DNA from: Xanthomonas sacchari
GTDB lineage: Bacteria > Pseudomonadota > Gammaproteobacteria > Xanthomonadales > Xanthomonadaceae
Reading direction: 5' to 3'
Assembly (NCBI RefSeq): GCF_024266585.1
Contig: NZ_CP100647.1
Span: 1,903,001 to 1,967,000, forward strand
DNA: 64,000 nucleotides
In this document: positions 1 to 64,000 of the stretch, in pieces
Position numbering within the stretch: the stretch's first letter is position 1
How the letters are laid out: every line of letters begins with the position of its first letter
Made by a program: the position numbers and the translations under genes
The notes under the pieces: generated by a model
Seen by the model: the letters and a program-made list of their open reading frames with translations, nothing else
Told to the model about the DNA's origin: nothing
The model's database searches: none

Positions 1-218
1 TCAAGGACGTGATGAAGGAGTCCACCAACCTGGGCATGAAGACCTTCGATCAGAGCCTGTTCGAGCTGTACCAGGCCGGTGAGATCAGCTACGAGGATGC
101 GCTGCGCCACGCCGATTCGCAGAACGAGGTGCGCCTGCGCATCAAGCTGGCCCAGGGCGGCGACGCGCGCACCCTGGCGCAGGGCCTGGACGGGGTCGAG
201 ATCGCCGAAGTGCGCTGA
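1..218 (+). CDS. pilU: Twitching-motility ATPase PilU, C-terminal fragment
   Basis: Only the last 71 codons are present (reading frame begins at base 3); the gene starts before the window. The visible part reads KDVMKESTNLGMKTFDQSLF, the conserved C-terminal region of the PilT/PilU family of secretion ATPases. PilU assists the retraction motor PilT in depolymerising type IV pili at the inner membrane. The Walker motifs lie outside the window. PilU rather than PilT is inferred from the tail NEVRLRIKLAQGGDARTLAQ, which is longer than I expect for PilT. pilT upstream would confirm it. Confidence 0.8.
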   Translation, partial: KDVMKESTNLGMKTFDQSLFELYQAGEISYEDALRHADSQNEVRLRIKLAQGGDARTLAQGLDGVEIAEVR

Positions 219-373
219 GCCGGGCCGGCAGGCGAACGCGGGCCGGGCGCAGGCGCGACGACGCGGACGCAGGGTCGCAGCGGTTGTTTCCGGTTCGTCC
301 ACAGGGGGTATTTTCAGTCAACTGTCCGCCGGCGTTCATCGCGGACTGTGCAGCCGAAGAGAGGAGAGCCGCC

Positions 374-1669
374 ATGAACGACGTGCCTGAGGTGCTTTGG
401 TCGATACAGCCGCATGCCGGCTACTACATCAACTCGGTGGCGGTGTCCGACGACGGCAATGTCATCGTCGCCGGCACCTTCTATCACCATTACGGCGACG
501 CCTCGCAGGTTCCCGGGCTGGACGCGGTGCCGGTGGCGCAACGCAAGATCTTCGAACGCGTCGCGCCTGCGGCCACCCGCACCGACGTGTGCGACGACGA
601 GGAAGGGCACTACGGCACCTACGCCTGGGATCGGACCGGCAAGCGGCTGCTGACGAAGGAATTCGACGGCTGGCAGGGCGTGTACTGGGTCGATGTGGCG
701 GCCGATGGCGGCACCGTGGCCAGCTGTGGCTGGAAGAGCCAGGGTCCGGACACGGGCTTCATCGGCGCCTGGGCGGTGCCGGGCGGCGAGGAGCTGCTGT
801 CCTTCTCGCTGCCTTCCGCCCGCGGCAACATGGTCGCGCTGGATGCGCACGGGCGGACCTTGCTGGCCGGCGCCGACCAGGGCTATCTGTTCTACCGCGA
901 CGGCGACGCGGCCTTCGGCGCCGAGCCCGCTCGCATCGCGCTGGGCACTGGCGGCGACAGCAACGGCGACAGCGTCGTCGCCACCGGCATCGCCGACGAC
1001 GGCGCCATCGGACTGGTGGCCAGCTATCTGGGCGAGATCATCCTGTTCTCGATCGCATCGGGACAACCGGTGGTGCTGACGCGCTGGCAGTCGCCCAAGG
1101 ACGTCCACCTCCACATCGCGGTCCTGTCCGGCGATGGGCGCCGCGCCTATGCCGGCGGCAGCAACGGCACGCTGTACGCCTTCGACGTGGCCACGTTCCC
1201 GGACACGCGCGCGCCGGTCTGGACCGCGACGATCCCCGAGGGGGCGACGACCCTCTACGGGCTGGCCTGCGATCGTTCCGGCGACACGGTCGCGGTCGCC
1301 GGCAACCTGCCGCACGCCAAGTCCGGGCAAGGCGGCGTCGTCGCCGTGTTCGCCGACACCGGCGCCGAGCCGCGGCTTCAGTGGACGTCCTACAGCGCGC
1401 ATTCGCCCAACTTCCTGGCATTCGATCCCGGCGGACGCTGGTTGGGGGTGGCCGATGGGTATCCCGACGGGGCGCCTGGCGGTTTCACCGTCTGGAGCGC
1501 CAGCGACAGCACGCCGCGCTGGACCTGGGCCGCGGGCAACATGAGCTGGGCGATCGGTTTCTGCGGCGATGCGTCGGTGGTGGTGGGCGGCAGCGACGAC
1601 AGTTCGGTCACGGCCTTCGCCGGCCCCGGTTCGGCCCTCGCCCGGGGGCGCACGGAGGCGGATGGATGA
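374..1669 (+). CDS. Beta-propeller (WD40/PQQ-like repeat) protein
   Basis: This 431-residue protein consists of about seven or eight degenerate repeats of the form (V/L)A(V/F)xxDGxxxxAG, for example SVAVSDDGNVIVAG near the N terminus, IAVLSGDGRRAYAGGSNG in the middle and LAFDPGGRWLGVADG near the end. This is the pattern of WD40 or quinoprotein-type propellers. There is no signal peptide or membrane segment, so it is probably cytosolic. ATG 374 was chosen because GAGGAGAG lies just upstream; an in-frame extension to 284 is less plausible. The stop overlaps the next start as ATGA, so it is coupled to the GGDEF gene and may be its partner. No enzymatic motif is visible; function unknown. Confidence 0.8.
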   Translation: MNDVPEVLWSIQPHAGYYINSVAVSDDGNVIVAGTFYHHYGDASQVPGLDAVPVAQRKIFERVAPAATRTDVCDDEEGHYGTYAWDRTGKRLLTKEFDGWQGVYWVDVAADGGTVASCGWKSQGPDTGFIGAWAVPGGEELLSFSLPSARGNMVALDAHGRTLLAGADQGYLFYRDGDAAFGAEPARIALGTGGDSNGDSVVATGIADDGAIGLVASYLGEIILFSIASGQPVVLTRWQSPKDVHLHIAVLSGDGRRAYAGGSNGTLYAFDVATFPDTRAPVWTATIPEGATTLYGLACDRSGDTVAVAGNLPHAKSGQGGVVAVFADTGAEPRLQWTSYSAHSPNFLAFDPGGRWLGVADGYPDGAPGGFTVWSASDSTPRWTWAAGNMSWAIGFCGDASVVVGGSDDSSVTAFAGPGSALARGRTEADG

Positions 1670-3162
1670 CAGGCGGGGACGTCGCGACGCCGTCCCTTCC
1701 ACCCGCGGCGCCGCGCCGTTCCGGCGCGCTGCTGCTGCTGTCGGCGGTGCTGGTGGCGCTGTGGCTGGCGGTCTTCGAGTTGGCGCGGGTCCTGGACTAT
1801 CAGCCGCATGCGAGCCTGTGGTTCCCGCCGGTGGCGGTGACGCTGGCCACGTTCATGGTGCTGGGCCGGCGCGGCGCGCCGGCGATCGCCGTCGCCTGCG
1901 TGCTGGCCACGCTGCTCAGCTTCTATCGCACGACGTCCTCCCCTGCGATCCCCGGCCGTGCGGTCATGGCGTACGCGCTGCTGTTCACCGCGCAGCAGTT
2001 CTGCATCTGGGGCGGCCTGGCCTGGCTGCTGCGCCGCGTGGGCCAGAGCGGCGCCGCGACCAGTCTGCCGCGCGTGGTCACCTACTTCATCCTCGGTGGC
2101 GGCGTGGCCGCGCTGCTGTCGTCCTGCCTGGGCGGCGCGGGGCTGGCCGTCACCGGTGCCATCGACCTTTCGACCCTGCTCTCGCAGTTGATCCCATGGG
2201 CGATCGGCGACTACGCCGGCCTGCTGGCGCTCGGCCCGCTGGCGGTCGTCGCGGTGCTGCGTCTGGCCGAGTCGCTGCGGATCGCGCCGCAGCCCGGCAT
2301 CCCCCGCATCTCGGGGATGATCGCGCCGGCCGGGAGCGTCTCGGGCTATCTGGCCAAGCTCGCACTGCTGCTCGGCATCACCCTGGCGGTGATGTGGCTG
2401 GCGGCCGCGTTGCCGCGGCAGCCGGCGGTGGTCTTCGCGCTGTTCGTGGTGGTGGTGATCCAGTTGTGGATCGTGCATACCCACGGGATGTTGCAGGCGT
2501 TGTCGGCGATCGCTGCCTTCAGCCTGCTGATCGCGGTGGCCACGCCCCTGCTGCGGCTCGAGGCACAGGCGCTGGCGCTGCAGTTCGCCATGATCAGCCT
2601 GGCGGCGAACAGTTATTTCGGACTGGCCGTCCCTGGGCTCTACGCCGACAACACACGGCTGCGCCAAGCGCTGGTGCGCGATCCCGTCACCGGCGCGCTG
2701 TCGCGGACCGGGTTCCTGGAGCAGGTACTCAACCATCTGCAATCGGCCGCGCAGGACCCGAGTCCGCTGGCGGTGGTCGTTGCCGACATGGACAACCTCA
2801 AGGCGATCAACGACCAGTTCGGACACGCCGCCGGCGATGCGGCCTTGCGCGCCTTCGTCAAGCGCTGCCGGAGCCGCCTGCGGCCGGGCCAGTTGCTGGG
2901 GCGCCGGGGCGGCGACGAGTTCGCGCTGTACCTGCCGTTGACCACGCCGGAGAGGGCGCATGCGCTGATCGACGCGCTGCGGGTGGCGCTTGCCAGGCCC
3001 GGCGAGGACGACGGCTTCGCGACCGCGCTGTCGGCCAGCTTCGGCCTGGCCGTGTGCAACCGACGCGATCTGGACGTGGAGGATCTGGAGGAACTGCTCG
3101 AACGCGCCGATGCGGAGATGTACGCGGACAAGCGCCAGCACCGCACCTCGGCCGCGCGCTGA
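1666..3162 (+). CDS. MASE1-GGDEF diguanylate cyclase
   Basis: This is a 498-residue inner-membrane protein. Residues about 17 to 320 hold eight or so hydrophobic segments with the FELARVLDYQPHASLWFPP signature of the MASE1 sensory domain. Residues about 340 to 495 form a GGDEF domain with an intact G415-G416-D417-E418-F419 active site, so it should make cyclic di-GMP from two GTP. The inhibitory I-site (RxxD, nine residues before GGDEF) reads RPGQ, so product inhibition is probably absent. The start codon overlaps the stop of the propeller gene (ATGA), implying translational coupling. No EAL domain follows. The ligand sensed by MASE1 is unknown. Confidence 0.9.
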   Translation: MTGGDVATPSLPPAAPRRSGALLLLSAVLVALWLAVFELARVLDYQPHASLWFPPVAVTLATFMVLGRRGAPAIAVACVLATLLSFYRTTSSPAIPGRAVMAYALLFTAQQFCIWGGLAWLLRRVGQSGAATSLPRVVTYFILGGGVAALLSSCLGGAGLAVTGAIDLSTLLSQLIPWAIGDYAGLLALGPLAVVAVLRLAESLRIAPQPGIPRISGMIAPAGSVSGYLAKLALLLGITLAVMWLAAALPRQPAVVFALFVVVVIQLWIVHTHGMLQALSAIAAFSLLIAVATPLLRLEAQALALQFAMISLAANSYFGLAVPGLYADNTRLRQALVRDPVTGALSRTGFLEQVLNHLQSAAQDPSPLAVVVADMDNLKAINDQFGHAAGDAALRAFVKRCRSRLRPGQLLGRRGGDEFALYLPLTTPERAHALIDALRVALARPGEDDGFATALSASFGLAVCNRRDLDVEDLEELLERADAEMYADKRQHRTSAAR

Positions 3163-3274
3163 TCGCGGTTGCAGGCGCTGTACTGGGGGCGATCCGCTGC
3201 GAGTCCTCAAAGTTTCATGTGCAACTACATCCTGAACTGGTGTCTAATACCGTCCCCCACGCCGTGCCCCTCCC

Positions 3275-3991
3275 GTGAGCCTTCCCGATTCCGATCTGCG
3301 TCCGGACCTGGACCCGTTGCCCGACGACGGCGCCGTCGTCACGGCCGGACCGCTGACCCCGCCGCCGGATTCGGCCGGCACCGCGCAGGATGCACGCGCG
3401 CTGCGGCACAGCGTGGCCGAGGACGTGCAGGGCATGCTGCTGGCCACCCTGGTGGCCTCGCTGGGCCTGGCGGTGTTCGCCCATGGCGGGCTGATGATCG
3501 GCGGCATGGCCGGCGTGGCCTTCCTGCTGCACTACGCACTGGGCTGGAATTTCGGGTTGATGTTCGTGCTGGTCAACCTGCCGTTCTACTGGCTCGCGGT
3601 GCGGCGCATGGGCTGGGAGTTCACCCTCAAGACCTTCGTCGCGGTCGCCGCCTGCGGCCTGTTGACCGATCTGCTGCCGCGCTGGGCGCGCTGGGCGACG
3701 ATGACGCCGCTGTTCTCGGCGCTGGTCGGCGGCGCGCTGGTCGGGCTGGGCATCCTGTTCTTCATCCGCCATCGCGCCAGCCTGGGCGGCGTCGGTATCC
3801 TCGCGGTGTATCTGCAGCGCAGCCGCGGCTGGAGCGCGGGCAAGGTGCAGATGGGCTTCGACGCGGCGCTGATGGCGGTGGCGTTCTGGCTGCTGGCGCC
3901 GCAGCAGGTGCTGTACTCGGCGATCGGCGCGGTGGTGCTGAGCCTGGTGCTGATGTTCAACCATCGCGCCGGGCGCTACATGGGCGTGTGA
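3275..3991 (+). CDS. YitT family membrane protein
   Basis: This 238-residue protein starts with a GTG. After a polar, proline-rich N-terminal stretch of about 50 residues it has five or six hydrophobic helices containing GGLMIGGMAGVAFLLHYALG and RASLGGVGILAVYLQ, the glycine-rich pattern of the YitT/DUF161 membrane family. The biochemical role of the family is not established. The YitT C-terminal DUF2179 domain of Bacillus proteins is missing, as in other short proteobacterial members. It stands alone, 112 bases after the GGDEF gene, and is followed by a hairpin at 4003-4024. Confidence 0.85.
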   Translation: MSLPDSDLRPDLDPLPDDGAVVTAGPLTPPPDSAGTAQDARALRHSVAEDVQGMLLATLVASLGLAVFAHGGLMIGGMAGVAFLLHYALGWNFGLMFVLVNLPFYWLAVRRMGWEFTLKTFVAVAACGLLTDLLPRWARWATMTPLFSALVGGALVGLGILFFIRHRASLGGVGILAVYLQRSRGWSAGKVQMGFDAALMAVAFWLLAPQQVLYSAIGAVVLSLVLMFNHRAGRYMGV

Positions 3992-4399
3992 GTTCCGCCG
4001 CCGCCGATCGCCGTGGCGATCGGCACGGTGCGCGTCGCGCCACGCGGGTCCTGCGTGCGGACGCGTGGACGACCCGCGCTGCGCCTGCGCAGGCAGGGCG
4101 TGCATGCCCCGCAGGGCAGCGCTGCGCGTTGCGCCATGTGGCACCGCAACTGTCTACGGAATCGCCGCGGTGTCTACGAAACGGTCTTGCTGTTCAAGTG
4201 TGACGCAGCGCATGCTGCTGTCGAAGAAAGGATGAGTGCGCGCAGACGGCGCACGCGATCGCGGGGAGCGCGATCCACCTGCATGACGTACACCACGATG
4301 TTCGACGCCACGCTTGCGTGGCGGCGCGGTGCTGCCTGTCCGGCGCGCCGCGGCGGACGCCGGTACTCAGGGTTTTTCCACGGAACGAGGGGCGGTGCG
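3992..4399. other. Intergenic gap between yitT-like gene and lod-like block
   Basis: About 400 bases without a convincing gene. It starts with the hairpin at 4003-4024. Near 4150-4175 the word TGTCTACG occurs twice about 18 bases apart, a possible operator, but no regulator is visible. The reading frame of the lipoprotein gene stays open back to 4013, but the signal peptide begins only at 4400. Confidence 0.5.
4003..4024 (+). terminator. Hairpin after yitT-like gene
   Basis: GCCGATCGC and GCGATCGGC form a perfect 9-bp stem around the loop CGTG, 12 bases after the stop codon. No T-run follows, so this is either a GC-rich terminator of the type common in this genome or an mRNA-stabilising end. 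Confidence 0.45.
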
Positions 4400-5851
4400 A
4401 TGAAACGTGCGATGGGACTCGTGGCATTGGTCTGTGTGGTGGTCGCGGCGTGCTCCGCGGTGAATCCGGGCCCGGGTCCCAATCCCGGCAGCGGGGGCGG
4501 TACGCCCACGCCCACGCCGCGGCCCGCATCGGGGCCGGCGCCCAGCGCGGAGGCCTGCGCACCGCCAGCGCCGCCGGCGCCCTCGTGGTTCCCGCATGCG
4601 CAGACGCCGGCGCCGTATTCGGCCGGCTTCCAGTCCAGCAGCAATTGCGCCTTCCATCAGTGGTCGTGGAACGCCTTCCTGTGGCTGACCCAGGACGTGG
4701 GCGGGCAGCCGCGTTTCCTGACCATGAGCAGCGACGGCATCGGCGGCGTTGCCGACGGCGTGCTCGATCCGTTGATCGGTCGCTCACAGCAGGCGCGCAC
4801 GGTGGAACTGATTGACCAGGCAGGCCCGGATGGCGTGCTGGTGGATCGCCATGGACGTGCGGTCTATTACTCGATCCACTCCAATAAAGATTTTGGCGAT
4901 TTCATCGCCGACAATAACCTGAAGAATCCGAACGCCCTGCGCGCATTCGATCCGCATAAGTCCTTTAAGGTCGGCAGCATGACCCTGAAGGCGGCATGGA
5001 AGGTGGTGCAGCCGGGCGAGGACGTGTCCACGTTCTATACCCGCCAGGCGCAGATCGCCAAGCTGGGCATGCGCAAGGGCAAGATCGTCGCTACCGGCGA
5101 CACCGAAACCCAGATGGTGGCGCTGGTCGGCTTCCACATCGGCGGCACGGTCAACGGCCATCCGGAAATGATCTGGGCCACGTTCGAGCACCGCGACAAT
5201 GCGCCGGACGTGGATACGCCGCTCGATCCGGGCCAGCCCGTCTCCGACAAGGACTGGACGTTCTACAAGGCCGGTACCCCGATCGAACAATGCAATGTCA
5301 ACGCCGCGGGTGCCGGTGCGCTGACATTGAACGCGCAGACCCAGACCTTGAGCCCGGTGACCCAGGTCTGCCGCATGGTGCCCTACGGCGGCCAGAAGCC
5401 GTGCCCGCTGGGATCGACGGACTGCAACATTCCCAATATCAAGTCGATCAACGCCTCGGTGCAGGCGCAGTTGCACGACGTGTGGAAAAACTACTTCGAG
5501 GTCGGCGCGATCTGGTTCGTCGCCGAAGACGCGTTGGCGCCCGATTGCACATTCCAACCAGGGTCGGCGCTGGAGTGCATTCCCTCGCCGACGCCGAAGG
5601 GCGCGCCGCCGCTGCTCACCGGCTCGATCAAGCTGTCCAATTCCACCATCGAGACCTTCACCCAGGTGCAGAGCACGCAGAACAACTGCTTCGCCTGCCA
5701 CAACACCACCCAGGTGATCTCGTCCGATCCGCGCGCGCAGTCGTTGCCGGGGCTGAACGTCAACATCAGCCACGTGGTGATCAACGACTACTTCCAGGCG
5801 CAGGTGCCGCAGAAGGCACCGCCAGCGGCGCGGCCGGCCACGTCGCGCTGA
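4400..5851 (+). CDS. Secreted lipoprotein with CXXCH motif, linked to LodA-like oxidase
   Basis: This 483-residue protein has a lipoprotein signal peptide with lipobox VAAC (lipidated Cys18). A proline-rich linker follows (residues about 23 to 65), then a globular domain beginning with CAFHQWSWNAFLWLTQ. Near the C terminus is one heme-c attachment motif, C430-F-A-C433-H434, within NNCFACHNTTQ. A mono-heme, envelope-anchored electron-transfer role is therefore possible, but I do not recognise an established cytochrome family and no axial Met can be assigned. ATG 4400 follows GAGGGGCGG and gives an intact signal peptide. The LodA-like gene begins 37 bases after its stop, so the two are probably co-transcribed and functionally linked. 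Confidence 0.8.
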   Translation: MKRAMGLVALVCVVVAACSAVNPGPGPNPGSGGGTPTPTPRPASGPAPSAEACAPPAPPAPSWFPHAQTPAPYSAGFQSSSNCAFHQWSWNAFLWLTQDVGGQPRFLTMSSDGIGGVADGVLDPLIGRSQQARTVELIDQAGPDGVLVDRHGRAVYYSIHSNKDFGDFIADNNLKNPNALRAFDPHKSFKVGSMTLKAAWKVVQPGEDVSTFYTRQAQIAKLGMRKGKIVATGDTETQMVALVGFHIGGTVNGHPEMIWATFEHRDNAPDVDTPLDPGQPVSDKDWTFYKAGTPIEQCNVNAAGAGALTLNAQTQTLSPVTQVCRMVPYGGQKPCPLGSTDCNIPNIKSINASVQAQLHDVWKNYFEVGAIWFVAEDALAPDCTFQPGSALECIPSPTPKGAPPLLTGSIKLSNSTIETFTQVQSTQNNCFACHNTTQVISSDPRAQSLPGLNVNISHVVINDYFQAQVPQKAPPAARPATSR

Positions 5852-5888
5852 GGCACGCCCCTCTCATCCGGATCAGGAGCAAGTCACC

Positions 5889-7967
5889 ATGACCAGCAAC
5901 GTGTTTCGCGTGCATCCGGCGATCGGCATCGGCCGCGTCGGCGACAGCCAGGAGTTCTATTTGGCACCGGTCACCGCGGCCGGTACCCGCGACGCCGACG
6001 GCCTGTTCGGCGGACTGCCGGTGCAACCGGGAACCGAGTCCACGCCGATTGCCGAGCACGACTTCCGCGATGCCGCCGGCAACGTCAAGCGCCAGGCCGC
6101 GCGCTTCCACATCTATGCTTACCCCAGTGGCAGTTCCGGCGCGTATCCCAACGGCGGCGGCGTGCGCGTGGACGTCGGCAGCACGATCGACGGCAAGACC
6201 GTCAAGGACATCGTGTGGACCGTGCACTTGGCCAACAAGAAGCTCAACAACTATTCGACGGTCACCCTGGACGAACACAACAATCCACAGTTCATTGGCA
6301 TCGAGGCGTATGGGCCGCATCCAACGTATCTGCCACGGCTGCGCAATCCGGATTACGCCGGTTCGTCCGACCCAAACAATCCGGTTCGCCTGCTGCAGCT
6401 TGTCATCGATCCGGGACCGCGCGCGATCAGCGCCGCCTCAGGCAATGCAGCGGTCGTCGCCTTCGACATGACCACCACCGCCAGCTACGCCGATGCCAGC
6501 GGCGCGATCCACTCGCAGCCGTCCTATCCGGTCAGCTTCCCGTCGATGTTCCACACGCTGCACGAGCCGCTCGGCAAGCTCGATTCGTTGGGCGACCTGC
6601 GGGTGCAGGCGGATGGTGCGTTGATCGTGGCCGGCGGCTTCGCCCGGACTTCGGCGGTGAGAGGGGCCGACGGCACCTATCCGGCATTGAACGATGCGAC
6701 CGAGAACGGCCTGTGGTACGACGATGCCGCCGATGGCCCGGTCAATGCCGTGCTGATCTTCACCGACGGCAGCACCGCCAGCGTGCAGGGCGCGTGGTAC
6801 GTCACCGGCGATCCGGGCTATGCGCCGCAGACGCGCAACGTGGTCTCCACCTGGGACGATGTCTACGACGTGTGGGTGCGCCAACTGGGGTTGGTGCCGT
6901 CGCTGTACGCCAACAACGCCTTCGTCGGCGCTTACCAGCCGTCCTTCAGCGACGACATCCAGCCGATCTTCCATGCAGCGATGCTGCAGCGCTGGAACAC
7001 CAACCTGCCGTCGGGCGCGGTCAAGGGCCACGACATGATCGGACAGATCCAGCCCACCGACGATCCGGGCGCGAAGATTCCCAACCTGAAGACGCTGATC
7101 CGCGACCCGGCCTCGGCCGCCGACACAGAGACCGGCTCGCCGATGATGCCGCTGTCGCTCGGCGACGCGCAGAAGAGCTTCCTCAGCGTCAGTGCCACCC
7201 AGTACTTCCTGCTCAGCCAGTGGCACGAAAAAAAATGCAAGCAGGGTGACGCTCCGAAGCTGGGTTCCGGCGAACTGCTGGACAGGGTCACGTTGCAGAA
7301 TTGCCTCGGCGGCCGCTACAGCCCGGGCATCGAGGTGTCGTTCCCGATTCGCGACATCAATCTCTACGTGCAGGACTGGAAGACCCAGGACTGCGGTCCG
7401 TTCCGCATCAACCAGGCTTCGCTGGACTACAGCAAGGCGAGCAAGGACCGCGCGTTCCTGAGTTTTGGCTATGTGCCGCTGCAAACGCATCCGGTGGAGC
7501 CGGGCGACCTGTCCAAGTTCATGTCGGTGCCCTGGCATACCGACTACAACTCCTGCGCGACCCATCTGCCCGATCCCAACCCGGGCCAGCAAACGGTCAA
7601 CCCGAACAACACCTTGTTCTGGTCGTGGCCGGCCGAGCGGCCGTTCGCGGTGTACCCGGCGGCGCTGTGTCAGGTCGATCCGGACGACGACACCTGGTAC
7701 CTGGGACCGCAGGTGTACTCGGTGCGCGGCGCCGGCACCGACAGCCCGTATCCGACCAGGGCCGGACGCTTCCAGGCGTACGCGGACTTCGTCGCCAATT
7801 GGTCCAGGGTCGGCTTCGTCATCAGTGGCGCGCAGATCGCGCAGGTGCCCGGCAAGCCGCCGTATCCGCCCGAGTTGTTCCTCGAAGTGGCGAGCCAGTT
7901 CGATCCGGGCAAGGAATTCGTGGCGCCCTGGCCGATGGCCAATGTTCCCGTCGATCCGAAGGTATGA
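5889..7967 (+). CDS. LodA/GoxA-like CTQ-dependent oxidase
   Basis: This 692-residue protein begins FRVHPAIGIGRVGDS, the family start of LodA (lysine epsilon-oxidase) and GoxA (glycine oxidase). These use a cysteine tryptophylquinone made from their own Cys and Trp. The likely pair here is Cys472 (LQNCLGGRYSPGIEVSF) and Trp549 (MSVPWHTDY). LodA has a conserved Asp four residues before the Cys; here that position is Thr468 and the nearest Asp is 465. There is no signal peptide, as in the family. The product would be an aldehyde or keto acid, NH3 and H2O2; the amino-acid substrate cannot be read from sequence. An A8 run lies at 7228-7235. A LodB-like maturase gene follows, as expected. Confidence 0.88.
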   Translation: MTSNVFRVHPAIGIGRVGDSQEFYLAPVTAAGTRDADGLFGGLPVQPGTESTPIAEHDFRDAAGNVKRQAARFHIYAYPSGSSGAYPNGGGVRVDVGSTIDGKTVKDIVWTVHLANKKLNNYSTVTLDEHNNPQFIGIEAYGPHPTYLPRLRNPDYAGSSDPNNPVRLLQLVIDPGPRAISAASGNAAVVAFDMTTTASYADASGAIHSQPSYPVSFPSMFHTLHEPLGKLDSLGDLRVQADGALIVAGGFARTSAVRGADGTYPALNDATENGLWYDDAADGPVNAVLIFTDGSTASVQGAWYVTGDPGYAPQTRNVVSTWDDVYDVWVRQLGLVPSLYANNAFVGAYQPSFSDDIQPIFHAAMLQRWNTNLPSGAVKGHDMIGQIQPTDDPGAKIPNLKTLIRDPASAADTETGSPMMPLSLGDAQKSFLSVSATQYFLLSQWHEKKCKQGDAPKLGSGELLDRVTLQNCLGGRYSPGIEVSFPIRDINLYVQDWKTQDCGPFRINQASLDYSKASKDRAFLSFGYVPLQTHPVEPGDLSKFMSVPWHTDYNSCATHLPDPNPGQQTVNPNNTLFWSWPAERPFAVYPAALCQVDPDDDTWYLGPQVYSVRGAGTDSPYPTRAGRFQAYADFVANWSRVGFVISGAQIAQVPGKPPYPPELFLEVASQFDPGKEFVAPWPMANVPVDPKV

Positions 7968-8013
7968 CGCGCGCGCGTCGAGAGCACATGGCGTGTCTGC
8001 ACGCCACACGCCG

Positions 8014-9129
8014 ATGAGCGCAAACCACCGCTGCACCGTCGCCATCGTCGGCGGTGGCGTGGCCGGCTGCGCCACCGCGCTGGCGCTGGCCGCGCGCGGC
8101 ATCGAGGACGTGGTGGTAATCGACATGGGCCGCGCCGCCGGCTGGCGGCTGGGCGAGGCGCTGGCGCCGACCGCCAGTGCGGCGCTGCAGCGGCTGGGCG
8201 TGTGGGAGGCGTTCCTTGCGCAGCGGCCGCTGGCCTCGGCCGGCAGTTGCGCCAGTTGGGGCCGGCCGGAACTGGGCTACAACGATTTCATCGTGGCCGG
8301 GCAGGGCAAGGGCTGGCATGTGGACCGCGCCGCCTTCGACGCGATGCTGGCCGCCGCGGTGCCGGCGCAGGGCGGCACGCTGCTGCGCGGCCTGCGCCTG
8401 GGCGCGGTCGGCCGCGCCGCCGATGGCGACCATGTGCTGGACCTGCACGGCGGGGAAGGCGACGTGCGCCGGCTGCGCGCCGGGTTCCTGGTGGATGCCA
8501 GCGGCATCGCTGCCGCGGCGGTGCGGCGGTTGGGCGTGGCCCGCAACGAAGTGGACTGCCTGGCCTTCGTCGCCGGCGTGTTCGCGCTGGAGCAGGCCGA
8601 AACGATTCCGTCGCAGGCGCTGCTGGAAGCCTGCGCGGACGGCTGGTGGTACGCGGCCAAGTTGCCGGACGCGCGGATGATGGTGGCGCTGGCGCTGGAG
8701 CCGCGGCGGCAGCGCCAGTTCCTGGAGGCGTCGGTCTGGCTGGCGGCGGCGCATGAGACGCGGCATGTCGCGCGCTGGCTGGAGCAGGGCGGTGCGACGC
8801 TGGCCCAGGCCAATGGTCTGGTCGCGGCGCTGGGGCCGTCAGCGATCCTCAGTCGCGTGGTGGGCGAGGACTGGCTGGCGGTGGGCGATGCGGCCAGTGC
8901 CTACGATCCGCTGACCGCCCATGGCATCGTCAAGGCGTTGCAGGACGGCGAGGCCGCCGCGCAGGCACTGGCCGCGCACCTGCAGGGCGCCGGCACGGCG
9001 CCGCTGATGGCGTACCAGGATGGCGTGTTCGCGCGCTTTCGCACCTATCTGCGCGAGCGCGAGGCGCTGTACGCGCGCGAGCGGCGCTGGGCGCAGGCAC
9101 CGTTCTGGCAGGCCCGGCTGGCCGCCTGA
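8014..9129 (+). CDS. LodB-like FAD-dependent maturation protein
   Basis: This 371-residue flavoprotein has an N-terminal Rossmann motif VAIVGGGVAGCATALALA, the GEALAP segment of the tryptophan-halogenase/LodB-like FAD enzymes, and a second FAD motif WLAVGDAASAYDPLTAHGI near residues 285 to 305. LodB proteins are required to generate the quinone cofactor of LodA. Its place directly after the LodA-like gene (46 bases) supports that role here. ATG 8014 is the first start consistent with the Rossmann fold. The LodA frame and this frame are distinct, so this is not a fusion. Confidence 0.87.
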   Translation: MSANHRCTVAIVGGGVAGCATALALAARGIEDVVVIDMGRAAGWRLGEALAPTASAALQRLGVWEAFLAQRPLASAGSCASWGRPELGYNDFIVAGQGKGWHVDRAAFDAMLAAAVPAQGGTLLRGLRLGAVGRAADGDHVLDLHGGEGDVRRLRAGFLVDASGIAAAAVRRLGVARNEVDCLAFVAGVFALEQAETIPSQALLEACADGWWYAAKLPDARMMVALALEPRRQRQFLEASVWLAAAHETRHVARWLEQGGATLAQANGLVAALGPSAILSRVVGEDWLAVGDAASAYDPLTAHGIVKALQDGEAAAQALAAHLQGAGTAPLMAYQDGVFARFRTYLREREALYARERRWAQAPFWQARLAA

Positions 9130-9134
9130 CGCGT

Positions 9135-9158
9135 GCGCCGCGCGGCGCGGCGCGGCGC
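9135..9158. terminator. Possible bidirectional GC-rich hairpin
   Basis: GCGCCGCG and CGCGGCGC pair around an 8-base loop in the 29 bases between the convergent LodB-like and DUF72 genes. There is no T-run; it could serve both genes. Low complexity makes the fold uncertain. Confidence 0.3.
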
Positions 9159-10061
9159 TCAAGCATCTTCGTTGCCACGGGCGGGACACGGCGTCGGCAC
9201 GCCCAGCCGTTGCGCCAGGCGCCGCGCGTCGAACGGCGCATGTACCTTCATGTCGTTGTCGAAATAGCAGTACACGTCGCGTCGCACGCGGGCCGGTGCG
9301 CGCGGGCCGACGCGTTGCGCATCGGCCGGCTCGCTGCCGCGGTGCCAGGCGGCGATGCGCTGTGCCCAGGTGTCGAGCGCCTTGTCGTCGTAGCCGCTGG
9401 CGTAGAGCTGGGCATCGCCGTGCAGGCGCAAGTACAGGAAGTCGGCGGTCACGTCTTCCAGGTATGGCCACTTGCAGGCGGTGTCGTCCTGCACCAGCGC
9501 CACCCGGTGCTTGCGCAGCAAGGCCACCGCCTCCGGCGTGGCGAAGCTGGGGTGGCGCACTTCCAGCGCATGGCGCAGGCGCCGGTTGCGGTCGATCTGC
9601 AGCAGGCTGCGATCGCGCATGCGCGTGCTGTCGCGCTTGCGCGCCAGCGCCAGGGCGGCCTCGCTGGTACGCGGCAGCAGCGCCAGGAAGGCATCCAGCA
9701 GGTCGTGGTCGAAAGCCAGCGACGGCGGCAGTTGCCACAGCAGCGGCCCCAGCTTCGGCCCCAGCGCGAGCAGGCCGGAGGCGAAGAAATTGTCCAGCGG
9801 CTGCTCGCAGTCGCGCAACCGCTTCAGGTGGGTGACGAAGCGCGGGCCCTTGACCGCGAACACGAAGTCGCGCGGCGTGGCGTCGTGCCAGGCGGCGTAG
9901 CTTTTCGGGGTCTGCAGCGAGTAGAACGAGCCGTTGAGTTCCACCGAGCGGAAGCACCGCGCGGCGTATTCCAGCTCCCGCCGCTGGGTCAGCCCTGGCG
10001 GGTAGAAGACACCACGCCAGCGCGGGTAGCGCCAGCCGGAAATACCGATGCGCATGGCCAT
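9159..10061 (-). CDS. DUF72 (YecE-like) protein
   Basis: This 300-residue soluble protein opens with MRIGISGWRYPRWRGVFYPP and continues with an ELNGSFYSL segment and FAVKGPRFVTHLKRL, all typical of the DUF72 TIM-barrel family. The molecular function of DUF72 proteins is not established. The C-terminal region contains VYCYFDNDMKVHAPFDA, also conserved. Either Met1 (10061) or Met3 (10055) could start it. It is convergent with the LodB-like gene and 85 bases from tag, with which it may share a transcript. Confidence 0.9.
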   Translation of the reverse strand: MAMRIGISGWRYPRWRGVFYPPGLTQRRELEYAARCFRSVELNGSFYSLQTPKSYAAWHDATPRDFVFAVKGPRFVTHLKRLRDCEQPLDNFFASGLLALGPKLGPLLWQLPPSLAFDHDLLDAFLALLPRTSEAALALARKRDSTRMRDRSLLQIDRNRRLRHALEVRHPSFATPEAVALLRKHRVALVQDDTACKWPYLEDVTADFLYLRLHGDAQLYASGYDDKALDTWAQRIAAWHRGSEPADAQRVGPRAPARVRRDVYCYFDNDMKVHAPFDARRLAQRLGVPTPCPARGNEDA

Positions 10062-10146
10062 GCGCCGACCATGCCGTCGGCCTCGTGCAGTGCCCGTGCA
10101 GGCGGCGGCAAGGCCGTGTCGTGCCGGTCCTCGCGCGCCAGCTGGC

Positions 10147-10686
10147 TCAGCCGGCGCGCATCCACGGCGGATCCAGTTGCGCGATGCGCGCGAACGCCGG
10201 GCAGTCTGCGCGATGCGCGCCGGGCAGGTAGCCCAGGCTCATCAGGAACTCGCCGGTGATCTCGCCGCCGGTGAAGCGGAAGGTGCGCTTGAACAGCGTG
10301 ATCCACTCGGCCTTGCTGCGTGGATGCTGTGCGTCCAGCCAGGCGGCGAAGCTGCCGTGGCTGGCCCGCAAGCCCCGGATCACCTGGGCGTTGTGGATCG
10401 CCGCCTGCACCTTGAGCCGGTTGCGGACGATGCCGGCGTCGCCGAGCAGGCGCAGCACGTCGGCTTCGCCGAAGGCCGCCACCGTGTCCACGTCGAACCC
10501 GGCGTAGGCGGCGCGGAACCCGGCGCGTTTCTTCAGCATCAGCTCCCAGCTCAGCCCGGCCTGGTTGATCTCCAGCACCAGCCGCTCGAACAGGTCGGCG
10601 TCGGCGCGTTGCGGTACGCCGTACTCGTGGTCGTGGTAATGGCCGTGCACGGGGTGGCCGATGGCGAGATCGCAGTAGCTGCTCAT
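10147..10686 (-). CDS. tag: DNA-3-methyladenine glycosylase I
   Basis: This 179-residue enzyme removes 3-methyladenine from alkylated DNA to start base-excision repair. The zinc site of Escherichia coli Tag (Cys4, His17, His175, Cys179) is matched by Cys5, His18 in HYHDHEYGVP and the C-terminal HRADC pair. The active-site segment reads EINQAGLSWELMLKKR, retaining the catalytic Glu and Trp. Length is close to the family norm of about 187. It is 14 bases downstream of the DUF4153 gene stop and probably shares its transcript. Confidence 0.93.
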   Translation of the reverse strand: MSSYCDLAIGHPVHGHYHDHEYGVPQRADADLFERLVLEINQAGLSWELMLKKRAGFRAAYAGFDVDTVAAFGEADVLRLLGDAGIVRNRLKVQAAIHNAQVIRGLRASHGSFAAWLDAQHPRSKAEWITLFKRTFRFTGGEITGEFLMSLGYLPGAHRADCPAFARIAQLDPPWMRAG

Positions 10687-10700
10687 ATGGCGGGTATCCG

Positions 10701-12494
10701 TCAGTCGGTCTGGTCGTTGGGGTCGGCGGCGTCCAGCTCGGTCCGCCGGGCCCCCGGCAGCTGCAGGTCGGGCCAGCGCCGCGGCAGCACCTGCAGCTTG
10801 CCGTCGCGCAGCGCCTGGTAGAGCGCCTCGGCGTTGTCGCCGCGGCGCGGGAAGAAATGGGTTCGCGCCACGTCGCGCCAGCCGCTGCCCGGGTCGGTAT
10901 GGACCCGGCATTCGACGCCGTAGCCGGCGCCGGCATTGCACAGCAGCACCTCGTCGTGGCCATCGCCGTCCAGGTCGCGGCGCAGCGCCACGCACTGCGC
11001 GCCCTCGCGCCGGCAGTTGCCGTCCTCGATGTGCCCGGCCAGCAGCGCCTGCCACCACGCGGCGTCCGGCTCGGTACTGCCGGCGGCCAGCGCGATGCGC
11101 TGGCGCACCTGCAGCGGATCGGTACTGCGTGGCGCAGCGTCGTTGTCGCCGCCCCAGCGCTGCTGGCGCTGCAGGATGCGTTGCAGGCGCTCGCGCTGCA
11201 CCGGGTCGTCGGCGAATGCGGGCACCTCGCGCAGCGCCTGCACCGCGCGGTAGCCGCGGCGGCCGCTGTCGAAGCGCAGATAGGCCAGGTCCAGTTGCGC
11301 CGCGCTGGTGCGCCCGTCGGCCAGGCGCTGCAACTGGTCGCCGACGACGAGGCGGTAGGGGTCCAGCAGCGGCGAGCTGGCAGCCAGCGCCAGGCCGATC
11401 ACCGTCCACGACAGCACCCGGTTCACCGGCGCCAGCGGCTGCAGCCAGCGTGCGCCCGGGCGCAGCGCCGCCCAGGCATAGCCGCCTGCGTAGCCGCAGG
11501 CGACCACCGCGACCAGCACCCCGGCGAAGCGCTCGGCGCTCCAGCCGTACTGGTCGACGCGCAGCCACAGCGCGTACAGCGCCAGCCCCGCGTACAGCGG
11601 CAGGCTCAGCAGCCCGGCGTCGATCACCCGTTGCAGCCAGGCCGGGTAGGGCGCGGCGGCGGTGCCGTCCTGGTACACCGCATTGACGAAGACCACCAGC
11701 GTGGCCACCAGTGCGATCAGGAGGCTGGCCGCGGCGCGGGTCTCCCACAGCGGCTGCAGGCCGGTGAACGGCAGGCTCAGCGCGAACAGCACCGCCACGA
11801 ACGCCAGCAGCGGCAGCAGCCCGGTGCAGATCGCGAACAGGATCTGCCGCATCACCTGCACCGCGCGCTGCTGGGTGCGGCCGATCAGCAGGCCCAGGCC
11901 GAACATGGTGCCGGTGGCCAGATAGACGAAGGCGGTCTGCCGGAACAGGTCCCGGAACAGGGTCAGCTTGACCAGCGCGAACAGGGCGCCCCACAGCCAC
12001 AGCACCAGCCAGCAGATCCCCACGAACAGCAGCGCCAGCGCCAGGGTCAGCGCGTTCTGCCAGGCGTGTTCGAACAGGTCGCGGTAAGGCGCCTGCCAGC
12101 GCCCGTGCTGCAGCCGACACTGCAGCCACGGCAGCAGCACGAACATCGCCAGCGCCAGGGTCGCGCCGAACGGGCCCAGCACCTCGCCGGCGCGCAGGCC
12201 GGGCGCGCCGGTGGCGTTCCAGGCCGCCCAGGCGGACAGGGCCGCCACCAGCATCGCCACCGCGATGGTGTGCTGCCACAGGCGCAGCGCGCCGAGGTGC
12301 CGCACCGACAGCAGGGTCATGGTCGGCACGGTCAGCACCAGGGTGTACCAGCACACCCGTCCGCCCAGCGCACCGAACGGCCACAGGCCGCTCTCGGCGC
12401 CGCGCTGCGCCAGGTACAGCAGCGCGCCCTGCAGCAGGGCCACCAGGACGATGAAGGCGCGGGTCTGGCGCGGCAGGTCGGGGGGCGTGTCCAT
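10701..12494 (-). CDS. DUF4153 multi-pass membrane protein
   Basis: This 597-residue protein has about ten hydrophobic helices over the first 370 residues, in a layout matching DUF4153. A soluble C-terminal domain of about 220 residues contains RRDLDGDGHDEVLLCNAG, an FG-GAP-like or calcium-binding-loop-like segment (DLDGDGHDE). Function is unknown. ATG 12494 starts just ahead of the first helix; an open frame continuing upstream overlaps the divergent yqgE gene and is rejected. The soluble half probably faces the periplasm, but topology was not computed. Confidence 0.8.
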   Translation of the reverse strand: MDTPPDLPRQTRAFIVLVALLQGALLYLAQRGAESGLWPFGALGGRVCWYTLVLTVPTMTLLSVRHLGALRLWQHTIAVAMLVAALSAWAAWNATGAPGLRAGEVLGPFGATLALAMFVLLPWLQCRLQHGRWQAPYRDLFEHAWQNALTLALALLFVGICWLVLWLWGALFALVKLTLFRDLFRQTAFVYLATGTMFGLGLLIGRTQQRAVQVMRQILFAICTGLLPLLAFVAVLFALSLPFTGLQPLWETRAAASLLIALVATLVVFVNAVYQDGTAAAPYPAWLQRVIDAGLLSLPLYAGLALYALWLRVDQYGWSAERFAGVLVAVVACGYAGGYAWAALRPGARWLQPLAPVNRVLSWTVIGLALAASSPLLDPYRLVVGDQLQRLADGRTSAAQLDLAYLRFDSGRRGYRAVQALREVPAFADDPVQRERLQRILQRQQRWGGDNDAAPRSTDPLQVRQRIALAAGSTEPDAAWWQALLAGHIEDGNCRREGAQCVALRRDLDGDGHDEVLLCNAGAGYGVECRVHTDPGSGWRDVARTHFFPRRGDNAEALYQALRDGKLQVLPRRWPDLQLPGARRTELDAADPNDQTD

Positions 12495-12590
12495 GCGTGC
12501 GTGCTCCTTGGGCGACCGGTCGGGGCCGCGACCGGGCGGATTATGGCAGCCTGCCGCCGCCCACACGCAGCGCGCACGCGGGAGGGACGA

Positions 12591-12596
12591 TAGAAT
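12591..12596 (+). promoter_or_regulatory. Candidate -10 element for yqgE
   Basis: TAGAAT sits 6 bases before the ATG of yqgE, so transcription would begin at or next to the start codon and give a leaderless mRNA. No clear -35 is seen. This is inference from spacing only. Confidence 0.35.
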
Positions 12597-12602
12597 GGCG
12601 CC

Positions 12603-13169
12603 ATGTCCGCTTTGCCCACGCCTCTGGCCAACCAACTGCTGATCGCGCTGCCGGCGCTGTCCGATCCCAACTTTTCGCGCAGCGTGGCGTTGATCTGCCA
12701 GCACGACGAGAACGGCGCGATGGGCGTGGTGGTCAACCGCGCCTCCGAGTACACGCTCGGCGAAGTCCTGGAGCAGATGGGCATCGAGACCATCGATGCC
12801 ACGCTGCGCGAGCAGGTGGTGCTCAGCGGCGGTCCGGTGCATCCGGAGCGCGGCTTCGTCATCCACGACGGCGCGCATGGCTGGGATTCCAGCCTGGCGT
12901 TCGGCGACGGCCTGTTCCTGACCACCTCGCGCGACGTGCTCGAGGCGATGGCGCGCGGCGAAGGCCCGCGTCACGCGGTGGTCGCGCTGGGCTGCGCCGG
13001 CTGGGGCGCCGGCCAGCTGGAGTACGAACTGGGCGAGAACAGCTGGCTGACCGCGCCGGCCGATGCCGAGCTGCTGTTCGAGCTGCCGCTGGAGCGGCGC
13101 TGGCAGACCGCGGCCGGGCGCATCGGCGTGGACCTGTTCCGCCTCACCGACTACAGCGGGCATGCCTGA
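12603..13169 (+). CDS. YqgE/AlgH family protein
   Basis: This 188-residue protein contains [31 protein letters not shown] and [17 protein letters not shown], the conserved blocks of UPF0301 (YqgE/AlgH). The family is widespread next to ruvX/yqgF; its biochemical role is not settled. The 3-prime end overlaps the ruvX start by 8 bases, giving the usual yqgE-ruvX-pyrB order. AlgH was named as an alginate regulator in Pseudomonas; that role should not be assumed here. Confidence 0.93.
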
Positions 13170-13674
13170 GTCCGGTCTGCCTGAGGCTAGCGCACCCGCG
13201 CCTGCCAGCGCCGCGCCCGCGACGATCCGCCGCGACGGCACCGTGCTCGGTTTCGACGTCGGCCACCGCCGCATCGGCGTGGCCGTCGGCAGCAGCTTCG
13301 GCAGCGGCGCGCGCGCGCTGGCGGTGATCGACGTGCACGCGCAGGGACCGGACTGGCCGGCGCTGGACCGCCTGCATGCCGAATGGCGGCCGCACGGCCT
13401 GGTGGTCGGCGATCCGCTCACCCTCGACGGCGCCGACCAGCCCAACCGCAAGCGCGCGCATGCCTTCGCCCGCGCACTCGGCGCGCGCTACCGCCTGCCG
13501 GTGGTGCTGGTCGACGAACGTTCCAGTTCGGTCGAAGCCGCGCAACGCTTCGCGGTGGACCGTGCCGCCGGCCGCAAGCGCCGCCGCGACGCCGCCGCGC
13601 TGGACGCGGTGGCCGCCGCGGTGATCGTGGAGCGCTGGCTGGCCGCGCCCGACGACGCCACTCCCCTTTCCTGA
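13162..13674 (+). CDS. ruvX: Putative pre-16S rRNA nuclease / Holliday-junction resolvase homolog
   Basis: This 170-residue protein has the RNase H-like fold signature [14 protein letters not shown] with the first catalytic Asp, and VDERSSS with a second acidic pair. Family members (YqgF/RuvX) process the 5-prime end of 16S rRNA; an older name is Holliday-junction resolvase-like. The first 28 residues are an Ala/Pro-rich tail not normally present, so a later start is possible, but ATG 13162 overlaps yqgE and is the only upstream ATG that fits. It lies 19 bases before pyrB. Confidence 0.9.
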
Positions 13675-13693
13675 TCCCCTGCCCGGACCCGCC

Positions 13694-14641
13694 ATGACTG
13701 ATCCGCAACTCGATTCGAACGGGCGCCTGCGCCACCTGCTGACCCTGGAAGGGCTGCCGCGCGCGACCCTGCTGCAACTGCTGGATCGCGCCGGGCAGAT
13801 CCGCGACGCCGCGGTGGGGCGGGTCGGCAAGCGCAGTGTGCTGGCCGGCACCGCGGTGTGCACGCTGTTCTTCGAACCGTCCACGCGCACCCGCAGCTCG
13901 TTCCACCTGGCCGCGCAGCGGCTCGGCGCCGACGTGCTGAACTTCGACGCCTCCACCTCGTCCACGCGCAAGGGCGAGACCGCGCGCGACACGCTGAAGA
14001 ACCTCGAAGCGATGGGCGTGCGCGGCTTCGTCGTGCGCCACCCCGAGGATGGCGCGGTGGAGCGTCTGGCCGAAGCGGCCGGCGAGGGCACGGCGCTGAT
14101 CAACGCCGGCGACGGCCGCAGCGCGCATCCCACCCAGGGTTTGCTCGACATGCTGACCCTGCGCCACGCCAAGGGCGGCGACTTCTCCAAGCTCAAGCTG
14201 GTCATCGTCGGCGACGTCAAGCATTCGCGGGTGGCGCGCTCGGACCTGCACGCGCTGCGCACCCTCGGTGCCGGCGAGGTGCGCGTGTGCGGTCCACGCG
14301 CACTGCTGCCCGACGACGACACCCTGGACGGCTGCGTGGTCGGCGAGGATTTCGACGCCATGCTCGACGGCGTGGACGCGGTGATGATGCTGCGCCTGCA
14401 GCGCGAGCGCATGGAGGAAGGCCTGGTGTCCTCGCTGGAGGACTACCACGGCCAGTACGGCCTCACCGCCGAGCGCCTGCGCCGCGCGTCCAAGGACGCG
14501 GTGGTGCTGCATCCGGGGCCGATCAACCGCGGCGTGGAGATCACCGACGAGGTCGCCGACGGCGCGCAGTCGTGCATCCTGCGCCAGGTCGCCAACGGCG
14601 TGGCGGTGCGCATGGCGGTGCTGGAGACGCTGTTGGGCTGA
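13694..14641 (+). CDS. pyrB: Aspartate carbamoyltransferase catalytic subunit
   Basis: This 315-residue enzyme joins carbamoyl phosphate and aspartate in pyrimidine synthesis. Visible motifs are the carbamoyl-phosphate loop FFEPSTRTRSSF, the lysine loop STRKGETARDTLKN, SAHPTQGLLDMLTL and the C-terminal HPGPINRGVEI. Length and motifs match the class that normally works with a dihydroorotase-like partner, but no pyrC-like or pyrI gene is in the window. It ends the yqgE-ruvX-pyrB cluster and is followed by a SMAG-like repeat. Confidence 0.96.
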   Translation: MTDPQLDSNGRLRHLLTLEGLPRATLLQLLDRAGQIRDAAVGRVGKRSVLAGTAVCTLFFEPSTRTRSSFHLAAQRLGADVLNFDASTSSTRKGETARDTLKNLEAMGVRGFVVRHPEDGAVERLAEAAGEGTALINAGDGRSAHPTQGLLDMLTLRHAKGGDFSKLKLVIVGDVKHSRVARSDLHALRTLGAGEVRVCGPRALLPDDDTLDGCVVGEDFDAMLDGVDAVMMLRLQRERMEEGLVSSLEDYHGQYGLTAERLRRASKDAVVLHPGPINRGVEITDEVADGAQSCILRQVANGVAVRMAVLETLLG

Positions 14642-14661
14642 GGCCCGCGCTCGGCACTTCC

Positions 14662-14727
14662 GTAGGAGCGGCTTCAGCCGCGACCGGGCATTCCCGGTCG
14701 CGCCTGTCGTGGCAGCCGCCGCTGCTA
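14662..14727. repeat. SMAG/REP-like hairpin element, degenerate pair
   Basis: A full element GTAGGAGCGGCTTCAGCCGC plus GACC (14662-14685) is followed by a degraded inverted copy ending CTAC at 14727. The core GCGGCT-TC-AGCCGC folds on itself. It lies 20 bases after pyrB and may protect or end that transcript. Confidence 0.75.
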
Positions 14728-14864
14728 CAGGACACGTCCCGTCGTGATGCGCGATGCCCTGAGCCGCGCCTAAGACGGCATCGCACCCGAAGATGGCGAT
14801 CGGCACATCCGCGCCATCCCGATTCGGCCTACCATCGGCGGCGATCCTCCCCACGGACGCCACC

Positions 14865-16877
14865 ATGAACCCTGTTCTGCGCCGCGCTGCGTTCGCCGCG
14901 GCCTGCCTTCCGCTTGTCGCCGCCGCCCAGGCCGGCACCGCCACACCCGCCACCGCCAGCGCCACCGCGGACCGCCCGGGCGCCTACGATCCGCAGGCGC
15001 TGTTCGCGCCGCTGCAGTTGCCGCACCCAGCCAACGCCTACCGCAGCGGCGGCGGCGTGCCGGGCCCGCAGTACTGGCAGAACCGCGTCGACTACGACCT
15101 GCACGCCACCCTGGAGCCGGCCACGCACACGCTGCGCGGCCAGGAGACCATCACCTACAGCAACCGCAGCCCGGACGCGCTGGACGTGCTGTGGCTGCAG
15201 CTGGACCAGAACCTGTACCGCGCCGATGCCCGCGCCCGCACCCTGCGTGCCGCGCGCGCGGACCGGCCCGCGCCGCAGACCACCGACGGTTACCGCATCG
15301 CCAGGGTGGAACTGGAGCAGGGCGGCAAGCGCGTGCCGGCGACCTTCCTGATCGACGACACGCGCATGCGCGTGAACCTGCCGCAGCCGCTGGACAGCGG
15401 CAAGGCGCTCAAGCTGCACATCGACTACGCCTACACCGTCCCCGGCATCTGGGGCGGCCGTACCGCGGTCACCCCCACCGCCGACGGCGACATCTACGAG
15501 ATCGCGCAGTGGTATCCGCGCATGGCCGTGTACGACGACCTGCGCGGCTGGGACACGCAGCCCTACCTGGGGGCGGAGTTCTACCTGGAGTACGGCGATT
15601 TCGACTACGCGGTGACGGTGCCGTGGGACTACCTGGTCGCCGGTTCCGGCGAACTGGTGAACCCGGCGCAGGTGCTCACCGCCACCCAGCGCCAGCGCCT
15701 GGCGCAGGCGGCCGCCAGCGACCGCACGGTGACCATCCGCGGCGCCGACGAGATCGGCGCCGCGGCCAGCCGGCCCAGCGCCAGCGGCACCCAGACCTGG
15801 CGCTTCCACATGGACCACACCCGCGACGTGGCCTTCGCCGCCTCGCCGGCGTTCGTCTGGGATGCGGCGCGGATCAACCTGCCCGAGGGCAAGCATGCGC
15901 TGGCGATGTCGGTGTATCCGCGCAGCGCGGTGGGCACCGACAAGTGGGGCCGCTCCACCGAGTTTGTGAAAGCCTCGATCGAACACTTCTCGCAGTGGTA
16001 CCCGTACCCCTGGCCGGCGGCGGTGAACCTGGGCGGCCATGGCGCCGGCATGGAGTATCCGGGCATCGTCTTCGACGACATGGAGGACGGCGGCAAGCAG
16101 CTGTTCTGGATCACCGCGCACGAACTGGGCCACGGCTGGTTCCCGATGATCGTCGGCTCCAACGAGCGCCGCCATGCGTTCATGGACGAGGGCTTCAACA
16201 CCTTCATCGACGTCTACGCCTCCGACGCGATCAACCACGGCGAATTCGCACCCAAGCGCGACGGCGAGTACGCGCCCGGCGGCGGCAACCCGGTGGACGA
16301 GATCCTGCCGTTGCTGGCCGACGCGCAGGCGCCGACCCTGCTCGATCGCGCCGACGCCACCAGCGAGACCTACCGGCATCCGCTGACCTACTTCAAGGGC
16401 GCGCTGGGCCTGGTGCTGCTGCGCGAACAGATCCTCGGCCCGGCGCGCTTCGATCCGGCGTTCCGCAGGTACATCGCCAGCTGGGCCTACAAGCATCCGA
16501 CGCCGTCGGATTTCTTCCGGCTGATGGAGAGCGAGTCCGGCGAGGACCTGAGCTGGTGGTGGCGCGGCTGGTACTTCAACAACTGGCAGCTGGACATGGG
16601 CGTGCGCGCGGCCGCCTATGTCGACCACGACCCCGCCAAGGGCCTGCTGGTGACCCTGCGCAGCCGCCAGAAGCTGGTGATGCCGGCGACCTTGCGCATC
16701 GATTTCGCCGACGGCAGCCACCTGGACCAGCGCGTGCCGGTGGAGACCTGGATGCAGCAGGTCCAGCCGCAGATCCGCGTGCCGAGCACGCAGAAGGTGC
16801 TGCACGTGACCCTGGATCCGGATCATGTGCTGCCCGACGCCGACCGCAGCGACAACCGCCTCGATACGGTGAGCTGA
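14865..16877 (+). CDS. Secreted M1 family metallo-aminopeptidase
   Basis: This 670-residue zinc peptidase has an Ala-rich signal peptide (residues 1 to about 23). The exopeptidase motif appears as GHGAGMEYPG and the zinc site as H419-ELGH with the third ligand Glu in NERRHAFMDEGFNTF about 19 residues later. This is the M1 (gluzincin) arrangement, so it should trim N-terminal residues from peptides in the periplasm or outside the cell. A C-terminal ERAP-like helical domain is absent; the protein ends with a beta-rich segment. ATG 14865 gives the signal peptide directly; the earlier in-frame ATG 14793 does not. No operon partner. Confidence 0.9.
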   Translation: MNPVLRRAAFAAACLPLVAAAQAGTATPATASATADRPGAYDPQALFAPLQLPHPANAYRSGGGVPGPQYWQNRVDYDLHATLEPATHTLRGQETITYSNRSPDALDVLWLQLDQNLYRADARARTLRAARADRPAPQTTDGYRIARVELEQGGKRVPATFLIDDTRMRVNLPQPLDSGKALKLHIDYAYTVPGIWGGRTAVTPTADGDIYEIAQWYPRMAVYDDLRGWDTQPYLGAEFYLEYGDFDYAVTVPWDYLVAGSGELVNPAQVLTATQRQRLAQAAASDRTVTIRGADEIGAAASRPSASGTQTWRFHMDHTRDVAFAASPAFVWDAARINLPEGKHALAMSVYPRSAVGTDKWGRSTEFVKASIEHFSQWYPYPWPAAVNLGGHGAGMEYPGIVFDDMEDGGKQLFWITAHELGHGWFPMIVGSNERRHAFMDEGFNTFIDVYASDAINHGEFAPKRDGEYAPGGGNPVDEILPLLADAQAPTLLDRADATSETYRHPLTYFKGALGLVLLREQILGPARFDPAFRRYIASWAYKHPTPSDFFRLMESESGEDLSWWWRGWYFNNWQLDMGVRAAAYVDHDPAKGLLVTLRSRQKLVMPATLRIDFADGSHLDQRVPVETWMQQVQPQIRVPSTQKVLHVTLDPDHVLPDADRSDNRLDTVS

Positions 16878-17297
16878 TCGCGCCGCGGCCATCCGCGCCG
16901 TCGTCGGCGTCGGATGGCCCGCGCAAACGTGCTGCGGCCGCAACATTTGCCGTTGCGCGCCGCCAGTGCGCGCTTGTCCCGATGCGGTGCACCGGCCTCG
17001 ATCGCGCTGCGTGCGATGCGCGTGCGTTCGCCGTCATTGTCGACGACCTGTGGCCCACGCGGCGCGCGTGTAGACGGCCTGTCCCCGGCTGTCGCTGTCT
17101 GTCTCCTGCGGACCGTGCGTGTCCGCTTGTCCTGTCCTGCGTCGCGAACGGGGCGCGGGGTTCCAGTTCGGCGTCGCGGCGATTGCGTGGGCCGCAGCGC
17201 GCATTCCAAGAATGCCGCCGGCCCCCACGCCCCGTGCCGGCGCATGCGCGCAGCGCCATGCGTCCCGCACTCATCGCGACAACTGGGAGAGACAATC
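16878..17297. other. Gap upstream of pectate lyase
   Basis: About 420 GC-rich bases. I looked for a plant-inducible promoter box (TTCGN-N15-TTCGN) and a Clp/CRP site (TGTGA-N6-TCACA) and saw neither. A GGGAGAGAC ribosome-binding site precedes the lyase. Confidence 0.45.
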
Positions 17298-18362
17298 ATG
17301 CAGCAGCAATTCCGCAGGGGCGCACTGGCGCTCGCGTTGGCCGCAGGCGCCACCCCGGCCTTCGCCGGCCCCGTCGGTTACGGGGCCAATACCACCGGCG
17401 GCGGCAATGCCATCCCGGTCAATGTCGCCACGATGGAGGCGATGCAGGCGGCGATCGACAACTACGCCGGTTCCGGTGGCTTGGTGCTCCACTACACCGG
17501 CAGCTTCAACTTCGCCAGCATCACCGACGTGTGCACCCAATGGAAACTGCCGGCCAAGACCGTGCAGATCAAGAACAAGCGCGACATCACCATCCAGGGC
17601 GCCAACGGCTCCTCGGCCAATTTCGGCGTGCGCGTGGTCGGCAACGCGCACAACGTCATCATCCGCAACATGACCATCGGCCTGCTGCCCGGCGGCGAGG
17701 ATGCCGATTCGATCGCGCTGGAAGGCAATTCCAGCGGCCAGCCGTCCAACATCTGGATCGACCACAACACGATCTTCGCCTCGCTGACCAAGTGCCCGGG
17801 CGCGGGCGACGCCTCCTTCGACGGCGGCATCGACATGAAGAAGGGCGTCAACCACGTCACCGTGTCGTACAACTACATCCACGACTACCAGAAGGTCGCA
17901 CTCAACGGCTACAGCGACAGCGACACCCAGAACGCCGCCGCACGCACCACCTATCACCACAATCGCTTCGAGAACGTGGAATCGCGCCTGCCGCTGCAGC
18001 GGCGCGGGCTCAGCCACATCTACAACAACTACTTCAACAACGTCTTCACCTCCGGCATCAACGTGCGCATGGGCGGGGTGGCGCTGATCGAAGCCAACTA
18101 CTTCGAGAACATCAAGAACCCGGTCACCTCGCGCGACAGCAGCGAGATCGGCTATTGGGACCTGATCAACAACTACGTCGGCAACGGCATCACCTGGACC
18201 GTGCCGGAGAGCACCAGCAAGCCCTACGCCAACGCCACCACCTGGATTTCGTCCAAGACCTATCCCGAGCCGCTGGGCTACCTGTACACGGCGATTCCCG
18301 CCGCGCAGGTCAAGGCCAAGGTCATCGCCACCGCCGGCGCCGGCACCCATCTGGCGGAGTGA
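17298..18362 (+). CDS. Pectate lyase, polysaccharide lyase family 1
   Basis: This 354-residue secreted enzyme cleaves polygalacturonate by beta-elimination. It has a signal peptide (residues 1 to about 23, ending PAFA) and the PL1 parallel-beta-helix blocks IWIDHNTI, FDGGIDMKKGVNHVTVSYN and SRLPLQRRGLSH. The last carries the catalytic Arg of the RxPxxR motif; the Asp residues of the first two are calcium ligands in the family. A cellulose-binding or repeat domain is absent. It would act on plant cell walls after type II secretion. It stands alone, with a palindrome at 18369-18398 immediately downstream. Confidence 0.93.
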   Translation: MQQQFRRGALALALAAGATPAFAGPVGYGANTTGGGNAIPVNVATMEAMQAAIDNYAGSGGLVLHYTGSFNFASITDVCTQWKLPAKTVQIKNKRDITIQGANGSSANFGVRVVGNAHNVIIRNMTIGLLPGGEDADSIALEGNSSGQPSNIWIDHNTIFASLTKCPGAGDASFDGGIDMKKGVNHVTVSYNYIHDYQKVALNGYSDSDTQNAAARTTYHHNRFENVESRLPLQRRGLSHIYNNYFNNVFTSGINVRMGGVALIEANYFENIKNPVTSRDSSEIGYWDLINNYVGNGITWTVPESTSKPYANATTWISSKTYPEPLGYLYTAIPAAQVKAKVIATAGAGTHLAE

Positions 18363-18368
18363 GGCGTG

Positions 18369-18398
18369 GCCGCCTCCGCGCCGCGGCGCGGAGGCGGC
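18369..18398 (+). terminator. Perfect 30-bp palindrome after pectate lyase
   Basis: GCCGCCTCCGCGCCG is followed directly by its own reverse complement, 7 bases after the stop codon. It can form a very stable hairpin; no T-run follows. Confidence 0.55.
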
Positions 18399-18613
18399 TG
18401 TCATGGAAGTGTCACCAAATGTATGCCGTTTGCGGCATTTCGGGAGATTGTCCGGTGCCGCGTTGCGCAGCGTGCGCGGCGGTGTCCGTCGACCGGGATC
18501 TGCCGTTTTCACGTGAATTTGATGCCGTATGGTGCCCAGAGGTCTTTTTCCCCATTCTTGTGCGTCCCTTTTCCCGATGTTGGTGCATCGTAAAAAATGT
18601 GCGCAGTTACGCA

Positions 18614-18640
18614 TCAAGAATCGGACGGCGCCGCCGTTAC
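18614..18640 (+). promoter_or_regulatory. FliA (sigma-28) type promoter of first chemoreceptor
   Basis: TCAAGAAT at 18614-18621 and GCCGTTAC at 18633-18640 match the pseudomonad/xanthomonad FliA pattern (TCAAG and GCCGATA) with 15 bases between the TCAA and GCCG cores. The same two words at identical spacing occur before the second chemoreceptor. It lies about 160 bases before the ATG. Confidence 0.75.
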
Positions 18641-18800
18641 CTAAAGCGAGTACCCGCACGGGACGTTCCTGATGCGGTCGGTGGAAGTGTGTTGTCCTTC
18701 TTCTCCGTCGCATCGCGTCCAGGCCGCAGGCCTGACGTTGTCTTGCGCGATCCCGGTCGTGGCGCGGGCTCCTCTCCTTTTCTCACCTGGTGCCCTCCAC

Positions 18801-21065
18801 ATGATCGGATTCCTTCAGCGCTACAACGTCGGGACGCGGCTCGCATCCGCCTTCGGCGTCCTCATCCTGCTCTCCTGTACGCTCGTCGTCGCGGGCCTGC
18901 TCACGTTGAAGCAGGCCCGCGAACTGATGGATACCATCGTCAATCGACGCATGCAGATCTTCGCCTACGCCAGCGAAATGCGCAGCGCCAGTTCGCAGAT
19001 CGCGATCAACCTGCGCAATATCGTGCTGCCGACCTCCCATGAAGAGAACGAGGGTTTCGCCAGGGTCATCGAGCAGCAGCGCCAGTACTACGAGCAGACC
19101 CACGACAAGCTGTACGCGATTCCCAACACCAGTCCGGTCGGCGTGCAGATGCGCAAGACGATCGACGCTGCCTACCAGCGCACACGCAGTGCCAACCAGG
19201 AGGTGCTGGATCTCGGCATGGCCGACAAGGACGCAGAGGCGCTGAAGGTGCTGATGAGCAAGGCGGCGCCGGCGACCAATCTGTGGCGCGAGGCGATCGA
19301 CACCTACGCCAACCGGCAGCGCGAGCAAAGCGCCAAGGCGTATGCGAGCGCCCAGGTGGCGATGGGCCGCGGCCGTGCCTTGCTGCTGGCCGGCGGCGCC
19401 ATCGTGGTTCTGGTCAGCGGTGTGCTGGCCTGGTTGATCACGCGTAGCCTGACCGTGCCGCTGACCCGCGCTACCCGCGTTGCCGAGGACATCGCCAACG
19501 GCAAGCTCGACAACGACGTGCGTACCGATGCCCGCGACGAGACCGGCCGTCTGATGGTGGCGATGCAGGGCATGCAGCAACAGGTGCGCAACCTGATCGG
19601 CGCACAACTGGAGATGGCCAAGCGCCACGACGCGGGCGAAGTCAGCCACCGTATCGAAGTGCAGGCCTTCCCCGGCGACTACGGGCGCATGGCCGCCGAG
19701 ACCAATGCATTGGTGGCCTCGCATCTGGCGGTCAAGAACCGCCTGGCGCAGATCATGGGCCGCTATGCGATCGGCGACCTGTCGCAAGACATGGACCGAT
19801 TGCCTGGCGAGGAAGCGGTGCTGAGCCAGACCATGGACGAGGTCAAGGCCAACCTGTCGGCGATGAATGGGCAGATCAAGCAGCTGGCGATCGCCGCCGC
19901 CGACGGCGACTTCAGCGCGCGCGGCGACGCCGAGCGCTTCCAGTACGACTTCCGGGTGATGGTGGAGAGCCTGAACCAACTGATGGCCACCGCCGACGGC
20001 AACCTGCAGGCGCTGTCGACGCTGCTGCAGGCGATCGCCGCAGGCGACCTGACCGCACGCATGCACGGCGACTTCAGCGGCGTGTTCGCGCAGATGCGCG
20101 ACGACGCCAATGCCACCGCCGAACAACTGGCCGGCATCGTCGGCCGCATCAAGCACTCGGCGGTATCGATCAACGCCGCGGCCAGCGAGATCGCCTCCGG
20201 CAACGACGACCTGTCGCGCCGTACCGAGCAGCAGGCCGCCAGCCTGGAAGAGACCGCCGCCTCGATGGAGGAACTGACCTCCACCGTGCGCCAGAACGCC
20301 GAGCATGCGCGCCAGGCCAACCAGCTGGCGGTCGGTGCCGCCGCGGTGGCCTCGCAGGGCGGCGCGGTGGTCGGTCAGGTGGTCGACACCATGAGCGGCA
20401 TCGAGGCCTCGTCGAAGAAGATCGCCGACATCATCAGCGTCATCGACGGCATCGCCTTCCAGACCAATATCCTGGCCTTGAACGCGGCGGTGGAAGCCGC
20501 GCGTGCGGGCGACCAGGGCCGCGGTTTTGCGGTCGTCGCCACCGAAGTGCGCACGCTGGCGCAGCGCTCGGCCAATGCCGCCAAGGAGATCAAGACGCTG
20601 ATCGACGACTCGGTCAGCCGCGTTGCCGAAGGCTCGGCGCTGGTCGACCAGGCCGGCAAGACGATGTCCGAGATCGTCAGCTCGGTGCAACGCGTCACCG
20701 ACATCATGGGCGAAATCTCCGCGGCCTCGCAGGAACAGACGGCCGGCATCGAGCAGGTCAACCAGACCGTCACCCAGATGGACGAGGGCACGCAGCAGAA
20801 CGCGGCGTTGGTGGAAGAGGCCAGTGCGGCGGCGCGTTCGATGGAGCAGCAGGCGGTGGAACTGAGCCAGGCGGTGGCGCTGTTCAAGCTGGACGCCGCG
20901 GCGGCCGCGCCGGTGGCGCAGGCGCCGCGGCGCCAGGCCAGCGCGACGTCGGCGGGCAAGCGCAGCGTCCGCCCGGCGGTGGCCACGGCCACCGCCGCAC
21001 CGGTACGGCACGCGGCGCAGCCGGCTGCGGCCGTGGCGCTGGACACGGACTGGCAGGAATTCTGA
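18801..21065 (+). CDS. Methyl-accepting chemotaxis protein (paralog 1)
   Basis: This 754-residue inner-membrane chemoreceptor has a first membrane helix at about residues 11-33, a periplasmic helical sensor to about 190, and a second helix at about 193-215 ([20 protein letters not shown]). HAMP and HAMP-like segments run to about 480, followed by the cytoplasmic signalling hairpin with the invariant tip [20 protein letters not shown]. It ends DTDWQEF, a CheR/CheB tether pentapeptide. The sensor is of the four-helix-bundle type; the ligand is unknown. ATG 18801 was chosen because the hydrophobic helix starts there and it matches its paralog. Confidence 0.95.
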
Positions 21066-21088
21066 ATCGTAGCACGGGTGTCATCGGG

Positions 21089-21113
21089 CGGGCGGCGCAA
21101 GGCGCGCCGCCCG
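21089..21113 (+). terminator. Hairpin after chemoreceptor 1
   Basis: CGGGCGGCGC and GCGCCGCCCG form a perfect 10-bp stem around the loop AAGGC, followed by TTCTGT. It lies 23 bases after the stop. Confidence 0.65.
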
Positions 21114-21678
21114 TTCTGTCGAAGGCCGGCGGTCGTGCTGCTGCCGGGATCGCGTCCAGCAGCCTGGACGCCCGCTGGTGCGGCCGCGATGCCGTGCCTG
21201 CCTCGGCGCGACGATCTGGTGCCGACCGATGCCAGGCCGCGTGCCTGTGCGCCGCGCGCTGCCCTCATCCCCGTCTTCGTTCTGCGCGCGTGCACGCCGC
21301 GCAGGCGGGCGTGTGCCGGTCTGCTTCACCTTAACGGCCGTCCCGCGTGCGCCCGACGCATCGCACACACGGCATGGCGTATCCGCTGACGTGCTTGGCT
21401 GCTGGCGCGCGACCCCGCGTTCCCTGTCGATATCAAGGCGTGATTGCGATCGCGCTCCTGGCCTGCGCCGTGCGCATGGACGGGCGGCGCGGTGCGCAAT
21501 CGCTCATCTTTTTTTCTGGCCTCGCGTTTCTACCGCAAGCAAGCGCCATGCCGTCCATTGCAACACGACGTACACGCAGCCTTCACGCAAAAACGCCGAT
21601 CCGGGCACTGTGTGAGCATGCCCTCCACACGCCGATGATGTGCCTGAGGGCGTTCAATAAATTCTTTGCAATCGCCTC

Positions 21679-21705
21679 TCAAGACGCGCGCGGAAGCGCC
21701 GTTAC
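21679..21705 (+). promoter_or_regulatory. FliA (sigma-28) type promoter of second chemoreceptor
   Basis: TCAAGACG at 21679-21686 and GCCGTTAC at 21698-21705, with the same spacing as the promoter before the first receptor and about 165 bases before the ATG. A shared CCCGCACGG word follows both. Confidence 0.72.
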
Positions 21706-21869
21706 TTTGCCCGCACGGTAAGCGGGCTGCGTCATCAAGCGTTTGATTCGGAACGCTTTTTCACGGGTTGTTCATCTTGTTTCCATGCCGGCGCGCACGA
21801 CGGCCAGTGGTCGCGTGCGCGATTCGGGGCGCTCCATTGCCTCTTCATTCCCCCAGACAGGCCTTTTCC

Positions 21870-24125
21870 ATGATTGCTTTCCTTCAGCGCTACAACGTTG
21901 GCGCCCGGCTCGCCACCGCGTTCGGCATCCTCATCCTGCTGTCCTCGGCGCTGGTCGTCGCCGGGCTGTTCACCCTGTTCCAGGCGCGCGAGCGGCTGGA
22001 CGGCATCGTCAACCGCAACATCGTCTCGATCCGCACCTCCAACGAGATGCTCAACGCGTGTTCGCTCATCGCCGTGAACGTGCGCAACATCGTGTTGCCG
22101 ACCTCCCAGGAAGACAATCTGCGTTTCGCCAGGGTCATCACCGAACAGCGCGCGCGCTACCTGGCGGCACGCAAGCGGGTCGGGGACATTCCCAGCAGCG
22201 CGCAGAGCCAGGCCGTGCTGGCGGAGGTCGACCGCACCCGGCAGATGACCGTGGACATCAACAACCGGGTGATGGATCTGGGCATGCACGGCAAGCCGGA
22301 TGAGGCGCTGGCCTTGCTGATGGCGCAGTCCGCGCCGTTGACGCAGAAGTGGCAGGACGCCATCGCCCGCTATGCCGATCTGCAGGCCTCGCGCAGCAGC
22401 GAGGCCTATGCGGCCGCGACGGCGGCGATGGCGCGTGGGCGCGCTATGCTCATCGCCGGCGGCCTGGCGGTGGTGCTGGTCAGCAGCCTGCTGGCGTGGA
22501 TGATCACCCGCAGCCTCACCGTGCCGCTGGCCCGCGCCACCCGCGCCGCCGAGGCCATTGCCGACGGGCGCCTGGACAACGACGTGGCTACCGACGCGCG
22601 CGACGAACCCGGCCGCCTGCTGCTGGCGATGGGCCGCATGCAGACCCAGTTGCAGCGCTTCTCCCACGAGACCGCGTTGATGATCGAACTGCACGCGGAC
22701 AAGGACATGCGCCACCGCATGCCGCAGGACTTCCCGGGCGTGTACGGCGAGTTGAGCAAGGGCATCAACACCATGATGTTCGAGCACCTGGACGCGATCG
22801 TCGACGCGATCGACGTGCTCAACGAATACGCCAACGGCGACCTGCGCCGCGACGCGCGTCGCCTGCCCGGCAGCCGCGCGGTACTGCACGAATCGATGGA
22901 TGCGGCCAAGGCCAGCCTGCTGGCGATCAACACCGAGATCAAGCGCCTGGCCGCGGCCGCCGCGGCCGGCGACTTCAGCGCCCGTGGCGACGCCGACCGC
23001 TTCCAGCACGACTTCCGGCTGATGGTGCAGGACCTCAACGCGATGATGGAGGTCAGCGATCGCAACCTGGGCAAGCTGTCGTCCCTGCTGCAGTCCATCG
23101 CCTCCGGCGACCTGACCGCGCGCATGCAAGGCGACTTCCAGGGCGTGTTCGCGCAGATGCGCGACGACGCCAACGCCACCGCCGACCAGTTGACCGGCAT
23201 CGTCGGCCGCATCCAGACCGCCGCGGTCAGCATCAATGCCGCTGCCAGCGAGATCGCCACCGGCAACGATGACCTCTCGCGCCGTACCGAGCAGCAGGCC
23301 GCCAGCCTGGAAGAAACCGCCGCCTCGATGGAGGAACTGACCTCCACCGTGAAGCAGAACGCCGAACACGCCCGCCAGGCCAACCAGCTGGCCAGCGGCG
23401 CAGCGGCGGTGGCCTCGCAGGGCGGCGCGGTGGTCGGCCAGGTGGTCGAGACCATGAGCGGGATCGAGGCCTCGTCGAAGAAGATCGCCGACATCATCGG
23501 CGTCATCGACGGCATCGCGTTCCAGACCAACATCCTGGCGCTCAACGCGGCGGTGGAAGCGGCGCGCGCCGGCGAGCAGGGCCGCGGCTTCGCGGTCGTC
23601 GCCAGCGAGGTGCGCACCCTGGCGCAGCGTTCGGCCAATGCCGCCAAGGAGATCAAGGCGTTGATCGACGATTCGGTGACCCGCGTCGCCGAGGGCTCGT
23701 CGCTGGTCGACCAGGCCGGCAGCACCATGCAGGAGATCGTGGCATCCGTGCAGCGCGTCACCGACATCATGGGCGAGATCTCGGCCGCCTCGCAGGAACA
23801 GTCGGCGGGTATCGAGCAGGTCAACCAGACCGTCACCCAGATGGACGAGAGCACCCAGCAGAATGCGGCGCTGGTGGAAGAAGCCACGGCGGCGGCGCGT
23901 TCGATGGAGCAGCAATCGGTGGAGCTGACCCAGGCGGTGGCGCTGTTCAAGCTGGAGGGCACGCATGCTGCAGCGCCGTCGCCAGCCCCGTCGCCGTCGC
24001 GCGCCAGGAATGTCGCGCCGACGACCACGCGCAGCCCGCGCCCGCAGACCGCGGCCGCGCCGGCACGACGCGCGCCGGCGTTCGCGGCGGCGGTGGCGCT
24101 GGACAAGGACTGGCAGGAGTTCTGA
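21870..24125 (+). CDS. Methyl-accepting chemotaxis protein (paralog 2)
   Basis: This 751-residue chemoreceptor is closely similar to the one before it: the same opening [19 protein letters not shown], the same HAMP/HAMP-like middle, nearly identical signalling hairpin and the same C-terminal tether (DKDWQEF). The periplasmic domain (about residues 33 to 190) differs most, so the two probably sense different ligands through a shared signalling core. The pair looks like a tandem duplication with a diverged sensor. It is followed by a UUCG-loop terminator. Confidence 0.95.
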
Positions 24126-24454
24126 TCCGACGCGGTCCGCTGCTGCGAACCGCTGTTGTGCGGCCGTCTTCTTCGGAAGGCGGCCGCTTGCGTTTGCGAG
24201 TCGCTGCCCGGCGTGCGCGATGGAGCACTGGATGCGAGTAGGCGGGCGGTGGGCCGCCGCGGAGACGTGCTGTGCGAACGTCGGCTGGCGCCCGGGCGGA
24301 CGTCCTTCGGGGCCAGCAGGAGCGACGCCGCATGCGCAGGGCATCGCCCTCGCCGGATGCGGCGGCGGTCGGTCCCATCGGGCGACCGGGGCCATGGCCG
24401 TCAGCAGCCAAGCGCGCCGTGGCCGCCGGGTGCGGCCGCGGCGCATGGAGGGGC
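24126..24454. other. Gap between convergent chemoreceptor and small secreted protein gene
   Basis: Apart from the terminator at 24160-24187 nothing is recognised in these 329 GC-rich bases. Confidence 0.5.
24160..24187 (+). terminator. UUCG-tetraloop terminator after chemoreceptor 2
   Basis: GCGGCCGTCTTC-TTCG-GAAGGCGGCCGC folds into a 12-bp stem (one T-G wobble) capped by the stable tetraloop UUCG and followed by TTGCGTTT. It starts 34 bases after the stop codon. Confidence 0.75.
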
Positions 24455-24937
24455 TTACTGCGGCGGACCGCTGCGCGGGGTCTTGATCACGTACGAGGTG
24501 ATGTACTCGCCGTTGGAGCCGTAGACCACCACGATGGTGGTGTTGGCGTCGCGGTAGACCACGGTGGCGTTGCACGGGCAGCTCGCCGCGGCGGTGACCA
24601 TGCCCAGCGGCTGGTTCTTCGCGTCGTTGATCGCGATCATCTGCTCCTCGGCGGCGCTGCCGATCGGCAGCCGCGCCTCGGTGCCCGGCGTGGCGGTGAG
24701 CACGGTGATGACCTCGTCCTGCAGCGAGTTGATCTGCACGAAACGCAGCCCGGCCTTCTCGAACGTGTAGACCTTGAACAGCGGCGACAGGCTGACGTTC
24801 TTCTTGCCGACGGGCAGGCGTTCGCCCATGCCCTGGATGGCATCGGCGGCGTTGAGCGGCACGCGCTCGGCGGCCTGCAGGCGGGGCACGGCCAGCGTGG
24901 CCGCCAGCATGGTCAGGGTCAGCAGCGGTTTGATCAT
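24455..24937 (-). CDS. Small secreted protein of unknown function
   Basis: This 160-residue protein has a clear signal peptide (MIKPLLTLTMLAATLA, cleavage likely after LQA) and a mature part of about 138 residues. The mature part is mostly predicted beta strand and includes a CPC pair (AASCPCNATVVYRDAN). I do not recognise a family. An AGGAGAGACACC ribosome-binding site sits directly before ATG 24937, and a good sigma-70 promoter lies about 190 bases upstream. It is convergent with chemoreceptor 2, separated by a terminator. It is probably periplasmic or exported. Confidence 0.75.
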   Translation of the reverse strand: MIKPLLTLTMLAATLAVPRLQAAERVPLNAADAIQGMGERLPVGKKNVSLSPLFKVYTFEKAGLRFVQINSLQDEVITVLTATPGTEARLPIGSAAEEQMIAINDAKNQPLGMVTAAASCPCNATVVYRDANTTIVVVYGSNGEYITSYVIKTPRSGPPQ

Positions 24938-25458
24938 GGTGTCTCTCCTTGTCTGGATGTACGGACCTGTACGCCATGGGACGAGCGGTGGCCGTGGTCC
25001 TTTCCGGCCGGAACGCCCGCAACGGGCCGTCTCCCGGTCCGTCGTCGCCTGCCGCCGCCTGGCTCCGCGTTCGCGCCCTCATCGGCAGGTACGGAGATAG
25101 GAGATCTGGCGGGCGTCGAGTTCAGTATTTCTGACGTTAGTATCGCTGTCAATATGCAAAATCAACGGGATGCGAAGAATTTGCCTGGCGACTGAATGTA
25201 AGGTTATTCCGTACTCCGTCCCGATCGTGCCGTTCCCAAGTGCTGCCGGGGAGGGACGCGCGCGCCAGGGAGGTCGCCCACATCGGGGCGCGGGGCCCGT
25301 TCCGCCGCCGCATGCGCGGATCGGCGCTGCGGTGCAGCAGCCACGCCGCGGGGGTGGGGCGATCGGTGGCCGCAACTGGCCAAACGCACGCGCAGCCGCA
25401 CGCCGTCGCCGTCAGGCTGTATCGTGTCGCGTTTCCCGCACCCGACCCGACCGAGCCG
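24938..25458. other. Divergent gap with AT-rich centre
   Basis: About 520 bases between the small secreted protein (minus) and the permease (plus). The AT-rich centre (about 25115-25215) holds the promoter at 25124-25152. No gene is supported here; the permease frame is open back to 25240 but lacks a start signal there. Confidence 0.5.
25124..25152 (-). promoter_or_regulatory. Sigma-70 promoter for the small secreted protein
   Basis: On the minus strand TTGACA (25152-25147) is followed after 17 bases by AATACT (25129-25124), a perfect -35 and a 4-of-6 -10. It lies in the only AT-rich patch of the gap. Confidence 0.55.
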
Positions 25459-26835
25459 ATGTCGCATCCGTCCGCGCCTGTCCCGCCTGCCGCCGCTCCC
25501 GCCCTGCGCCATGCGCTGAAACCGCGGCAACTGATCATGATGGGGTTGGGCAGCGCGATCGGCGCCGGCCTGTTCCTGGGCTCCGGCGTCGGCGTGCACG
25601 CGGCGGGGCCGGCGGTGCTGGTCTCCTACCTGGTCGCCGGCGCCCTGGTGATCATCGTGATGAACGCGCTGGGCGAAATGGCGGCGGCCAAGCCGGCCAG
25701 CGGCGCGTTCTCGGTGTACGCCGCCGATGCGATGGGGCCGACCGCCGGCGCCACCGTGGGCTGGCTGTGGTGGCTGCAACTGGTGATCGTGATCGCCGCC
25801 GAGGCGGTGGGCGCCGCCGGCCTGCTGGCGACGGTGTGGCCGGGCCTGCCGGTGCCGCTGGCCGCGATCGCCTTCATGGCCGCCTTCACCGCGATCAACC
25901 TGCTGGGCGTGCGCAACTTCGGCGAGTTCGAATTCTGGTTCGCCATCCTCAAGGTCGCGGCGATCGTCGGCTTCATCCTGGTCGGCATCGCACTGCTGGC
26001 CGGCTGGCTGCCCGGGGTGGCCTCGCCGGGCCTGTCCAACGTCACCGGCAACGGCGGCTTCGCGCCGAAGGGGCTGGCCGGCATCGGCGCCGCGCTGCTG
26101 GTGGTGGTGTTCGCGTTCGGCGGCACCGAGATCGTGGCGGTGGCCGCGGCCGAGACCGCCGACCCGGAGCGCAGCATCGCCCGCGCCATCCGCACCGTGG
26201 CCTGGCGCATCCTGGTGTTCTACATCGGCTCGCTGAGCGTGATCATCGCGGTGGTGCCGTGGCAGAGCGAGGCGCTGCGGTCGCCGTTCGCCGCGGTGCT
26301 GCAGGCGGCCAACATCCCCGGCGCCGCCACCGGCATCACCCTGATCGCGGTGATCGCGCTGCTGTCGGCGCTCAACGCCAATCTGTACGGCGCCTCGCGG
26401 ATGATCTTCTCGCTGGCCCAGCGCGGCGAAGCGCCGCGCGCGCTGGCCGCGTCCAGCCGGCAGCAGGTGCCGTGGCTGGCGGTGCTGGCCAGCGTGCTGT
26501 TCGGCTTCGTCGCCGCGGTGCTGGAACTGCTGTATCCCAACCGGGTGCTGCCGGTGCTGTTGAACATCGTCGGCGCCACCTGCCTGCTGGTCTGGACGAT
26601 CTCGCTGCTGTCGCAACTGATCCTGCGCGCGCGCGCCGACCGCGCCGGCACCCGCCTGCCGTTCCGCATGCGCGGCTATCCGGTGCTCACGGTGCTGGCG
26701 CTGGCGATCCTGGCGCTGATCTTCGGCCTGCTGGTGGCCTCGCCGGACACCCGCACGCAGTTCCTGTCGATGGCGGCGCTGACCGCGGCCATCGCGCTGG
26801 TCAGCGGCGTGGCGCGGCGGCTGCGCGCGGGGTAG
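25459..26835 (+). CDS. APC-family amino acid permease
   Basis: This 458-residue inner-membrane protein has about twelve hydrophobic helices. Helix 1 carries LKPRQLIMMGLGSAIGAGLF, followed by MNALGEMAAAKPASGAFSVY and VFAFGGTEIVAVAAAETADP. These match the amino acid transporter (AAT) branch of the APC superfamily, proton-coupled uptake of a neutral or basic amino acid. The substrate cannot be told; relatives include proline, GABA and D-serine/D-alanine carriers. ATG 25459 places a normal short polar N terminus before helix 1. No operon partner. Confidence 0.9.
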   Translation: MSHPSAPVPPAAAPALRHALKPRQLIMMGLGSAIGAGLFLGSGVGVHAAGPAVLVSYLVAGALVIIVMNALGEMAAAKPASGAFSVYAADAMGPTAGATVGWLWWLQLVIVIAAEAVGAAGLLATVWPGLPVPLAAIAFMAAFTAINLLGVRNFGEFEFWFAILKVAAIVGFILVGIALLAGWLPGVASPGLSNVTGNGGFAPKGLAGIGAALLVVVFAFGGTEIVAVAAAETADPERSIARAIRTVAWRILVFYIGSLSVIIAVVPWQSEALRSPFAAVLQAANIPGAATGITLIAVIALLSALNANLYGASRMIFSLAQRGEAPRALAASSRQQVPWLAVLASVLFGFVAAVLELLYPNRVLPVLLNIVGATCLLVWTISLLSQLILRARADRAGTRLPFRMRGYPVLTVLALAILALIFGLLVASPDTRTQFLSMAALTAAIALVSGVARRLRAG

Positions 26836-26917
26836 GGCGCAGCCGCCCCGTTGGGGGCATGCCGTTGCGGAGGGGTTTTCGGCCCGCTGGTTTGCCGATG
26901 GCCGGAGGGTGCTGCGC

Positions 26918-26940
26918 GTCGCGACTGAAGTCGCTCCCAC
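26918..26940 (-). repeat. SMAG/REP-like element (variant)
   Basis: Minus-strand reading is GTGGGAGCGACTTCAGTCGC plus GAC, a compensated variant of the hairpin (GCGACT/AGTCGC), showing that the stem is kept while bases change. Confidence 0.7.
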
Positions 26941-27033
26941 AGGGGGTTTCGCTTGCGGCGTGAGTGTCGCTGGAGGGCGGCGCTGGTCGCCTTTTCGCGG
27001 GATCAACCGCGGCAGGCGTCCGCGGTAATGCCT

Positions 27034-27110
27034 GTCGCGGCTGAAGCCGCTCCTACCACCGCACCGACAGCTCGCAGCAATTCCGCTGTAGGAGCGGCTT
27101 CAGCCGCGAC
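27034..27110. repeat. SMAG/REP-like inverted pair
   Basis: An element on the minus strand (27034-27056) and one on the plus strand (27088-27110) face each other with 31 bases between, forming a large potential cruciform in the convergent gap. Confidence 0.8.
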
Positions 27111-27148
27111 GCGCGTTGCGCTGATCCCGCGAAATGGACGCGCGCCGC

Positions 27149-28417
27149 TCAGCCCAGCAGCAGGCGCGCGCCCAGCGCGCACAGCAGCGCCGGCGGCATC
27201 ACCAGCGCGCCGACCTTGAGGAAGCGCCAGAAGCCCACGTCCTCGCCCTCGCGACGGATCGCGGTCAGCCACAGGATGGTTGCCAGCGAGCCGGTGATCG
27301 ACAGGTTCGGGCCCAGGTCCACACCGATCAGCAGGGCGTCCACCACCAGTTGCGGCGGCTGCGCCTGGGCCACGGTGGTGCTGGCGATCAGCCCGGCGGG
27401 CAGGTTGTTCATCAGGTTGGAACCGAAGGCCAGCACGGTGCCGGCGATGCCGGCGGTGGCCTGCGGCGACTGCGCGGCGGCGTCGGCCAGGGTGCGCGCG
27501 AGCAGTCCGATCACGCCGGTGCGCGACAGCGCCTCCACCAGCACGAACAGGCCGGCCACCAGCGGCAGCACCGACCACGACACCGCCTTGGCCATCGGCA
27601 GCGGCGACTGCCGGCCGCCCAGGCAGACCACGCCCAGCGTGGCCAGGCCGGCCAGGCAGGTCGGCAGGCCCAGGTCCAGGCCCAGCGCGGACACGCCCAC
27701 CAGCAGCGCGGCGGTGGCGAGGATGCCGACCAGGGCGAAGGTGCCGCCGCGGGTCAGCGGCACCGTGTCCACGCGCGCGGCGCAGCGGCCGGTCAGGTCC
27801 TTGCGCTCGGCCCAGCGCAGCATCGCGAAGGTCACCCCGATCGCCAGCAGCGACGGCAGCGCGAACGCGGCCATCCACGCGCCCAGGCTCGGCATCTTGC
27901 CGCCGTACAGCACCAGGTTGGCGGGGTTGGAAATCGGCAGCACGAAGCTGGCGGCGTTGGCGATCAGCGCGCAGGCGAACAGCAGCGGCAGCGGCTTGGC
28001 CCCGGCCTTGCGCGCGGCCGCGTACACCGCCGGGGTCAGCACCACCGCGGTGGCGTCGTTGGACAGGAACGCGGTGACCACGATGCCGACGCCGAACACC
28101 AGCGCGAACAGGCGCTGGGTCGAACCCTTGGCCAGGTTCACCGCATGCATCGCCACCCAGTCGAACAGGCCTTCGGCGCGGGCGGTCTCCGACAGCAGCA
28201 TCATGCCGATCAGGAACAGATAGACGTCCAGGCCCTTGAGCACCGCCTGCCAGGCCTCGCCGCCGGGCATCAGCCCCAGCGCCATCAGCAGCAGCGCGCC
28301 GCCCACCGCCCAGCACGCCTCGGGCAGCTTGAACGGCCGCGCGATCACCCCGGCCGTGGCCAGTGCGCAGATGCCCCAGGTGGCGAGATTGGCCGTGTGC
28401 GCGCCGGGCATGCTCAT
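27149..28417 (-). CDS. ArsB/SLC13-like ion transporter
   Basis: This 422-residue inner-membrane protein has about eleven or twelve helices and the ion-transporter-superfamily signatures FLSNDATAVVLTPAVYAA, ISNPANLVLYGG and FGSNLMNNLPAGLI. These match the arsenical-pump (ArsB) family and related anion transporters. No arsR, arsC or arsH is adjacent, so arsenite export is only one possibility; the substrate is open. Met1 (28417) and Met3 (28411) are both usable. It is convergent with the APC permease across the repeat-filled gap. Confidence 0.85.
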   Translation of the reverse strand: MSMPGAHTANLATWGICALATAGVIARPFKLPEACWAVGGALLLMALGLMPGGEAWQAVLKGLDVYLFLIGMMLLSETARAEGLFDWVAMHAVNLAKGSTQRLFALVFGVGIVVTAFLSNDATAVVLTPAVYAAARKAGAKPLPLLFACALIANAASFVLPISNPANLVLYGGKMPSLGAWMAAFALPSLLAIGVTFAMLRWAERKDLTGRCAARVDTVPLTRGGTFALVGILATAALLVGVSALGLDLGLPTCLAGLATLGVVCLGGRQSPLPMAKAVSWSVLPLVAGLFVLVEALSRTGVIGLLARTLADAAAQSPQATAGIAGTVLAFGSNLMNNLPAGLIASTTVAQAQPPQLVVDALLIGVDLGPNLSITGSLATILWLTAIRREGEDVGFWRFLKVGALVMPPALLCALGARLLLG

Positions 28418-28560
28418 GCCGCTGTTGCCGTAGCGCGGGCGCCAAGGCGCGCGCGCGAGGAGGTCGCCGCGACAGGGCAGGGGAGGGCGATGGGGGCGGG
28501 CGCGGGCATGGGGCGTCGGGGCAGGCGTGGGGCGGGGAAGGATAGCGTGTGGGACATGAA

Positions 28561-28946
28561 GCCGGGACTCGGGACCCGGGGCCCGGGAAACAGCGCAAGC
28601 GATGTCCCGCGCGGTGCTGGCCGGGTCCAGCTTCGCTTCGCGATCGCGACGGTCCCGCCAAGCCTCGCTGCATAGCGGTCAAACGCGAAAGAAGGGCGCC
28701 TCTGGTCGCTCGCTTTCGCCACACTCAAGCTGGATCCAGCTTGCTTGGTGGAAGCGGCTTCAGCGCACCTCGAATGCCCCGCGTCGGCGACGCATCACGC
28801 CGTTGTAGGAGCGGCTTCAGCCGCGACAGGCTTTACCGGGAACGCCTCGTCGCGGCTGAAGCCGCTCCTGCCACAGACTGCCCGTCATTATTCGCGGTGC
28901 CCGGACGTCGCTCCCGCGCTTCCCGGTCCCGGATCACGGGTCCCGG
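28561..28946. repeat. Inverted CCGGGA-word repeats flanking SMAG elements
   Basis: GCCGGGACTCGGGACCCGGG at 28561 is mirrored by a related block ending GGGTCCCGGCT near 28946. They look like variants of the GGGATTCGGGATT family found elsewhere in the window. Confidence 0.5.
28805..28871. repeat. SMAG/REP-like inverted pair
   Basis: A plus-strand element (28805-28827) and a minus-strand element (28849-28871) are separated by 21 bases. Confidence 0.8.
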
Positions 28947-28948
28947 CT

Positions 28949-29398
28949 CTACCGCAGATGGCGCGCGATCCACCCCTGCACGAACGCCACCGGCGCGATC
29001 CGTGGCGGCGGCGTCAGTCCGGCGCTGCGCACGAAGCCGGCAGCGGCCTGGGCCAGCGCCTGGTTGGCGCGGCGCACGGCCTGTTGCGCGGCCGCCTGCT
29101 GCTGGCGCAACTGCACCAGGTGCAGCGACGGCCGCCCGGGCGGGGCGAACTTCTGGTCGCGCCGCAGCACATCGGCGGACAGGCGGGTGGCTTGTGCGGC
29201 TTGGTGCAGGGCCTCCAGCGCGTCCAGCACCTGCAGCAGCCAGCGTCCGCTGTCGCTGAGTTGCAGGGCGGTGGCGTCGTCGCATGCCGGCACCAGCAAC
29301 GGCGGAACCGCCGCGTCGGCGATCGTCGCCGCACTCGGTTCCAGGGCGCGCAAACGGGCGTGGAAGGCGGTCTGCGATGAGGAGGGGGCGGTCGCCAT
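28949..29398 (-). CDS. Hypothetical 149-residue protein
   Basis: No family is recognised. The protein is soluble, Ala/Gln-rich and helical, with a probable coiled coil at about residues 95-125 (VQLRQQQAAAQQAVRRANQA). There is no signal peptide. It reads in a frame with normal GC-rich codon use and an ATG, but it has no clear ribosome-binding site; a perfect 13-bp inverted repeat lies immediately upstream of the start. The neighbouring repeats at both ends suggest a free-standing gene. Confidence 0.6.
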   Translation of the reverse strand: MATAPSSSQTAFHARLRALEPSAATIADAAVPPLLVPACDDATALQLSDSGRWLLQVLDALEALHQAAQATRLSADVLRRDQKFAPPGRPSLHLVQLRQQQAAAQQAVRRANQALAQAAAGFVRSAGLTPPPRIAPVAFVQGWIARHLR

Positions 29399-29697
29399 GC
29401 TCGGCCTGTGCGCGAAAGCGCGGACTGTACGCGCTTTCGCGCGGCGCCGTGCAGCCGACAGCGCGGCGATGTGCTTGCGCTACTCCGCGCCGGGGTGGGG
29501 TGTCGCCGCCGCGCTGTGCAGGTGGGGCGTCACTGGCTCGGTCTGCGGCCGCGCCGTGGCGGCAGTGTGCACGTTGCGCCGCGAGCATCCGGTGGTGTCG
29601 CACGCATCCCGCTGCATTGAGCGGTGCTCCAGGACCGGCGGCGCGCGGCCTGGCCGGCTGCACCGTCGCGCACGCGCGCGCAGCGCAGGCCGGTGGC
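29399..29697. other. Gap between hypothetical gene and esterase
   Basis: 299 bases with the inverted repeat at 29410-29442. Nothing else is seen. Confidence 0.5.
29410..29442. promoter_or_regulatory. Perfect 13-bp inverted repeat before the 149-residue gene
   Basis: GCGCGAAAGCGCG, loop GACTGTA, CGCGCTTTCGCGC. It begins 12 bases upstream of the start codon at 29398. It could be an operator, a translation-controlling hairpin, or a terminator of transcription from upstream. Confidence 0.5.
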
Positions 29698-30516
29698 TCA
29701 GTTGTCGGCGGCGGTCGGCGTGGCGGCGTCGCTGCGCTTCTGCGCGAACAGCCACTGCCACATCTTGGGATCGCGGTAGGTGGCATCCCAAGCGTTGTGG
29801 TTGCCCTGCGGGTACTCGGTATAGCGCACGTCGGCGTCGAGGTTCTTGAACGCGCGGACGATCTTGCGGTCGTCGTGCGGCAGCACCACGTCGTCCTGGG
29901 CGCCGTGGAAGATCCAGACCGGCACGTGCCGCAGGCGCTGCGCCAGCGCGCTGTAGGGATCGGCCAGGTAGGCCACCGGCGTCACCACCAGGTACTCGCG
30001 GTCCTCGTGCGGGGACAGGATCGCGCCGCAGATCGGCACCAGCGCGGCGAAGCGCTGCGGCTGCTTCAGAGCGATCTCCCAGGTGCCGTAGCCGCCCATC
30101 GACATGCCGGTCAGGTAGGTGCGCTGCGGGTCGCCGTTGAATTCGGCGCTGCTGTCGTCCAGCGCCTGCAGCGCCATGGTCGCGTTGACGCCGTTCCATT
30201 CCTCGCCGTCGGGCACCTGCGGCATCACCACCAGGGCCGGGAAATCGGCCAGGTGGCGGCGCAGGTACGGGCCCAGTCCGGACGTGGTCTGGTCGCGGCC
30301 GTCGTCGCCGCGCTCGCCGGAGCCGTGCAGGAACAGCACCACCGGCACCGGACCTTGGCGATGCGCCGGCGCCGGCACGAACACCTGGTAGCGATAGACG
30401 CGGCCGTCGAGGGTGAGCTGGCGGCTGACGAAGTGGCCGGTGGACGGGTCGCTGGGCAGGCTGCTGCATCCGACCATCGACAGACACAGCAGAAGCAGCA
30501 GCGAACGCATCGACAT
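29698..30516 (-). CDS. Lipoprotein esterase / polyhydroxybutyrate-depolymerase-like hydrolase
   Basis: This 272-residue alpha/beta hydrolase has a lipoprotein signal peptide (MRSLLLLLCLSMVGC, lipobox MVGC). An oxyanion region VVLFLHGSGERGDD is followed by the nucleophile elbow GMSMGGYG, then the acid in HGAQDDVV and the catalytic His in PQGNHNAWD. This places it with carboxylesterases of the LpqC/phospholipase type, acting on ester substrates at the envelope. The start at 30516 (MSMRSLL) or 30510 gives the signal peptide; the open frame continues to 30594 but spoils it. Confidence 0.87.
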   Translation of the reverse strand: MSMRSLLLLLCLSMVGCSSLPSDPSTGHFVSRQLTLDGRVYRYQVFVPAPAHRQGPVPVVLFLHGSGERGDDGRDQTTSGLGPYLRRHLADFPALVVMPQVPDGEEWNGVNATMALQALDDSSAEFNGDPQRTYLTGMSMGGYGTWEIALKQPQRFAALVPICGAILSPHEDREYLVVTPVAYLADPYSALAQRLRHVPVWIFHGAQDDVVLPHDDRKIVRAFKNLDADVRYTEYPQGNHNAWDATYRDPKMWQWLFAQKRSDAATPTAADN

Positions 30517-30979
30517 GGCCGGCCCTCGGATGGTAAGCCCGCAGTATCGTGGTCGGGGCATCCCCGCGACAACCCGGGCAGCGGCGGCGGACATGCGCCA
30601 GTCAGCCGGCGGCGGTGGCGGGGTAGCGCGTCAGGTGCTGACCCCGGGCGAGGGAGGGCGTGCAATGGGGCGGGGATTGGGGATTGGGGATGAGCGCTGC
30701 GGGTCGGTCGACCTGGCGGCGCGGCGCATGGCGTGCGTCTCGTCCGGTCGGGCCTGCCGATGCGGCGATGACGGCGTCGGACGTTGCTTCCCGCGGCGCC
30801 GTGTCGTGCGCCTGCTGCGTGGTGCCGCAACCGTGGATGGCGTCGAGGCCTTTCACGTACGTCGAGGTCGGCGCCTCCGCGCCGCGGCGGCGGCCGCGTG
30901 CGGTTCGCTCCTGTCCCCGGCGCTTCCTGTCTCCGCGATGCCGCCGACCGGCGCAATCCCGCGGCGAGCGCCCGCCGCG
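30517..30979. other. Gap between esterase and mgtE
   Basis: About 460 bases. It holds a plus-strand copy of the GGGATTGGGGATT repeat at 30672-30690. No gene is seen. Confidence 0.5.
30672..30690 (+). repeat. GGGATTGGGGATT-type interspersed repeat
   Basis: Reads GGGGATTGGGGATTGGGGA, the plus-strand form of the word family seen at 36798, 46640, 53381, 53596 and 55899. Confidence 0.6.
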
Positions 30980-32338
30980 CTAGAGCAGGACCAGCGTGGC
31001 CAGGCCGAGGAAGCTGAGGAAGCCCATCACGTCGGTCAGCGTGGTCAGGATCACCCCGCCGGCCAGCGCCGGATCGAAGCCCAGGCGCTTGAGCGTCAGC
31101 GGCACCAGCACGCCGCCCAACGCGGCGGTGAGCAGGTTGATGGTCAGCGCCGAGCCGATCACCAGCGACAGCAGCGGCTGCTTGAACCATAGCAGCACGA
31201 TCAGGCCCAGGCCGATGCCCAGCGCCAGACCGTTGATCAGCGCCACCGACAGTTCCTTGCGCAGCAGCACGATCACGTTGGAGGCGCCGATCTGGCCCAG
31301 GGCCAGGCCGCGCACCATCAGCGCCAGCACCTGGGTGCCGGCGTTGCCGCCCATGCCGGCCACGATCGGCATCAGGGCGGCCAGCGCCACCAACTTGGCG
31401 ATGGTGCCTTCGAACTGGCCGACCACGCTGGAGGCGATGAAGGCGGTGCCCAGGTTGATCGTCAGCCACAGCAGGCGGCGCCGGAACGCGCGCCGCACCG
31501 GGCTGAACAGGTCTTCGTCCTCGTCCAGGCCGGCCGCGCTCATCGCCTGGTGCTCGGCCTGGTCGCGGATGATGTCGACCACGTCGTCGATGGTGATGCG
31601 GCCGAGCAGGATGTTGTTGTCGTCCACCACCGGCGCGGAGATCCAGTCGTGGTCGGAGAACTGCCGCGCAACCTCGTCGGCGCCTTCGCCGACGTCGATG
31701 GCCGGCTGCTCGTCGTCGATCAGGCGGTTGATCGGCGTGGAGTCCTCGTGGGTCACCAATGCCGCCAGCGACACCCGCCCCAGGTACTGGTGGCGGCGGC
31801 TGACCACGAACAGGTGGTCGGTGTGGTCAGGCAGCTCGCCGCGCAGGCGCAGGTAGCGCAGCACCACGTCGACGTTGACGTCGGCGCGCACGGTGACCAC
31901 GTCCGGGTTCATCAGGCGGCCGGCGCTGTTCTCGGGATACGACAGCACCTGCTCGAGCCGCTCGCGGTTCTCGCGGTCCATCGACTTGAGCACTTCGTCG
32001 ATGACCGTGTCCGGCAGATCCTCGACCAGGTTGGCGAGGTCGTCGATGTCCAGGTCTTCGACCGCGGCGACGATTTCGTCCGGGTCCATGTCCGCGAGCA
32101 GGCTCTCGCGCACTTCCTCGCCGACGTGGACCAGCACCTCGCCGTCGTCCTCCGGATCGACCAGCCCCCACACCACCTCGCGCTTGCCCGGCGGCAGCGA
32201 CTCCAGCAGGTTGCCGATCTCGGCCGGCGCCAGCGTATTGACCAGTCGGCGCACCGGGCCCAGACGCCCGCTGTCCAGCGCATCGGACAGCATGCGTAGC
32301 TGCCGCGCGGTCTTGTCGTGGCGGACGGCGTCGGCCAT
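30980..32338 (-). CDS. mgtE: Magnesium transporter MgtE
   Basis: This 452-residue protein is a Mg2+ channel. It has an N-terminal MgtE helical domain (about residues 25-125, with LLADMDPDEIVAAVEDLD), a pair of CBS domains (about 130-255, containing HLFVVSRRHQYLGRVSL) that sense cytosolic Mg2+, and a five-helix pore (about 285-452) with VAGMGGNAGTQVLALMVRGL. Length and domain order are normal. Gating is by Mg2+ binding to the cytosolic domains in the family. It is monocistronic, and the AT-richer insert lies just upstream. Confidence 0.95.
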   Translation of the reverse strand: MADAVRHDKTARQLRMLSDALDSGRLGPVRRLVNTLAPAEIGNLLESLPPGKREVVWGLVDPEDDGEVLVHVGEEVRESLLADMDPDEIVAAVEDLDIDDLANLVEDLPDTVIDEVLKSMDRENRERLEQVLSYPENSAGRLMNPDVVTVRADVNVDVVLRYLRLRGELPDHTDHLFVVSRRHQYLGRVSLAALVTHEDSTPINRLIDDEQPAIDVGEGADEVARQFSDHDWISAPVVDDNNILLGRITIDDVVDIIRDQAEHQAMSAAGLDEDEDLFSPVRRAFRRRLLWLTINLGTAFIASSVVGQFEGTIAKLVALAALMPIVAGMGGNAGTQVLALMVRGLALGQIGASNVIVLLRKELSVALINGLALGIGLGLIVLLWFKQPLLSLVIGSALTINLLTAALGGVLVPLTLKRLGFDPALAGGVILTTLTDVMGFLSFLGLATLVLL

Positions 32339-32687
32339 GCGCTGCTCCCTTGGGGTGAGGCCGCGCTCCGAAGAAACGCGGTCGGTCAGATGTTCATCCC
32401 CACATTATCGCCTGCATGTTGCGGGAAGCACAGTGCCCGTCGACTGGCGCCAGGACTTCGTGAGTTGGGATCGCGCGCGGTATCGTCAGAGCCTGCGGTG
32501 CTGTGCTTTGTTGTGAGAGCGGCAGAGCATGCTTTTCCATCAGATGATGCCTGCCGCGCCACTATACAGTGATGGAATCAGTACGTGAAATAAGAGTTCG
32601 CCGGCTTCAGGTTGTAACTGGATTTCCTGCAGGCGGTCTGCGCTGGGTTGATTCAGATTGGCTGCATCGCGTCCGGCGTGCAGTGGC
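32339..32687. other. Start of the AT-richer insert, no gene seen
   Basis: The first 100 bases are the mgtE leader. From about 32500 the sequence turns AT-richer and continues so to 34130. No open frame with supporting features lies between 32339 and 32687. Confidence 0.5.
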
Positions 32688-33116
32688 TCATCCTTTATTT
32701 TCCGATAAAGGTGTGAAGCAAATAATTTGAGTAATCAGCAATACCGTTCCTCCTGGTACGTGGGTATCCCGTTTTACCAATCGGCCCTTCACTCGAATGG
32801 GGAGTGGATTGCTTGCTCCATGAAGCGCTGGTTGTCTGAATGCCGATTTCCGAAATTTTCTGACTAAAGTCGTGGTTTTTAGGTTTTCTGCGAATTCAAG
32901 CCACAAGCCAGATCCGGGTTTTTTTTCACAATCCTGGATGGAGACGCCGTGTCTGGTTCCAAGATAGCAGCCTGCTATGGTGATCTCTTGGTCCCAGGAT
33001 GGGTTCGTTATCAGTTGATGGACTGAAATGTCTGAAGTGGAATCTTGGCAGATTTGTGCGGGCGCGTGATGTGGGGTGGTGGCCATCAATAGGTAAGTTA
33101 GTGCTAGGCTTTTCAT
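32688..33116 (-). CDS. Candidate periplasmic immunity protein for the Rhs toxin
   Basis: This 142-residue protein has a signal peptide (MKSLALTYLLMATTPHHAPA) and a mature part with four Cys residues (QICQ, AGCY, QDCE, IICF), enough for two disulfides in the periplasm. I do not recognise a family. Its ATG overlaps the stop of the Rhs gene (ATGA, 33116-33113), the coupling and order typical of toxin/immunity pairs. A GTG nine bases upstream is a less likely start. Codon use is AT-richer than the window. Immunity is inferred from position and export, not homology. Confidence 0.7.
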   Translation of the reverse strand: MKSLALTYLLMATTPHHAPAQICQDSTSDISVHQLITNPSWDQEITIAGCYLGTRHGVSIQDCEKKPGSGLWLEFAENLKTTTLVRKFRKSAFRQPALHGASNPLPIRVKGRLVKRDTHVPGGTVLLITQIICFTPLSENKG

Positions 33117-34058
33117 GGCTCGCACTTTCCAAGGTTGCAGGTTGTTTCTACACTAGCTTTTGCTTGTTCACTGATATCGCTTTCGTTGCGCCCTGTGCCT
33201 GGCTCCCAAAAGCCCCATGGTGATCGGACCTGCAGGGACTCATGATAAGCAGCTTCCGCTCGATATGCTCGGTACTCGCCTCTGAGTAGTTCCTTGCGAC
33301 TGTTGGTCATCGGATCAAGGCCCCTTTTCAGTCGCTCGCGTTGATCGACTCCATGTGATCCCTCGTGGAGTGCGGTCGCGTCTAGTATGTTTTGCGCACT
33401 CGTATCGCGATCACTCATGCTTTTGATTGCTGACATGTTGAATGAGACGGTGGTGGTGGAGCCGATTGTTTCGGCCTTTCCATACGCTTCTATGTCGGTG
33501 TCATTTACCGCAACGCCATTGTCTACGCCTTCCTTCCCGTAGAAATTAGCCACAGCGGCGGATCGGGCGTCTTTGATCAGGGTGCCGGTCTGTGCGCGAG
33601 CCGATTGTGCGATTGAGCGGAGCGCCTTTCTTATACCCGTGCATAGTTCTTTGCTTCCCTTGCATACATAACGTCCATCCGGATCGATCGCTGAGAAGGG
33701 ATTGTTTGCTGCATAGGCATATCTGTTGAAGTTGGCTCCATTTTGCCGAGTCATTACTGGGTCAATTGACAAAAATCGTTCTATGCCGGAATCATAGTAA
33801 CGTTGCTGCATGTATGTAAGGCCGGTGGTCGCATCTTCGACATGACCGGTATAGCCGGGGCCATCGGCTTTCTGTGGGTTGAGAAGCGAGCCGAAAGGGT
33901 TCATAGTCGCGGCGTTCCGTGGTGTTTCGGTCTTTATCTGAAATGGCCACGATTGAGCCCAATGCATCTGTGTGGATGTAGTGCACTGTTTGTGCTGATG
34001 CGAATAATGGGAATGCGTTTAGTATGAAAATTGCAATCCAATTGCAGCGTGAGCACAT
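33113..34058 (-). pseudogene. Mini-Rhs protein with metallopeptidase-like tip, frameshifted
   Basis: Two frames together encode a short Rhs protein. The first (ATG 34058) gives a signal peptide (MCSRCNWIAIFILNAFPLFA, cleaved after ASA) and the start of the Rhs core, TVHYIHTDALGSIVAISDKD, as far as RRDYEPF. The second continues GSLLNPQKADGPGYTGHVED, YMQQRYYDSGIERFLSIDPV, then NNPFSAIDPDGRY, the usual core end. The frames join at 33894-33899 (CCCTTTC on the minus strand), where one extra base breaks the frame; total length is 3n+1, giving 314 residues if corrected. The tip has HEGSH (33353-33367) and a later EYRAYRAEAAYHE segment, a likely zinc peptidase. It may be inactive, slippage-corrected or a sequence error. 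Confidence 0.8.
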
Positions 34059-34132
34059 GGGGTGATCCTGAAAATCGGAAGTTTCGATTTATTGGCAAGA
34101 AATTTTTAGGTATTAAGGATGTCTTCGCATTT

Positions 34133-35848
34133 CTAAGTGGCACATGCAAGCCAGCGCTCGATGCCCTTGCGGTCGCGCGCCTGCAGCAGCTTGATGCCGC
34201 GCTGACGCAGCGCCTGCAGGTCGGTGTCGCGGATCACCTGGCGCACTTCCAGCATCGTCGCCGGGTGCAGGCTGAACTCGCGCAGCCCCAGCGCCAGCAG
34301 CATCGGGGTCAGCGCGGGGTCGCCGGCGATCTCGCCGCACACCGCCACCGGCTTGCCATGCGCCTGGCCGGTGGCGATCACCTGCGCGATCAGGCGCAGC
34401 ACCGCCGGATGCAGCGGCGAATACAGCTCGGCCAGCGCCTCGTTGTTGCGGTCGGCGGCGAGCAGGTACTGCACCAGGTCGTTGGTGCCGATCGACAGGA
34501 AGTCGATGGCGTCGATGAAGGTGTCCAGGGCGATCGCCGCCGCGGGGACCTCGATCATCGCGCCGAGCGTTACCCGCTCGGCGATGGCGTGGCCGTCGCG
34601 GCGCAACTGCGCGGCGATGCGCTTGAGATGGCGGCGCATCGCCATCAGCTCCTCGCGCGTGCTGATCATCGGCACCAGCACCCGCACCGGCCCGTAGGCC
34701 GAGGCGCGCAGCAGCGCGCGCAACTGGGTGTCGGAGACCTTGGGCCGGGCCAGCGACAGGCGCACGCCGCGCAGCCCCAGCGCCGGGTTTTCTTCGTTGC
34801 TCATGGTCAGCCCGGTGCGGTCGGCCTTGTCCGCGCCCAGGTCGAGGGTGCGGATGGTCACCGGCCGGCCGCTCATGCCCAGCACCGCGTCGCGGTAGGT
34901 GCGGAACTGCTCTTCCTCGTCGGGCAGGGCGTCGCGCTGCAGGAACAGGAACTCGGTGCGGTACAGGCCCAGGCCGTCGGCGCCGAGCGCATGCGCGCGG
35001 GCCACGTCGTCGCGCGACTCGGCGTTGGCCAGCAGGGTGATGTCCACGCCGTCGCGGGTGCGGCTGGGCTTGGAGCGCAGCTTGCCCAGGCTGCGCTGCA
35101 GCTTGGCCTGGTCGCGCACGCGGCTGCGGTAGTCGCGCAGGTCGTCCGGGGTCGGGTCGACCAGCACCGCGCCCTGGCTGCCGTCGATGATCAGCACGTC
35201 GCCGTCGTTGATCTTCTGCAACGCATCGGCGACGCCGACCACCAGCGGCAGGTGCAGGCTGCGCGCCAGGATCGCGCTGTGCGACAGGGTGCTGCCGGCG
35301 CTGGTGACGATGCCGACCACGCCCTGCGCCTGCAGTTGCGCCAGCTCCGACGGCGCCACGTTCTCGCACACCAGGATCTCGCCGGCCAGGCCGTCGCTGT
35401 CCGGCTGGCGCTTCTGCAGGAACGCATGGATCCGCCCGATCACATGGTCCAGGTCGTCCATGCGGCTCTTGAGGTAGGCGTCCTCCATGTCGTCGAACAC
35501 GGTTGCCAGGCGGTCGCGCTGCAGGCGCAGCGCGTAGTCGGCGCTGTAGCGGCCGGTGCGGATCAGTTCGTCCAGGCCGTGCAGCAGTTCCGGGTCGTCG
35601 AGCAGCAGCGCGTGCAGGTCGAGGAATTCGCCGACCTCCTTGGCCAGGGCGCCGTGCAGGCGCTGGCGCAGGCCGTGCATCTCTTCGCGCGCGGCATCCA
35701 CCGCGCGGTGCAGGCGATCGAGTTCCCCGGGGATCTGCGCGGCGCCGATGCGTTGCTCGGCCACCTCCAACGCGTGCGGCAGGCGCACCCGCGCCCGGCC
35801 CAGGGCATTGCCGCGCGATGCGCCATGGCCGGCGATGCGCACGCTCAT
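34133..35848 (-). CDS. ptsI: Phosphoenolpyruvate-protein phosphotransferase (enzyme I)
   Basis: This 571-residue enzyme transfers phosphate from PEP to HPr. The phospho-His lies in STLSHSAILARSLHLPLVVG (about residue 190). The PEP-binding domain carries GLYRTEFLFLQRDALPDEEE and the catalytic Cys in AVCGEIAGDP near residue 500. The start MSVRIAGHGASRG (35848) is the natural N terminus; upstream in-frame Met codons lie in a low-quality leader. It is the last gene of the PTS cluster, and the Rhs insert begins 75 bases after its stop. Confidence 0.96.
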   Translation of the reverse strand: MSVRIAGHGASRGNALGRARVRLPHALEVAEQRIGAAQIPGELDRLHRAVDAAREEMHGLRQRLHGALAKEVGEFLDLHALLLDDPELLHGLDELIRTGRYSADYALRLQRDRLATVFDDMEDAYLKSRMDDLDHVIGRIHAFLQKRQPDSDGLAGEILVCENVAPSELAQLQAQGVVGIVTSAGSTLSHSAILARSLHLPLVVGVADALQKINDGDVLIIDGSQGAVLVDPTPDDLRDYRSRVRDQAKLQRSLGKLRSKPSRTRDGVDITLLANAESRDDVARAHALGADGLGLYRTEFLFLQRDALPDEEEQFRTYRDAVLGMSGRPVTIRTLDLGADKADRTGLTMSNEENPALGLRGVRLSLARPKVSDTQLRALLRASAYGPVRVLVPMISTREELMAMRRHLKRIAAQLRRDGHAIAERVTLGAMIEVPAAAIALDTFIDAIDFLSIGTNDLVQYLLAADRNNEALAELYSPLHPAVLRLIAQVIATGQAHGKPVAVCGEIAGDPALTPMLLALGLREFSLHPATMLEVRQVIRDTDLQALRQRGIKLLQARDRKGIERWLACAT

Positions 35849-35906
35849 TGCGCCTGCCCCGTGCGGCGGCACCGCGTCCCTGCCTGCGGCCGCCGGCGGC
35901 GCATGC

Positions 35907-36176
35907 TCAGCTGTCCTCGTCGAAGCGCCGCTCGAACAGGTCGACCACGGCCTTGAGCGCCTCGGCTTCGTCGGCGCCGTCCACCCGCACCGTCACCGGC
36001 GTGCCTTGCGCGGCGGCCAGCAGCATCACGCCCATGATGCTCTTGGCGTTGACCTCGCGGCCCTTGGCCGCAAGCGTGGCGTTGCAGCGGAACGAAGACA
36101 GCGTCTGCACCAGCTTGGCGGTGGCGCGGGCGTGCAGGCCGAGGCGGTTGGAGACCAGCAGTTCGCGTTCAAGCAT
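35907..36176 (-). CDS. ptsH: Phosphocarrier protein HPr
   Basis: This 89-residue protein carries the phospho-His at residue 15 (RLGLHARA) and the regulatory Ser46 (VNAKSIMGVM) phosphorylated by HPr kinase, which is encoded in this cluster. The rest matches a normal HPr fold. Its 5-prime end overlaps the 3-prime end of the EIIA gene by 8 bases. The transporter it serves is not in the window; in xanthomonads a fructose PTS is encoded elsewhere. Confidence 0.96.
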   Translation of the reverse strand: MLERELLVSNRLGLHARATAKLVQTLSSFRCNATLAAKGREVNAKSIMGVMLLAAAQGTPVTVRVDGADEAEALKAVVDLFERRFDEDS

Positions 36177-36561
36177 CGTCGATCACCACGCCGTTGCGCG
36201 AGCCGGCGGCGGCCGTCGCGGGCAACTGCTCCAGTCCTTGTTCGGGGTAGTTCATGATCCGCAGCAGCATCGGCAGGCTCAATGCCGAGACGCGCCGTAC
36301 CGGCGTGCCCAGGCGCGCCAGCCGCGCGGCGAGGTTGCTCGGGCTGGCTCCGTACAGATCCGTCACCACCAGCACGCCATCGCCATCGTCCACCCGCCGC
36401 AACGCGGCCGAGGCCTGCGGCAGCAGCGCATCCAGGTCGGCATCGAACGGCACCTCGAACGCTTCGGTCTTCAGCGGCAACTGCCGCAGCAGTCCGGTGG
36501 CCACGCGCAACAGCGACGCACCGATTCCGGGATGAGTGATGAGGAGAATGCCGCAAGCCAT
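36169..36561 (-). CDS. PTS mannose/fructose-type EIIA component
   Basis: This 130-residue protein has the phospho-His at residue 10 (LLITHPGIG) and the LVVTDLYGASPSNLAARLA segment of mannose-family EIIA domains. No EIIB, EIIC or EIID gene is near, so it probably has a regulatory rather than sugar-transport role, as proposed for ptsM-type genes beside ptsH. It overlaps ptsH by 8 bases. Confidence 0.9.
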   Translation of the reverse strand: MACGILLITHPGIGASLLRVATGLLRQLPLKTEAFEVPFDADLDALLPQASAALRRVDDGDGVLVVTDLYGASPSNLAARLARLGTPVRRVSALSLPMLLRIMNYPEQGLEQLPATAAAGSRNGVVIDDA

Positions 36562-36668
36562 GGGAGAACGTTAACAGGTCAGGCAGGGCGCAGGGAATGG
36601 CCGGAAGCCGGGATTGGCGATTCGAACGTGGGGGTGAGCGCGTCTGCGCGCGCCGAGGCAGGTGGCCT

Positions 36669-36727
36669 GTAGGAGCGGCTTCAGCCGCGATGCGACGGGG
36701 CATGGCCGCGGCTGAAGCCGCTCCTAC
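36669..36727. repeat. SMAG/REP-like inverted pair
   Basis: A plus-strand element at 36669-36691 and a minus-strand element at 36705-36727 are separated by 13 bases; together they can form a long hairpin inside the PTS cluster. Confidence 0.8.
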
Positions 36728-36797
36728 GGAAATGCGGGGGCCGCGATTCGTCTACAGATTCGCGCGCCGCGCTTGCGCCACAGCGCGCGCAGACGCG

Positions 36798-36823
36798 CCC
36801 ATCCCCAATCCCCAATCCCGGCT
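36798..36823 (-). repeat. GGGATTGGGGATT-type interspersed repeat
   Basis: Reads CCCATCCCCAATCCCCAATC on the plus strand, immediately before the rapZ stop codon. Confidence 0.65.
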
Positions 36824-36828
36824 TTCGA

Positions 36829-37707
36829 TCAATCCTGCTCGCGATGGAAGGTCGCCACTTCCGGCCAGCCCTGTTCGCGGGCGTGGCGGGCCAGGCGTTC
36901 GGCCAGGTACACCGAGCGGTGCTTGCCGCCGGTGCAGCCGAAGGCGATGGTGACGTAGCTGCGGGTGTCGTTGCGCAGCCGCGGCAGCCAGGTGTCCAGG
37001 AAGTCGATCAGCTGCGCGGTGTAGCGCTGCACGTCCGGTTGCGCGTCCAAGTAGTCGCGCACGCCGCTGTCGCGGCCAGTCATCGGACGCAGTTCCGGGT
37101 CCCAGTGCGGGTTCGGCAGCACCCGCGCATCGAACACGAAATCCGCCTCGGCCGGCACGCCGCGCTTGTAGGCGAAAGACTCGAACAGCAGCGACAGGGT
37201 GTTCTCGGCGGACAGCGCGAACTCGGTGGTGACCCGCCGGCGCAGCTGGTGCACGTTGAGCGAGCTGGTGTCGATCACCGCATCGGCCTCGCGGCGCAGC
37301 GGCTCGGTCAGCGCGCGCTCGCGCTCGATCGCCTCCGGCAGCGACAGGCCCTGGTGCGACAGCGGATGGCGCCGGCGGGTGTCGGCGTAGCGCTTGATCA
37401 GCGCCTCGTCGTTGGCGTCGAAGAACAGCAACCGTGCGTCCAGGCCGAACTGCGCCACCGCCTCGCGCCAGCGCGCGAGCTGGGTCAGGTCGCTGTGGCG
37501 GCTGCGCACGTCGATGCCCACCGCCAGCTTGCTGGGGCCGGCATCCTCGCGCACCAGGCTCTTGACGAAGGCCGGCAGCAGTTCCACCGGCAGGTTGTCG
37601 ACGCAGTAGTAGTCCAGGTCCTCGAAGGTCTTCAGCGCCACCGACTTGCCGGAGCCGGACAGGCCGCTGACGATGACCAGCGTGGACATATTGGCGCCGG
37701 CGGTCAT
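36829..37707 (-). CDS. rapZ: RNase adapter protein RapZ
   Basis: This 292-residue protein has an N-terminal Walker A motif GLSGSGKS and the family segment [20 protein letters not shown]-terminal domain with [20 protein letters not shown] binds glucosamine-6-phosphate and small RNA in Escherichia coli. RapZ there directs RNase E to the sRNA GlmZ; in xanthomonads only the gene linkage is known to me. ATG 37707 overlaps the hprK stop (ATGA); ATG 37689 (MSTLVIVSG) is the alternative. The stop codon abuts a repeat. Confidence 0.93.
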
Positions 37708-38654
37708 GGGCTGCGCCGCTCCAGCAGGTTGCTGTGGCGGGCGATGAACATCGCCGCCGGGTCGATGCCCTTGGTGCGCAGGATGTGCAGGCGTGTGGCC
37801 GCCTCGGTCAGCACCGCCAGGTTGCGGCCGGGCATCACCGGCAGGGTGATCAGCGGCACGTCCAGGTCCAGCACGTGGCGGGTGCCGGAATCGCCGGTGA
37901 GGCGCTCGTAGCCGTGGGGCGTGGGCTCGGTCATGGGCCGGGTCAGGTGCACGATGAGCCGAAGGTACTTGTTCTTCTTTACAGCCGTATCGCCGAACAT
38001 CTCGCGCACGTTCAGCACGCCCAGTCCGCGCACCTCCAGCAGGTCCTGCAGCAGTTCCGGGCAGGTGCCGTCGAGCACGTCCGGGGCGATCTGGGTGAAT
38101 TCGGGGGCGTCGTCGGCGACCAGGCGATGGCCGCGGCTGAGCAGTTCCAGCGCCAGCTCGCTCTTGCCCGAGCCGGCCTCGCCGGTGATCAGCACGCCGA
38201 TCGAGTAGATCTCCATGAACACGCCATGCAGGATCACGCGCGGCGCCAGGGTCCGTGCCAGGTGGTAGGACAGGTGGTTGAGCAGTTCGTGGCCGCGCTT
38301 GGGCGAGACCCACAGCGGCGTATCGGATTCGTCGGCGGCCGCGCGCAGGTCTTCCGGGCACGACTGGTTCTTGGTGACCACCAGCGCCAGCGGCCGCACC
38401 TGCACGATCTTCTCGATGGTTTCCCAGCGCTGGCGCGCGTCCAGCGAATCCAGCCAGGCCAGTTCCTCGGTGCCGAGGATCTGCACCTTGTTGGGGTAGA
38501 TGGTGTTGAGATAGCCGGCCAGCGACGGACGCCGCGAGACCGCATTGCCGGCCTCCAGCACCCGGTGTTCGCCCTTGTGCCCGGCCAGCCAGCGCAGGCC
38601 CAGGCGGTCGCGCTGCTGGTCGAACAGTTCGCGTGCGTCGATGCTGGTGTTCAT
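37704..38654 (-). CDS. hprK: HPr kinase/phosphorylase
   Basis: This 316-residue bifunctional enzyme phosphorylates HPr on Ser46 and reverses it. The Walker A motif is [20 protein letters not shown]; the next block [11 protein letters not shown] contains the catalytic Asp region; [13 protein letters not shown] near the end is the K3 loop. It sits between ptsN and rapZ, overlapping rapZ by 4 bases and ptsN by 4 bases, so translation is coupled. Confidence 0.95.
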
Positions 38655-39103
38655 GCGGCGGCCCGTGGCGCGCCGCCGAGCAGCGCATACAGTGCGGCGG
38701 CGTCCGGCGCATTGCGCAGGGCGTCGCGGAATTCCTCGATGGAGAACTGCTCGGCCAGTTCGGACAGCAGCATCAGGTGTTGGTGGGTGTAGTGCGCCGG
38801 CACGGCCATGGCGAAGACCAGGTCGACCTGGGTGCCCTGGCCGTCGAAATCGATCGGCTGCTGCAAGCGCAGCAGCGCGCCGCGTGGGGCGTCCAGGTCC
38901 GGCGCGCGGCCGTGCGGGATGGCGATGCCGTGGCCGATGGCGGTGCTGCCGAGCCGTTCGCGCTCGCGCAGGCTGGCGAAGAGTTCATCGGCACCGGCCT
39001 GCTGGCAGGCCAGCAGGCCGGCGGCGGTGTGCAGCAGGGTGTCGCGATCGGCGGCCGCAAGCACCTGGGTGCTGACGGCCGCCATCAGATCGGTCAAGGG
39101 CAT
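38651..39103 (-). CDS. ptsN: PTS IIA-like nitrogen regulatory protein
   Basis: This 150-residue protein has the phospho-His at residue 64 in [10 protein letters not shown], the EIIA-Ntr signature. It takes phosphate through the nitrogen PTS and acts as a regulator rather than a transporter. Its place just after rpoN and hpf is the conserved order. It ends in a 4-base overlap with hprK. Confidence 0.95.
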
Positions 39104-39124
39104 GGCGGCGCAACGTGGGGAGGA

Positions 39125-39442
39125 TCACGCGAGATTGTCGCGCACCTCGGCCGCATGGTGGTCGTGCTTCTTTTCCTTGTGCTTGATGATCAGCCGGTCC
39201 AGCTTGTCGGCGAGCAGGTCGATCGCCGCGTACATGGTCTGCGCGCTGGCGTCGGCGTGCAGGGTGCGGCCGGGGACGTTGACGGTGGCCTCGACGTGAT
39301 GCTCGGGCTTGCGCAGCGCCAGCTGGGCGCGGACCTCGATGGTTTCCTCGTAGTGTCGCTTCAGCCGTTGCAGCTTGGTCTCCACGTACTCGCGCAGGGC
39401 GGGGGTGACTTCGATCTGCTGGCCGTAGGTCTCGATACGCAT
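39125..39442 (-). CDS. hpf: Ribosome hibernation promoting factor
   Basis: This 105-residue short-type HPF binds the 30S decoding region and helps form inactive 100S ribosomes. It begins MRIETYGQQIEVTPALREYV and carries ATVNVPGRTLHADASAQTMY in the middle and a His/Lys-rich tail HKEKKHDHH. The long-form C-terminal dimerisation domain is absent. ATG 39442 was chosen; the frame is open to 39490 but the extra 16 residues do not fit the family. Confidence 0.93.
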   Translation of the reverse strand: MRIETYGQQIEVTPALREYVETKLQRLKRHYEETIEVRAQLALRKPEHHVEATVNVPGRTLHADASAQTMYAAIDLLADKLDRLIIKHKEKKHDHHAAEVRDNLA

Positions 39443-39498
39443 CGGATACTCCTTGGTTCGGGTTTCACACCTATGAACCATTGCCGCCACTGCCGTCG

Positions 39499-40962
39499 CT
39501 AGCCGATCCGGACGCGTTCGTGGGAGGCGGAAATGTTCATGGCCTCACGATACTTCGCCACGGTGCGGCGCGCTACAGGGACGCCGGCACTTTTCAGCAG
39601 GTCGGCCAGCTTGGCGTCAGAAAGCGGCTTGCGCGGATTCTCCGCATCGATCAGCCGCCGGATCATCGCCTGGATCGCGGTGCTGGAGGCCTCGCCGCCG
39701 CTGTCGGTGTCGATGCCCGAGGCGAAGAAGGCGCGCAGCGGGATGGTGCCGCGCGGGGTGCGCACGTACTTGCGGGCGATGGCGCGCGAGATGGTGCTTT
39801 CGTGAAGGCCAAGTTCGCCGGCGATCTCGCGCAGGGTCAGCGGCCGCAGCGCCTGTTCGCCGAACTCCAGGAAGCCGGCCTGCTGCTTGAGCAGGCAGCG
39901 GGTCACCTTGAGCAGGGTCTCGCCGCGCGCCTCCAGGCTCTTCAGCAGCCAGCGCGCTTCCTGCAACTGGCCGCGCAGGTAGCCGGCGTCGCTTTCGCCG
40001 CATTGGCGGATCAGCCGTTCGTAGCCGCGGTGGATGGTGACCTTGGGCTGGGCGTGCGCCGACAGCGCCGCATGCCAGACCCCGCGCTGGCGCCAGACCA
40101 CGCAGTCCGGCACCACGTAGGTATCGCTGCCGAGCTCGCCGATCTGCTTGCCCGGGCGCGGGTCCAGCGAGCGCAGCAGCGCGACCGCGGTGTCGACCTC
40201 GGCCGCCGGACGCTTGAGTTCGTGGGCCAGCCCGGCCACGCCGCTGCGCGGCAGCCGCTCCAGCGGGCCGTTGGCGATGGTGCGCGCCAGCGCCAACCCG
40301 GGCGTGTCCTCGGGCAGCGTGTCCAGTTGCAGGGTCAGGCACTCGCCCAGGGTGCGCGCGGCGATGCCGGCCGGATCGAAGCGCTGGATCTGGTGCAGCA
40401 CGGTGCCGATCTCGTCTTCGTCGGCGAGGATGTCCGGGCGCAGGGTCTCGGCGATCGCGGCCAGCGGCTCGCGCAGGTAGCCGTCGTCGTCGAGCGCGTC
40501 GATCAGCGCCGCGCCGATGCTGCGGTCGCGCGGGGACAGCGGCGACAGGTGCAACTGCCACAGCAGGTGGTCGATCAGGGTGTCCGGCTCGGCCACGCGT
40601 TCGGCCGCGCTGCCCAGGTCGTCGTCGTCGAACGAACCGCCGCTGCCGCCGCTCCAGGCCGGTTCGGCTTCGTTCCAGTCGGCGCCGTCGCTGGAAGGCG
40701 CGACATCGCCGCGGTCGCCATCGTCGCCGCTGCGCGCCTCGCTCGGCGCGTGGTCGTGATCATGGCCGTGGTCGGCACCATCGCCGCGTTCGAACGCCGG
40801 TGCGGCGTCCTCGGACCATTCCAGCAGCGGGTTGCTCTCCACCGCCTCGGCGATTTCCACTTCCAGCTCGGCGCTGGACATCTGCAACAGCTTGATCGCC
40901 TGACGCAACTGCGGCGTCATGACCAGGTGCTGTCCCAGCGATGTCTGCAGCCGTGCTTTCAT
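39499..40962 (-). CDS. rpoN: RNA polymerase sigma-54 factor
   Basis: This 487-residue protein has the N-terminal activator-interacting region (ARLQTSLGQHLVMTPQLRQA), an acidic His/Asp-rich region II at about residues 50-115, a core-binding domain, and a C-terminal DNA-binding part. That part has the helix-turn-helix LRPLTLREIAGELGLHESTI and the RpoN box ARRTVAKYRE, which reads the -24 element. It follows lptB and precedes hpf, the usual order. Xanthomonads often carry a second rpoN in the flagellar cluster; this is the lpt-linked copy. Confidence 0.96.
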   Translation of the reverse strand: MKARLQTSLGQHLVMTPQLRQAIKLLQMSSAELEVEIAEAVESNPLLEWSEDAAPAFERGDGADHGHDHDHAPSEARSGDDGDRGDVAPSSDGADWNEAEPAWSGGSGGSFDDDDLGSAAERVAEPDTLIDHLLWQLHLSPLSPRDRSIGAALIDALDDDGYLREPLAAIAETLRPDILADEDEIGTVLHQIQRFDPAGIAARTLGECLTLQLDTLPEDTPGLALARTIANGPLERLPRSGVAGLAHELKRPAAEVDTAVALLRSLDPRPGKQIGELGSDTYVVPDCVVWRQRGVWHAALSAHAQPKVTIHRGYERLIRQCGESDAGYLRGQLQEARWLLKSLEARGETLLKVTRCLLKQQAGFLEFGEQALRPLTLREIAGELGLHESTISRAIARKYVRTPRGTIPLRAFFASGIDTDSGGEASSTAIQAMIRRLIDAENPRKPLSDAKLADLLKSAGVPVARRTVAKYREAMNISASHERVRIG

Positions 40963-41003
40963 GCCTGTCCCGAGCGCGGAAGGAGCGTAGCCGGCGCGCG
41001 CGG

Positions 41004-41722
<719 letters not shown>

Positions 41723-41726
<4 letters not shown>

Positions 41727-42307
41727 TTGCCTCCTTGCTTGGCCGGCTTGGCGGGCGTCGCGGCCGGCTTGGCGGCGGGCTTGGCGTTGTTCGCGGGCGC
41801 GGCGGCCGGCGCTGCGGCGGCATTCTTCGGCTGGATGACGGTGTGCACGCGCGTGCCGTCGCCACCGCCCTGCATGTCGCCGGTCTTGGTGTTGTAGACC
41901 ATGCGCTGGCCGGCGTTGGTGCCCTTGGGCGAGGTCATGCGGTAATTGCCGGTGAGGATCACCGTGTCGGTGGGCACCTTGTAGTCGATGTTGTCCGCGA
42001 CCGCGTCCATCGGCGAGCCGTCGTCCAGTTCCTGCTTCAAGGTGGCCTGCTTGCCGGTCAGCACGACGCGATCGATGTCGCCGTTCTTCTTGAACAGGTC
42101 GGCGGTGTCGGCATGGATTTCGAGCGTGCCCTGGATGATGACGACATTGCCCGTGTAACGGATCTTGCCGTCGTCGTCGAGCATGTTGCCGCTCTGGCTG
42201 GCGGAAGTGATATCCATCGGCTGGTTGCGATCGGACGACTTGGCCATCGCCAGTGCGGGCAGCAGCAGGGCGAGCAGTGCGAGCTTAGCGGGCAGCGTTC
42301 GGTTCAT
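41723..42307 (-). CDS. lptA: LPS periplasmic transport protein LptA
   Basis: This 194-residue protein has a signal peptide (ends ALAMA) and the OstA-fold segments [32 protein letters not shown] and [11 protein letters not shown]. It forms the periplasmic bridge carrying LPS to the outer membrane. The C-terminal 40 residues are Ala/Pro/Lys-rich and look disordered, an addition beyond the usual length. Overlaps lptB and lptC. Confidence 0.94.
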
Positions 42308-42851
42308 AGCGTGTCTTGACCTGTGAAAGGAGCTTGTACTGCCGGGATTTCAAGTCGACCTGGAAGCCGACGCCGGTCTGCATCATACCGGGCCGGGTCA
42401 TCGTGACCGGGTCGGCGGTGCGCGCGCTGTTGGTCTGCGGGAACACGTCCAGGCTCTGGGTACGGAAGGTGGTGGGCGGGATGCTGGGCACCTTGGGGCT
42501 GTCGCCGGCGACGTCGTCGCGCAGGCGCAGTTCGTCGCCATTGGCGCTGACCCAGCCGGTCTTGCTGCGCATTTCCCAGTGCTGGCCGTTGGCGTCGGGC
42601 AGCAGGAACAGCGGGGTCACGATCGACAGGGTCTGGTCGGCGCGGCTGCGTTGCATCTGCGGCGCGCGCAGGGTCATCGCTTCCTTGCCCTGCTTGTCCA
42701 GGCTGACGATCTCGAAGTCGCGGGCGATGTAGTCCACGCTGGCTTCGTCGGACGGATTGCGGGTGGGCTTGCTGCGCTGGTTCCAGGCCGACCAGCCGCT
42801 GATCAGCGCGCCGACCAGCAGCAGGCCGCCGAGGGTGGTGCGCCAGTTCAT
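42285..42851 (-). CDS. lptC: LPS export protein LptC
   Basis: This 188-residue protein has one N-terminal membrane helix (TLGGLLLVGALISGWSAW) and a periplasmic beta-jellyroll with DYIARDFEIVSLDKQG and a VSANGDELRLRDDV strand, matching LptC, which passes LPS from LptBFG to LptA. It overlaps lptA by 23 bases and kdsC by 4 bases. Confidence 0.9.
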   Translation of the reverse strand: MNWRTTLGGLLLVGALISGWSAWNQRSKPTRNPSDEASVDYIARDFEIVSLDKQGKEAMTLRAPQMQRSRADQTLSIVTPLFLLPDANGQHWEMRSKTGWVSANGDELRLRDDVAGDSPKVPSIPPTTFRTQSLDVFPQTNSARTADPVTMTRPGMMQTGVGFQVDLKSRQYKLLSQVKTRYEPNAAR

Positions 42852-43396
42852 GCGCCATGCTCCTGCAGCAGCGAGGGGACGTGGCCCTGGGCGGCCAGCA
42901 GCACGTCGCACAGTTCGCGCGCCGCGCCTTCGCCGCCGCGGGCGCGGGTGGTCCAGTGCACGTGTTCGGCGGTCCAGGGGTGGGCGTTGGCCGGAGCCAC
43001 CGCCAGGCCGACCACGCGCAGCGGCGCCAGGTCGGGCAGGTCGTCGCCCATGAAGCAGACCTGCTCCAGGCCGATGCCGCGCGCGTCGCACAGCGCCTGC
43101 ACGCCGGCGCGCTTGTCCTTGACCCCGATCTGCACCAGCAGGCCCAGCTCCTGGCCGCGCTTCTCCGCGGCCAGGCTGGGGCGCGCGGTGATCAGCGCCA
43201 CGTCGATGCCGTGCCGGCGCAGCTGCACCAGGCCCTGGCCGTCGAGCACGTTGAAGGCCTTGCTCTCGTTGCCGTCGCGGTCGTAGTACAGGCGGCCGTC
43301 GGTCAGCGTGCCGTCGACGTCGAAGCACGCCAGGCGGATCCGGGCGGCGCGGTCGATCAGGTCGGCGGGGAGGTCGGCCAGCGGGGAATAGGGCAT
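42848..43396 (-). CDS. kdsC: 3-deoxy-D-manno-octulosonate 8-phosphate phosphatase
   Basis: This 182-residue HAD phosphatase makes free Kdo from Kdo-8-phosphate for LPS core synthesis. Motif I is CFDVDGTLTDG, motif II has LITARPS, and motifs III/IV are VKDKRAG and CFMGDDLPDLAPL. No cap domain, as in the family. It overlaps lptC by 4 bases and follows kdsD by 90 bases. Confidence 0.94.
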   Translation of the reverse strand: MPYSPLADLPADLIDRAARIRLACFDVDGTLTDGRLYYDRDGNESKAFNVLDGQGLVQLRRHGIDVALITARPSLAAEKRGQELGLLVQIGVKDKRAGVQALCDARGIGLEQVCFMGDDLPDLAPLRVVGLAVAPANAHPWTAEHVHWTTRARGGEGAARELCDVLLAAQGHVPSLLQEHGA

Positions 43397-43486
43397 GGTT
43401 CGGATATCGGGGCGGGGAGGCCGGCTTTCCAGCGGCCAGGGCCCGCGGCGTGGGGGCGCCGGTGGGCAGTGAACGGGTTCAGCCTG

Positions 43487-44488
43487 TTAAACCACTCTGG
43501 CGCGCAACAGGTCGTGAATGTTGAGCGCGCCGACCGCGCGGCCGGCGGCGTCGACCACGATCAGGCCGTTGATCTGGTGGGTTTCCATCAGCCGCGCGGC
43601 CTCGGCGGCGAGCTGGTCGGCGCCGATGGTGCGCGGCTGCCGGGTCATCACCTCGGCGATACGGGTCTGGCGCACGTCCAGCGCGCTGTCCAGGGCGCGG
43701 CGCAGGTCGCCGTCGGTGAACAGCCCGAGCAGGCGGTCGTCGGCGTCCACCACCGCGGTCATGCCCAGGCGCTTGCGGCTCATCTCCACCAGCGCTTCGC
43801 TGAGGCTGGCGTCCTCGCGCACCTTGGGCAGTTCGTCGCCGCCGTGCATGACGTCGGTGATGTGCAGCAGCAGGCGGCGGCCGAGGCTGCCGGCCGGGTG
43901 CGAGCGGGCGAAGTCGTCGGCGGTGAAGCCGCGCGCGTCCAGCAGCGCCACCGCCAGCGCGTCGCCCAGCGCCAGCGAGGCGGTGGTGCTGGAGGTCGGC
44001 GCCAGGTCCAGCGGGCAGGCCTCGGCCGGCACGCTGACGTCCAGGTGCAGGTCGGCCTCGCGCGCCAGCGTGGACTGCGCGCGGCCGGTCATCGCGATCA
44101 CCGCATTGCCCTGGCGCTTGAGCACCGGCAGCAGCATCAGGATCTCGTCGGACTCGCCGGAGTAGGACAGCGCCAGCACCACGTCGGCGTCGGTGATCAT
44201 GCCCAGGTCGCCGTGCCCGGCCTCGCCCGGATGCACGAAGAACGCCGGCGTGCCGGTGGAGGCGAGGGTGGCGGCGATCTTGCGCGCCACGTGGCCGGAC
44301 TTGCCCATGCCGGTGGCGACCACGCGCCCGCGCGAACCCAGGATCAACCGGCAGGCGGCGGCGAAGTCGGCGCCGATGCGGGCGCCCACCGCCGCCAGCG
44401 CGGCCTGCTCGATCTCGACCACGCGGCGGCCGCTAGCGACCAGGCCGGCGTCGTCGGGCGCAGCGGGAGACAGGGGCGATACATCCAT
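43487..44488 (-). CDS. kdsD: Arabinose-5-phosphate isomerase (Kdo pathway)
   Basis: This 333-residue enzyme converts ribulose-5-phosphate to arabinose-5-phosphate. A SIS domain spans about residues 40-190 (GRVVATGMGKSGHVARKIAA; VALSYSGESDEILMLLPVL), followed by two CBS domains (about 215-333). Kdo synthesis continues through kdsC just downstream. The start at 44488 has only 52 bases to the divergent BolA-type gene. Confidence 0.95.
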   Translation of the reverse strand: MDVSPLSPAAPDDAGLVASGRRVVEIEQAALAAVGARIGADFAAACRLILGSRGRVVATGMGKSGHVARKIAATLASTGTPAFFVHPGEAGHGDLGMITDADVVLALSYSGESDEILMLLPVLKRQGNAVIAMTGRAQSTLAREADLHLDVSVPAEACPLDLAPTSSTTASLALGDALAVALLDARGFTADDFARSHPAGSLGRRLLLHITDVMHGGDELPKVREDASLSEALVEMSRKRLGMTAVVDADDRLLGLFTDGDLRRALDSALDVRQTRIAEVMTRQPRTIGADQLAAEAARLMETHQINGLIVVDAAGRAVGALNIHDLLRARVV

Positions 44489-44540
44489 GCGGGTGCCGGT
44501 CGGAGGGTAGAATGGCCGATCATTTTATTAGGAAAGCCCG

Positions 44541-46415
<1,875 letters not shown>

Positions 46416-46837
46416 GGGCCAGGGGCAGGGCGCCGCCTAAGTGGCGCCCGCGTAGGGAGTGCGGTAGAGAGAGGCAAGGCCTGTCGTCACGCTCCATGTG
46501 CCGTGGATAGGAGTCGACGCGCGCCGTTTGGGGTCTGCTGCAACTCGCCAGCTGGTTTGCGCAAGACGATGCGCATCCGCGCGTCGGGGCTGAAGCCCCT
46601 CCCACATGGGAAGCACCACGGGCAGGGAATTGCTGTTGCGATTCCCCAATCCCGAATCCCGAATTCCGGCTCGCCGCGTCGCGGCTGAAGCCGCTCCTCA
46701 TGGGAAAAACCCGGGCGGGGAGCCGCTGTTGCGATTCCCCAATCCGGATTCCCCAATGCCGGCCCTCACACGGGAACGATCGCGGGCGGGGAGCTGCTTT
46801 CACGATTCCCCAATCCCCATTCCCCAATCCCGGCTCT
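46416..46837. other. Gap made largely of tandem composite repeats
   Basis: The 422 bases hold three tandem copies of a composite unit (a SMAG-like half, a GGGCGGGGAGC stretch and a GGGATTCGGGATT word). The last ends at the stop codon of the DUF3108 gene. Nothing coding is supported. Confidence 0.6.
46583..46836. repeat. Three tandem composite repeats (SMAG half plus GGGATT words)
   Basis: Unit 1: SMAG-like variant at 46583-46605 and ATTCCCCAATCCCGAATCCC at about 46641. Unit 2: SMAG half at 46678-46699 and ATTCCCCAATCC at about 46734. Unit 3: only the GATTCCCCAATCCCCATTCC part at 46804-46836 with a decayed SMAG half. Units are about 70-95 bases apart and share TTGCGATTCCCCAAT (TTTCACGATTCCCCAAT in unit 3). 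Confidence 0.7.
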
Positions 46838-47521
46838 TCAGCGCAACGCCTTGATGGTCAGGTCCAGCGCGTCCTGGCCGTTCTCGCGCTGCAGGATGCG
46901 CACCGGCACCGGCATGTCCGGCACGATCCAGGCGACGATTTCCTTGGAGCCATCGGTGCGGCTGACCTTGGTGGCCTGCTCGGTCTTGCCGTTGACGGTG
47001 ACCGCTTCCTTGCCGGCGACGCGGTAGGTCATCGGCTTGGCGCGGCCCTCGTCGACCATGCGGTAGCTCGGGGTCTTGCCGGCATTGACGTCGCGCGCGA
47101 TCGCCAGATTGATCAGCAGCGCGTCCATGTCGCCCGGCTGCAGCTTCACCGGGCCGCGGCGGTCGGCCTTGAGGTCGCCGCCCCAGGTCGCCTGGCCGGT
47201 GCTCCAGTCGTAGTTGGCGGTCACCGCCTTCTTCTTGATCAGGAACACCGAGCGGTCGTCGCTGCTGAGCGGACGCAGCTGCCCGCCCTTTTCCTCGAAC
47301 ACGGTGCTCTGGCTGAGGTCGGCGACCTGGTTCTTGATCGCCAGGCTGTAGCGCCAGCGGTTGCCGCCTTCCTTGGCCAGGGTCATGACGCCGTTGGCCT
47401 GCATGCCCATGTAGCTGGCCTGGTAGTCCGCGGTGAACGGCTCCAGGGCCAGGGCGGGCAGGCTGGCCGTGGCCAGCAGGGCGGCGGCGAGGGCGGTCAG
47501 CGGGCGGGCGATGCGGGTCAT
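46838..47521 (-). CDS. DUF3108 protein, secreted (paralog A)
   Basis: This 227-residue protein has a signal peptide (ends PALA) and the DUF3108 pattern FTADYQASYMGMQANGVMTL, QSTVFEEKGGQLRPLS and VPVRILQRENGQDALDL. Members are periplasmic or outer-membrane-associated proteins of unknown role. The stop abuts a tandem repeat. It is two bases downstream of a second DUF3108 gene, so the two are co-transcribed. Confidence 0.87.
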   Translation of the reverse strand: MTRIARPLTALAAALLATASLPALALEPFTADYQASYMGMQANGVMTLAKEGGNRWRYSLAIKNQVADLSQSTVFEEKGGQLRPLSSDDRSVFLIKKKAVTANYDWSTGQATWGGDLKADRRGPVKLQPGDMDALLINLAIARDVNAGKTPSYRMVDEGRAKPMTYRVAGKEAVTVNGKTEQATKVSRTDGSKEIVAWIVPDMPVPVRILQRENGQDALDLTIKALR

Positions 47522-47523
47522 GG

Positions 47524-48378
47524 TCAGGCTCCTTGGTATTCGGTCAGGCGCAGGTCGATGCGGTCTTCGCCGTCTTCGCGCTGCAGGATGCGCACCGGCG
47601 TTGGCACGCCGTTGGCGATCCACAGGATGGTCTCATTGCGGCCGCCATTGGTGCGCGACACCCGCAGTGCGTCGTAGCTGATGTCGCCGACCTGCACGGT
47701 TTCGGTCTGGTCGGCGGCGCGGTACACATGTTCGCGCACCCGGCCGACGTCGACGAAGCGGTAGGTCATGGTCTTGCCCGGCTGCGCATCGCGCATCAGC
47801 GACAGGTTGAGCAGCAGCGCGCTCTGGTCGCCGGGCTGCAGCGGGATCGGCGCCTGCCGGTCCTTCTTCAGGTCGCCGTCCCAGCGCGCCACGCCCTGTT
47901 TCCAGTCGTACACGCCGGTGACCTTCTTGCCGAAGAACACCGCCTTCTTGACCGTGCTCTGGCTCTGCGGCACATAGCGGCCGTCCTGCACGGTGAACAC
48001 CGTGCTCTGCTCGATGTTCAGGCCGAGGATGCTGGCGAAGCCGCTGCGGCCGTGCACGCCCAGGTCGACCCGCCACTGGTCGCCGCCGGTGTGCACCACG
48101 TCCATGCGCGCGTCGCCGGCCGGCTTGCCCTTGTACAGGGCGTCGTAGGTGGCCACGAACGGCTGCAGCGGCGGCGGCGTCCAGGCTTCGGCGGGCAGCG
48201 CCGGCGGCGCGACCGCGGCCGGCGCGGGTGTGCCGGTGGCGGGCGTTGTCGGGGCGGGCGCGGTCTGCGGCGCCGGCGGCGCGGTGGGCGCCGGTACGAC
48301 CTGCGCACCGACGATGGGCGCCAGCAGGCCGAGGCCGGACGCGACGAGGAGGGCGAACGGACGCGGAGCGAGCTTCAT
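47524..48378 (-). CDS. DUF3108 protein, secreted (paralog B)
   Basis: This 284-residue protein has a signal peptide followed by a Pro/Ala/Thr-rich linker (residues about 28-65). Then comes a DUF3108 domain with the same landmarks as its neighbour (FVATYDALYKGKPAGDARMD, EQSTVFTVQDGRYVPQS, PVRILQREDGEDRIDLRLTE). The pair is a tandem duplication with one extra linker. It is upstream of paralog A and downstream of purN. Confidence 0.87.
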   Translation of the reverse strand: MKLAPRPFALLVASGLGLLAPIVGAQVVPAPTAPPAPQTAPAPTTPATGTPAPAAVAPPALPAEAWTPPPLQPFVATYDALYKGKPAGDARMDVVHTGGDQWRVDLGVHGRSGFASILGLNIEQSTVFTVQDGRYVPQSQSTVKKAVFFGKKVTGVYDWKQGVARWDGDLKKDRQAPIPLQPGDQSALLLNLSLMRDAQPGKTMTYRFVDVGRVREHVYRAADQTETVQVGDISYDALRVSRTNGGRNETILWIANGVPTPVRILQREDGEDRIDLRLTEYQGA

Positions 48379-48443
48379 GGGATCGGCTGGCGTGAGCGGG
48401 AGGGGAGGAGGGGAAGAGGCCGCGGACAGGTGCCGCAGCGCAT

Positions 48444-49097
48444 TCAGGGAAGCAGCACGTCGTCGCAATCTAGGCGCAGCGGACTAAACCGGCACTGACC
48501 GTCCAGCCAGACCTTGCCGTCCCGTTCAGCCAGGCGGCCCGCCGCGGCCAGCCGCAGCACCGCGCACAGCAGCCGGTGTTCGCGCGGCAGCAGGCGCTGC
48601 GCCAGATCGTCCGGGCCGTCGCCGGCCTGCACCGGCACCCGTACCTGCGCGATCACCGCGCCGGCGTCCAGTTCCGGCACCACGAAATGCACGCTGGCCC
48701 CGTGCTCGGCGTCGCCGGCCGCCAGGGCCTGCGCATGCGTGTGCAGGCCGCGGTACTTGGGCAGCAGCGAGGGGTGGATGTTGAGCAGGCGCCCGCTGAA
48801 GCGCTGCACGATGCCGGCGCCGAGAATGCGCATGTAGCCGGCGCAGACCACCCAGTCCGGCCGCACCGCGGCGACGGCGTCGCCCAGCGCCTGGTCGAAC
48901 GCGGCGCGGTCGGGGAAGGCCTTGGGTGGCGCCGCCCAGCGCCGGTCCGGTGCCACCATCGCCAGCGCCGGCGCCGCGGGGCGATCGCCGAACACGCCGA
49001 CCACCTCGGCATCGAGGGTGCCGGCGGCGATCGCGGCGAGGATGGCCTGCAGGTTGGAGCCGCGGCCGGAGGCGAGCACAGCGAGACGGAGGGTCAT
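48444..49097 (-). CDS. purN: Phosphoribosylglycinamide formyltransferase
   Basis: This 217-residue enzyme transfers a formyl group from 10-formyl-THF to GAR in purine synthesis. The N terminus is LAVLASGRGSNLQAIL; catalytic residues sit in LNIHPSLLPKYRGLHTHAQAL (His) and GASVHFVVPELDAGAVIAQ (Asp). Length matches the family. It follows purM by 157 bases on the same strand, the usual purM-purN pairing. Confidence 0.96.
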   Translation of the reverse strand: MTLRLAVLASGRGSNLQAILAAIAAGTLDAEVVGVFGDRPAAPALAMVAPDRRWAAPPKAFPDRAAFDQALGDAVAAVRPDWVVCAGYMRILGAGIVQRFSGRLLNIHPSLLPKYRGLHTHAQALAAGDAEHGASVHFVVPELDAGAVIAQVRVPVQAGDGPDDLAQRLLPREHRLLCAVLRLAAAGRLAERDGKVWLDGQCRFSPLRLDCDDVLLP

Positions 49098-49254
49098 CGG
49101 GCGGAAGTCCGGGGCTGGGCAATGGCGGACGGACGGTGCCGCGCCCGCAGAGGCCGCCGGCCCGACACCGTGTCGGACGGGAACGCCGCTGCCGGCCGCG
49201 CCGCGCCGAACCGGCACGCGGCACGCCAGGCGCGCTTGGCCGCCGCCACGCGGC

Positions 49255-50313
49255 TCAGCCGATGTGCACGCGTTCGCCGGCGTCCGCGGCGGCCACCACC
49301 GCGCCGATCTGCCAGTGCGCCAGGCCCAGGGCGTCCAGGCTGCGTTCCAGCGCGGCCGCCTGCTCGGGCGCGGCAACCAGCACGAAGCCGATGCCGCAGT
49401 TGAAGGTGCGCCACATCTCGCTGTCGGCCACCGCGCCTTCGCGCTGCAGCCAGTCGAACACCGGCGGCAGGGTCCAGGCGCTGGCGCGGATGTCCAGGCC
49501 CAGGCCGTCCGGGATCACCCGGATGATGTTCTCGGTCAGGCCGCCGCCGGTAATGTGCGCCATGGCGTGGATGCCCTCGCCCTGTTCGCGCAGCAGCGAC
49601 AGGATCGGCTTGACGTACAGTGCGGTCGGCGCCATCAGCGCGTCGGCCAGGGCCACGCCGCCGACCTGCAGCTCGGCCGGGCGCCCGGCGCGGTCGTAGA
49701 TGCGGCGGATCAGCGAGTAGCCGTTGGAATGCGGGCCGGAGGAGGCGATGCCGATTAGCACGTCGCCCTGGCGCACCCGGGCGCCGTCGAGCAGCTGCGA
49801 CTTCTCCACCGCGCCGACGGTGAAGCCGGCCAGGTCGTATTCGCCCGGCGGGTACATGTCGGGCATTTCCGCGGTCTCGCCGCCGATCAGCGCGCAGCCG
49901 GCCAGTTCGCAGCCGCGGGCGATGCCGCCGACCACCGCCACGGTGGTCTCCACGTCGAGCTTGCCGGTGGCGAAGTAGTCCAGGAAGAACAGCGGCTCGG
50001 CGCCCTGCACCAGCACGTCGTTGACGCACATGCCGACCAGGTCGATGCCGATCGTGTCGTGGCGGCCGAGCTGCTGCGCCAGCTTCAGCTTGGTGCCGAC
50101 GCCGTCGGTGCCGGACACCAGCACCGGCTCGCGGTACTTGCCGGACAGGTCGAACAGCGCGCCGAAGCCGCCCAGCCCGCCCATCACCTCGGGGCGGAAA
50201 CTGCGCTTGACCAGGGGCTTGATGCGTTCGACGACGGCGTTGCCGGCATCGATGTCGACGCCGGCGTCGCGGTAGGTCAACGGGGCGGCGGCGGGGGGCT
50301 GGGAAGTGGTCAC
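49255..50313 (-). CDS. purM: Phosphoribosylformylglycinamidine cyclo-ligase
   Basis: This 352-residue enzyme closes the imidazole ring to give AIR. It has [60 protein letters not shown] and a C-terminal [20 protein letters not shown], all PurM signatures. The start is GTG at 50313 (VTTSQPP). It is divergent from the DUF2066 gene, with about 106 bases between them. Confidence 0.96.
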
Positions 50314-50419
50314 GGGCGGCGGGGTCGGCGGAAAGGCGGCGATTTTAACAGGCCGCATTGGCGCTAGGCCCGCATTCGGGCAACAATTCGCCCCGGATAC
50401 GCCGAGTATTGGACTCTTC

Positions 50420-51523
50420 ATGCGCCGCAGCCTTGCCTTCCTCCTGTCTTTCGCACTGTGCCTGCCCGCCGCGACCGCCCTGGCCCAGGCCGAGTTGCGC
50501 ACCGAGGGCGACGTGGCCGGCGCTACCGGTCCCTACGACGCCGAGGTGCCGGTCAACAGCCAGAGCGAGGCCGACCGCAACGGCGCCCTGGCCCGCGCGC
50601 TCGGCGTGGTACTGGGCAAGATCTCCGGCGACAAGGGGGTGATGTCGCGGCCCGGGGTGACCCAGGCGCTGCGCAACGCCAAGAACCTGGTCGATACCTT
50701 CGACTACCGCCAGGACCAGGGCACCTCGCCGAGCGGCGCGCCGACCTTCCGCACCATCCTGGTGGCGCGCTTCCGCCCGCAGGACGTGGACGGGCTGGCC
50801 GCGGCGCTGGGCCTGCCGGTGTGGCCGCAGCCGCGGCCCAAGCCGGTGGTGTGGCTGGCCATCGACGACGGCAGCGGCCCGCGCCTGGTCGGCGTGCAAC
50901 AGTCCAACGCCGCGCGCAGCCTGCTCGACCGCGCGATCGAGCGCGGCTTCCGCCTCGGCCTGCCCACCGGCAACGCCGCCGAGCAGGCCCTGGCCGGCGC
51001 GATCTGGCGCCAGGACACCGCGGCGGTGGCCAGCGCCTCGTCGCGCTACAGCCCGCCGATGCAGCTGATCGGCAAGCTGTACCGCGGCAAGGCCGGCGGC
51101 TGGACCGCCGACTGGACCTTCGTGGACGGCGGCAAGGTGCTGTCGACCTGGTCGGCCAGCGACGCCGACGCGCGCCGCGCCATGGCCAGCGGCGCCGACG
51201 GTGCCGCCGACGCCCTGGTCAAGCGCTACGCCAAGGCGGTCAGCGCCGGCCCGGCCGGGATCTACCGGGTGGTGATCACCGGCATCCGCAACGCCGACGA
51301 CTACCTGCGCGCGTCCGCCGCGCTGCAGAACGCCTCGGTGGTGCGGCGCATCGTGCCGATCCGCGCCGACGGCGATCGCCTGGAGCTGGACCTGGACCTG
51401 CTCAGCGGCGTGTCCGGGCTGAACCGCATGCTCGGCCCGGACGCCGCGCTGCAGCCGGTGGTGGCGCCGGTCGAGGGTCCGGTGATCCTCACCAGCGAAC
51501 CCACGGAGTACCGCCTGAAATGA
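50420..51523 (+). CDS. DUF2066 secreted protein
   Basis: This 367-residue protein has a signal peptide ([13 protein letters not shown]) and the DUF2066 landmarks [40 protein letters not shown] and [20 protein letters not shown]. The family has no known function but regularly precedes the purM-divergent AI-2E permease gene in gammaproteobacteria. Its stop overlaps the permease start (ATGA). Confidence 0.87.
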
Positions 51524-52689
51524 CCTTGTCGCCCGAAGCCGAGATCGCGCTGTTCCTGCGCCGCCTGAAATGGACGGCGGTGATCTTCGGCGTGCTGTGG
51601 GTGGTATGGCTGCTGGCGCCGATCCTGACCCCGTTCGTGCTGGCGCTGCTGCTCGGCTGGCTCGGCGACCCGCTGGTGGACCGGCTGGAACGCGCCGGGC
51701 GCTCGCGCAACATGGCGGTGACCCTGGTGTTCGTGCTGATGGTGCTGCTGCTGGTGCTGGCACTGGTGATCCTGGTGCCGATGCTGGAACGGCAGATCGT
51801 CACCTTCATCGACGTGCTGCCGCAGGCGCGCGACTGGTTCATCGGCACCGCGATCCCCTGGGCCGAGCACAAGACCGGGCTGGAACTGATGGGCTGGCTG
51901 GACCCGGAGCGGCTGATCGACTGGATCCGCGGGCACTGGCAGCAGGCCGGCGGCGTCGCCGCGACCTTCTTCGGCTACCTGTCGCGCTCGGGGTTCGCGA
52001 TGGTGACCTGGGTGGTCAACCTGGTGCTGCTGCCGATCCTGACCTTCTACTTCCTGCGCGACTGGGACCTGCTGGTCGCGCGCGTGGCGATCACCATCCC
52101 GCGCAACCACGTCGGCACGATCACCCGCCTGGCGCAGCAGTCCAACGAGGTGCTGGGCGCGTTCATCCGCGGCCAGTTCCTGGTGATGCTGGCGCTGGGG
52201 GTGATCTACGCCGGCGGCCTGACCCTGGTCGGGCTCAAGCTCGGCCTGTTGATCGGCATCGTCGCCGGCCTGATCAGCTTCATCCCCTACCTGGGCGCGA
52301 CCACCGGCATCCTGCTGGCGGTGCTGGCCGCGCTGGTGCAGGCCAAGGGCCTGGACCTGCAATTGCTGATCCTGGTCGGCGTGGTGTTCACCGTCGGCCA
52401 GTTGCTGGAGAGCTACGTGCTGACCCCGCGCATCGTCGGCGACAAGATCGGCCTGCACCCGGTGGCGGTGATCTTCGCGGTGATGGCCGGCGGCCAGCTG
52501 TTCGGCTTCCTCGGCATGCTGCTGGCGCTGCCGGTGGCGGCGGTGGCCAACGTGCTGTTGCACTACCTGCACGAGCAGTACCGGCAGAGCGATCTGTATG
52601 CGGGCGAGAAGTCGGCGATCCTGCTGGACACCGTCACCGAGCGCACCACCATCATCGAACTGCCGCCGCGCAGCCCCGAGCAGCCGTGA
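51520..52689 (+). CDS. AI-2E-family (PerM-type) membrane protein
   Basis: This 389-residue inner-membrane protein has about eight helices and the family blocks FVLALLLGWLGDPLVDRLE, LPILTFYFLRDWDLL and ISFIPYLGATTGILLAVLAA. Members are annotated as AI-2E exporters or PerM permeases; the substrate is unproven here. It sits between the DUF2066 gene and hda with 4-base overlaps on both sides, so the three are translationally coupled. Confidence 0.88.
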   Translation: MTLSPEAEIALFLRRLKWTAVIFGVLWVVWLLAPILTPFVLALLLGWLGDPLVDRLERAGRSRNMAVTLVFVLMVLLLVLALVILVPMLERQIVTFIDVLPQARDWFIGTAIPWAEHKTGLELMGWLDPERLIDWIRGHWQQAGGVAATFFGYLSRSGFAMVTWVVNLVLLPILTFYFLRDWDLLVARVAITIPRNHVGTITRLAQQSNEVLGAFIRGQFLVMLALGVIYAGGLTLVGLKLGLLIGIVAGLISFIPYLGATTGILLAVLAALVQAKGLDLQLLILVGVVFTVGQLLESYVLTPRIVGDKIGLHPVAVIFAVMAGGQLFGFLGMLLALPVAAVANVLLHYLHEQYRQSDLYAGEKSAILLDTVTERTTIIELPPRSPEQP

Positions 52690-53417
52690 GCGTGCCGCAA
52701 CTGCCGCTGGCCCTGCGCTATCCGCCGGAACAGCGCCTGGACCGCTACCTGGGCGCGCCGGCCGGGCTGCTGGCGCAGTTGCAGGCGGTCGCCGACGGCG
52801 CCGCCGACGACTGGGTGTATCTGTCCGGCCCCGCCGGCACCGGCAAGACCCACCTGGCCCTGGCGCTGTGCGCGGCGGCCGAACAGGCCGGGCGCAGCGC
52901 CGCCTACCTGCCGCTGCAGGCCGCCGCCGGGCGCCTGCGCGACGCGCTGGAAGCATTGGAAGGACGCGACCTGGTCGCGCTCGACGGGCTGGAAGCGATC
53001 GCCGGGCAGCGCGAGGACGAGGTGGCGCTGTTCGATTTCCACAACCGCGCGCGCAGCGCCGGGGTGACCCTCCTGTACACCGCCCAGGCGATGCCCGACG
53101 GCCTGGCGCTCAGCCTGCCGGACCTGCGCTCGCGGCTGGCGCAGTGCACCCGCATCGCCCTGGCGCCGCTGGACGACGCCGGCCGCGCCGCGGTGCTGCG
53201 CGAGCGCGCCCAGCGCCGCGGCCTGGTGCTGGAAGACGCGGCGATCGACTGGCTGCTGACCCATGCCGGCCGCGACCTGGCCGGCCTGATCGGCCTGCTG
53301 GAACGCCTGGACCGCGAATCGCTGGCGGCGCAGCGACGGGTGACGGTGCCGTTTTTGCGTAGGGTGCTGGAGGGGCTGGGAATCGGGAGTGGGGAATTGG
53401 GAGTGGGGAAAAGCTGA
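52686..53417 (+). CDS. hda: DnaA regulatory inactivator Hda
   Basis: This 243-residue AAA+ protein stimulates DnaA-ATP hydrolysis after initiation. It starts with GTG overlapping the permease stop. It has LSGPAGTGKTHLALALC (Walker A), LVALDGLEAIAGQRED (Walker B) and a lid region; there is no DnaA DNA-binding domain. The clamp-binding motif at the N terminus reads PQLPLALRY. The last 12 or so residues (GIGSGELGVGKS) are encoded by the interspersed repeat and match the tail of murU, so they are a recent, foreign extension. Confidence 0.9.
   Translation: MSVPQLPLALRYPPEQRLDRYLGAPAGLLAQLQAVADGAADDWVYLSGPAGTGKTHLALALCAAAEQAGRSAAYLPLQAAAGRLRDALEALEGRDLVALDGLEAIAGQREDEVALFDFHNRARSAGVTLLYTAQAMPDGLALSLPDLRSRLAQCTRIALAPLDDAGRAAVLRERAQRRGLVLEDAAIDWLLTHAGRDLAGLIGLLERLDRESLAAQRRVTVPFLRRVLEGLGIGSGELGVGKS
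53381..53414 (+). repeat. GGGATTGGGGATT-type repeat at the end of hda
   Basis: GGAATCGGGAGTGGGGAATT and onward; it supplies the last codons of hda. The mirror copy is at 53596-53633 in murU. Confidence 0.65.
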
Positions 53418-53588
53418 GTTCCCGCGAGCTTCGGCAGCCTCAATCCCGGCATGCGTCGTCGCCCACCACAGATCGCAGGTTCAAATCCTGCCCCCGCTAC
53501 CATCGTTGTCCGCAGCGGCAAGCAGTGCATCGATTGCAAGCTGCTTTTTACTCTTCCAGCTTCTGGGTACTGCTTCAGCTCTCGCGAC
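53418..53588. other. Short convergent gap holding a tRNA remnant
   Basis: 171 bases between hda and murU. It holds the tRNA-like 3-prime fragment at 53471-53502. No complete gene. Confidence 0.6.
53471..53502 (+). pseudogene. 3-prime remnant resembling initiator tRNA-fMet
   Basis: GATCGCAGGTTCAAATCCTG followed by CCCCCGCTACCA. It has a 5-bp T stem (GCAGG/CCTGC), loop TTCAAAT, acceptor 3-prime strand CCCCGCT, discriminator A and CCA, and closely resembles the 3-prime end of bacterial tRNA-fMet. The D and anticodon arms and 5-prime acceptor strand are not seen upstream. This looks like an attachment-site scar left by an integrative element; the exact tRNA match needs checking. Confidence 0.6.
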
Positions 53589-54314
53589 TCAGCTTTTCCC
53601 CATTCCCGACTCCCGATTCCCCATTCCCAGCTCCAATTCCGCCAACCGCTGCGGCGTCCCCACATCCGTCCAGCGCCCACGATGCCGCAGGCCATGGAGT
53701 TGGCCCTGCTCGGCCTGCGCGCGCAGCAGCGGCACCACCGAGAAGCGCGGCGGCGTGCCGGGCGCGGTGGGCGCCGGGGCGGCGATGGTCTGCCAGTCGC
53801 GCAGCAGGGCGGGGCGGTACATGCCGATGCCGGCATAGGTCAGCAGCGGTGCGCCGGTGTTGTGCACGCGCCCGTCGTCCTGCAGGGCGAAATCGCCATG
53901 TGCGGCATAGGCCGGCGGGTCCACCAGGACCAGTTGCGCCAGGCCGGGCGGCTCGGGCGCCAGCCGGGCGAAATCGAAGTCGGTCCAGATGTCGCCGTTG
54001 ACCAGCAGGAACGGCGCCTCGCCGAGCAGCGGCAGCGCGTGCAGCATGCCGCCGCCGGTTTCCAGCGGCGTGGCGCCTTCGTAGGAATAGGCGATGCGCA
54101 GCCCGAACGCGCCGCCGTCGCCGAGCGTCTGCGGGAACTGCTCGGCCAGCCAGGAGGTGTTGATCACCACCTCGCGCACACCCAGCGCGGCGAGCTTGCG
54201 CAGATGCCAGACGATCAGCGGCGTGCCGCCCACCGTCAGCAGCGGCTTGGGCGTGTGCGTGGTCAGCGGCCGCATGCGCTCGCCGAGGCCGGCGGCGAAG
54301 ATCAGCGCCTTCAT
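53589..54314 (-). CDS. murU: N-acetylmuramate alpha-1-phosphate uridylyltransferase
   Basis: This 241-residue nucleotidyltransferase makes UDP-MurNAc from MurNAc-1-phosphate in cell-wall recycling. The signature FAAGLGERMRPLTTHTPKPL is at the N terminus, with a catalytic LLVNGDIWTDFDF segment. It overlaps amgK by 4 bases; AmgK supplies its substrate. The C terminus GMGNRESGMGKS is repeat-encoded and parallels that of hda. Confidence 0.9.
   Translation of the reverse strand: MKALIFAAGLGERMRPLTTHTPKPLLTVGGTPLIVWHLRKLAALGVREVVINTSWLAEQFPQTLGDGGAFGLRIAYSYEGATPLETGGGMLHALPLLGEAPFLLVNGDIWTDFDFARLAPEPPGLAQLVLVDPPAYAAHGDFALQDDGRVHNTGAPLLTYAGIGMYRPALLRDWQTIAAPAPTAPGTPPRFSVVPLLRAQAEQGQLHGLRHRGRWTDVGTPQRLAELELGMGNRESGMGKS
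53596..53633 (-). repeat. GGGATTGGGGATT-type repeat at the end of murU
   Basis: Minus-strand reading ends the murU gene with GNRESGMGKS-type codons. It is the inverted partner of the copy at 53381-53414. Confidence 0.65.
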
Positions 54315-55339
54315 GCGCCGGCCGCCGCGCGCTGCGCCAGGGCCGGCTTGATCCGCGTCTGCAGCAACTGCGCCAGCGGCTGCAGGCTGGGGTGCCGCGG
54401 CAGCGCCTCGTCGAGGTAGGCGATGAAGCGCGGCACGTTGTCCAGGTACCAGCCCTTGCCGTCGCGGTAGTTGAGCCGCGCGAAGATACCCAGGTTCTTC
54501 AGGTGGCGCTGGATGCCCATCCACTCGGCATCGCGGAGGAACTGCGCCAGCGGCGGCACCGGGATCCCGGCCTGCAGCGCGCGTGCGTGGTAGCTGGCCA
54601 GCCACGCATCCACCTGCGCCAGTGGCCAGCTCACCGTGGTGTCCTTGAACAGGCTCACCGGGTCGTAGGCCACCGGCCCGACCACGCAGTCCTGGAAATC
54701 CAGCACCGCCGGGCCGTCGGCCGCCGGCATCAGGTTGCGCGGCATGAAATCGCGATGCACCAGCACCTGCGGTTGCGCCAGCGCGTTGTCCATGAGCTGG
54801 CGCTGCGCCCCATGCAGGGCCGCGCGTTCGTCGTCATCCAGGCGGATCCCCAGGTGGCGTTGCAGGAACCAGTCCTCGAACAGCCCGGCATCGCGTTGCA
54901 GTAGCGCCTCGCCGAACACGCCCATGCCCGGCGGCGGCGCGATCGCCTGCAGGCGCAGCAACTGGCCGAGCGCGGCCTCGAAGTGCGCGTCGGCCGTGGT
55001 CGTGTCCAGACTTTGCGCCAGGGTCGGTTGCCCCAGGTCTTCCAGCAGCAGGAAACCGGCGTCCACGTCCTGCGCCAGGATCGCCGGCACGCGCACGCCG
55101 CCGGCGCGCAGCAGGGCGTGCATGCGCAGCCACGGCCGCACGTCTTCCAGGTCCGGCGGCGAATCCATCACGATGCGGCTGGCGCCACCGCCGTGACTGC
55201 GCCAGTAGCTGCGCTGGCCGGCATCCACCGAGGCGCGCTCCAGCGTCGCCTGCGCATCGTCCAGGGTCGTGCGGGCCCAGGCCAGGCGGTGTGCGGCGCG
55301 CGCCGCAAGGACATCGGGAACGGAAGGACTGGCGCTCAT
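54311..55339 (-). CDS. amgK: N-acetylmuramate/N-acetylglucosamine kinase
   Basis: This 342-residue kinase of the aminoglycoside phosphotransferase fold has the catalytic loop VLVHRDFMPRNLMP and the metal-binding VLDFQDCVVGPVAYD. It phosphorylates MurNAc at C1. The AmgK-MurU pathway bypasses the MurA route and gives fosfomycin tolerance in Pseudomonas; both routes occur in this window. Start 55339 was set at MSASPSVPDVL. Confidence 0.92.
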   Translation of the reverse strand: MSASPSVPDVLAARAAHRLAWARTTLDDAQATLERASVDAGQRSYWRSHGGGASRIVMDSPPDLEDVRPWLRMHALLRAGGVRVPAILAQDVDAGFLLLEDLGQPTLAQSLDTTTADAHFEAALGQLLRLQAIAPPPGMGVFGEALLQRDAGLFEDWFLQRHLGIRLDDDERAALHGAQRQLMDNALAQPQVLVHRDFMPRNLMPAADGPAVLDFQDCVVGPVAYDPVSLFKDTTVSWPLAQVDAWLASYHARALQAGIPVPPLAQFLRDAEWMGIQRHLKNLGIFARLNYRDGKGWYLDNVPRFIAYLDEALPRHPSLQPLAQLLQTRIKPALAQRAAAGA

Positions 55340-55412
55340 CGGCAGGCTGCGGCGGAAACGAGCCGCACAGCGTAAACGTGCGCCGCCGCCGTGGCGAGCG
55401 GCGCGGCGCGCC

Positions 55413-55682
55413 TCAACGCTTGCTGGAAAACAGCCGCAACAGCGCGAGCAGGGCGATGGCGCCGAGCAGTGCGCCGAGGAAGCCGGCCGGCTCGCCGCGG
55501 CTGTACCAGCCCATGTAGTGGCCGAACCAGCCGGCCAGCAGCGCACCGGCGATGCCCAGCAGCACCGTGAACAGGCAGCCGGAACGTCCGCTGCTGGGGC
55601 CGAGGAAGCGCGCCAGCAGGCCGACCACGAAGCCCACCAGGATGATGTAGAGCCAGCTGTCGCTGCCGAACAGAGTGTGCAT
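55413..55682 (-). CDS. GlsB/YeaQ/YmgE family membrane protein
   Basis: This 89-residue protein has three hydrophobic segments and the Gly-rich pattern IILVGFVVGLLARFLGPSSG and GIAGALLAGWFGHYMG of the stress-associated GlsB/YeaQ family. Function is not established. ATG 55682 (MHTLFGS) was preferred; GTG 55700 would add six residues. It stands alone between amgK and the peptidase. Confidence 0.85.
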   Translation of the reverse strand: MHTLFGSDSWLYIILVGFVVGLLARFLGPSSGRSGCLFTVLLGIAGALLAGWFGHYMGWYSRGEPAGFLGALLGAIALLALLRLFSSKR

Positions 55683-55898
55683 GGAGAGCGTTCCGGACAC
55701 GGAGGGGGATCAGCGTCGGATCGTGCCAGATCGACCGTGCTGGCGTCGATGCTTGCGCGCGCGGCGCAGGCGGCACGGCCGATGCAAGGCCGGCCGCGCC
55801 ACGTAGCGATGACACTATCGGAAAGGCGCCGCGTCGGAGCCGACGCCTCTCCCACCGCAAACAGGGGGGCGAATCAGGTACTCAGGAAACCGGCTTCG

Positions 55899-55930
55899 CC
55901 AATCCCCAATCCCCAATCCCGACTCCCGGC
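55899..55930 (-). repeat. GGGATTGGGGATT-type repeat before the M20 peptidase stop
   Basis: Reads CCAATCCCCAATCCCCAATC on the plus strand, ending a few bases before the peptidase stop codon. Confidence 0.65.
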
Positions 55931-55933
55931 CCC

Positions 55934-57424
55934 TCAACAGCAGCCATGCCCGCCATGCTGCTCGCCGCCGGCCACCGCCGCGCTGCCGGTGGTCTCGCCG
56001 CGCAGGCTGGCGGCATGGTGGGCCGCGATCACCCGCGACACGCAGGCGGTGACCCGCTTGCCCATCGGGATGTGCAGGAACTCGTTGGGGCCGTGCGCGT
56101 TGGAATGCGGGCCGAGCACGCCGGTGATCATGAACTGCGCGCCGGGGAACTTCTCGCCGAGCATGCCCATGAACGGGATCGAGCCGCCTTCGCCCATGTA
56201 CATCGCCGGCTTGCCGAATGCGGCCTGCGAGGCCGATTCGATCGCATCGGTCAGCCACGGCGACTGCGCCGGCGCGTTCCAGCCGGAAGAGGACTTCTCC
56301 AGCGCCAGCGACACCTCGGCGCCATACGGCGGGTCGCGCAGCAGCACCTCCTTCAGCAACTCGCCGGCGCGCTTGCCATCCAGCGTCGGCGGCAGGCGCA
56401 GCGACAGCTTCACCGCGGTCTCCGGGCGCAGCACGTTGCCGGCCGAGGCCAGCGGCGGCAGCCCGTCGGCACCGGTCACCGACAGCGCCGGGCGCCAGGT
56501 GCGGTTGAGCACCAGCTCCGGCAGATCCTCGTGCATCGGCCGCATGCCGGGCAGGAACGGGAACTTGTTGTAGACCTCGTCACCCAGCACCTCGGCGACC
56601 TTGCGCGCCTGCGCCAGCCGCTCCTCCGGGATGTCAGCGTACAGGCCGTCGACCTTGATCTTGCCGGTGGCCTCGTCCTCCAGCCGCGACAGCAGGTCGC
56701 GCAGGATGCGGAAGCTCGACGGCACCACGCCGGAGGCATCGCCCGAATGCACGCCTTCGCTGAGCACCTTGACGCTGAAGTTGCCGCCGGCCAGGCCGCG
56801 CAGCGAGGTCGTGCACCACAGCTGTTCGTAGTTGCCGCAGCCCGAATCCAGGCACACCACCAGCGACGGCTTGCCGATCCGCGCCGCCAGGTGGTCGACA
56901 TAGGCGGGCAGGTCGTAGCTGCCCGATTCCTCGCAGGCTTCGATCAACACCACGCAGCGCGCGTGCGGGATGCCCTGGTCCTGCAGCGCCTGGATCGCCG
57001 CCAGCGAACCGAACAGGGCATAGCCGTCGTCGGCGCCGCCGCGGCCGTACAGGCGGTCGCCCTTGAGCACCGGCGTCCACGGACCCAGGTCGGCGTCCCA
57101 GCCGGTCATTTCCGGCTGCTTGTCCAGGTGACCGTACAGCAGCACGGTGTCCTCGCCGGTCGCCTCGCTGCTGGCTGGCACCTCCAGGTAGATCAACGGG
57201 GTGCGGCCTTCCAGTTGCACCACCTCCACCTGCAGGCCGGGGATGGCCTGCGCCCGCGCCCAGCGCTCCATCAGCGCCACCGCATCGGCCATGTAGCCGT
57301 GCGCGACCCAATCGGCGTCGAACATCGGCGATTTGTTGGGGATGCGGATGTAATCGACCAGTTGCGGGACGATGTCGTCGTCCCACTTTTCGCTCAGGAA
57401 ACGGTCGATCTTGGCACTATCCAT
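55934..57424 (-). CDS. M20 family metallopeptidase with His/Cys-rich tail
   Basis: This 496-residue dipeptidase-type enzyme has metal-binding blocks LLYGHLDKQPEMTGWDAD, LYGRGGADDGYALFGSLAAI and VVLIEACEESGSYDL, and the C-terminal GPHSNAHGPNEFLHI. There is no signal peptide. Start MDSAKIDRFL (57424) was chosen over two upstream alternatives. The last residues (GGEQHGGHGCC) are His/Cys-rich and unlike the family, possibly metal-binding. Two palindromes lie upstream (57444-57457 and 57477-57500). Confidence 0.9.
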   Translation of the reverse strand: MDSAKIDRFLSEKWDDDIVPQLVDYIRIPNKSPMFDADWVAHGYMADAVALMERWARAQAIPGLQVEVVQLEGRTPLIYLEVPASSEATGEDTVLLYGHLDKQPEMTGWDADLGPWTPVLKGDRLYGRGGADDGYALFGSLAAIQALQDQGIPHARCVVLIEACEESGSYDLPAYVDHLAARIGKPSLVVCLDSGCGNYEQLWCTTSLRGLAGGNFSVKVLSEGVHSGDASGVVPSSFRILRDLLSRLEDEATGKIKVDGLYADIPEERLAQARKVAEVLGDEVYNKFPFLPGMRPMHEDLPELVLNRTWRPALSVTGADGLPPLASAGNVLRPETAVKLSLRLPPTLDGKRAGELLKEVLLRDPPYGAEVSLALEKSSSGWNAPAQSPWLTDAIESASQAAFGKPAMYMGEGGSIPFMGMLGEKFPGAQFMITGVLGPHSNAHGPNEFLHIPMGKRVTACVSRVIAAHHAASLRGETTGSAAVAGGEQHGGHGCC

Positions 57425-57443
57425 GAAAAAACTCCGGGGTGAT

Positions 57444-57457
57444 TGCACACGTGTGCA
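57444..57457. promoter_or_regulatory. Perfect 14-bp palindrome upstream of the M20 peptidase
   Basis: TGCACACGTGTGCA, 20 bases before the start codon, is the size and symmetry of a dimeric-regulator operator. No matching regulator is in the window. Confidence 0.45.
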
Positions 57458-57476
57458 GCCATTCTACGCCCGGTGC

Positions 57477-57500
57477 CCGTGTAGGGTTTTTCCTACACGG
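57477..57500. promoter_or_regulatory. 9-bp inverted repeat between the M20 and comEA-like genes
   Basis: CCGTGTAGG, loop GTTTTT, CCTACACGG. It is perfect, AT-looped and placed centrally in the divergent region, so it may be an operator or a hairpin at the 5-prime end of a transcript. Confidence 0.5.
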
Positions 57501-57628
57501 CAACGCGCCGTTTACCTGCTGTTTGTGACGCGCTCCGACGATAGGCTGTACCCATGTGGCGAGCGATGCTGACCACGCCGGCAGGAAAGGCCGGCGAAGT
57601 CCCCATCCAAGTCACAAGGAGCGTTGCC

Positions 57629-57961
57629 ATGCAGTCTTTTATCGTGATCCTGAAGTCGCTGGTCGTAGCCCTGATGCTGTCCGGTTCCGCGCTCGCCGCG
57701 GACAAGGTCAACATCAACTCCGCTGGAGCGGAGGAAATCGACCAGGTGTTGGCGAATGTAGGAGCCTCCAAGGCTCAGGCGATCGTCGACTACCGGCAGG
57801 CGCACGGACCTTTCAAGAGCGCCGAGGAACTGGCACTGGTGAAAGGCATCGGACTCAAGACGGTCGAACGGAACCGCGACCGGATCGAAGTGGGCGCCAC
57901 GAAGGCACCCGCGCCGACAGCCGCCAAGCAGGCAGCTGCCAAGCCGGTGGAAAGGCGTTAA
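57629..57961 (+). CDS. ComEA-like helix-hairpin-helix protein
   Basis: This 110-residue protein has a signal peptide (ends SGSALA) and one helix-hairpin-helix DNA-binding unit with VNINSAGAEEIDQVLANVGA and ELALVKGIGLKTVER, then an Ala/Lys tail. This is the short soluble ComEA form that binds DNA in the periplasm during natural transformation. AAGGA lies 8 bases before the ATG. A strong terminator follows at 58062. Confidence 0.88.
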   Translation: MQSFIVILKSLVVALMLSGSALAADKVNINSAGAEEIDQVLANVGASKAQAIVDYRQAHGPFKSAEELALVKGIGLKTVERNRDRIEVGATKAPAPTAAKQAAAKPVERR

Positions 57962-58061
57962 AGGGATTTGCAACGAAAGGATAGGGCCGGCGCTGGACGC
58001 GCGGCCGCAGCCTCACTGAGCAGGATGCGAAGGGGGAAGGCAGGACGCCGACAAGGAGGTA

Positions 58062-58111
58062 CATCGTCGCCCGGCGTTGCACAGTGACGTGCAGCCGGGC
58101 GATGTTTTTTT
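58062..58111 (+). terminator. Rho-independent terminator with T7 tract
   Basis: CATCG-CCCGGC-TGCAC pairs with GTGCA-GCCGGG-CGATG (small bulges), followed by seven T at 58105-58111. It is the clearest intrinsic terminator in the window, about 100 bases after the comEA-like stop. Confidence 0.85.
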
Positions 58112-58209
58112 GGGGCGATGGCGCATCGTGGTGGCGGATCCAGGCCGGCCAAGGACAGGCGTCGTTGCCGCGATCGTGCAGCGTTGCCACGATCGTGCAG
58201 AATGCGCGC

Positions 58210-58818
58210 ATGGACTGGTGCACGCTGCCCGCGCGGGTGATTCCCGCCAACGCGTATCGCCGCGAACGCTGGCGCAACGGCCTGGGCTGGACCCGGGAGA
58301 TCCTGCGCTTGCCGGCCGCTGGCGAGGATTGGCTGATGCGCCTGTCCATCGCCGAGATCGAGCAGGACGCCGTCTTCTCCGCCTTCCCTGGTATCGACCG
58401 CGAACTGGTCCTGCTGCGCGGCAACGGCGTGCGCCTGCGTTTCGACGACGGCGAGGAGCAGGTGCTGCAGGAGCCTTGCGCGCGCCTGCGCTTTGCCGGC
58501 GAGCGGCCGCTGCGCGGCGAGTTGCTGGACGGGCCGACCCACGATTTCAACCTCATGTGGCGACGCGACCGGCTGCGCACGCAACTGCTGCACCGGCCGC
58601 TGGTCGGGCCGATGCTGTTCTTCGCCGAACCCGGCGTCGCCTGGGCCGTTCATCTTCTGGCAGGGCAAGCGCAGTTCGATGCGGCCAGCGGACTGCCGCC
58701 ATTGGCGGCTGGCGACAGTGCCTGGCTGTCCGCCGACGCCAGGCGCCGCTTTGCTTTGAGCGGGGGTGGAGCGCTGCTGGCGATGCGCATCGAGGCCGTG
58801 CCGACGCCCGCGGACTGA
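58210..58818 (+). CDS. hutD: HutD family protein
   Basis: This 202-residue protein contains WRNGLGWTREIL near the start, SIAEIEQDAVFSAFPGIDRE and FDAASGLPPLAAGDSAWLS, the pattern of the HutD cupin-like family. HutD is linked to histidine-utilisation operons and thought to modulate them, but no other hut gene is near. The downstream ATG 58210 was preferred to the open frame reaching 58084, which runs through the terminator. Confidence 0.85.
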   Translation: MDWCTLPARVIPANAYRRERWRNGLGWTREILRLPAAGEDWLMRLSIAEIEQDAVFSAFPGIDRELVLLRGNGVRLRFDDGEEQVLQEPCARLRFAGERPLRGELLDGPTHDFNLMWRRDRLRTQLLHRPLVGPMLFFAEPGVAWAVHLLAGQAQFDAASGLPPLAAGDSAWLSADARRRFALSGGGALLAMRIEAVPTPAD

Positions 58819-58914
58819 GCCTGCGCGCCCACGCGCGCGGGTCTTGCGGCGTCGGCGCCGACCGCGTCCAATGCGCGAACGCGGCCACCCGGGCCGGACA
58901 GCGGAAGCCGACAG

Positions 58915-59643
58915 GTGCTCTCGGACAACAGGTGGTTGGCGAAAATCCTGGTAGCGGACGCGGACCCGGCCTTGCGCGACCGGATCCGCGATTACCTGGC
59001 CTGCTTCAACCTGCAGGCGCACGACGCCGACAGTGCGCCGCACCTGCAGGCGCAACTGGCGGCCGGGCATTACGACGCGGTGGTGCTCGATGCCGGCCTC
59101 GATGGCGCCGAGGGCCTGCGCCTGTGCCGGCACCTGCGCGATCGCGGCGACATCGCCATCGTGATGATGGCCGATCGCGCCGAGCCGGTGGATCGGGTGA
59201 TCGGGCTCGACCTGGGCGCGGACGACTTCCTGGTGCGGCCGCCCGACCTGCGCGAACTGGTGGCGCGGCTCAACGCGGTGTTGCGCCGGGTGCGGGCGCC
59301 GCAGCCGCCGCCGGCGGCGCATGGCGGCTGGCAGGTCGACGCCGCGCGTCACCAGGCGGTGGCGCCGGACGGGCGGACCATTCCGCTGTCGCCCGGCGAA
59401 CTGCGGCTGATGGCGGTGTTCCTCGAACAGCCCGGCGAGGTGCTTACCCGCGAGACCTTGCGTGCCGCGCTGGGCGACGGCGAGACCAGCGCGTCGGCGG
59501 GCAGCCGCGGCATCGATCTGCAGGTGTCGCGGCTGCGCCAGAAGCTCGGCGACGATCCGCTGGTGCCGCAATGGATCCGTACGGTGCGCGGCAAAGGGTA
59601 TGTGTTCGAACTGCAGCGCATGGGATTGCCGGCCACGCGCTGA
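58915..59643 (+). CDS. Atypical OmpR/PhoB-type response regulator
   Basis: This 242-residue protein starts with GTG. Its receiver has the phospho-acceptor Asp59 (VVLDAGLDG) and one of the two acidic-pocket residues (Asp15). The second acid is Ala16, the switch Ser/Thr is Ala86, and the conserved Lys is Arg108 (LVRPPD). The C-terminal winged helix (about residues 145-240) has DLQVSRLRQKLGDDP and VRGKGYVFEL and should bind DNA. No histidine kinase is adjacent. The receiver is probably phosphorylation-independent or non-standard. Confidence 0.82.
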   Translation: MLSDNRWLAKILVADADPALRDRIRDYLACFNLQAHDADSAPHLQAQLAAGHYDAVVLDAGLDGAEGLRLCRHLRDRGDIAIVMMADRAEPVDRVIGLDLGADDFLVRPPDLRELVARLNAVLRRVRAPQPPPAAHGGWQVDAARHQAVAPDGRTIPLSPGELRLMAVFLEQPGEVLTRETLRAALGDGETSASAGSRGIDLQVSRLRQKLGDDPLVPQWIRTVRGKGYVFELQRMGLPATR

Positions 59644-59740
59644 GGTGCGATGGCGCGATGCGCCTGCACTGTCTGTCGCGGCTGAAGGGTTCTTCTGATC
59701 GCCTGCTTCCGTCCCACTCGCGCCGGATGCCGCTTTCCCT

Positions 59741-59804
59741 GTGGGAGCGGCTTCAGCCGCGGGGCGCTCCCGGTCAAGCCCGTCTCGGCTCAAGCCGCCC
59801 CTAC
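59741..59804. repeat. SMAG/REP-like inverted pair (diverged)
   Basis: GTGGGAGCGGCTTCAGCCGC at 59741-59760 and a diverged inverted copy TCTCGGCTCAAGCCGCCCCT at 59783-59802, with CTCAAG where the others have CTGAAG. Confidence 0.7.
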
Positions 59805-60021
59805 ACGACATGTCCCGGCGTTGTCAGGGGTGCCCTGAAATGGCTCCTGCACCCGCATGGTGGCGCGGGAATGTCCGGCGCCGTGTGGGCCTTCTGCCGA
59901 GCGTCCTGGCGCGTGCCGGTCGCGCGTGATTCAAATGGGGCGTGGACGAGGCAGTGCCCGACCAGGCGCCGCCTGCTGGGGACCCCTGACAAATTGCGTT
60001 CGCCATGCATGACGCTGTCAC

Positions 60022-60050
60022 GTAGGAGCGGCTTCAGCTTCAGCCGCGAC
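60022..60050 (+). repeat. SMAG-like element with duplicated loop
   Basis: GTAGGAGCGGCTTCAGCTTC then AGCCGCGAC: the 6-base word CTTCAG is duplicated, which enlarges the hairpin loop. Confidence 0.7.
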
Positions 60051-60202
60051 AGCCTTGCCGGGAACGCCTGGTCGAGGCTGCTGATCCCACAATGGGGACA
60101 ACAGCCTGCTCCGCGTGCGCCTCTTGCCGTTACTCGAGACACCCTGCTGTCGCCCTGGTCCGTTCGCGCTTCCCGGCGTGCAGCTGCAATGCCAGGCTCG
60201 CT

Positions 60203-60234
60203 TGCAGGTGTGCAGGTGTGCAGGTGTGCAGGTG
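60203..60234 (+). repeat. Tandem 8-bp repeat TGCAGGTG x4
   Basis: Four perfect copies of TGCAGGTG (32 bases), continuing as CAGGCG. This is the only short tandem array in the window and may vary in copy number. Confidence 0.8.
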
Positions 60235-60480
60235 CAGGCGCGGGGAAGCGGGGGAGCGGGGCGCACGCTGCAGCCTTGCGGACGACGTCATCGTAGTGGT
60301 CGCGCTTGCCTGCCTTTGCAGGCGTCCGGTCTCGCGCCGAGTCCGGGCCTGGCCGCTTCTTGCCCATGCCGCCGGCGGGCAGCGGCGGTTCGGCCGCGGC
60401 GTCCTCCCCAAGCCCGCGCGCGCCTCGCCCGTTGCGCTGCTGGTCTGCGCCACCGCGGAATCCGGAGCAGCGTGCCGCGC

Positions 60481-61464
60481 TCAGGCGTCCGCCAACGCCG
60501 CGAAGGCGCTGCTGTGCCGTTCCTGCATGCCGCCGCCGTGGCGCAGCACGAAGCGCACCGCCAGCGATTCGCGCTCGGCGCAGGCCAGCCCGGCGTCGAC
60601 GCCAAGCACGCCGAGCGCGGTGGCCCAGGCATCGGCGCGCATGGTGTCGGCGGCCGCCACGGTGACCGCGGCCAGCGTCGCCGCGATCGGCTGGCCGCTG
60701 CGTGGATCCAGCAGGTGGCCGTAGCGCCGGCCGTCCTGGTCGAAGTGGTGCCAGCGGTCGCCGGAGGTCGCCACCGCGAGGCCGTCGACTGCGAGCGCGC
60801 GCGGCGCTGCATCGGCAGGCACCTGCGCTTCCGGAGTTGCCTCGATCAGCACCCGCCACGCGTGCCCGTCCGGCTTGCGACCGTAGCCATACAGATCGCC
60901 GCCGACCTCCACCAGCGCGCTCTCCACGCCGTGCGCGCGTAGCGCCGCCACCGCCAGGTCGACGCCGTAGCCCTTGGCGATCGCCGACAGATCCAGGCGC
61001 AAGCCGCCGGGCTGCGGCCAGCGGCCGGCGCCGTCGACGCGCAGCCGGCGCCAGTCGCCGGCGGCGCGGGCCCGTTGCAGTGCGACCGCGTCGGGCACGC
61101 GCTGCGGTCCGGCCTCGGCGCCGAACCCCCACAGGCCGACCACGGCGCCAATGCTGGGGTCGAAGGCGCCGCCGCTGCGCTGCGCCACTTCCAACGCACA
61201 GCGCAGCACCGTGTCCAGCGCGGCGGGCAACGCGTGCCAGGTGCCGGCGTCGGCCCGGTTGTAGCGGCTCAGGTCCGACTGCGCATCCCAGGTGCTCATC
61301 TGCGCGACGACCAGATCGAGCTGGGCCTGGATCGCATCCCGCAGCGCCGGCAGGTCGTGGTCGCGCCGCGGCACCAGCTTGGCGCTCCAGCGCGTGCCCA
61401 TGCTGTGGCCTTGCAGCGTGGCGATGCCGCCGCTGGACGCGCGCCCGGTGGCGAGGTGGGTCAT
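60481..61464 (-). CDS. apbE: FAD:protein FMN transferase (ApbE)
   Basis: This 327-residue enzyme links FMN covalently to a Thr/Ser of target proteins such as NQR/RNF-type or DUF2271/PepSY proteins. Its family blocks are QGHSMGTRWSAKLV, LDLSAIAKGYGVDLAVAALR, ALVEVGGDLYGYGRKPDG and ADAWATALGVLG. No signal peptide or lipobox is visible, so it may be cytosolic, unlike some relatives. It is downstream of the PiuC-type gene; the likely target lies outside the window. Confidence 0.93.
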   Translation of the reverse strand: MTHLATGRASSGGIATLQGHSMGTRWSAKLVPRRDHDLPALRDAIQAQLDLVVAQMSTWDAQSDLSRYNRADAGTWHALPAALDTVLRCALEVAQRSGGAFDPSIGAVVGLWGFGAEAGPQRVPDAVALQRARAAGDWRRLRVDGAGRWPQPGGLRLDLSAIAKGYGVDLAVAALRAHGVESALVEVGGDLYGYGRKPDGHAWRVLIEATPEAQVPADAAPRALAVDGLAVATSGDRWHHFDQDGRRYGHLLDPRSGQPIAATLAAVTVAAADTMRADAWATALGVLGVDAGLACAERESLAVRFVLRHGGGMQERHSSAFAALADA

Positions 61465-61543
61465 GCGTCGACCTGGCGCCGCGGTGCCGCGACACCGCCG
61501 GAGCGTCCGGCCCTGCCGCTGGGGACCGCGTCGCCGCGCACGC

Positions 61544-62236
61544 TCAGGTCTCCGACCAGTCGCGCAGCAGGTTGTGGTAGACGTTGGTCAGGCGCAGCAG
61601 CGCCGCCGCGTCGGCGCCGCTGGCGGTCAGCGCCTGGATCGCGGTGTCCAGGTCGAACAGGGTCTGCCGCCGGGCGGCATCGCGCACCAGGCTCTGCACC
61701 CAGAAGAACGAAGCCAGCCGCGCACCGCGGGTCACCGGCGCCACCCGGTGCAGGCTGCTGGACGGATACAGGATCAGGTCGCCCGCCGGCAACTTGACCT
61801 CGTGCTCGCCGTAGGTGTCGTGGATCAGCAACTCGCCGCCGTCGTACTCCTCCGGCGCGCTCAGGAACAGGGTGCAGGACAGGTCGCTGCGCACGGTCAG
61901 CGCCGGTTGCGCGGCCGTGGCCGCCTGGGTCATCACCGCGCCATCGACGTGCAGGCCGTAGCTGCCGCCGCCGGCGTAGCGGTTGAAGCGGGGCGGGATG
62001 GTGCGCAGCGGCAGCGCCGCGGCGAAGTACAGCGGGCTGCGCGCCAGCGCGCTCAGCACCGCCTGGCCGAGTTCCTGCTTCAGCGCGGACGCGTCGGCCA
62101 GTTGCAGGTTGCGCTTGACCTGCGCGCCTTGCGCGCCGACGGTCTCGCGGCCGTCCACCCAGTCGGCCGAGGCCAGCGCCTGGCGGAACTGCGCGACCTC
62201 ATCGGCCGTGAGGATGTCGGGAATGTGCAGCAGCAT
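61544..62236 (-). CDS. piuC: Fe(II)-dependent PKHD-type dioxygenase (PiuC-like)
   Basis: This 230-residue oxygenase has the iron-binding triad His96-x-Asp98 (YGLHVDGA) and His163 (SSLHRVAPV) and Arg173 for 2-oxoglutarate, with N-terminal [13 protein letters not shown]. PiuC/YbiX proteins are encoded beside catecholate TonB receptors and act in iron assimilation; the substrate is unknown. It is 63 bases after the receptor gene. Confidence 0.92.
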
Positions 62237-62299
62237 GGTGCGCTCCGGCGGTGGACGCCCAGGATAGAGCGTCCACCGCGCATTGGCAGAGGCGACCGG

Positions 62300-64000
62300 T
62301 CAGAACCGGACTTCGGCGGTCAGCAGCACCGAGCGCGGCGCGCCGGGCGTGTAGCGGAAGCCGCTCTTGTTGATGGCGGAGACGTAATCCTTGTCGAACA
62401 GGTTGTAGGCGTTCAGACGCAGCGCCACATGGTCGTTGACCGGGTAGCTCAGCACCGCGTCCCACACCGTGTACGACTTCACGAACGCCGGGGTGCCGAC
62501 CGCGCCGTCGCGGCCGCGCTTCATCTCGCCCGAATAGCGCACGCCACCGCCGATGGTCAGCCCGAACGGCAGGGTGTAGGTGCTCCAGGCGGTGAACGCG
62601 CTGTCCGGGGTGTAGGCCAGGTCCTGGCTGCCGTCCTGCGAGACCGTGGTGCCTTGCCGCACCCGCGCATCCAGCTTGGTGTAGCCGCTGGACAGCGACC
62701 AGCGCTCGGTCAGCTTGCCGACCGCCGACAGTTCGATGCCCTGCACGCGCTTCTCGCCGCTCTGGTAGTACAGCCCGTCGCTGCCCTGCACGATCTCGTT
62801 GTTCACGTCGGTGCGGAACAGCGCCAGGGTCGCGAACAGCGCATCGTCGAGGAAGTTCCACTTCGTGCCGACCTCGGCGGTCCTGGCCTTCTGCGGATCG
62901 AAACGCGGGTTGTTGGCGTTGTTGGCCGACGCGCTCAGTTCCAGCGTGCTGCCGCCGGGCGGCTGCTGCGAGGTGGCGAAGTTGGCGTAGACGCTGACGT
63001 CCTCGTTGGCCTTGTAGACCGCGCCGAGTTTCCAGCTGAACAGCGTGTCGGCGATGTCGGTGTCCAGGCCGACCACGGTGGTGCAGGGCGCGGCGGTGGA
63101 GGTGGCCGAACTGCATACCAGGCTGTCGAAGTCGGTCTTGTAGTGGTCCGCGCGCACCCCGGCGGTGACCAGGAAACTGTCGCCGAACTTCAGCGTGTCG
63201 AAGGCATAGGCCGAGTAGGTGGTGGTGGTGCCGTGGCTGCGCGCGCCGTTGCGTGCGCTGCGTAGCGGCGTGGTGTTCCAGTCCGGCGCGTACAGGTTGG
63301 CCGGATTGGCCGCCAGCCACGCGGCACGGTCGACGAGATTGTGCCCCCAGCTGCGCAGCTCCTCGCGCGAGACTTCCACGCCGGTGCTGAGGTTGTGCCG
63401 CACCGCGCCGGTGGCGAAGTCCACGCGCAGGTTCAACTGGTCGGCGAGCAGGGTGTACTGCTGGTCCTTGAAGGTCGGCAGGCTGCGCGCCACCGTCCAG
63501 GTCGTCGGATCGGCCGGATTCGGCGTGCGCAGGTTGGCGGCGTTGGGCATGAACGCGAACAGCAGGTAATCCTGTTCGTTGCGGCCCCAGCGCGCGGTGT
63601 TGGTCAGCTTGACCGCGTCGGACACGTCGTGTTCGATGCGGAAGGTGGCCATCTTCGCGGTCACGTCGTCGTGGTCGGCGCGGGTGCCGTAGAAGTTGGC
63701 GCTGTCCACGCGTGCGGCGGCGCCGAGCCACGGCCGCGTGGGATCCGGCGAGCTGTAGCCGGGCAGGCCGATGGTCGGCACGCCGCCGTCGGGCACGTTG
63801 TCCTGCTTCACGTACAGCAGGTCGAGCAGGTAGCGCGTGTCGGTGCCCAGGCCGAAGGCCAGCGACGAGGCCAGGCCCCAGCGCTTGTTGGCGACATGGT
63901 CGCGGCCGATGGCGTCGCTGTCCTGGCCCATCGCGTTGATGCGCAGCGCGCTGCTGGCGCCCAGGCTCTGGTTCCAGTCCGCGGTCGCGCGACGCTGGCC
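62300..64000 (-). CDS. TonB-dependent siderophore receptor, C-terminal part
   Basis: The open frame runs past the window end, so the N-terminal signal, TonB box and plug are missing; about 567 residues are visible. The beta-barrel shows alternating amphipathic strands such as YSAYAFDTLKFGDSFLVTAG, VGTKWNFLDDALFATLALF and VKSYTVWDAVLSYPVNDHVA, ending with a terminal strand SVLLTAEVRF (C-terminal Phe). A Fiu/PiuA-type catecholate receptor is inferred from the adjacent piuC and apbE. Confidence 0.9.
   Translation of the reverse strand, partial: GQRRATADWNQSLGASSALRINAMGQDSDAIGRDHVANKRWGLASSLAFGLGTDTRYLLDLLYVKQDNVPDGGVPTIGLPGYSSPDPTRPWLGAAARVDSANFYGTRADHDDVTAKMATFRIEHDVSDAVKLTNTARWGRNEQDYLLFAFMPNAANLRTPNPADPTTWTVARSLPTFKDQQYTLLADQLNLRVDFATGAVRHNLSTGVEVSREELRSWGHNLVDRAAWLAANPANLYAPDWNTTPLRSARNGARSHGTTTTYSAYAFDTLKFGDSFLVTAGVRADHYKTDFDSLVCSSATSTAAPCTTVVGLDTDIADTLFSWKLGAVYKANEDVSVYANFATSQQPPGGSTLELSASANNANNPRFDPQKARTAEVGTKWNFLDDALFATLALFRTDVNNEIVQGSDGLYYQSGEKRVQGIELSAVGKLTERWSLSSGYTKLDARVRQGTTVSQDGSQDLAYTPDSAFTAWSTYTLPFGLTIGGGVRYSGEMKRGRDGAVGTPAFVKSYTVWDAVLSYPVNDHVALRLNAYNLFDKDYVSAINKSGFRYTPGAPRSVLLTAEVRF

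What the first reader, a model, noticed from the sequence alone, without database searches (positions are those of the whole stretch)
32688..34058. Stand-alone secreted mini-Rhs toxin with a coupled periplasmic immunity candidate
The sequence shows a signal peptide fused directly to the last part of the Rhs core and then a novel tip, with no long YD-repeat shell. A second exported protein starts in the ATGA overlap and has four Cys residues. Rhs tips are generally toxins with cognate immunity proteins encoded next to them. A toxin that reaches the periplasm or outside by a Sec signal, rather than inside a shell, would be unusual. Function is inferred.
Basis: partly seen in the sequence, partly recalled or inferred. 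Interest (0 to 1): 0.78.

Follow-up and report, generated by a model that had tools for sequence, protein, structure and literature searches.

The report
Broken warhead of split Rhs toxin
A bacterium related to Xanthomonas carries a stray, frame-broken gene for the toxic part of a bacterial weapon next to its still-intact likely antidote gene, and its relatives suggest that this weapon is normally made as two or three separately exported proteins, one of which is a swappable toxic part.

Summary
On the minus strand between a PTS enzyme I gene (ptsP) and mgtE lie a signal peptide plus Rhs-core start, then (other frame) the rest of the core and a new tip, then an exported small protein in an ATGA overlap. 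The toxin gene is frame-broken. The reading needs correction: the format is not shell-less by design. In the 20 held genomes of this genus I found 35 such mini-Rhs genes in 15; 24 sit just downstream of a YD-repeat shell with an export signal, 5 are array members, 6 are orphans including this one. Shells and mini-Rhs proteins tile longer Rhs proteins end to end. A Stenotrophomonas record has shell, mini-Rhs with this tip family and partner gene as an overlapping trio. The layout tamB / 1398-aa shell / mini-Rhs matches the published Bcn-A bacteriocin locus, where shell gene and ORF4 are both needed, T2SS is needed and ORF5 is immunity. So the window most likely holds an orphan, now broken, warhead-immunity cassette of a T2SS-exported split-Rhs bacteriocin, with a four-Cys HExxH tip. 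Cage assembly, protease activity and neutralisation are inferred; structure prediction never became available.

The parts
33897..34058 (-). signal peptide and first ~32 residues of the Rhs core (in-frame part of the 88-aa ORF 33792-34058)
   Evidence: G006 counterpart 70% identical over 54 residues
33671..33895 (-). rest of Rhs core (TIGR03696), in another frame than the signal peptide; keeps the two Asp of the core (..LSIDP..NPFSAIDPDGR)
33113..33670 (-). toxin tip (185 aa + stop), new family with HExxH and four conserved Cys
33353..33367 (-). HEGSH zinc-peptidase-like motif (tip residues 102-106)
   Evidence: HExxH invariant in 9 of 9 aligned tips; position
32688..33116 (-). exported small protein, immunity candidate (142 aa), ATGA overlap with tip stop
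32339..34132 (.). inserted cassette between mgtE and ptsP (51% G+C); spacer is 186-606 nt in the 18 other genus genomes besides G006

Best explanation
The locus is an orphan warhead-immunity cassette of a split-Rhs (Bcn-A-type) bacteriocin system. Shown by sequence: the Rhs protein is divided over separate genes, each with an apparent signal peptide: a YD-repeat shell (in a few loci itself in two parts) and a mini-Rhs consisting of the last ~100 core residues plus a swappable tip, usually followed by an immunity-like gene; the window holds one such mini-Rhs plus partner, inserted away from any shell, with the mini-Rhs broken by a frame change and the partner intact. Inferred: shell and warhead are exported by Sec and T2SS and assemble outside the cytoplasm into an Rhs cage whose end is closed by the mini-Rhs core; the core's two Asp cut the tip free (role recalled from known Rhs proteins); this tip is a disulfide-stabilised zinc peptidase acting in the envelope of competing bacteria; the small exported protein blocks it in the producer's periplasm. 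In this strain the toxin is probably off and the partner kept as protection or not yet lost.
For: Census: 35 mini loci in 15 of 20 genomes; 24 with a shell directly upstream, 5 array members, 6 orphans. The four shells tested have RHS repeats but no TIGR03696. Tiling: on G113_L036 (1614 aa) all four shells end at 1310 and three complete minis start at 1324; on G111, G058 and G081 the joint lies within about 22 residues. Stenotrophomonas sp. HITSZ_GD: shell 1825 aa, mini with the window's tip family, lipoprotein-like partner, both junctions overlapping. Xanthomonas-genus G227/G228: TamB gene, shell 1397/1398 aa, mini 326/304 aa, matching Bcn-A (ORF1 TamB, ORFA 1398 aa, ORF4 290 aa with signal peptide, ORF5 145 aa immunity; ORFA, ORF4 and xpsD needed; PMC7259588). 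A printed helix of Bcn-A ORF4 has its best match among my loci in a mini-Rhs tip (61% over 18 aa, E 6.6e-4, next 0.029). TssB absent from 13 of 20 genus genomes, the own one included; GspD in 20 of 20. Tip and partner under purifying selection between two species.
Against: No physical evidence that shell and mini bind. On G146_L034 the shell and mini alignments overlap by 34-49 residues rather than abut. Six minis, this one included, have no shell in the upstream sequence fetched. The Bcn-A record itself is not among the held genomes, so identity of layout rests on gene order, lengths, one primer and one helix string: of 10 primers of that paper only one (ORFA end) hit where expected, 3 hit only places that I did not link to shell or mini, 6 hit nothing. 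The authors of the Bcn-A paper regard ORFA as the toxin and ORF4 as secondary. The four genomes with weaker tip matches (G058, G146, G111, G113) are not among the 15 with a partner match. No solved or curated family supports the peptidase assignment; no structure model was obtained.
Confidence: 0.7

Rival explanations
1. Autonomous secreted mini-toxin: the mini-Rhs is exported by its signal peptide and acts without any shell.
For: Orphan loci without a shell in the upstream sequence fetched (2.3 to 30 kb): window, G006:1773915, G006:5204458, three in G010. Core retains the two Asp.
Against: 24 of 35 minis follow a shell; shell plus mini tile longer Rhs proteins; Bcn-A needs its shell gene for killing. 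Orphans could use a shell encoded elsewhere, as reported for an orphan toxin locus of a Tc complex (PMC11067744, abstract seen).
Confidence: 0.15
2. Ordinary debris: a displaced C-terminal module of a full-length Rhs gene that decayed, never a gene of its own.
For: The window copy and the G006 copy are both broken; long Rhs with the same tip family exists.
Against: Apparent signal peptide directly before the core in 35 loci; dN/dS 0.09 in the tip and 0.21 in the SP-plus-5'-core part between species; complete minis of the same tip family in G014, G018 and Stenotrophomonas.
Confidence: 0.1
3. The frame change is a sequencing error and the window gene is intact.
For: Frame errors are a common assembly fault; tip and partner look well conserved.
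Against: The genome is one contig at 100% completeness and 0.02% contamination; G006 carries an independent in-frame stop, so loss at this locus seems to happen.
Confidence: 0.1
4. The small protein is not an immunity protein but an unrelated exported protein that happens to be coupled.
For: Weak profile matches (E 4.5e-7 to 0.009) in 8 other genomes; the loci of 5 of those 8 were looked at and show no tip or core in the ~1.5 kb on either side. The four weaker tip carriers lack a partner match.
Against: All 7 genomes with a tip at E 2.2e-22 or better have a relative of the small protein next to it; Bcn-A ORF5 in the same position is immunity by experiment.
Confidence: 0.15

Closest known systems
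Bcn-A bacteriocin locus of Xanthomonas perforans (PMC7259588; passages and one section seen)
   Same: TamB upstream, 1398-aa Rhs-like ORFA, small ORFs, signal-peptide ORF4 of 290 aa with some identity to RhsA/WapA, 145-aa immunity ORF5; T2SS dependent
   Different: Paper treats ORFA as the toxin and ORF4 as secondary; in what I read it does not describe a split Rhs. The window cassette has another tip, no shell beside it and is broken
TcB/TcC of Tc (ABC) toxins, incl. an orphan toxin locus of Yersinia entomophaga (PMC11067744, abstract and outline seen; general Tc anatomy recalled)
   Same: Rhs cage made of two polypeptides, one bearing the swappable toxic end; an orphan locus can supply the toxic part
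   Different: Here the toxic partner carries only the last ~100 core residues, has its own signal peptide and an immunity partner; a TcA was not searched for
WapA / Sec-exported full-length Rhs polymorphic toxins (partly recalled; Sec/T2SS export of RHS toxins in a table of PMC3482391, passage seen)
   Same: Signal peptide, YD repeats, variable C-terminal tip, immunity gene
   Different: One polypeptide there; two or three here
Tox-MPTase1-5 toxin domains (PMC3482391, passages seen)
   Same: HExxH metallopeptidase-type tips behind Rhs repeats
   Different: No profile match found here; four conserved Cys and own sequence family; membership not shown
Displaced orphan Rhs/CDI C-terminal modules (recalled)
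   Same: Tip-immunity pairs away from the main gene
   Different: Those lack a signal peptide and start; here a complete exportable gene format

Membership tests
Rhs polymorphic toxin | Rhs core (TIGR03696) ahead of a variable tip | tested here: met
   E 2.5e-20; tips 21% vs core 70% identity in 30 minis
Rhs polymorphic toxin | YD-repeat shell in the same polypeptide | tested here: not met
   No RHS_repeat in the window ORFs; shell is a separate gene in 24 of 35 related loci
Rhs polymorphic toxin | cognate immunity gene directly downstream | tested here: inconclusive
   ATGA-coupled exported protein found with the tip in 7 of 7 stronger cases, not in 4 weaker; neutralisation untested
Bcn-A-type split Rhs system | secreted shell without core and tip upstream | tested here: not met
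   No RHS_repeat match within the window and no shell in the 30 kb upstream; own genome has a two-part shell beside a TamB gene elsewhere
Bcn-A-type split Rhs system | signal-peptide mini-Rhs followed by immunity gene | tested here: met
   (toxin frame-broken; signal peptides judged by eye and hydrophobicity; immunity inferred)
Bcn-A-type split Rhs system | T2SS-dependent export | not testable with these tools
   GspD present in own genome and 20 of 20; dependence known only for Bcn-A
T6SS Rhs effector | T6SS in the genome | tested here: not met
   No TssB (TIGR03358) match in own genome; 7 of 20 in genus
Zinc metallopeptidase (zincin) toxin | HExxH plus downstream Glu | tested here: met
   H102 E103 H106, E132, E139 invariant in 9 of 9 tips; which Glu binds metal unknown
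Zinc metallopeptidase (zincin) toxin | zincin fold or curated family match | tested here: inconclusive
   No PDB-sequence, Pfam or NCBIfam match for the window tip; structure prediction unavailable
TcB/TcC toxin pair | TcA pore component and TcB partner | not tested
   not searched

The most novel reading that the evidence does not exclude
Xanthomonas-group bacteria build an Rhs toxin cage outside the cytoplasm from two or even three separately exported polypeptides, so that one shell can be loaded with many interchangeable warhead proteins, including orphan cassettes such as this one supplied in trans from elsewhere in the chromosome; the known bacteriocin Bcn-A is such a split cage whose real warhead is ORF4.
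Probability: 0.5. Interest if true: 0.82.

Novelty: new variant of a known kind. Interest (0 to 1): 0.64.

Why it matters
Outside the Tc toxins, Rhs cages are generally described as one chain folded around its toxin (recalled). A cage divided over two or three exported proteins, with warheads kept as separate swappable genes, would make assembly outside the cell, loading in trans and warhead exchange directly testable, and would reinterpret a published Xanthomonas bacteriocin (Bcn-A) in which two genes are needed for killing. It also gives a rule for annotating short 'RHS repeat-associated core' genes of this family as warheads rather than fragments.

Tried and rejected
Autonomous shell-less toxin as main reading: set aside because of the shell census and tiling. 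T6SS delivery: rejected for this genome. Phage or plasmid origin: no tip match in viral contigs (pattern-based scan), plasmids or phages. Translational recoding at the frame change was considered and set aside: G006 has a stop within about three codons of the same place, but by eye no slippery site or restart common to both was seen; the closeness of the two lesions stays unexplained. Finding the Bcn-A ORF4 by its primer in 35 Xanthomonas-genus genomes: two hits with 3 mismatches, both among unrelated genes. The small proteins between shell and mini matched nothing solid (DUF5992 E 0.0066 in 1 of 8, NUC153 E 0.006 in 2 of 8; PDB hits at E 0.17 or worse). A 9-row tip alignment was too divergent for a collection scan; a 4-row one found 2 loci in the one-genome-per-species collection of 84,980 (pattern-based, so a lower bound). 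The census motif missed one locus (G011:3675305), found with the relaxed motif; three minis without a clean core boundary and the two broken copies were dropped from the core count, and one of those three (G010:1597388) itself lacks the end of the core. Nine paper searches (open-licence PMC only) listed no title or abstract start that describes a split Rhs with a separate exported warhead; apart from PMC7259588 and PMC3482391 (passages; one section of the former) and PMC11067744 and PMC13018210 (abstract and outline) I saw listings only.

Full report
What is there. On the minus strand between a PTS enzyme I gene (34133-35872, called ptsP here) and mgtE (30980-32338; both by Pfam) the window holds, in order: an apparent signal peptide fused to the first part of an Rhs core (ORF 33792-34058), the rest of the core and a ~185-aa tip in another frame (ORF 33113-33967), and a 142-aa exported protein whose ATG overlaps the tip's stop (32688-33116). 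The core part matches TIGR03696 at E 2.5e-20; tip and small protein match no Pfam, NCBIfam or PADLOC family. In the PDB search by sequence all 27 matches of the 284-aa piece centre on the core, some running up to about 20 residues into the tip; profiles of tip and partner find nothing up to E 5, and the small protein alone finds one chain at E 2. The cassette has 51% G+C against 69% and 72% in its neighbours. The toxin gene is frame-broken inside the core. Signal peptides here and below were judged by eye and hydrophobicity, not by a trained predictor.

A shared insertion, independently broken. Of 20 held genomes of the genus, 18 have a ptsP-mgtE spacer of 186-606 nt; in the window genome and in G006 mgtE lies beyond the 1.5 kb fetched, and both carry the cassette there. 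G006 keeps the tip at 90% and the small protein at 72% identity but has an in-frame stop in the core, within about three codons of the window's frame change. dN/dS between the two is 0.09 for the tip (185 codons), 0.34 for the small protein (141), 0.11 for the 3' core (75) and 0.21 for the signal peptide plus 5' core (53 codons, one stop codon left out). The tip was therefore under selection for most of the time since the two species parted, and the lesions look recent.

The tip. Among 199 genomes (own included) 11 have a tip match at E 0.001. An alignment of 9 tips (25-90% identity to the window's) keeps HExxH, two downstream Glu, one Trp and four Cys, two near each end, without exception: a zinc-peptidase-like signature in a protein that probably folds in an oxidising compartment (inference). 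The tip family occurs both in mini format (G062, G014, G018) and in long proteins (G081, 1043 aa; more distant tips in G058, G146, G111, 1664-1722 aa). Copies in G001 and Xanthomonas sp. LMG 31884 (L110) also have interrupted tip frames.

The partner. A profile of four small proteins finds 15 of 249 genomes at E 0.01. All 7 genomes with a tip at E 2.2e-22 or better have it directly downstream of the tip; 8 others are weak (E 4.5e-7 to 0.009), and the loci of 5 of those 8 were inspected and have no tip or core within about 1.5 kb. The four genomes with weaker tip matches are not among the 15. The L109 and L110 partners look like lipoproteins. Immunity function is inferred.

Not shell-less: a split Rhs. 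A census of the genus gave 35 mini-Rhs loci with a signal-peptide-like start in 15 of 20 genomes; G001, G002, G009, G016 and G017 gave none. 24 lie just downstream of a large YD-repeat protein, 5 follow another mini in an array, 6 are orphans (my count over both tables). Ten shells (1736-1933 aa) end at the start of the mini, overlapping it in the case whose coordinates I checked (L032; also L109). Eleven (1386-1441 aa) and three short ones (840-872 aa) end 0.76-1.76 kb before the core; in those examined they end in LYQLLL or LYQMLL and are followed by small exported-looking proteins, then the mini. The four shells tested have RHS repeats but no TIGR03696. Aligned to long Rhs proteins, shells and minis abut: on the 1614-aa G113 protein the four shells end at 1310 and three complete minis start at 1324; on G111, G058 and G081 the joint is within about 22 residues; on G146 the alignments overlap by 34-49. 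In three genomes (own at about 113-119 kb, G010, G014) the shell is itself in two parts, each with an apparent signal peptide; in G010 a transposase-like gene lies between them; a TamB gene lies upstream. Cores are 70% identical (median, 435 pairs of 30 minis) and tips 21%, in 20 clusters of 32. Of the 33 minis other than the window's and G006's, 31 have an ORF of 60 aa or more starting close to their stop and 11 end in ATGA (mechanical ORFs, and one of the 33, G010:1597388, lacks the core's end). Minis occur in 10 of 13 genomes without TssB and 5 of 7 with it, while GspD is in 20 of 20. In the named record of Stenotrophomonas sp. HITSZ_GD a shell (1825 aa), a mini with the window's tip family and the partner gene overlap end to start.

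Link to a tested system. The X. perforans Bcn-A locus (PMC7259588; passages and one section read) has TamB upstream, ORFA 1398 aa, ORF2 124, ORF3 100, ORF4 290 aa with a signal peptide and some identity to RhsA/WapA, and ORF5 145 aa. Deleting ORFA, ORF2 or ORF4 abolishes killing, ORF5 gives immunity, and the xpsD mutant loses activity. Of 10 primers of that paper one (ORFA end) occurs, with 1-2 mismatches, only upstream of those two minis among the loci then held; 3 hit only places I did not link to shell or mini and 6 hit nothing. One ORF4 helix string best matches a mini tip. I conclude, as inference, that Bcn-A is a split Rhs and ORF4 its warhead; the authors see ORFA as the toxin.

How it most likely works. 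Shell and warhead go through Sec and T2SS, meet outside the cytoplasm, and the mini core closes the cage; both Asp of the core are kept in 33 of 34 cores by eye on the output (29 by the motif), and in known Rhs proteins such Asp release the tip (recalled). The window cassette would have supplied one such warhead, with a peptidase-like tip, to a shell encoded elsewhere; it is now broken while its partner gene remains.

Limits. No complex or fold model could be made. The Bcn-A record is not among the held genomes.

Noticed in passing
G000:C1 about 112,600-118,900 (L136): The window's own genome has a Bcn-A-like locus beside a TamB gene with the shell in two parts (616- and 872-aa frames), small exported-looking proteins and an uninterrupted 347-aa mini-Rhs with another tip.
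   Followed up: partly
window near 33897 and L027 near 10844: The frame change here and the stop in G006 fall within about three codons of each other in the core, by chance or for a reason not seen.
   Followed up: partly
L031 8114-8428, L126 6369-7089, L125 2848-3156 and alike: One to three small exported-looking proteins (~105-130 aa) sit between shell and mini; no family found beyond weak hits (DUF5992, NUC153); Bcn-A ORF2 in that place is needed for killing.
   Followed up: partly
L100 (G010:C1:2306500-2322500): Array of four mini-Rhs genes with near-identical signal peptides and four different tips behind one shell, with a second shell end between the first two: looks like a warhead-swapping site.
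   Followed up: partly
L132 (G010) 5775-6791: A transposase-like gene lies between the two shell parts.
   Followed up: no
window 18800-23126: Repeat blocks 3.06-3.07 kb apart (73-78% identical), probably two paralogous genes in tandem.
   Followed up: no
window 46619-46834 and 55879-55930: Short repeats rich in AATCCCCAATCCC.
   Followed up: no
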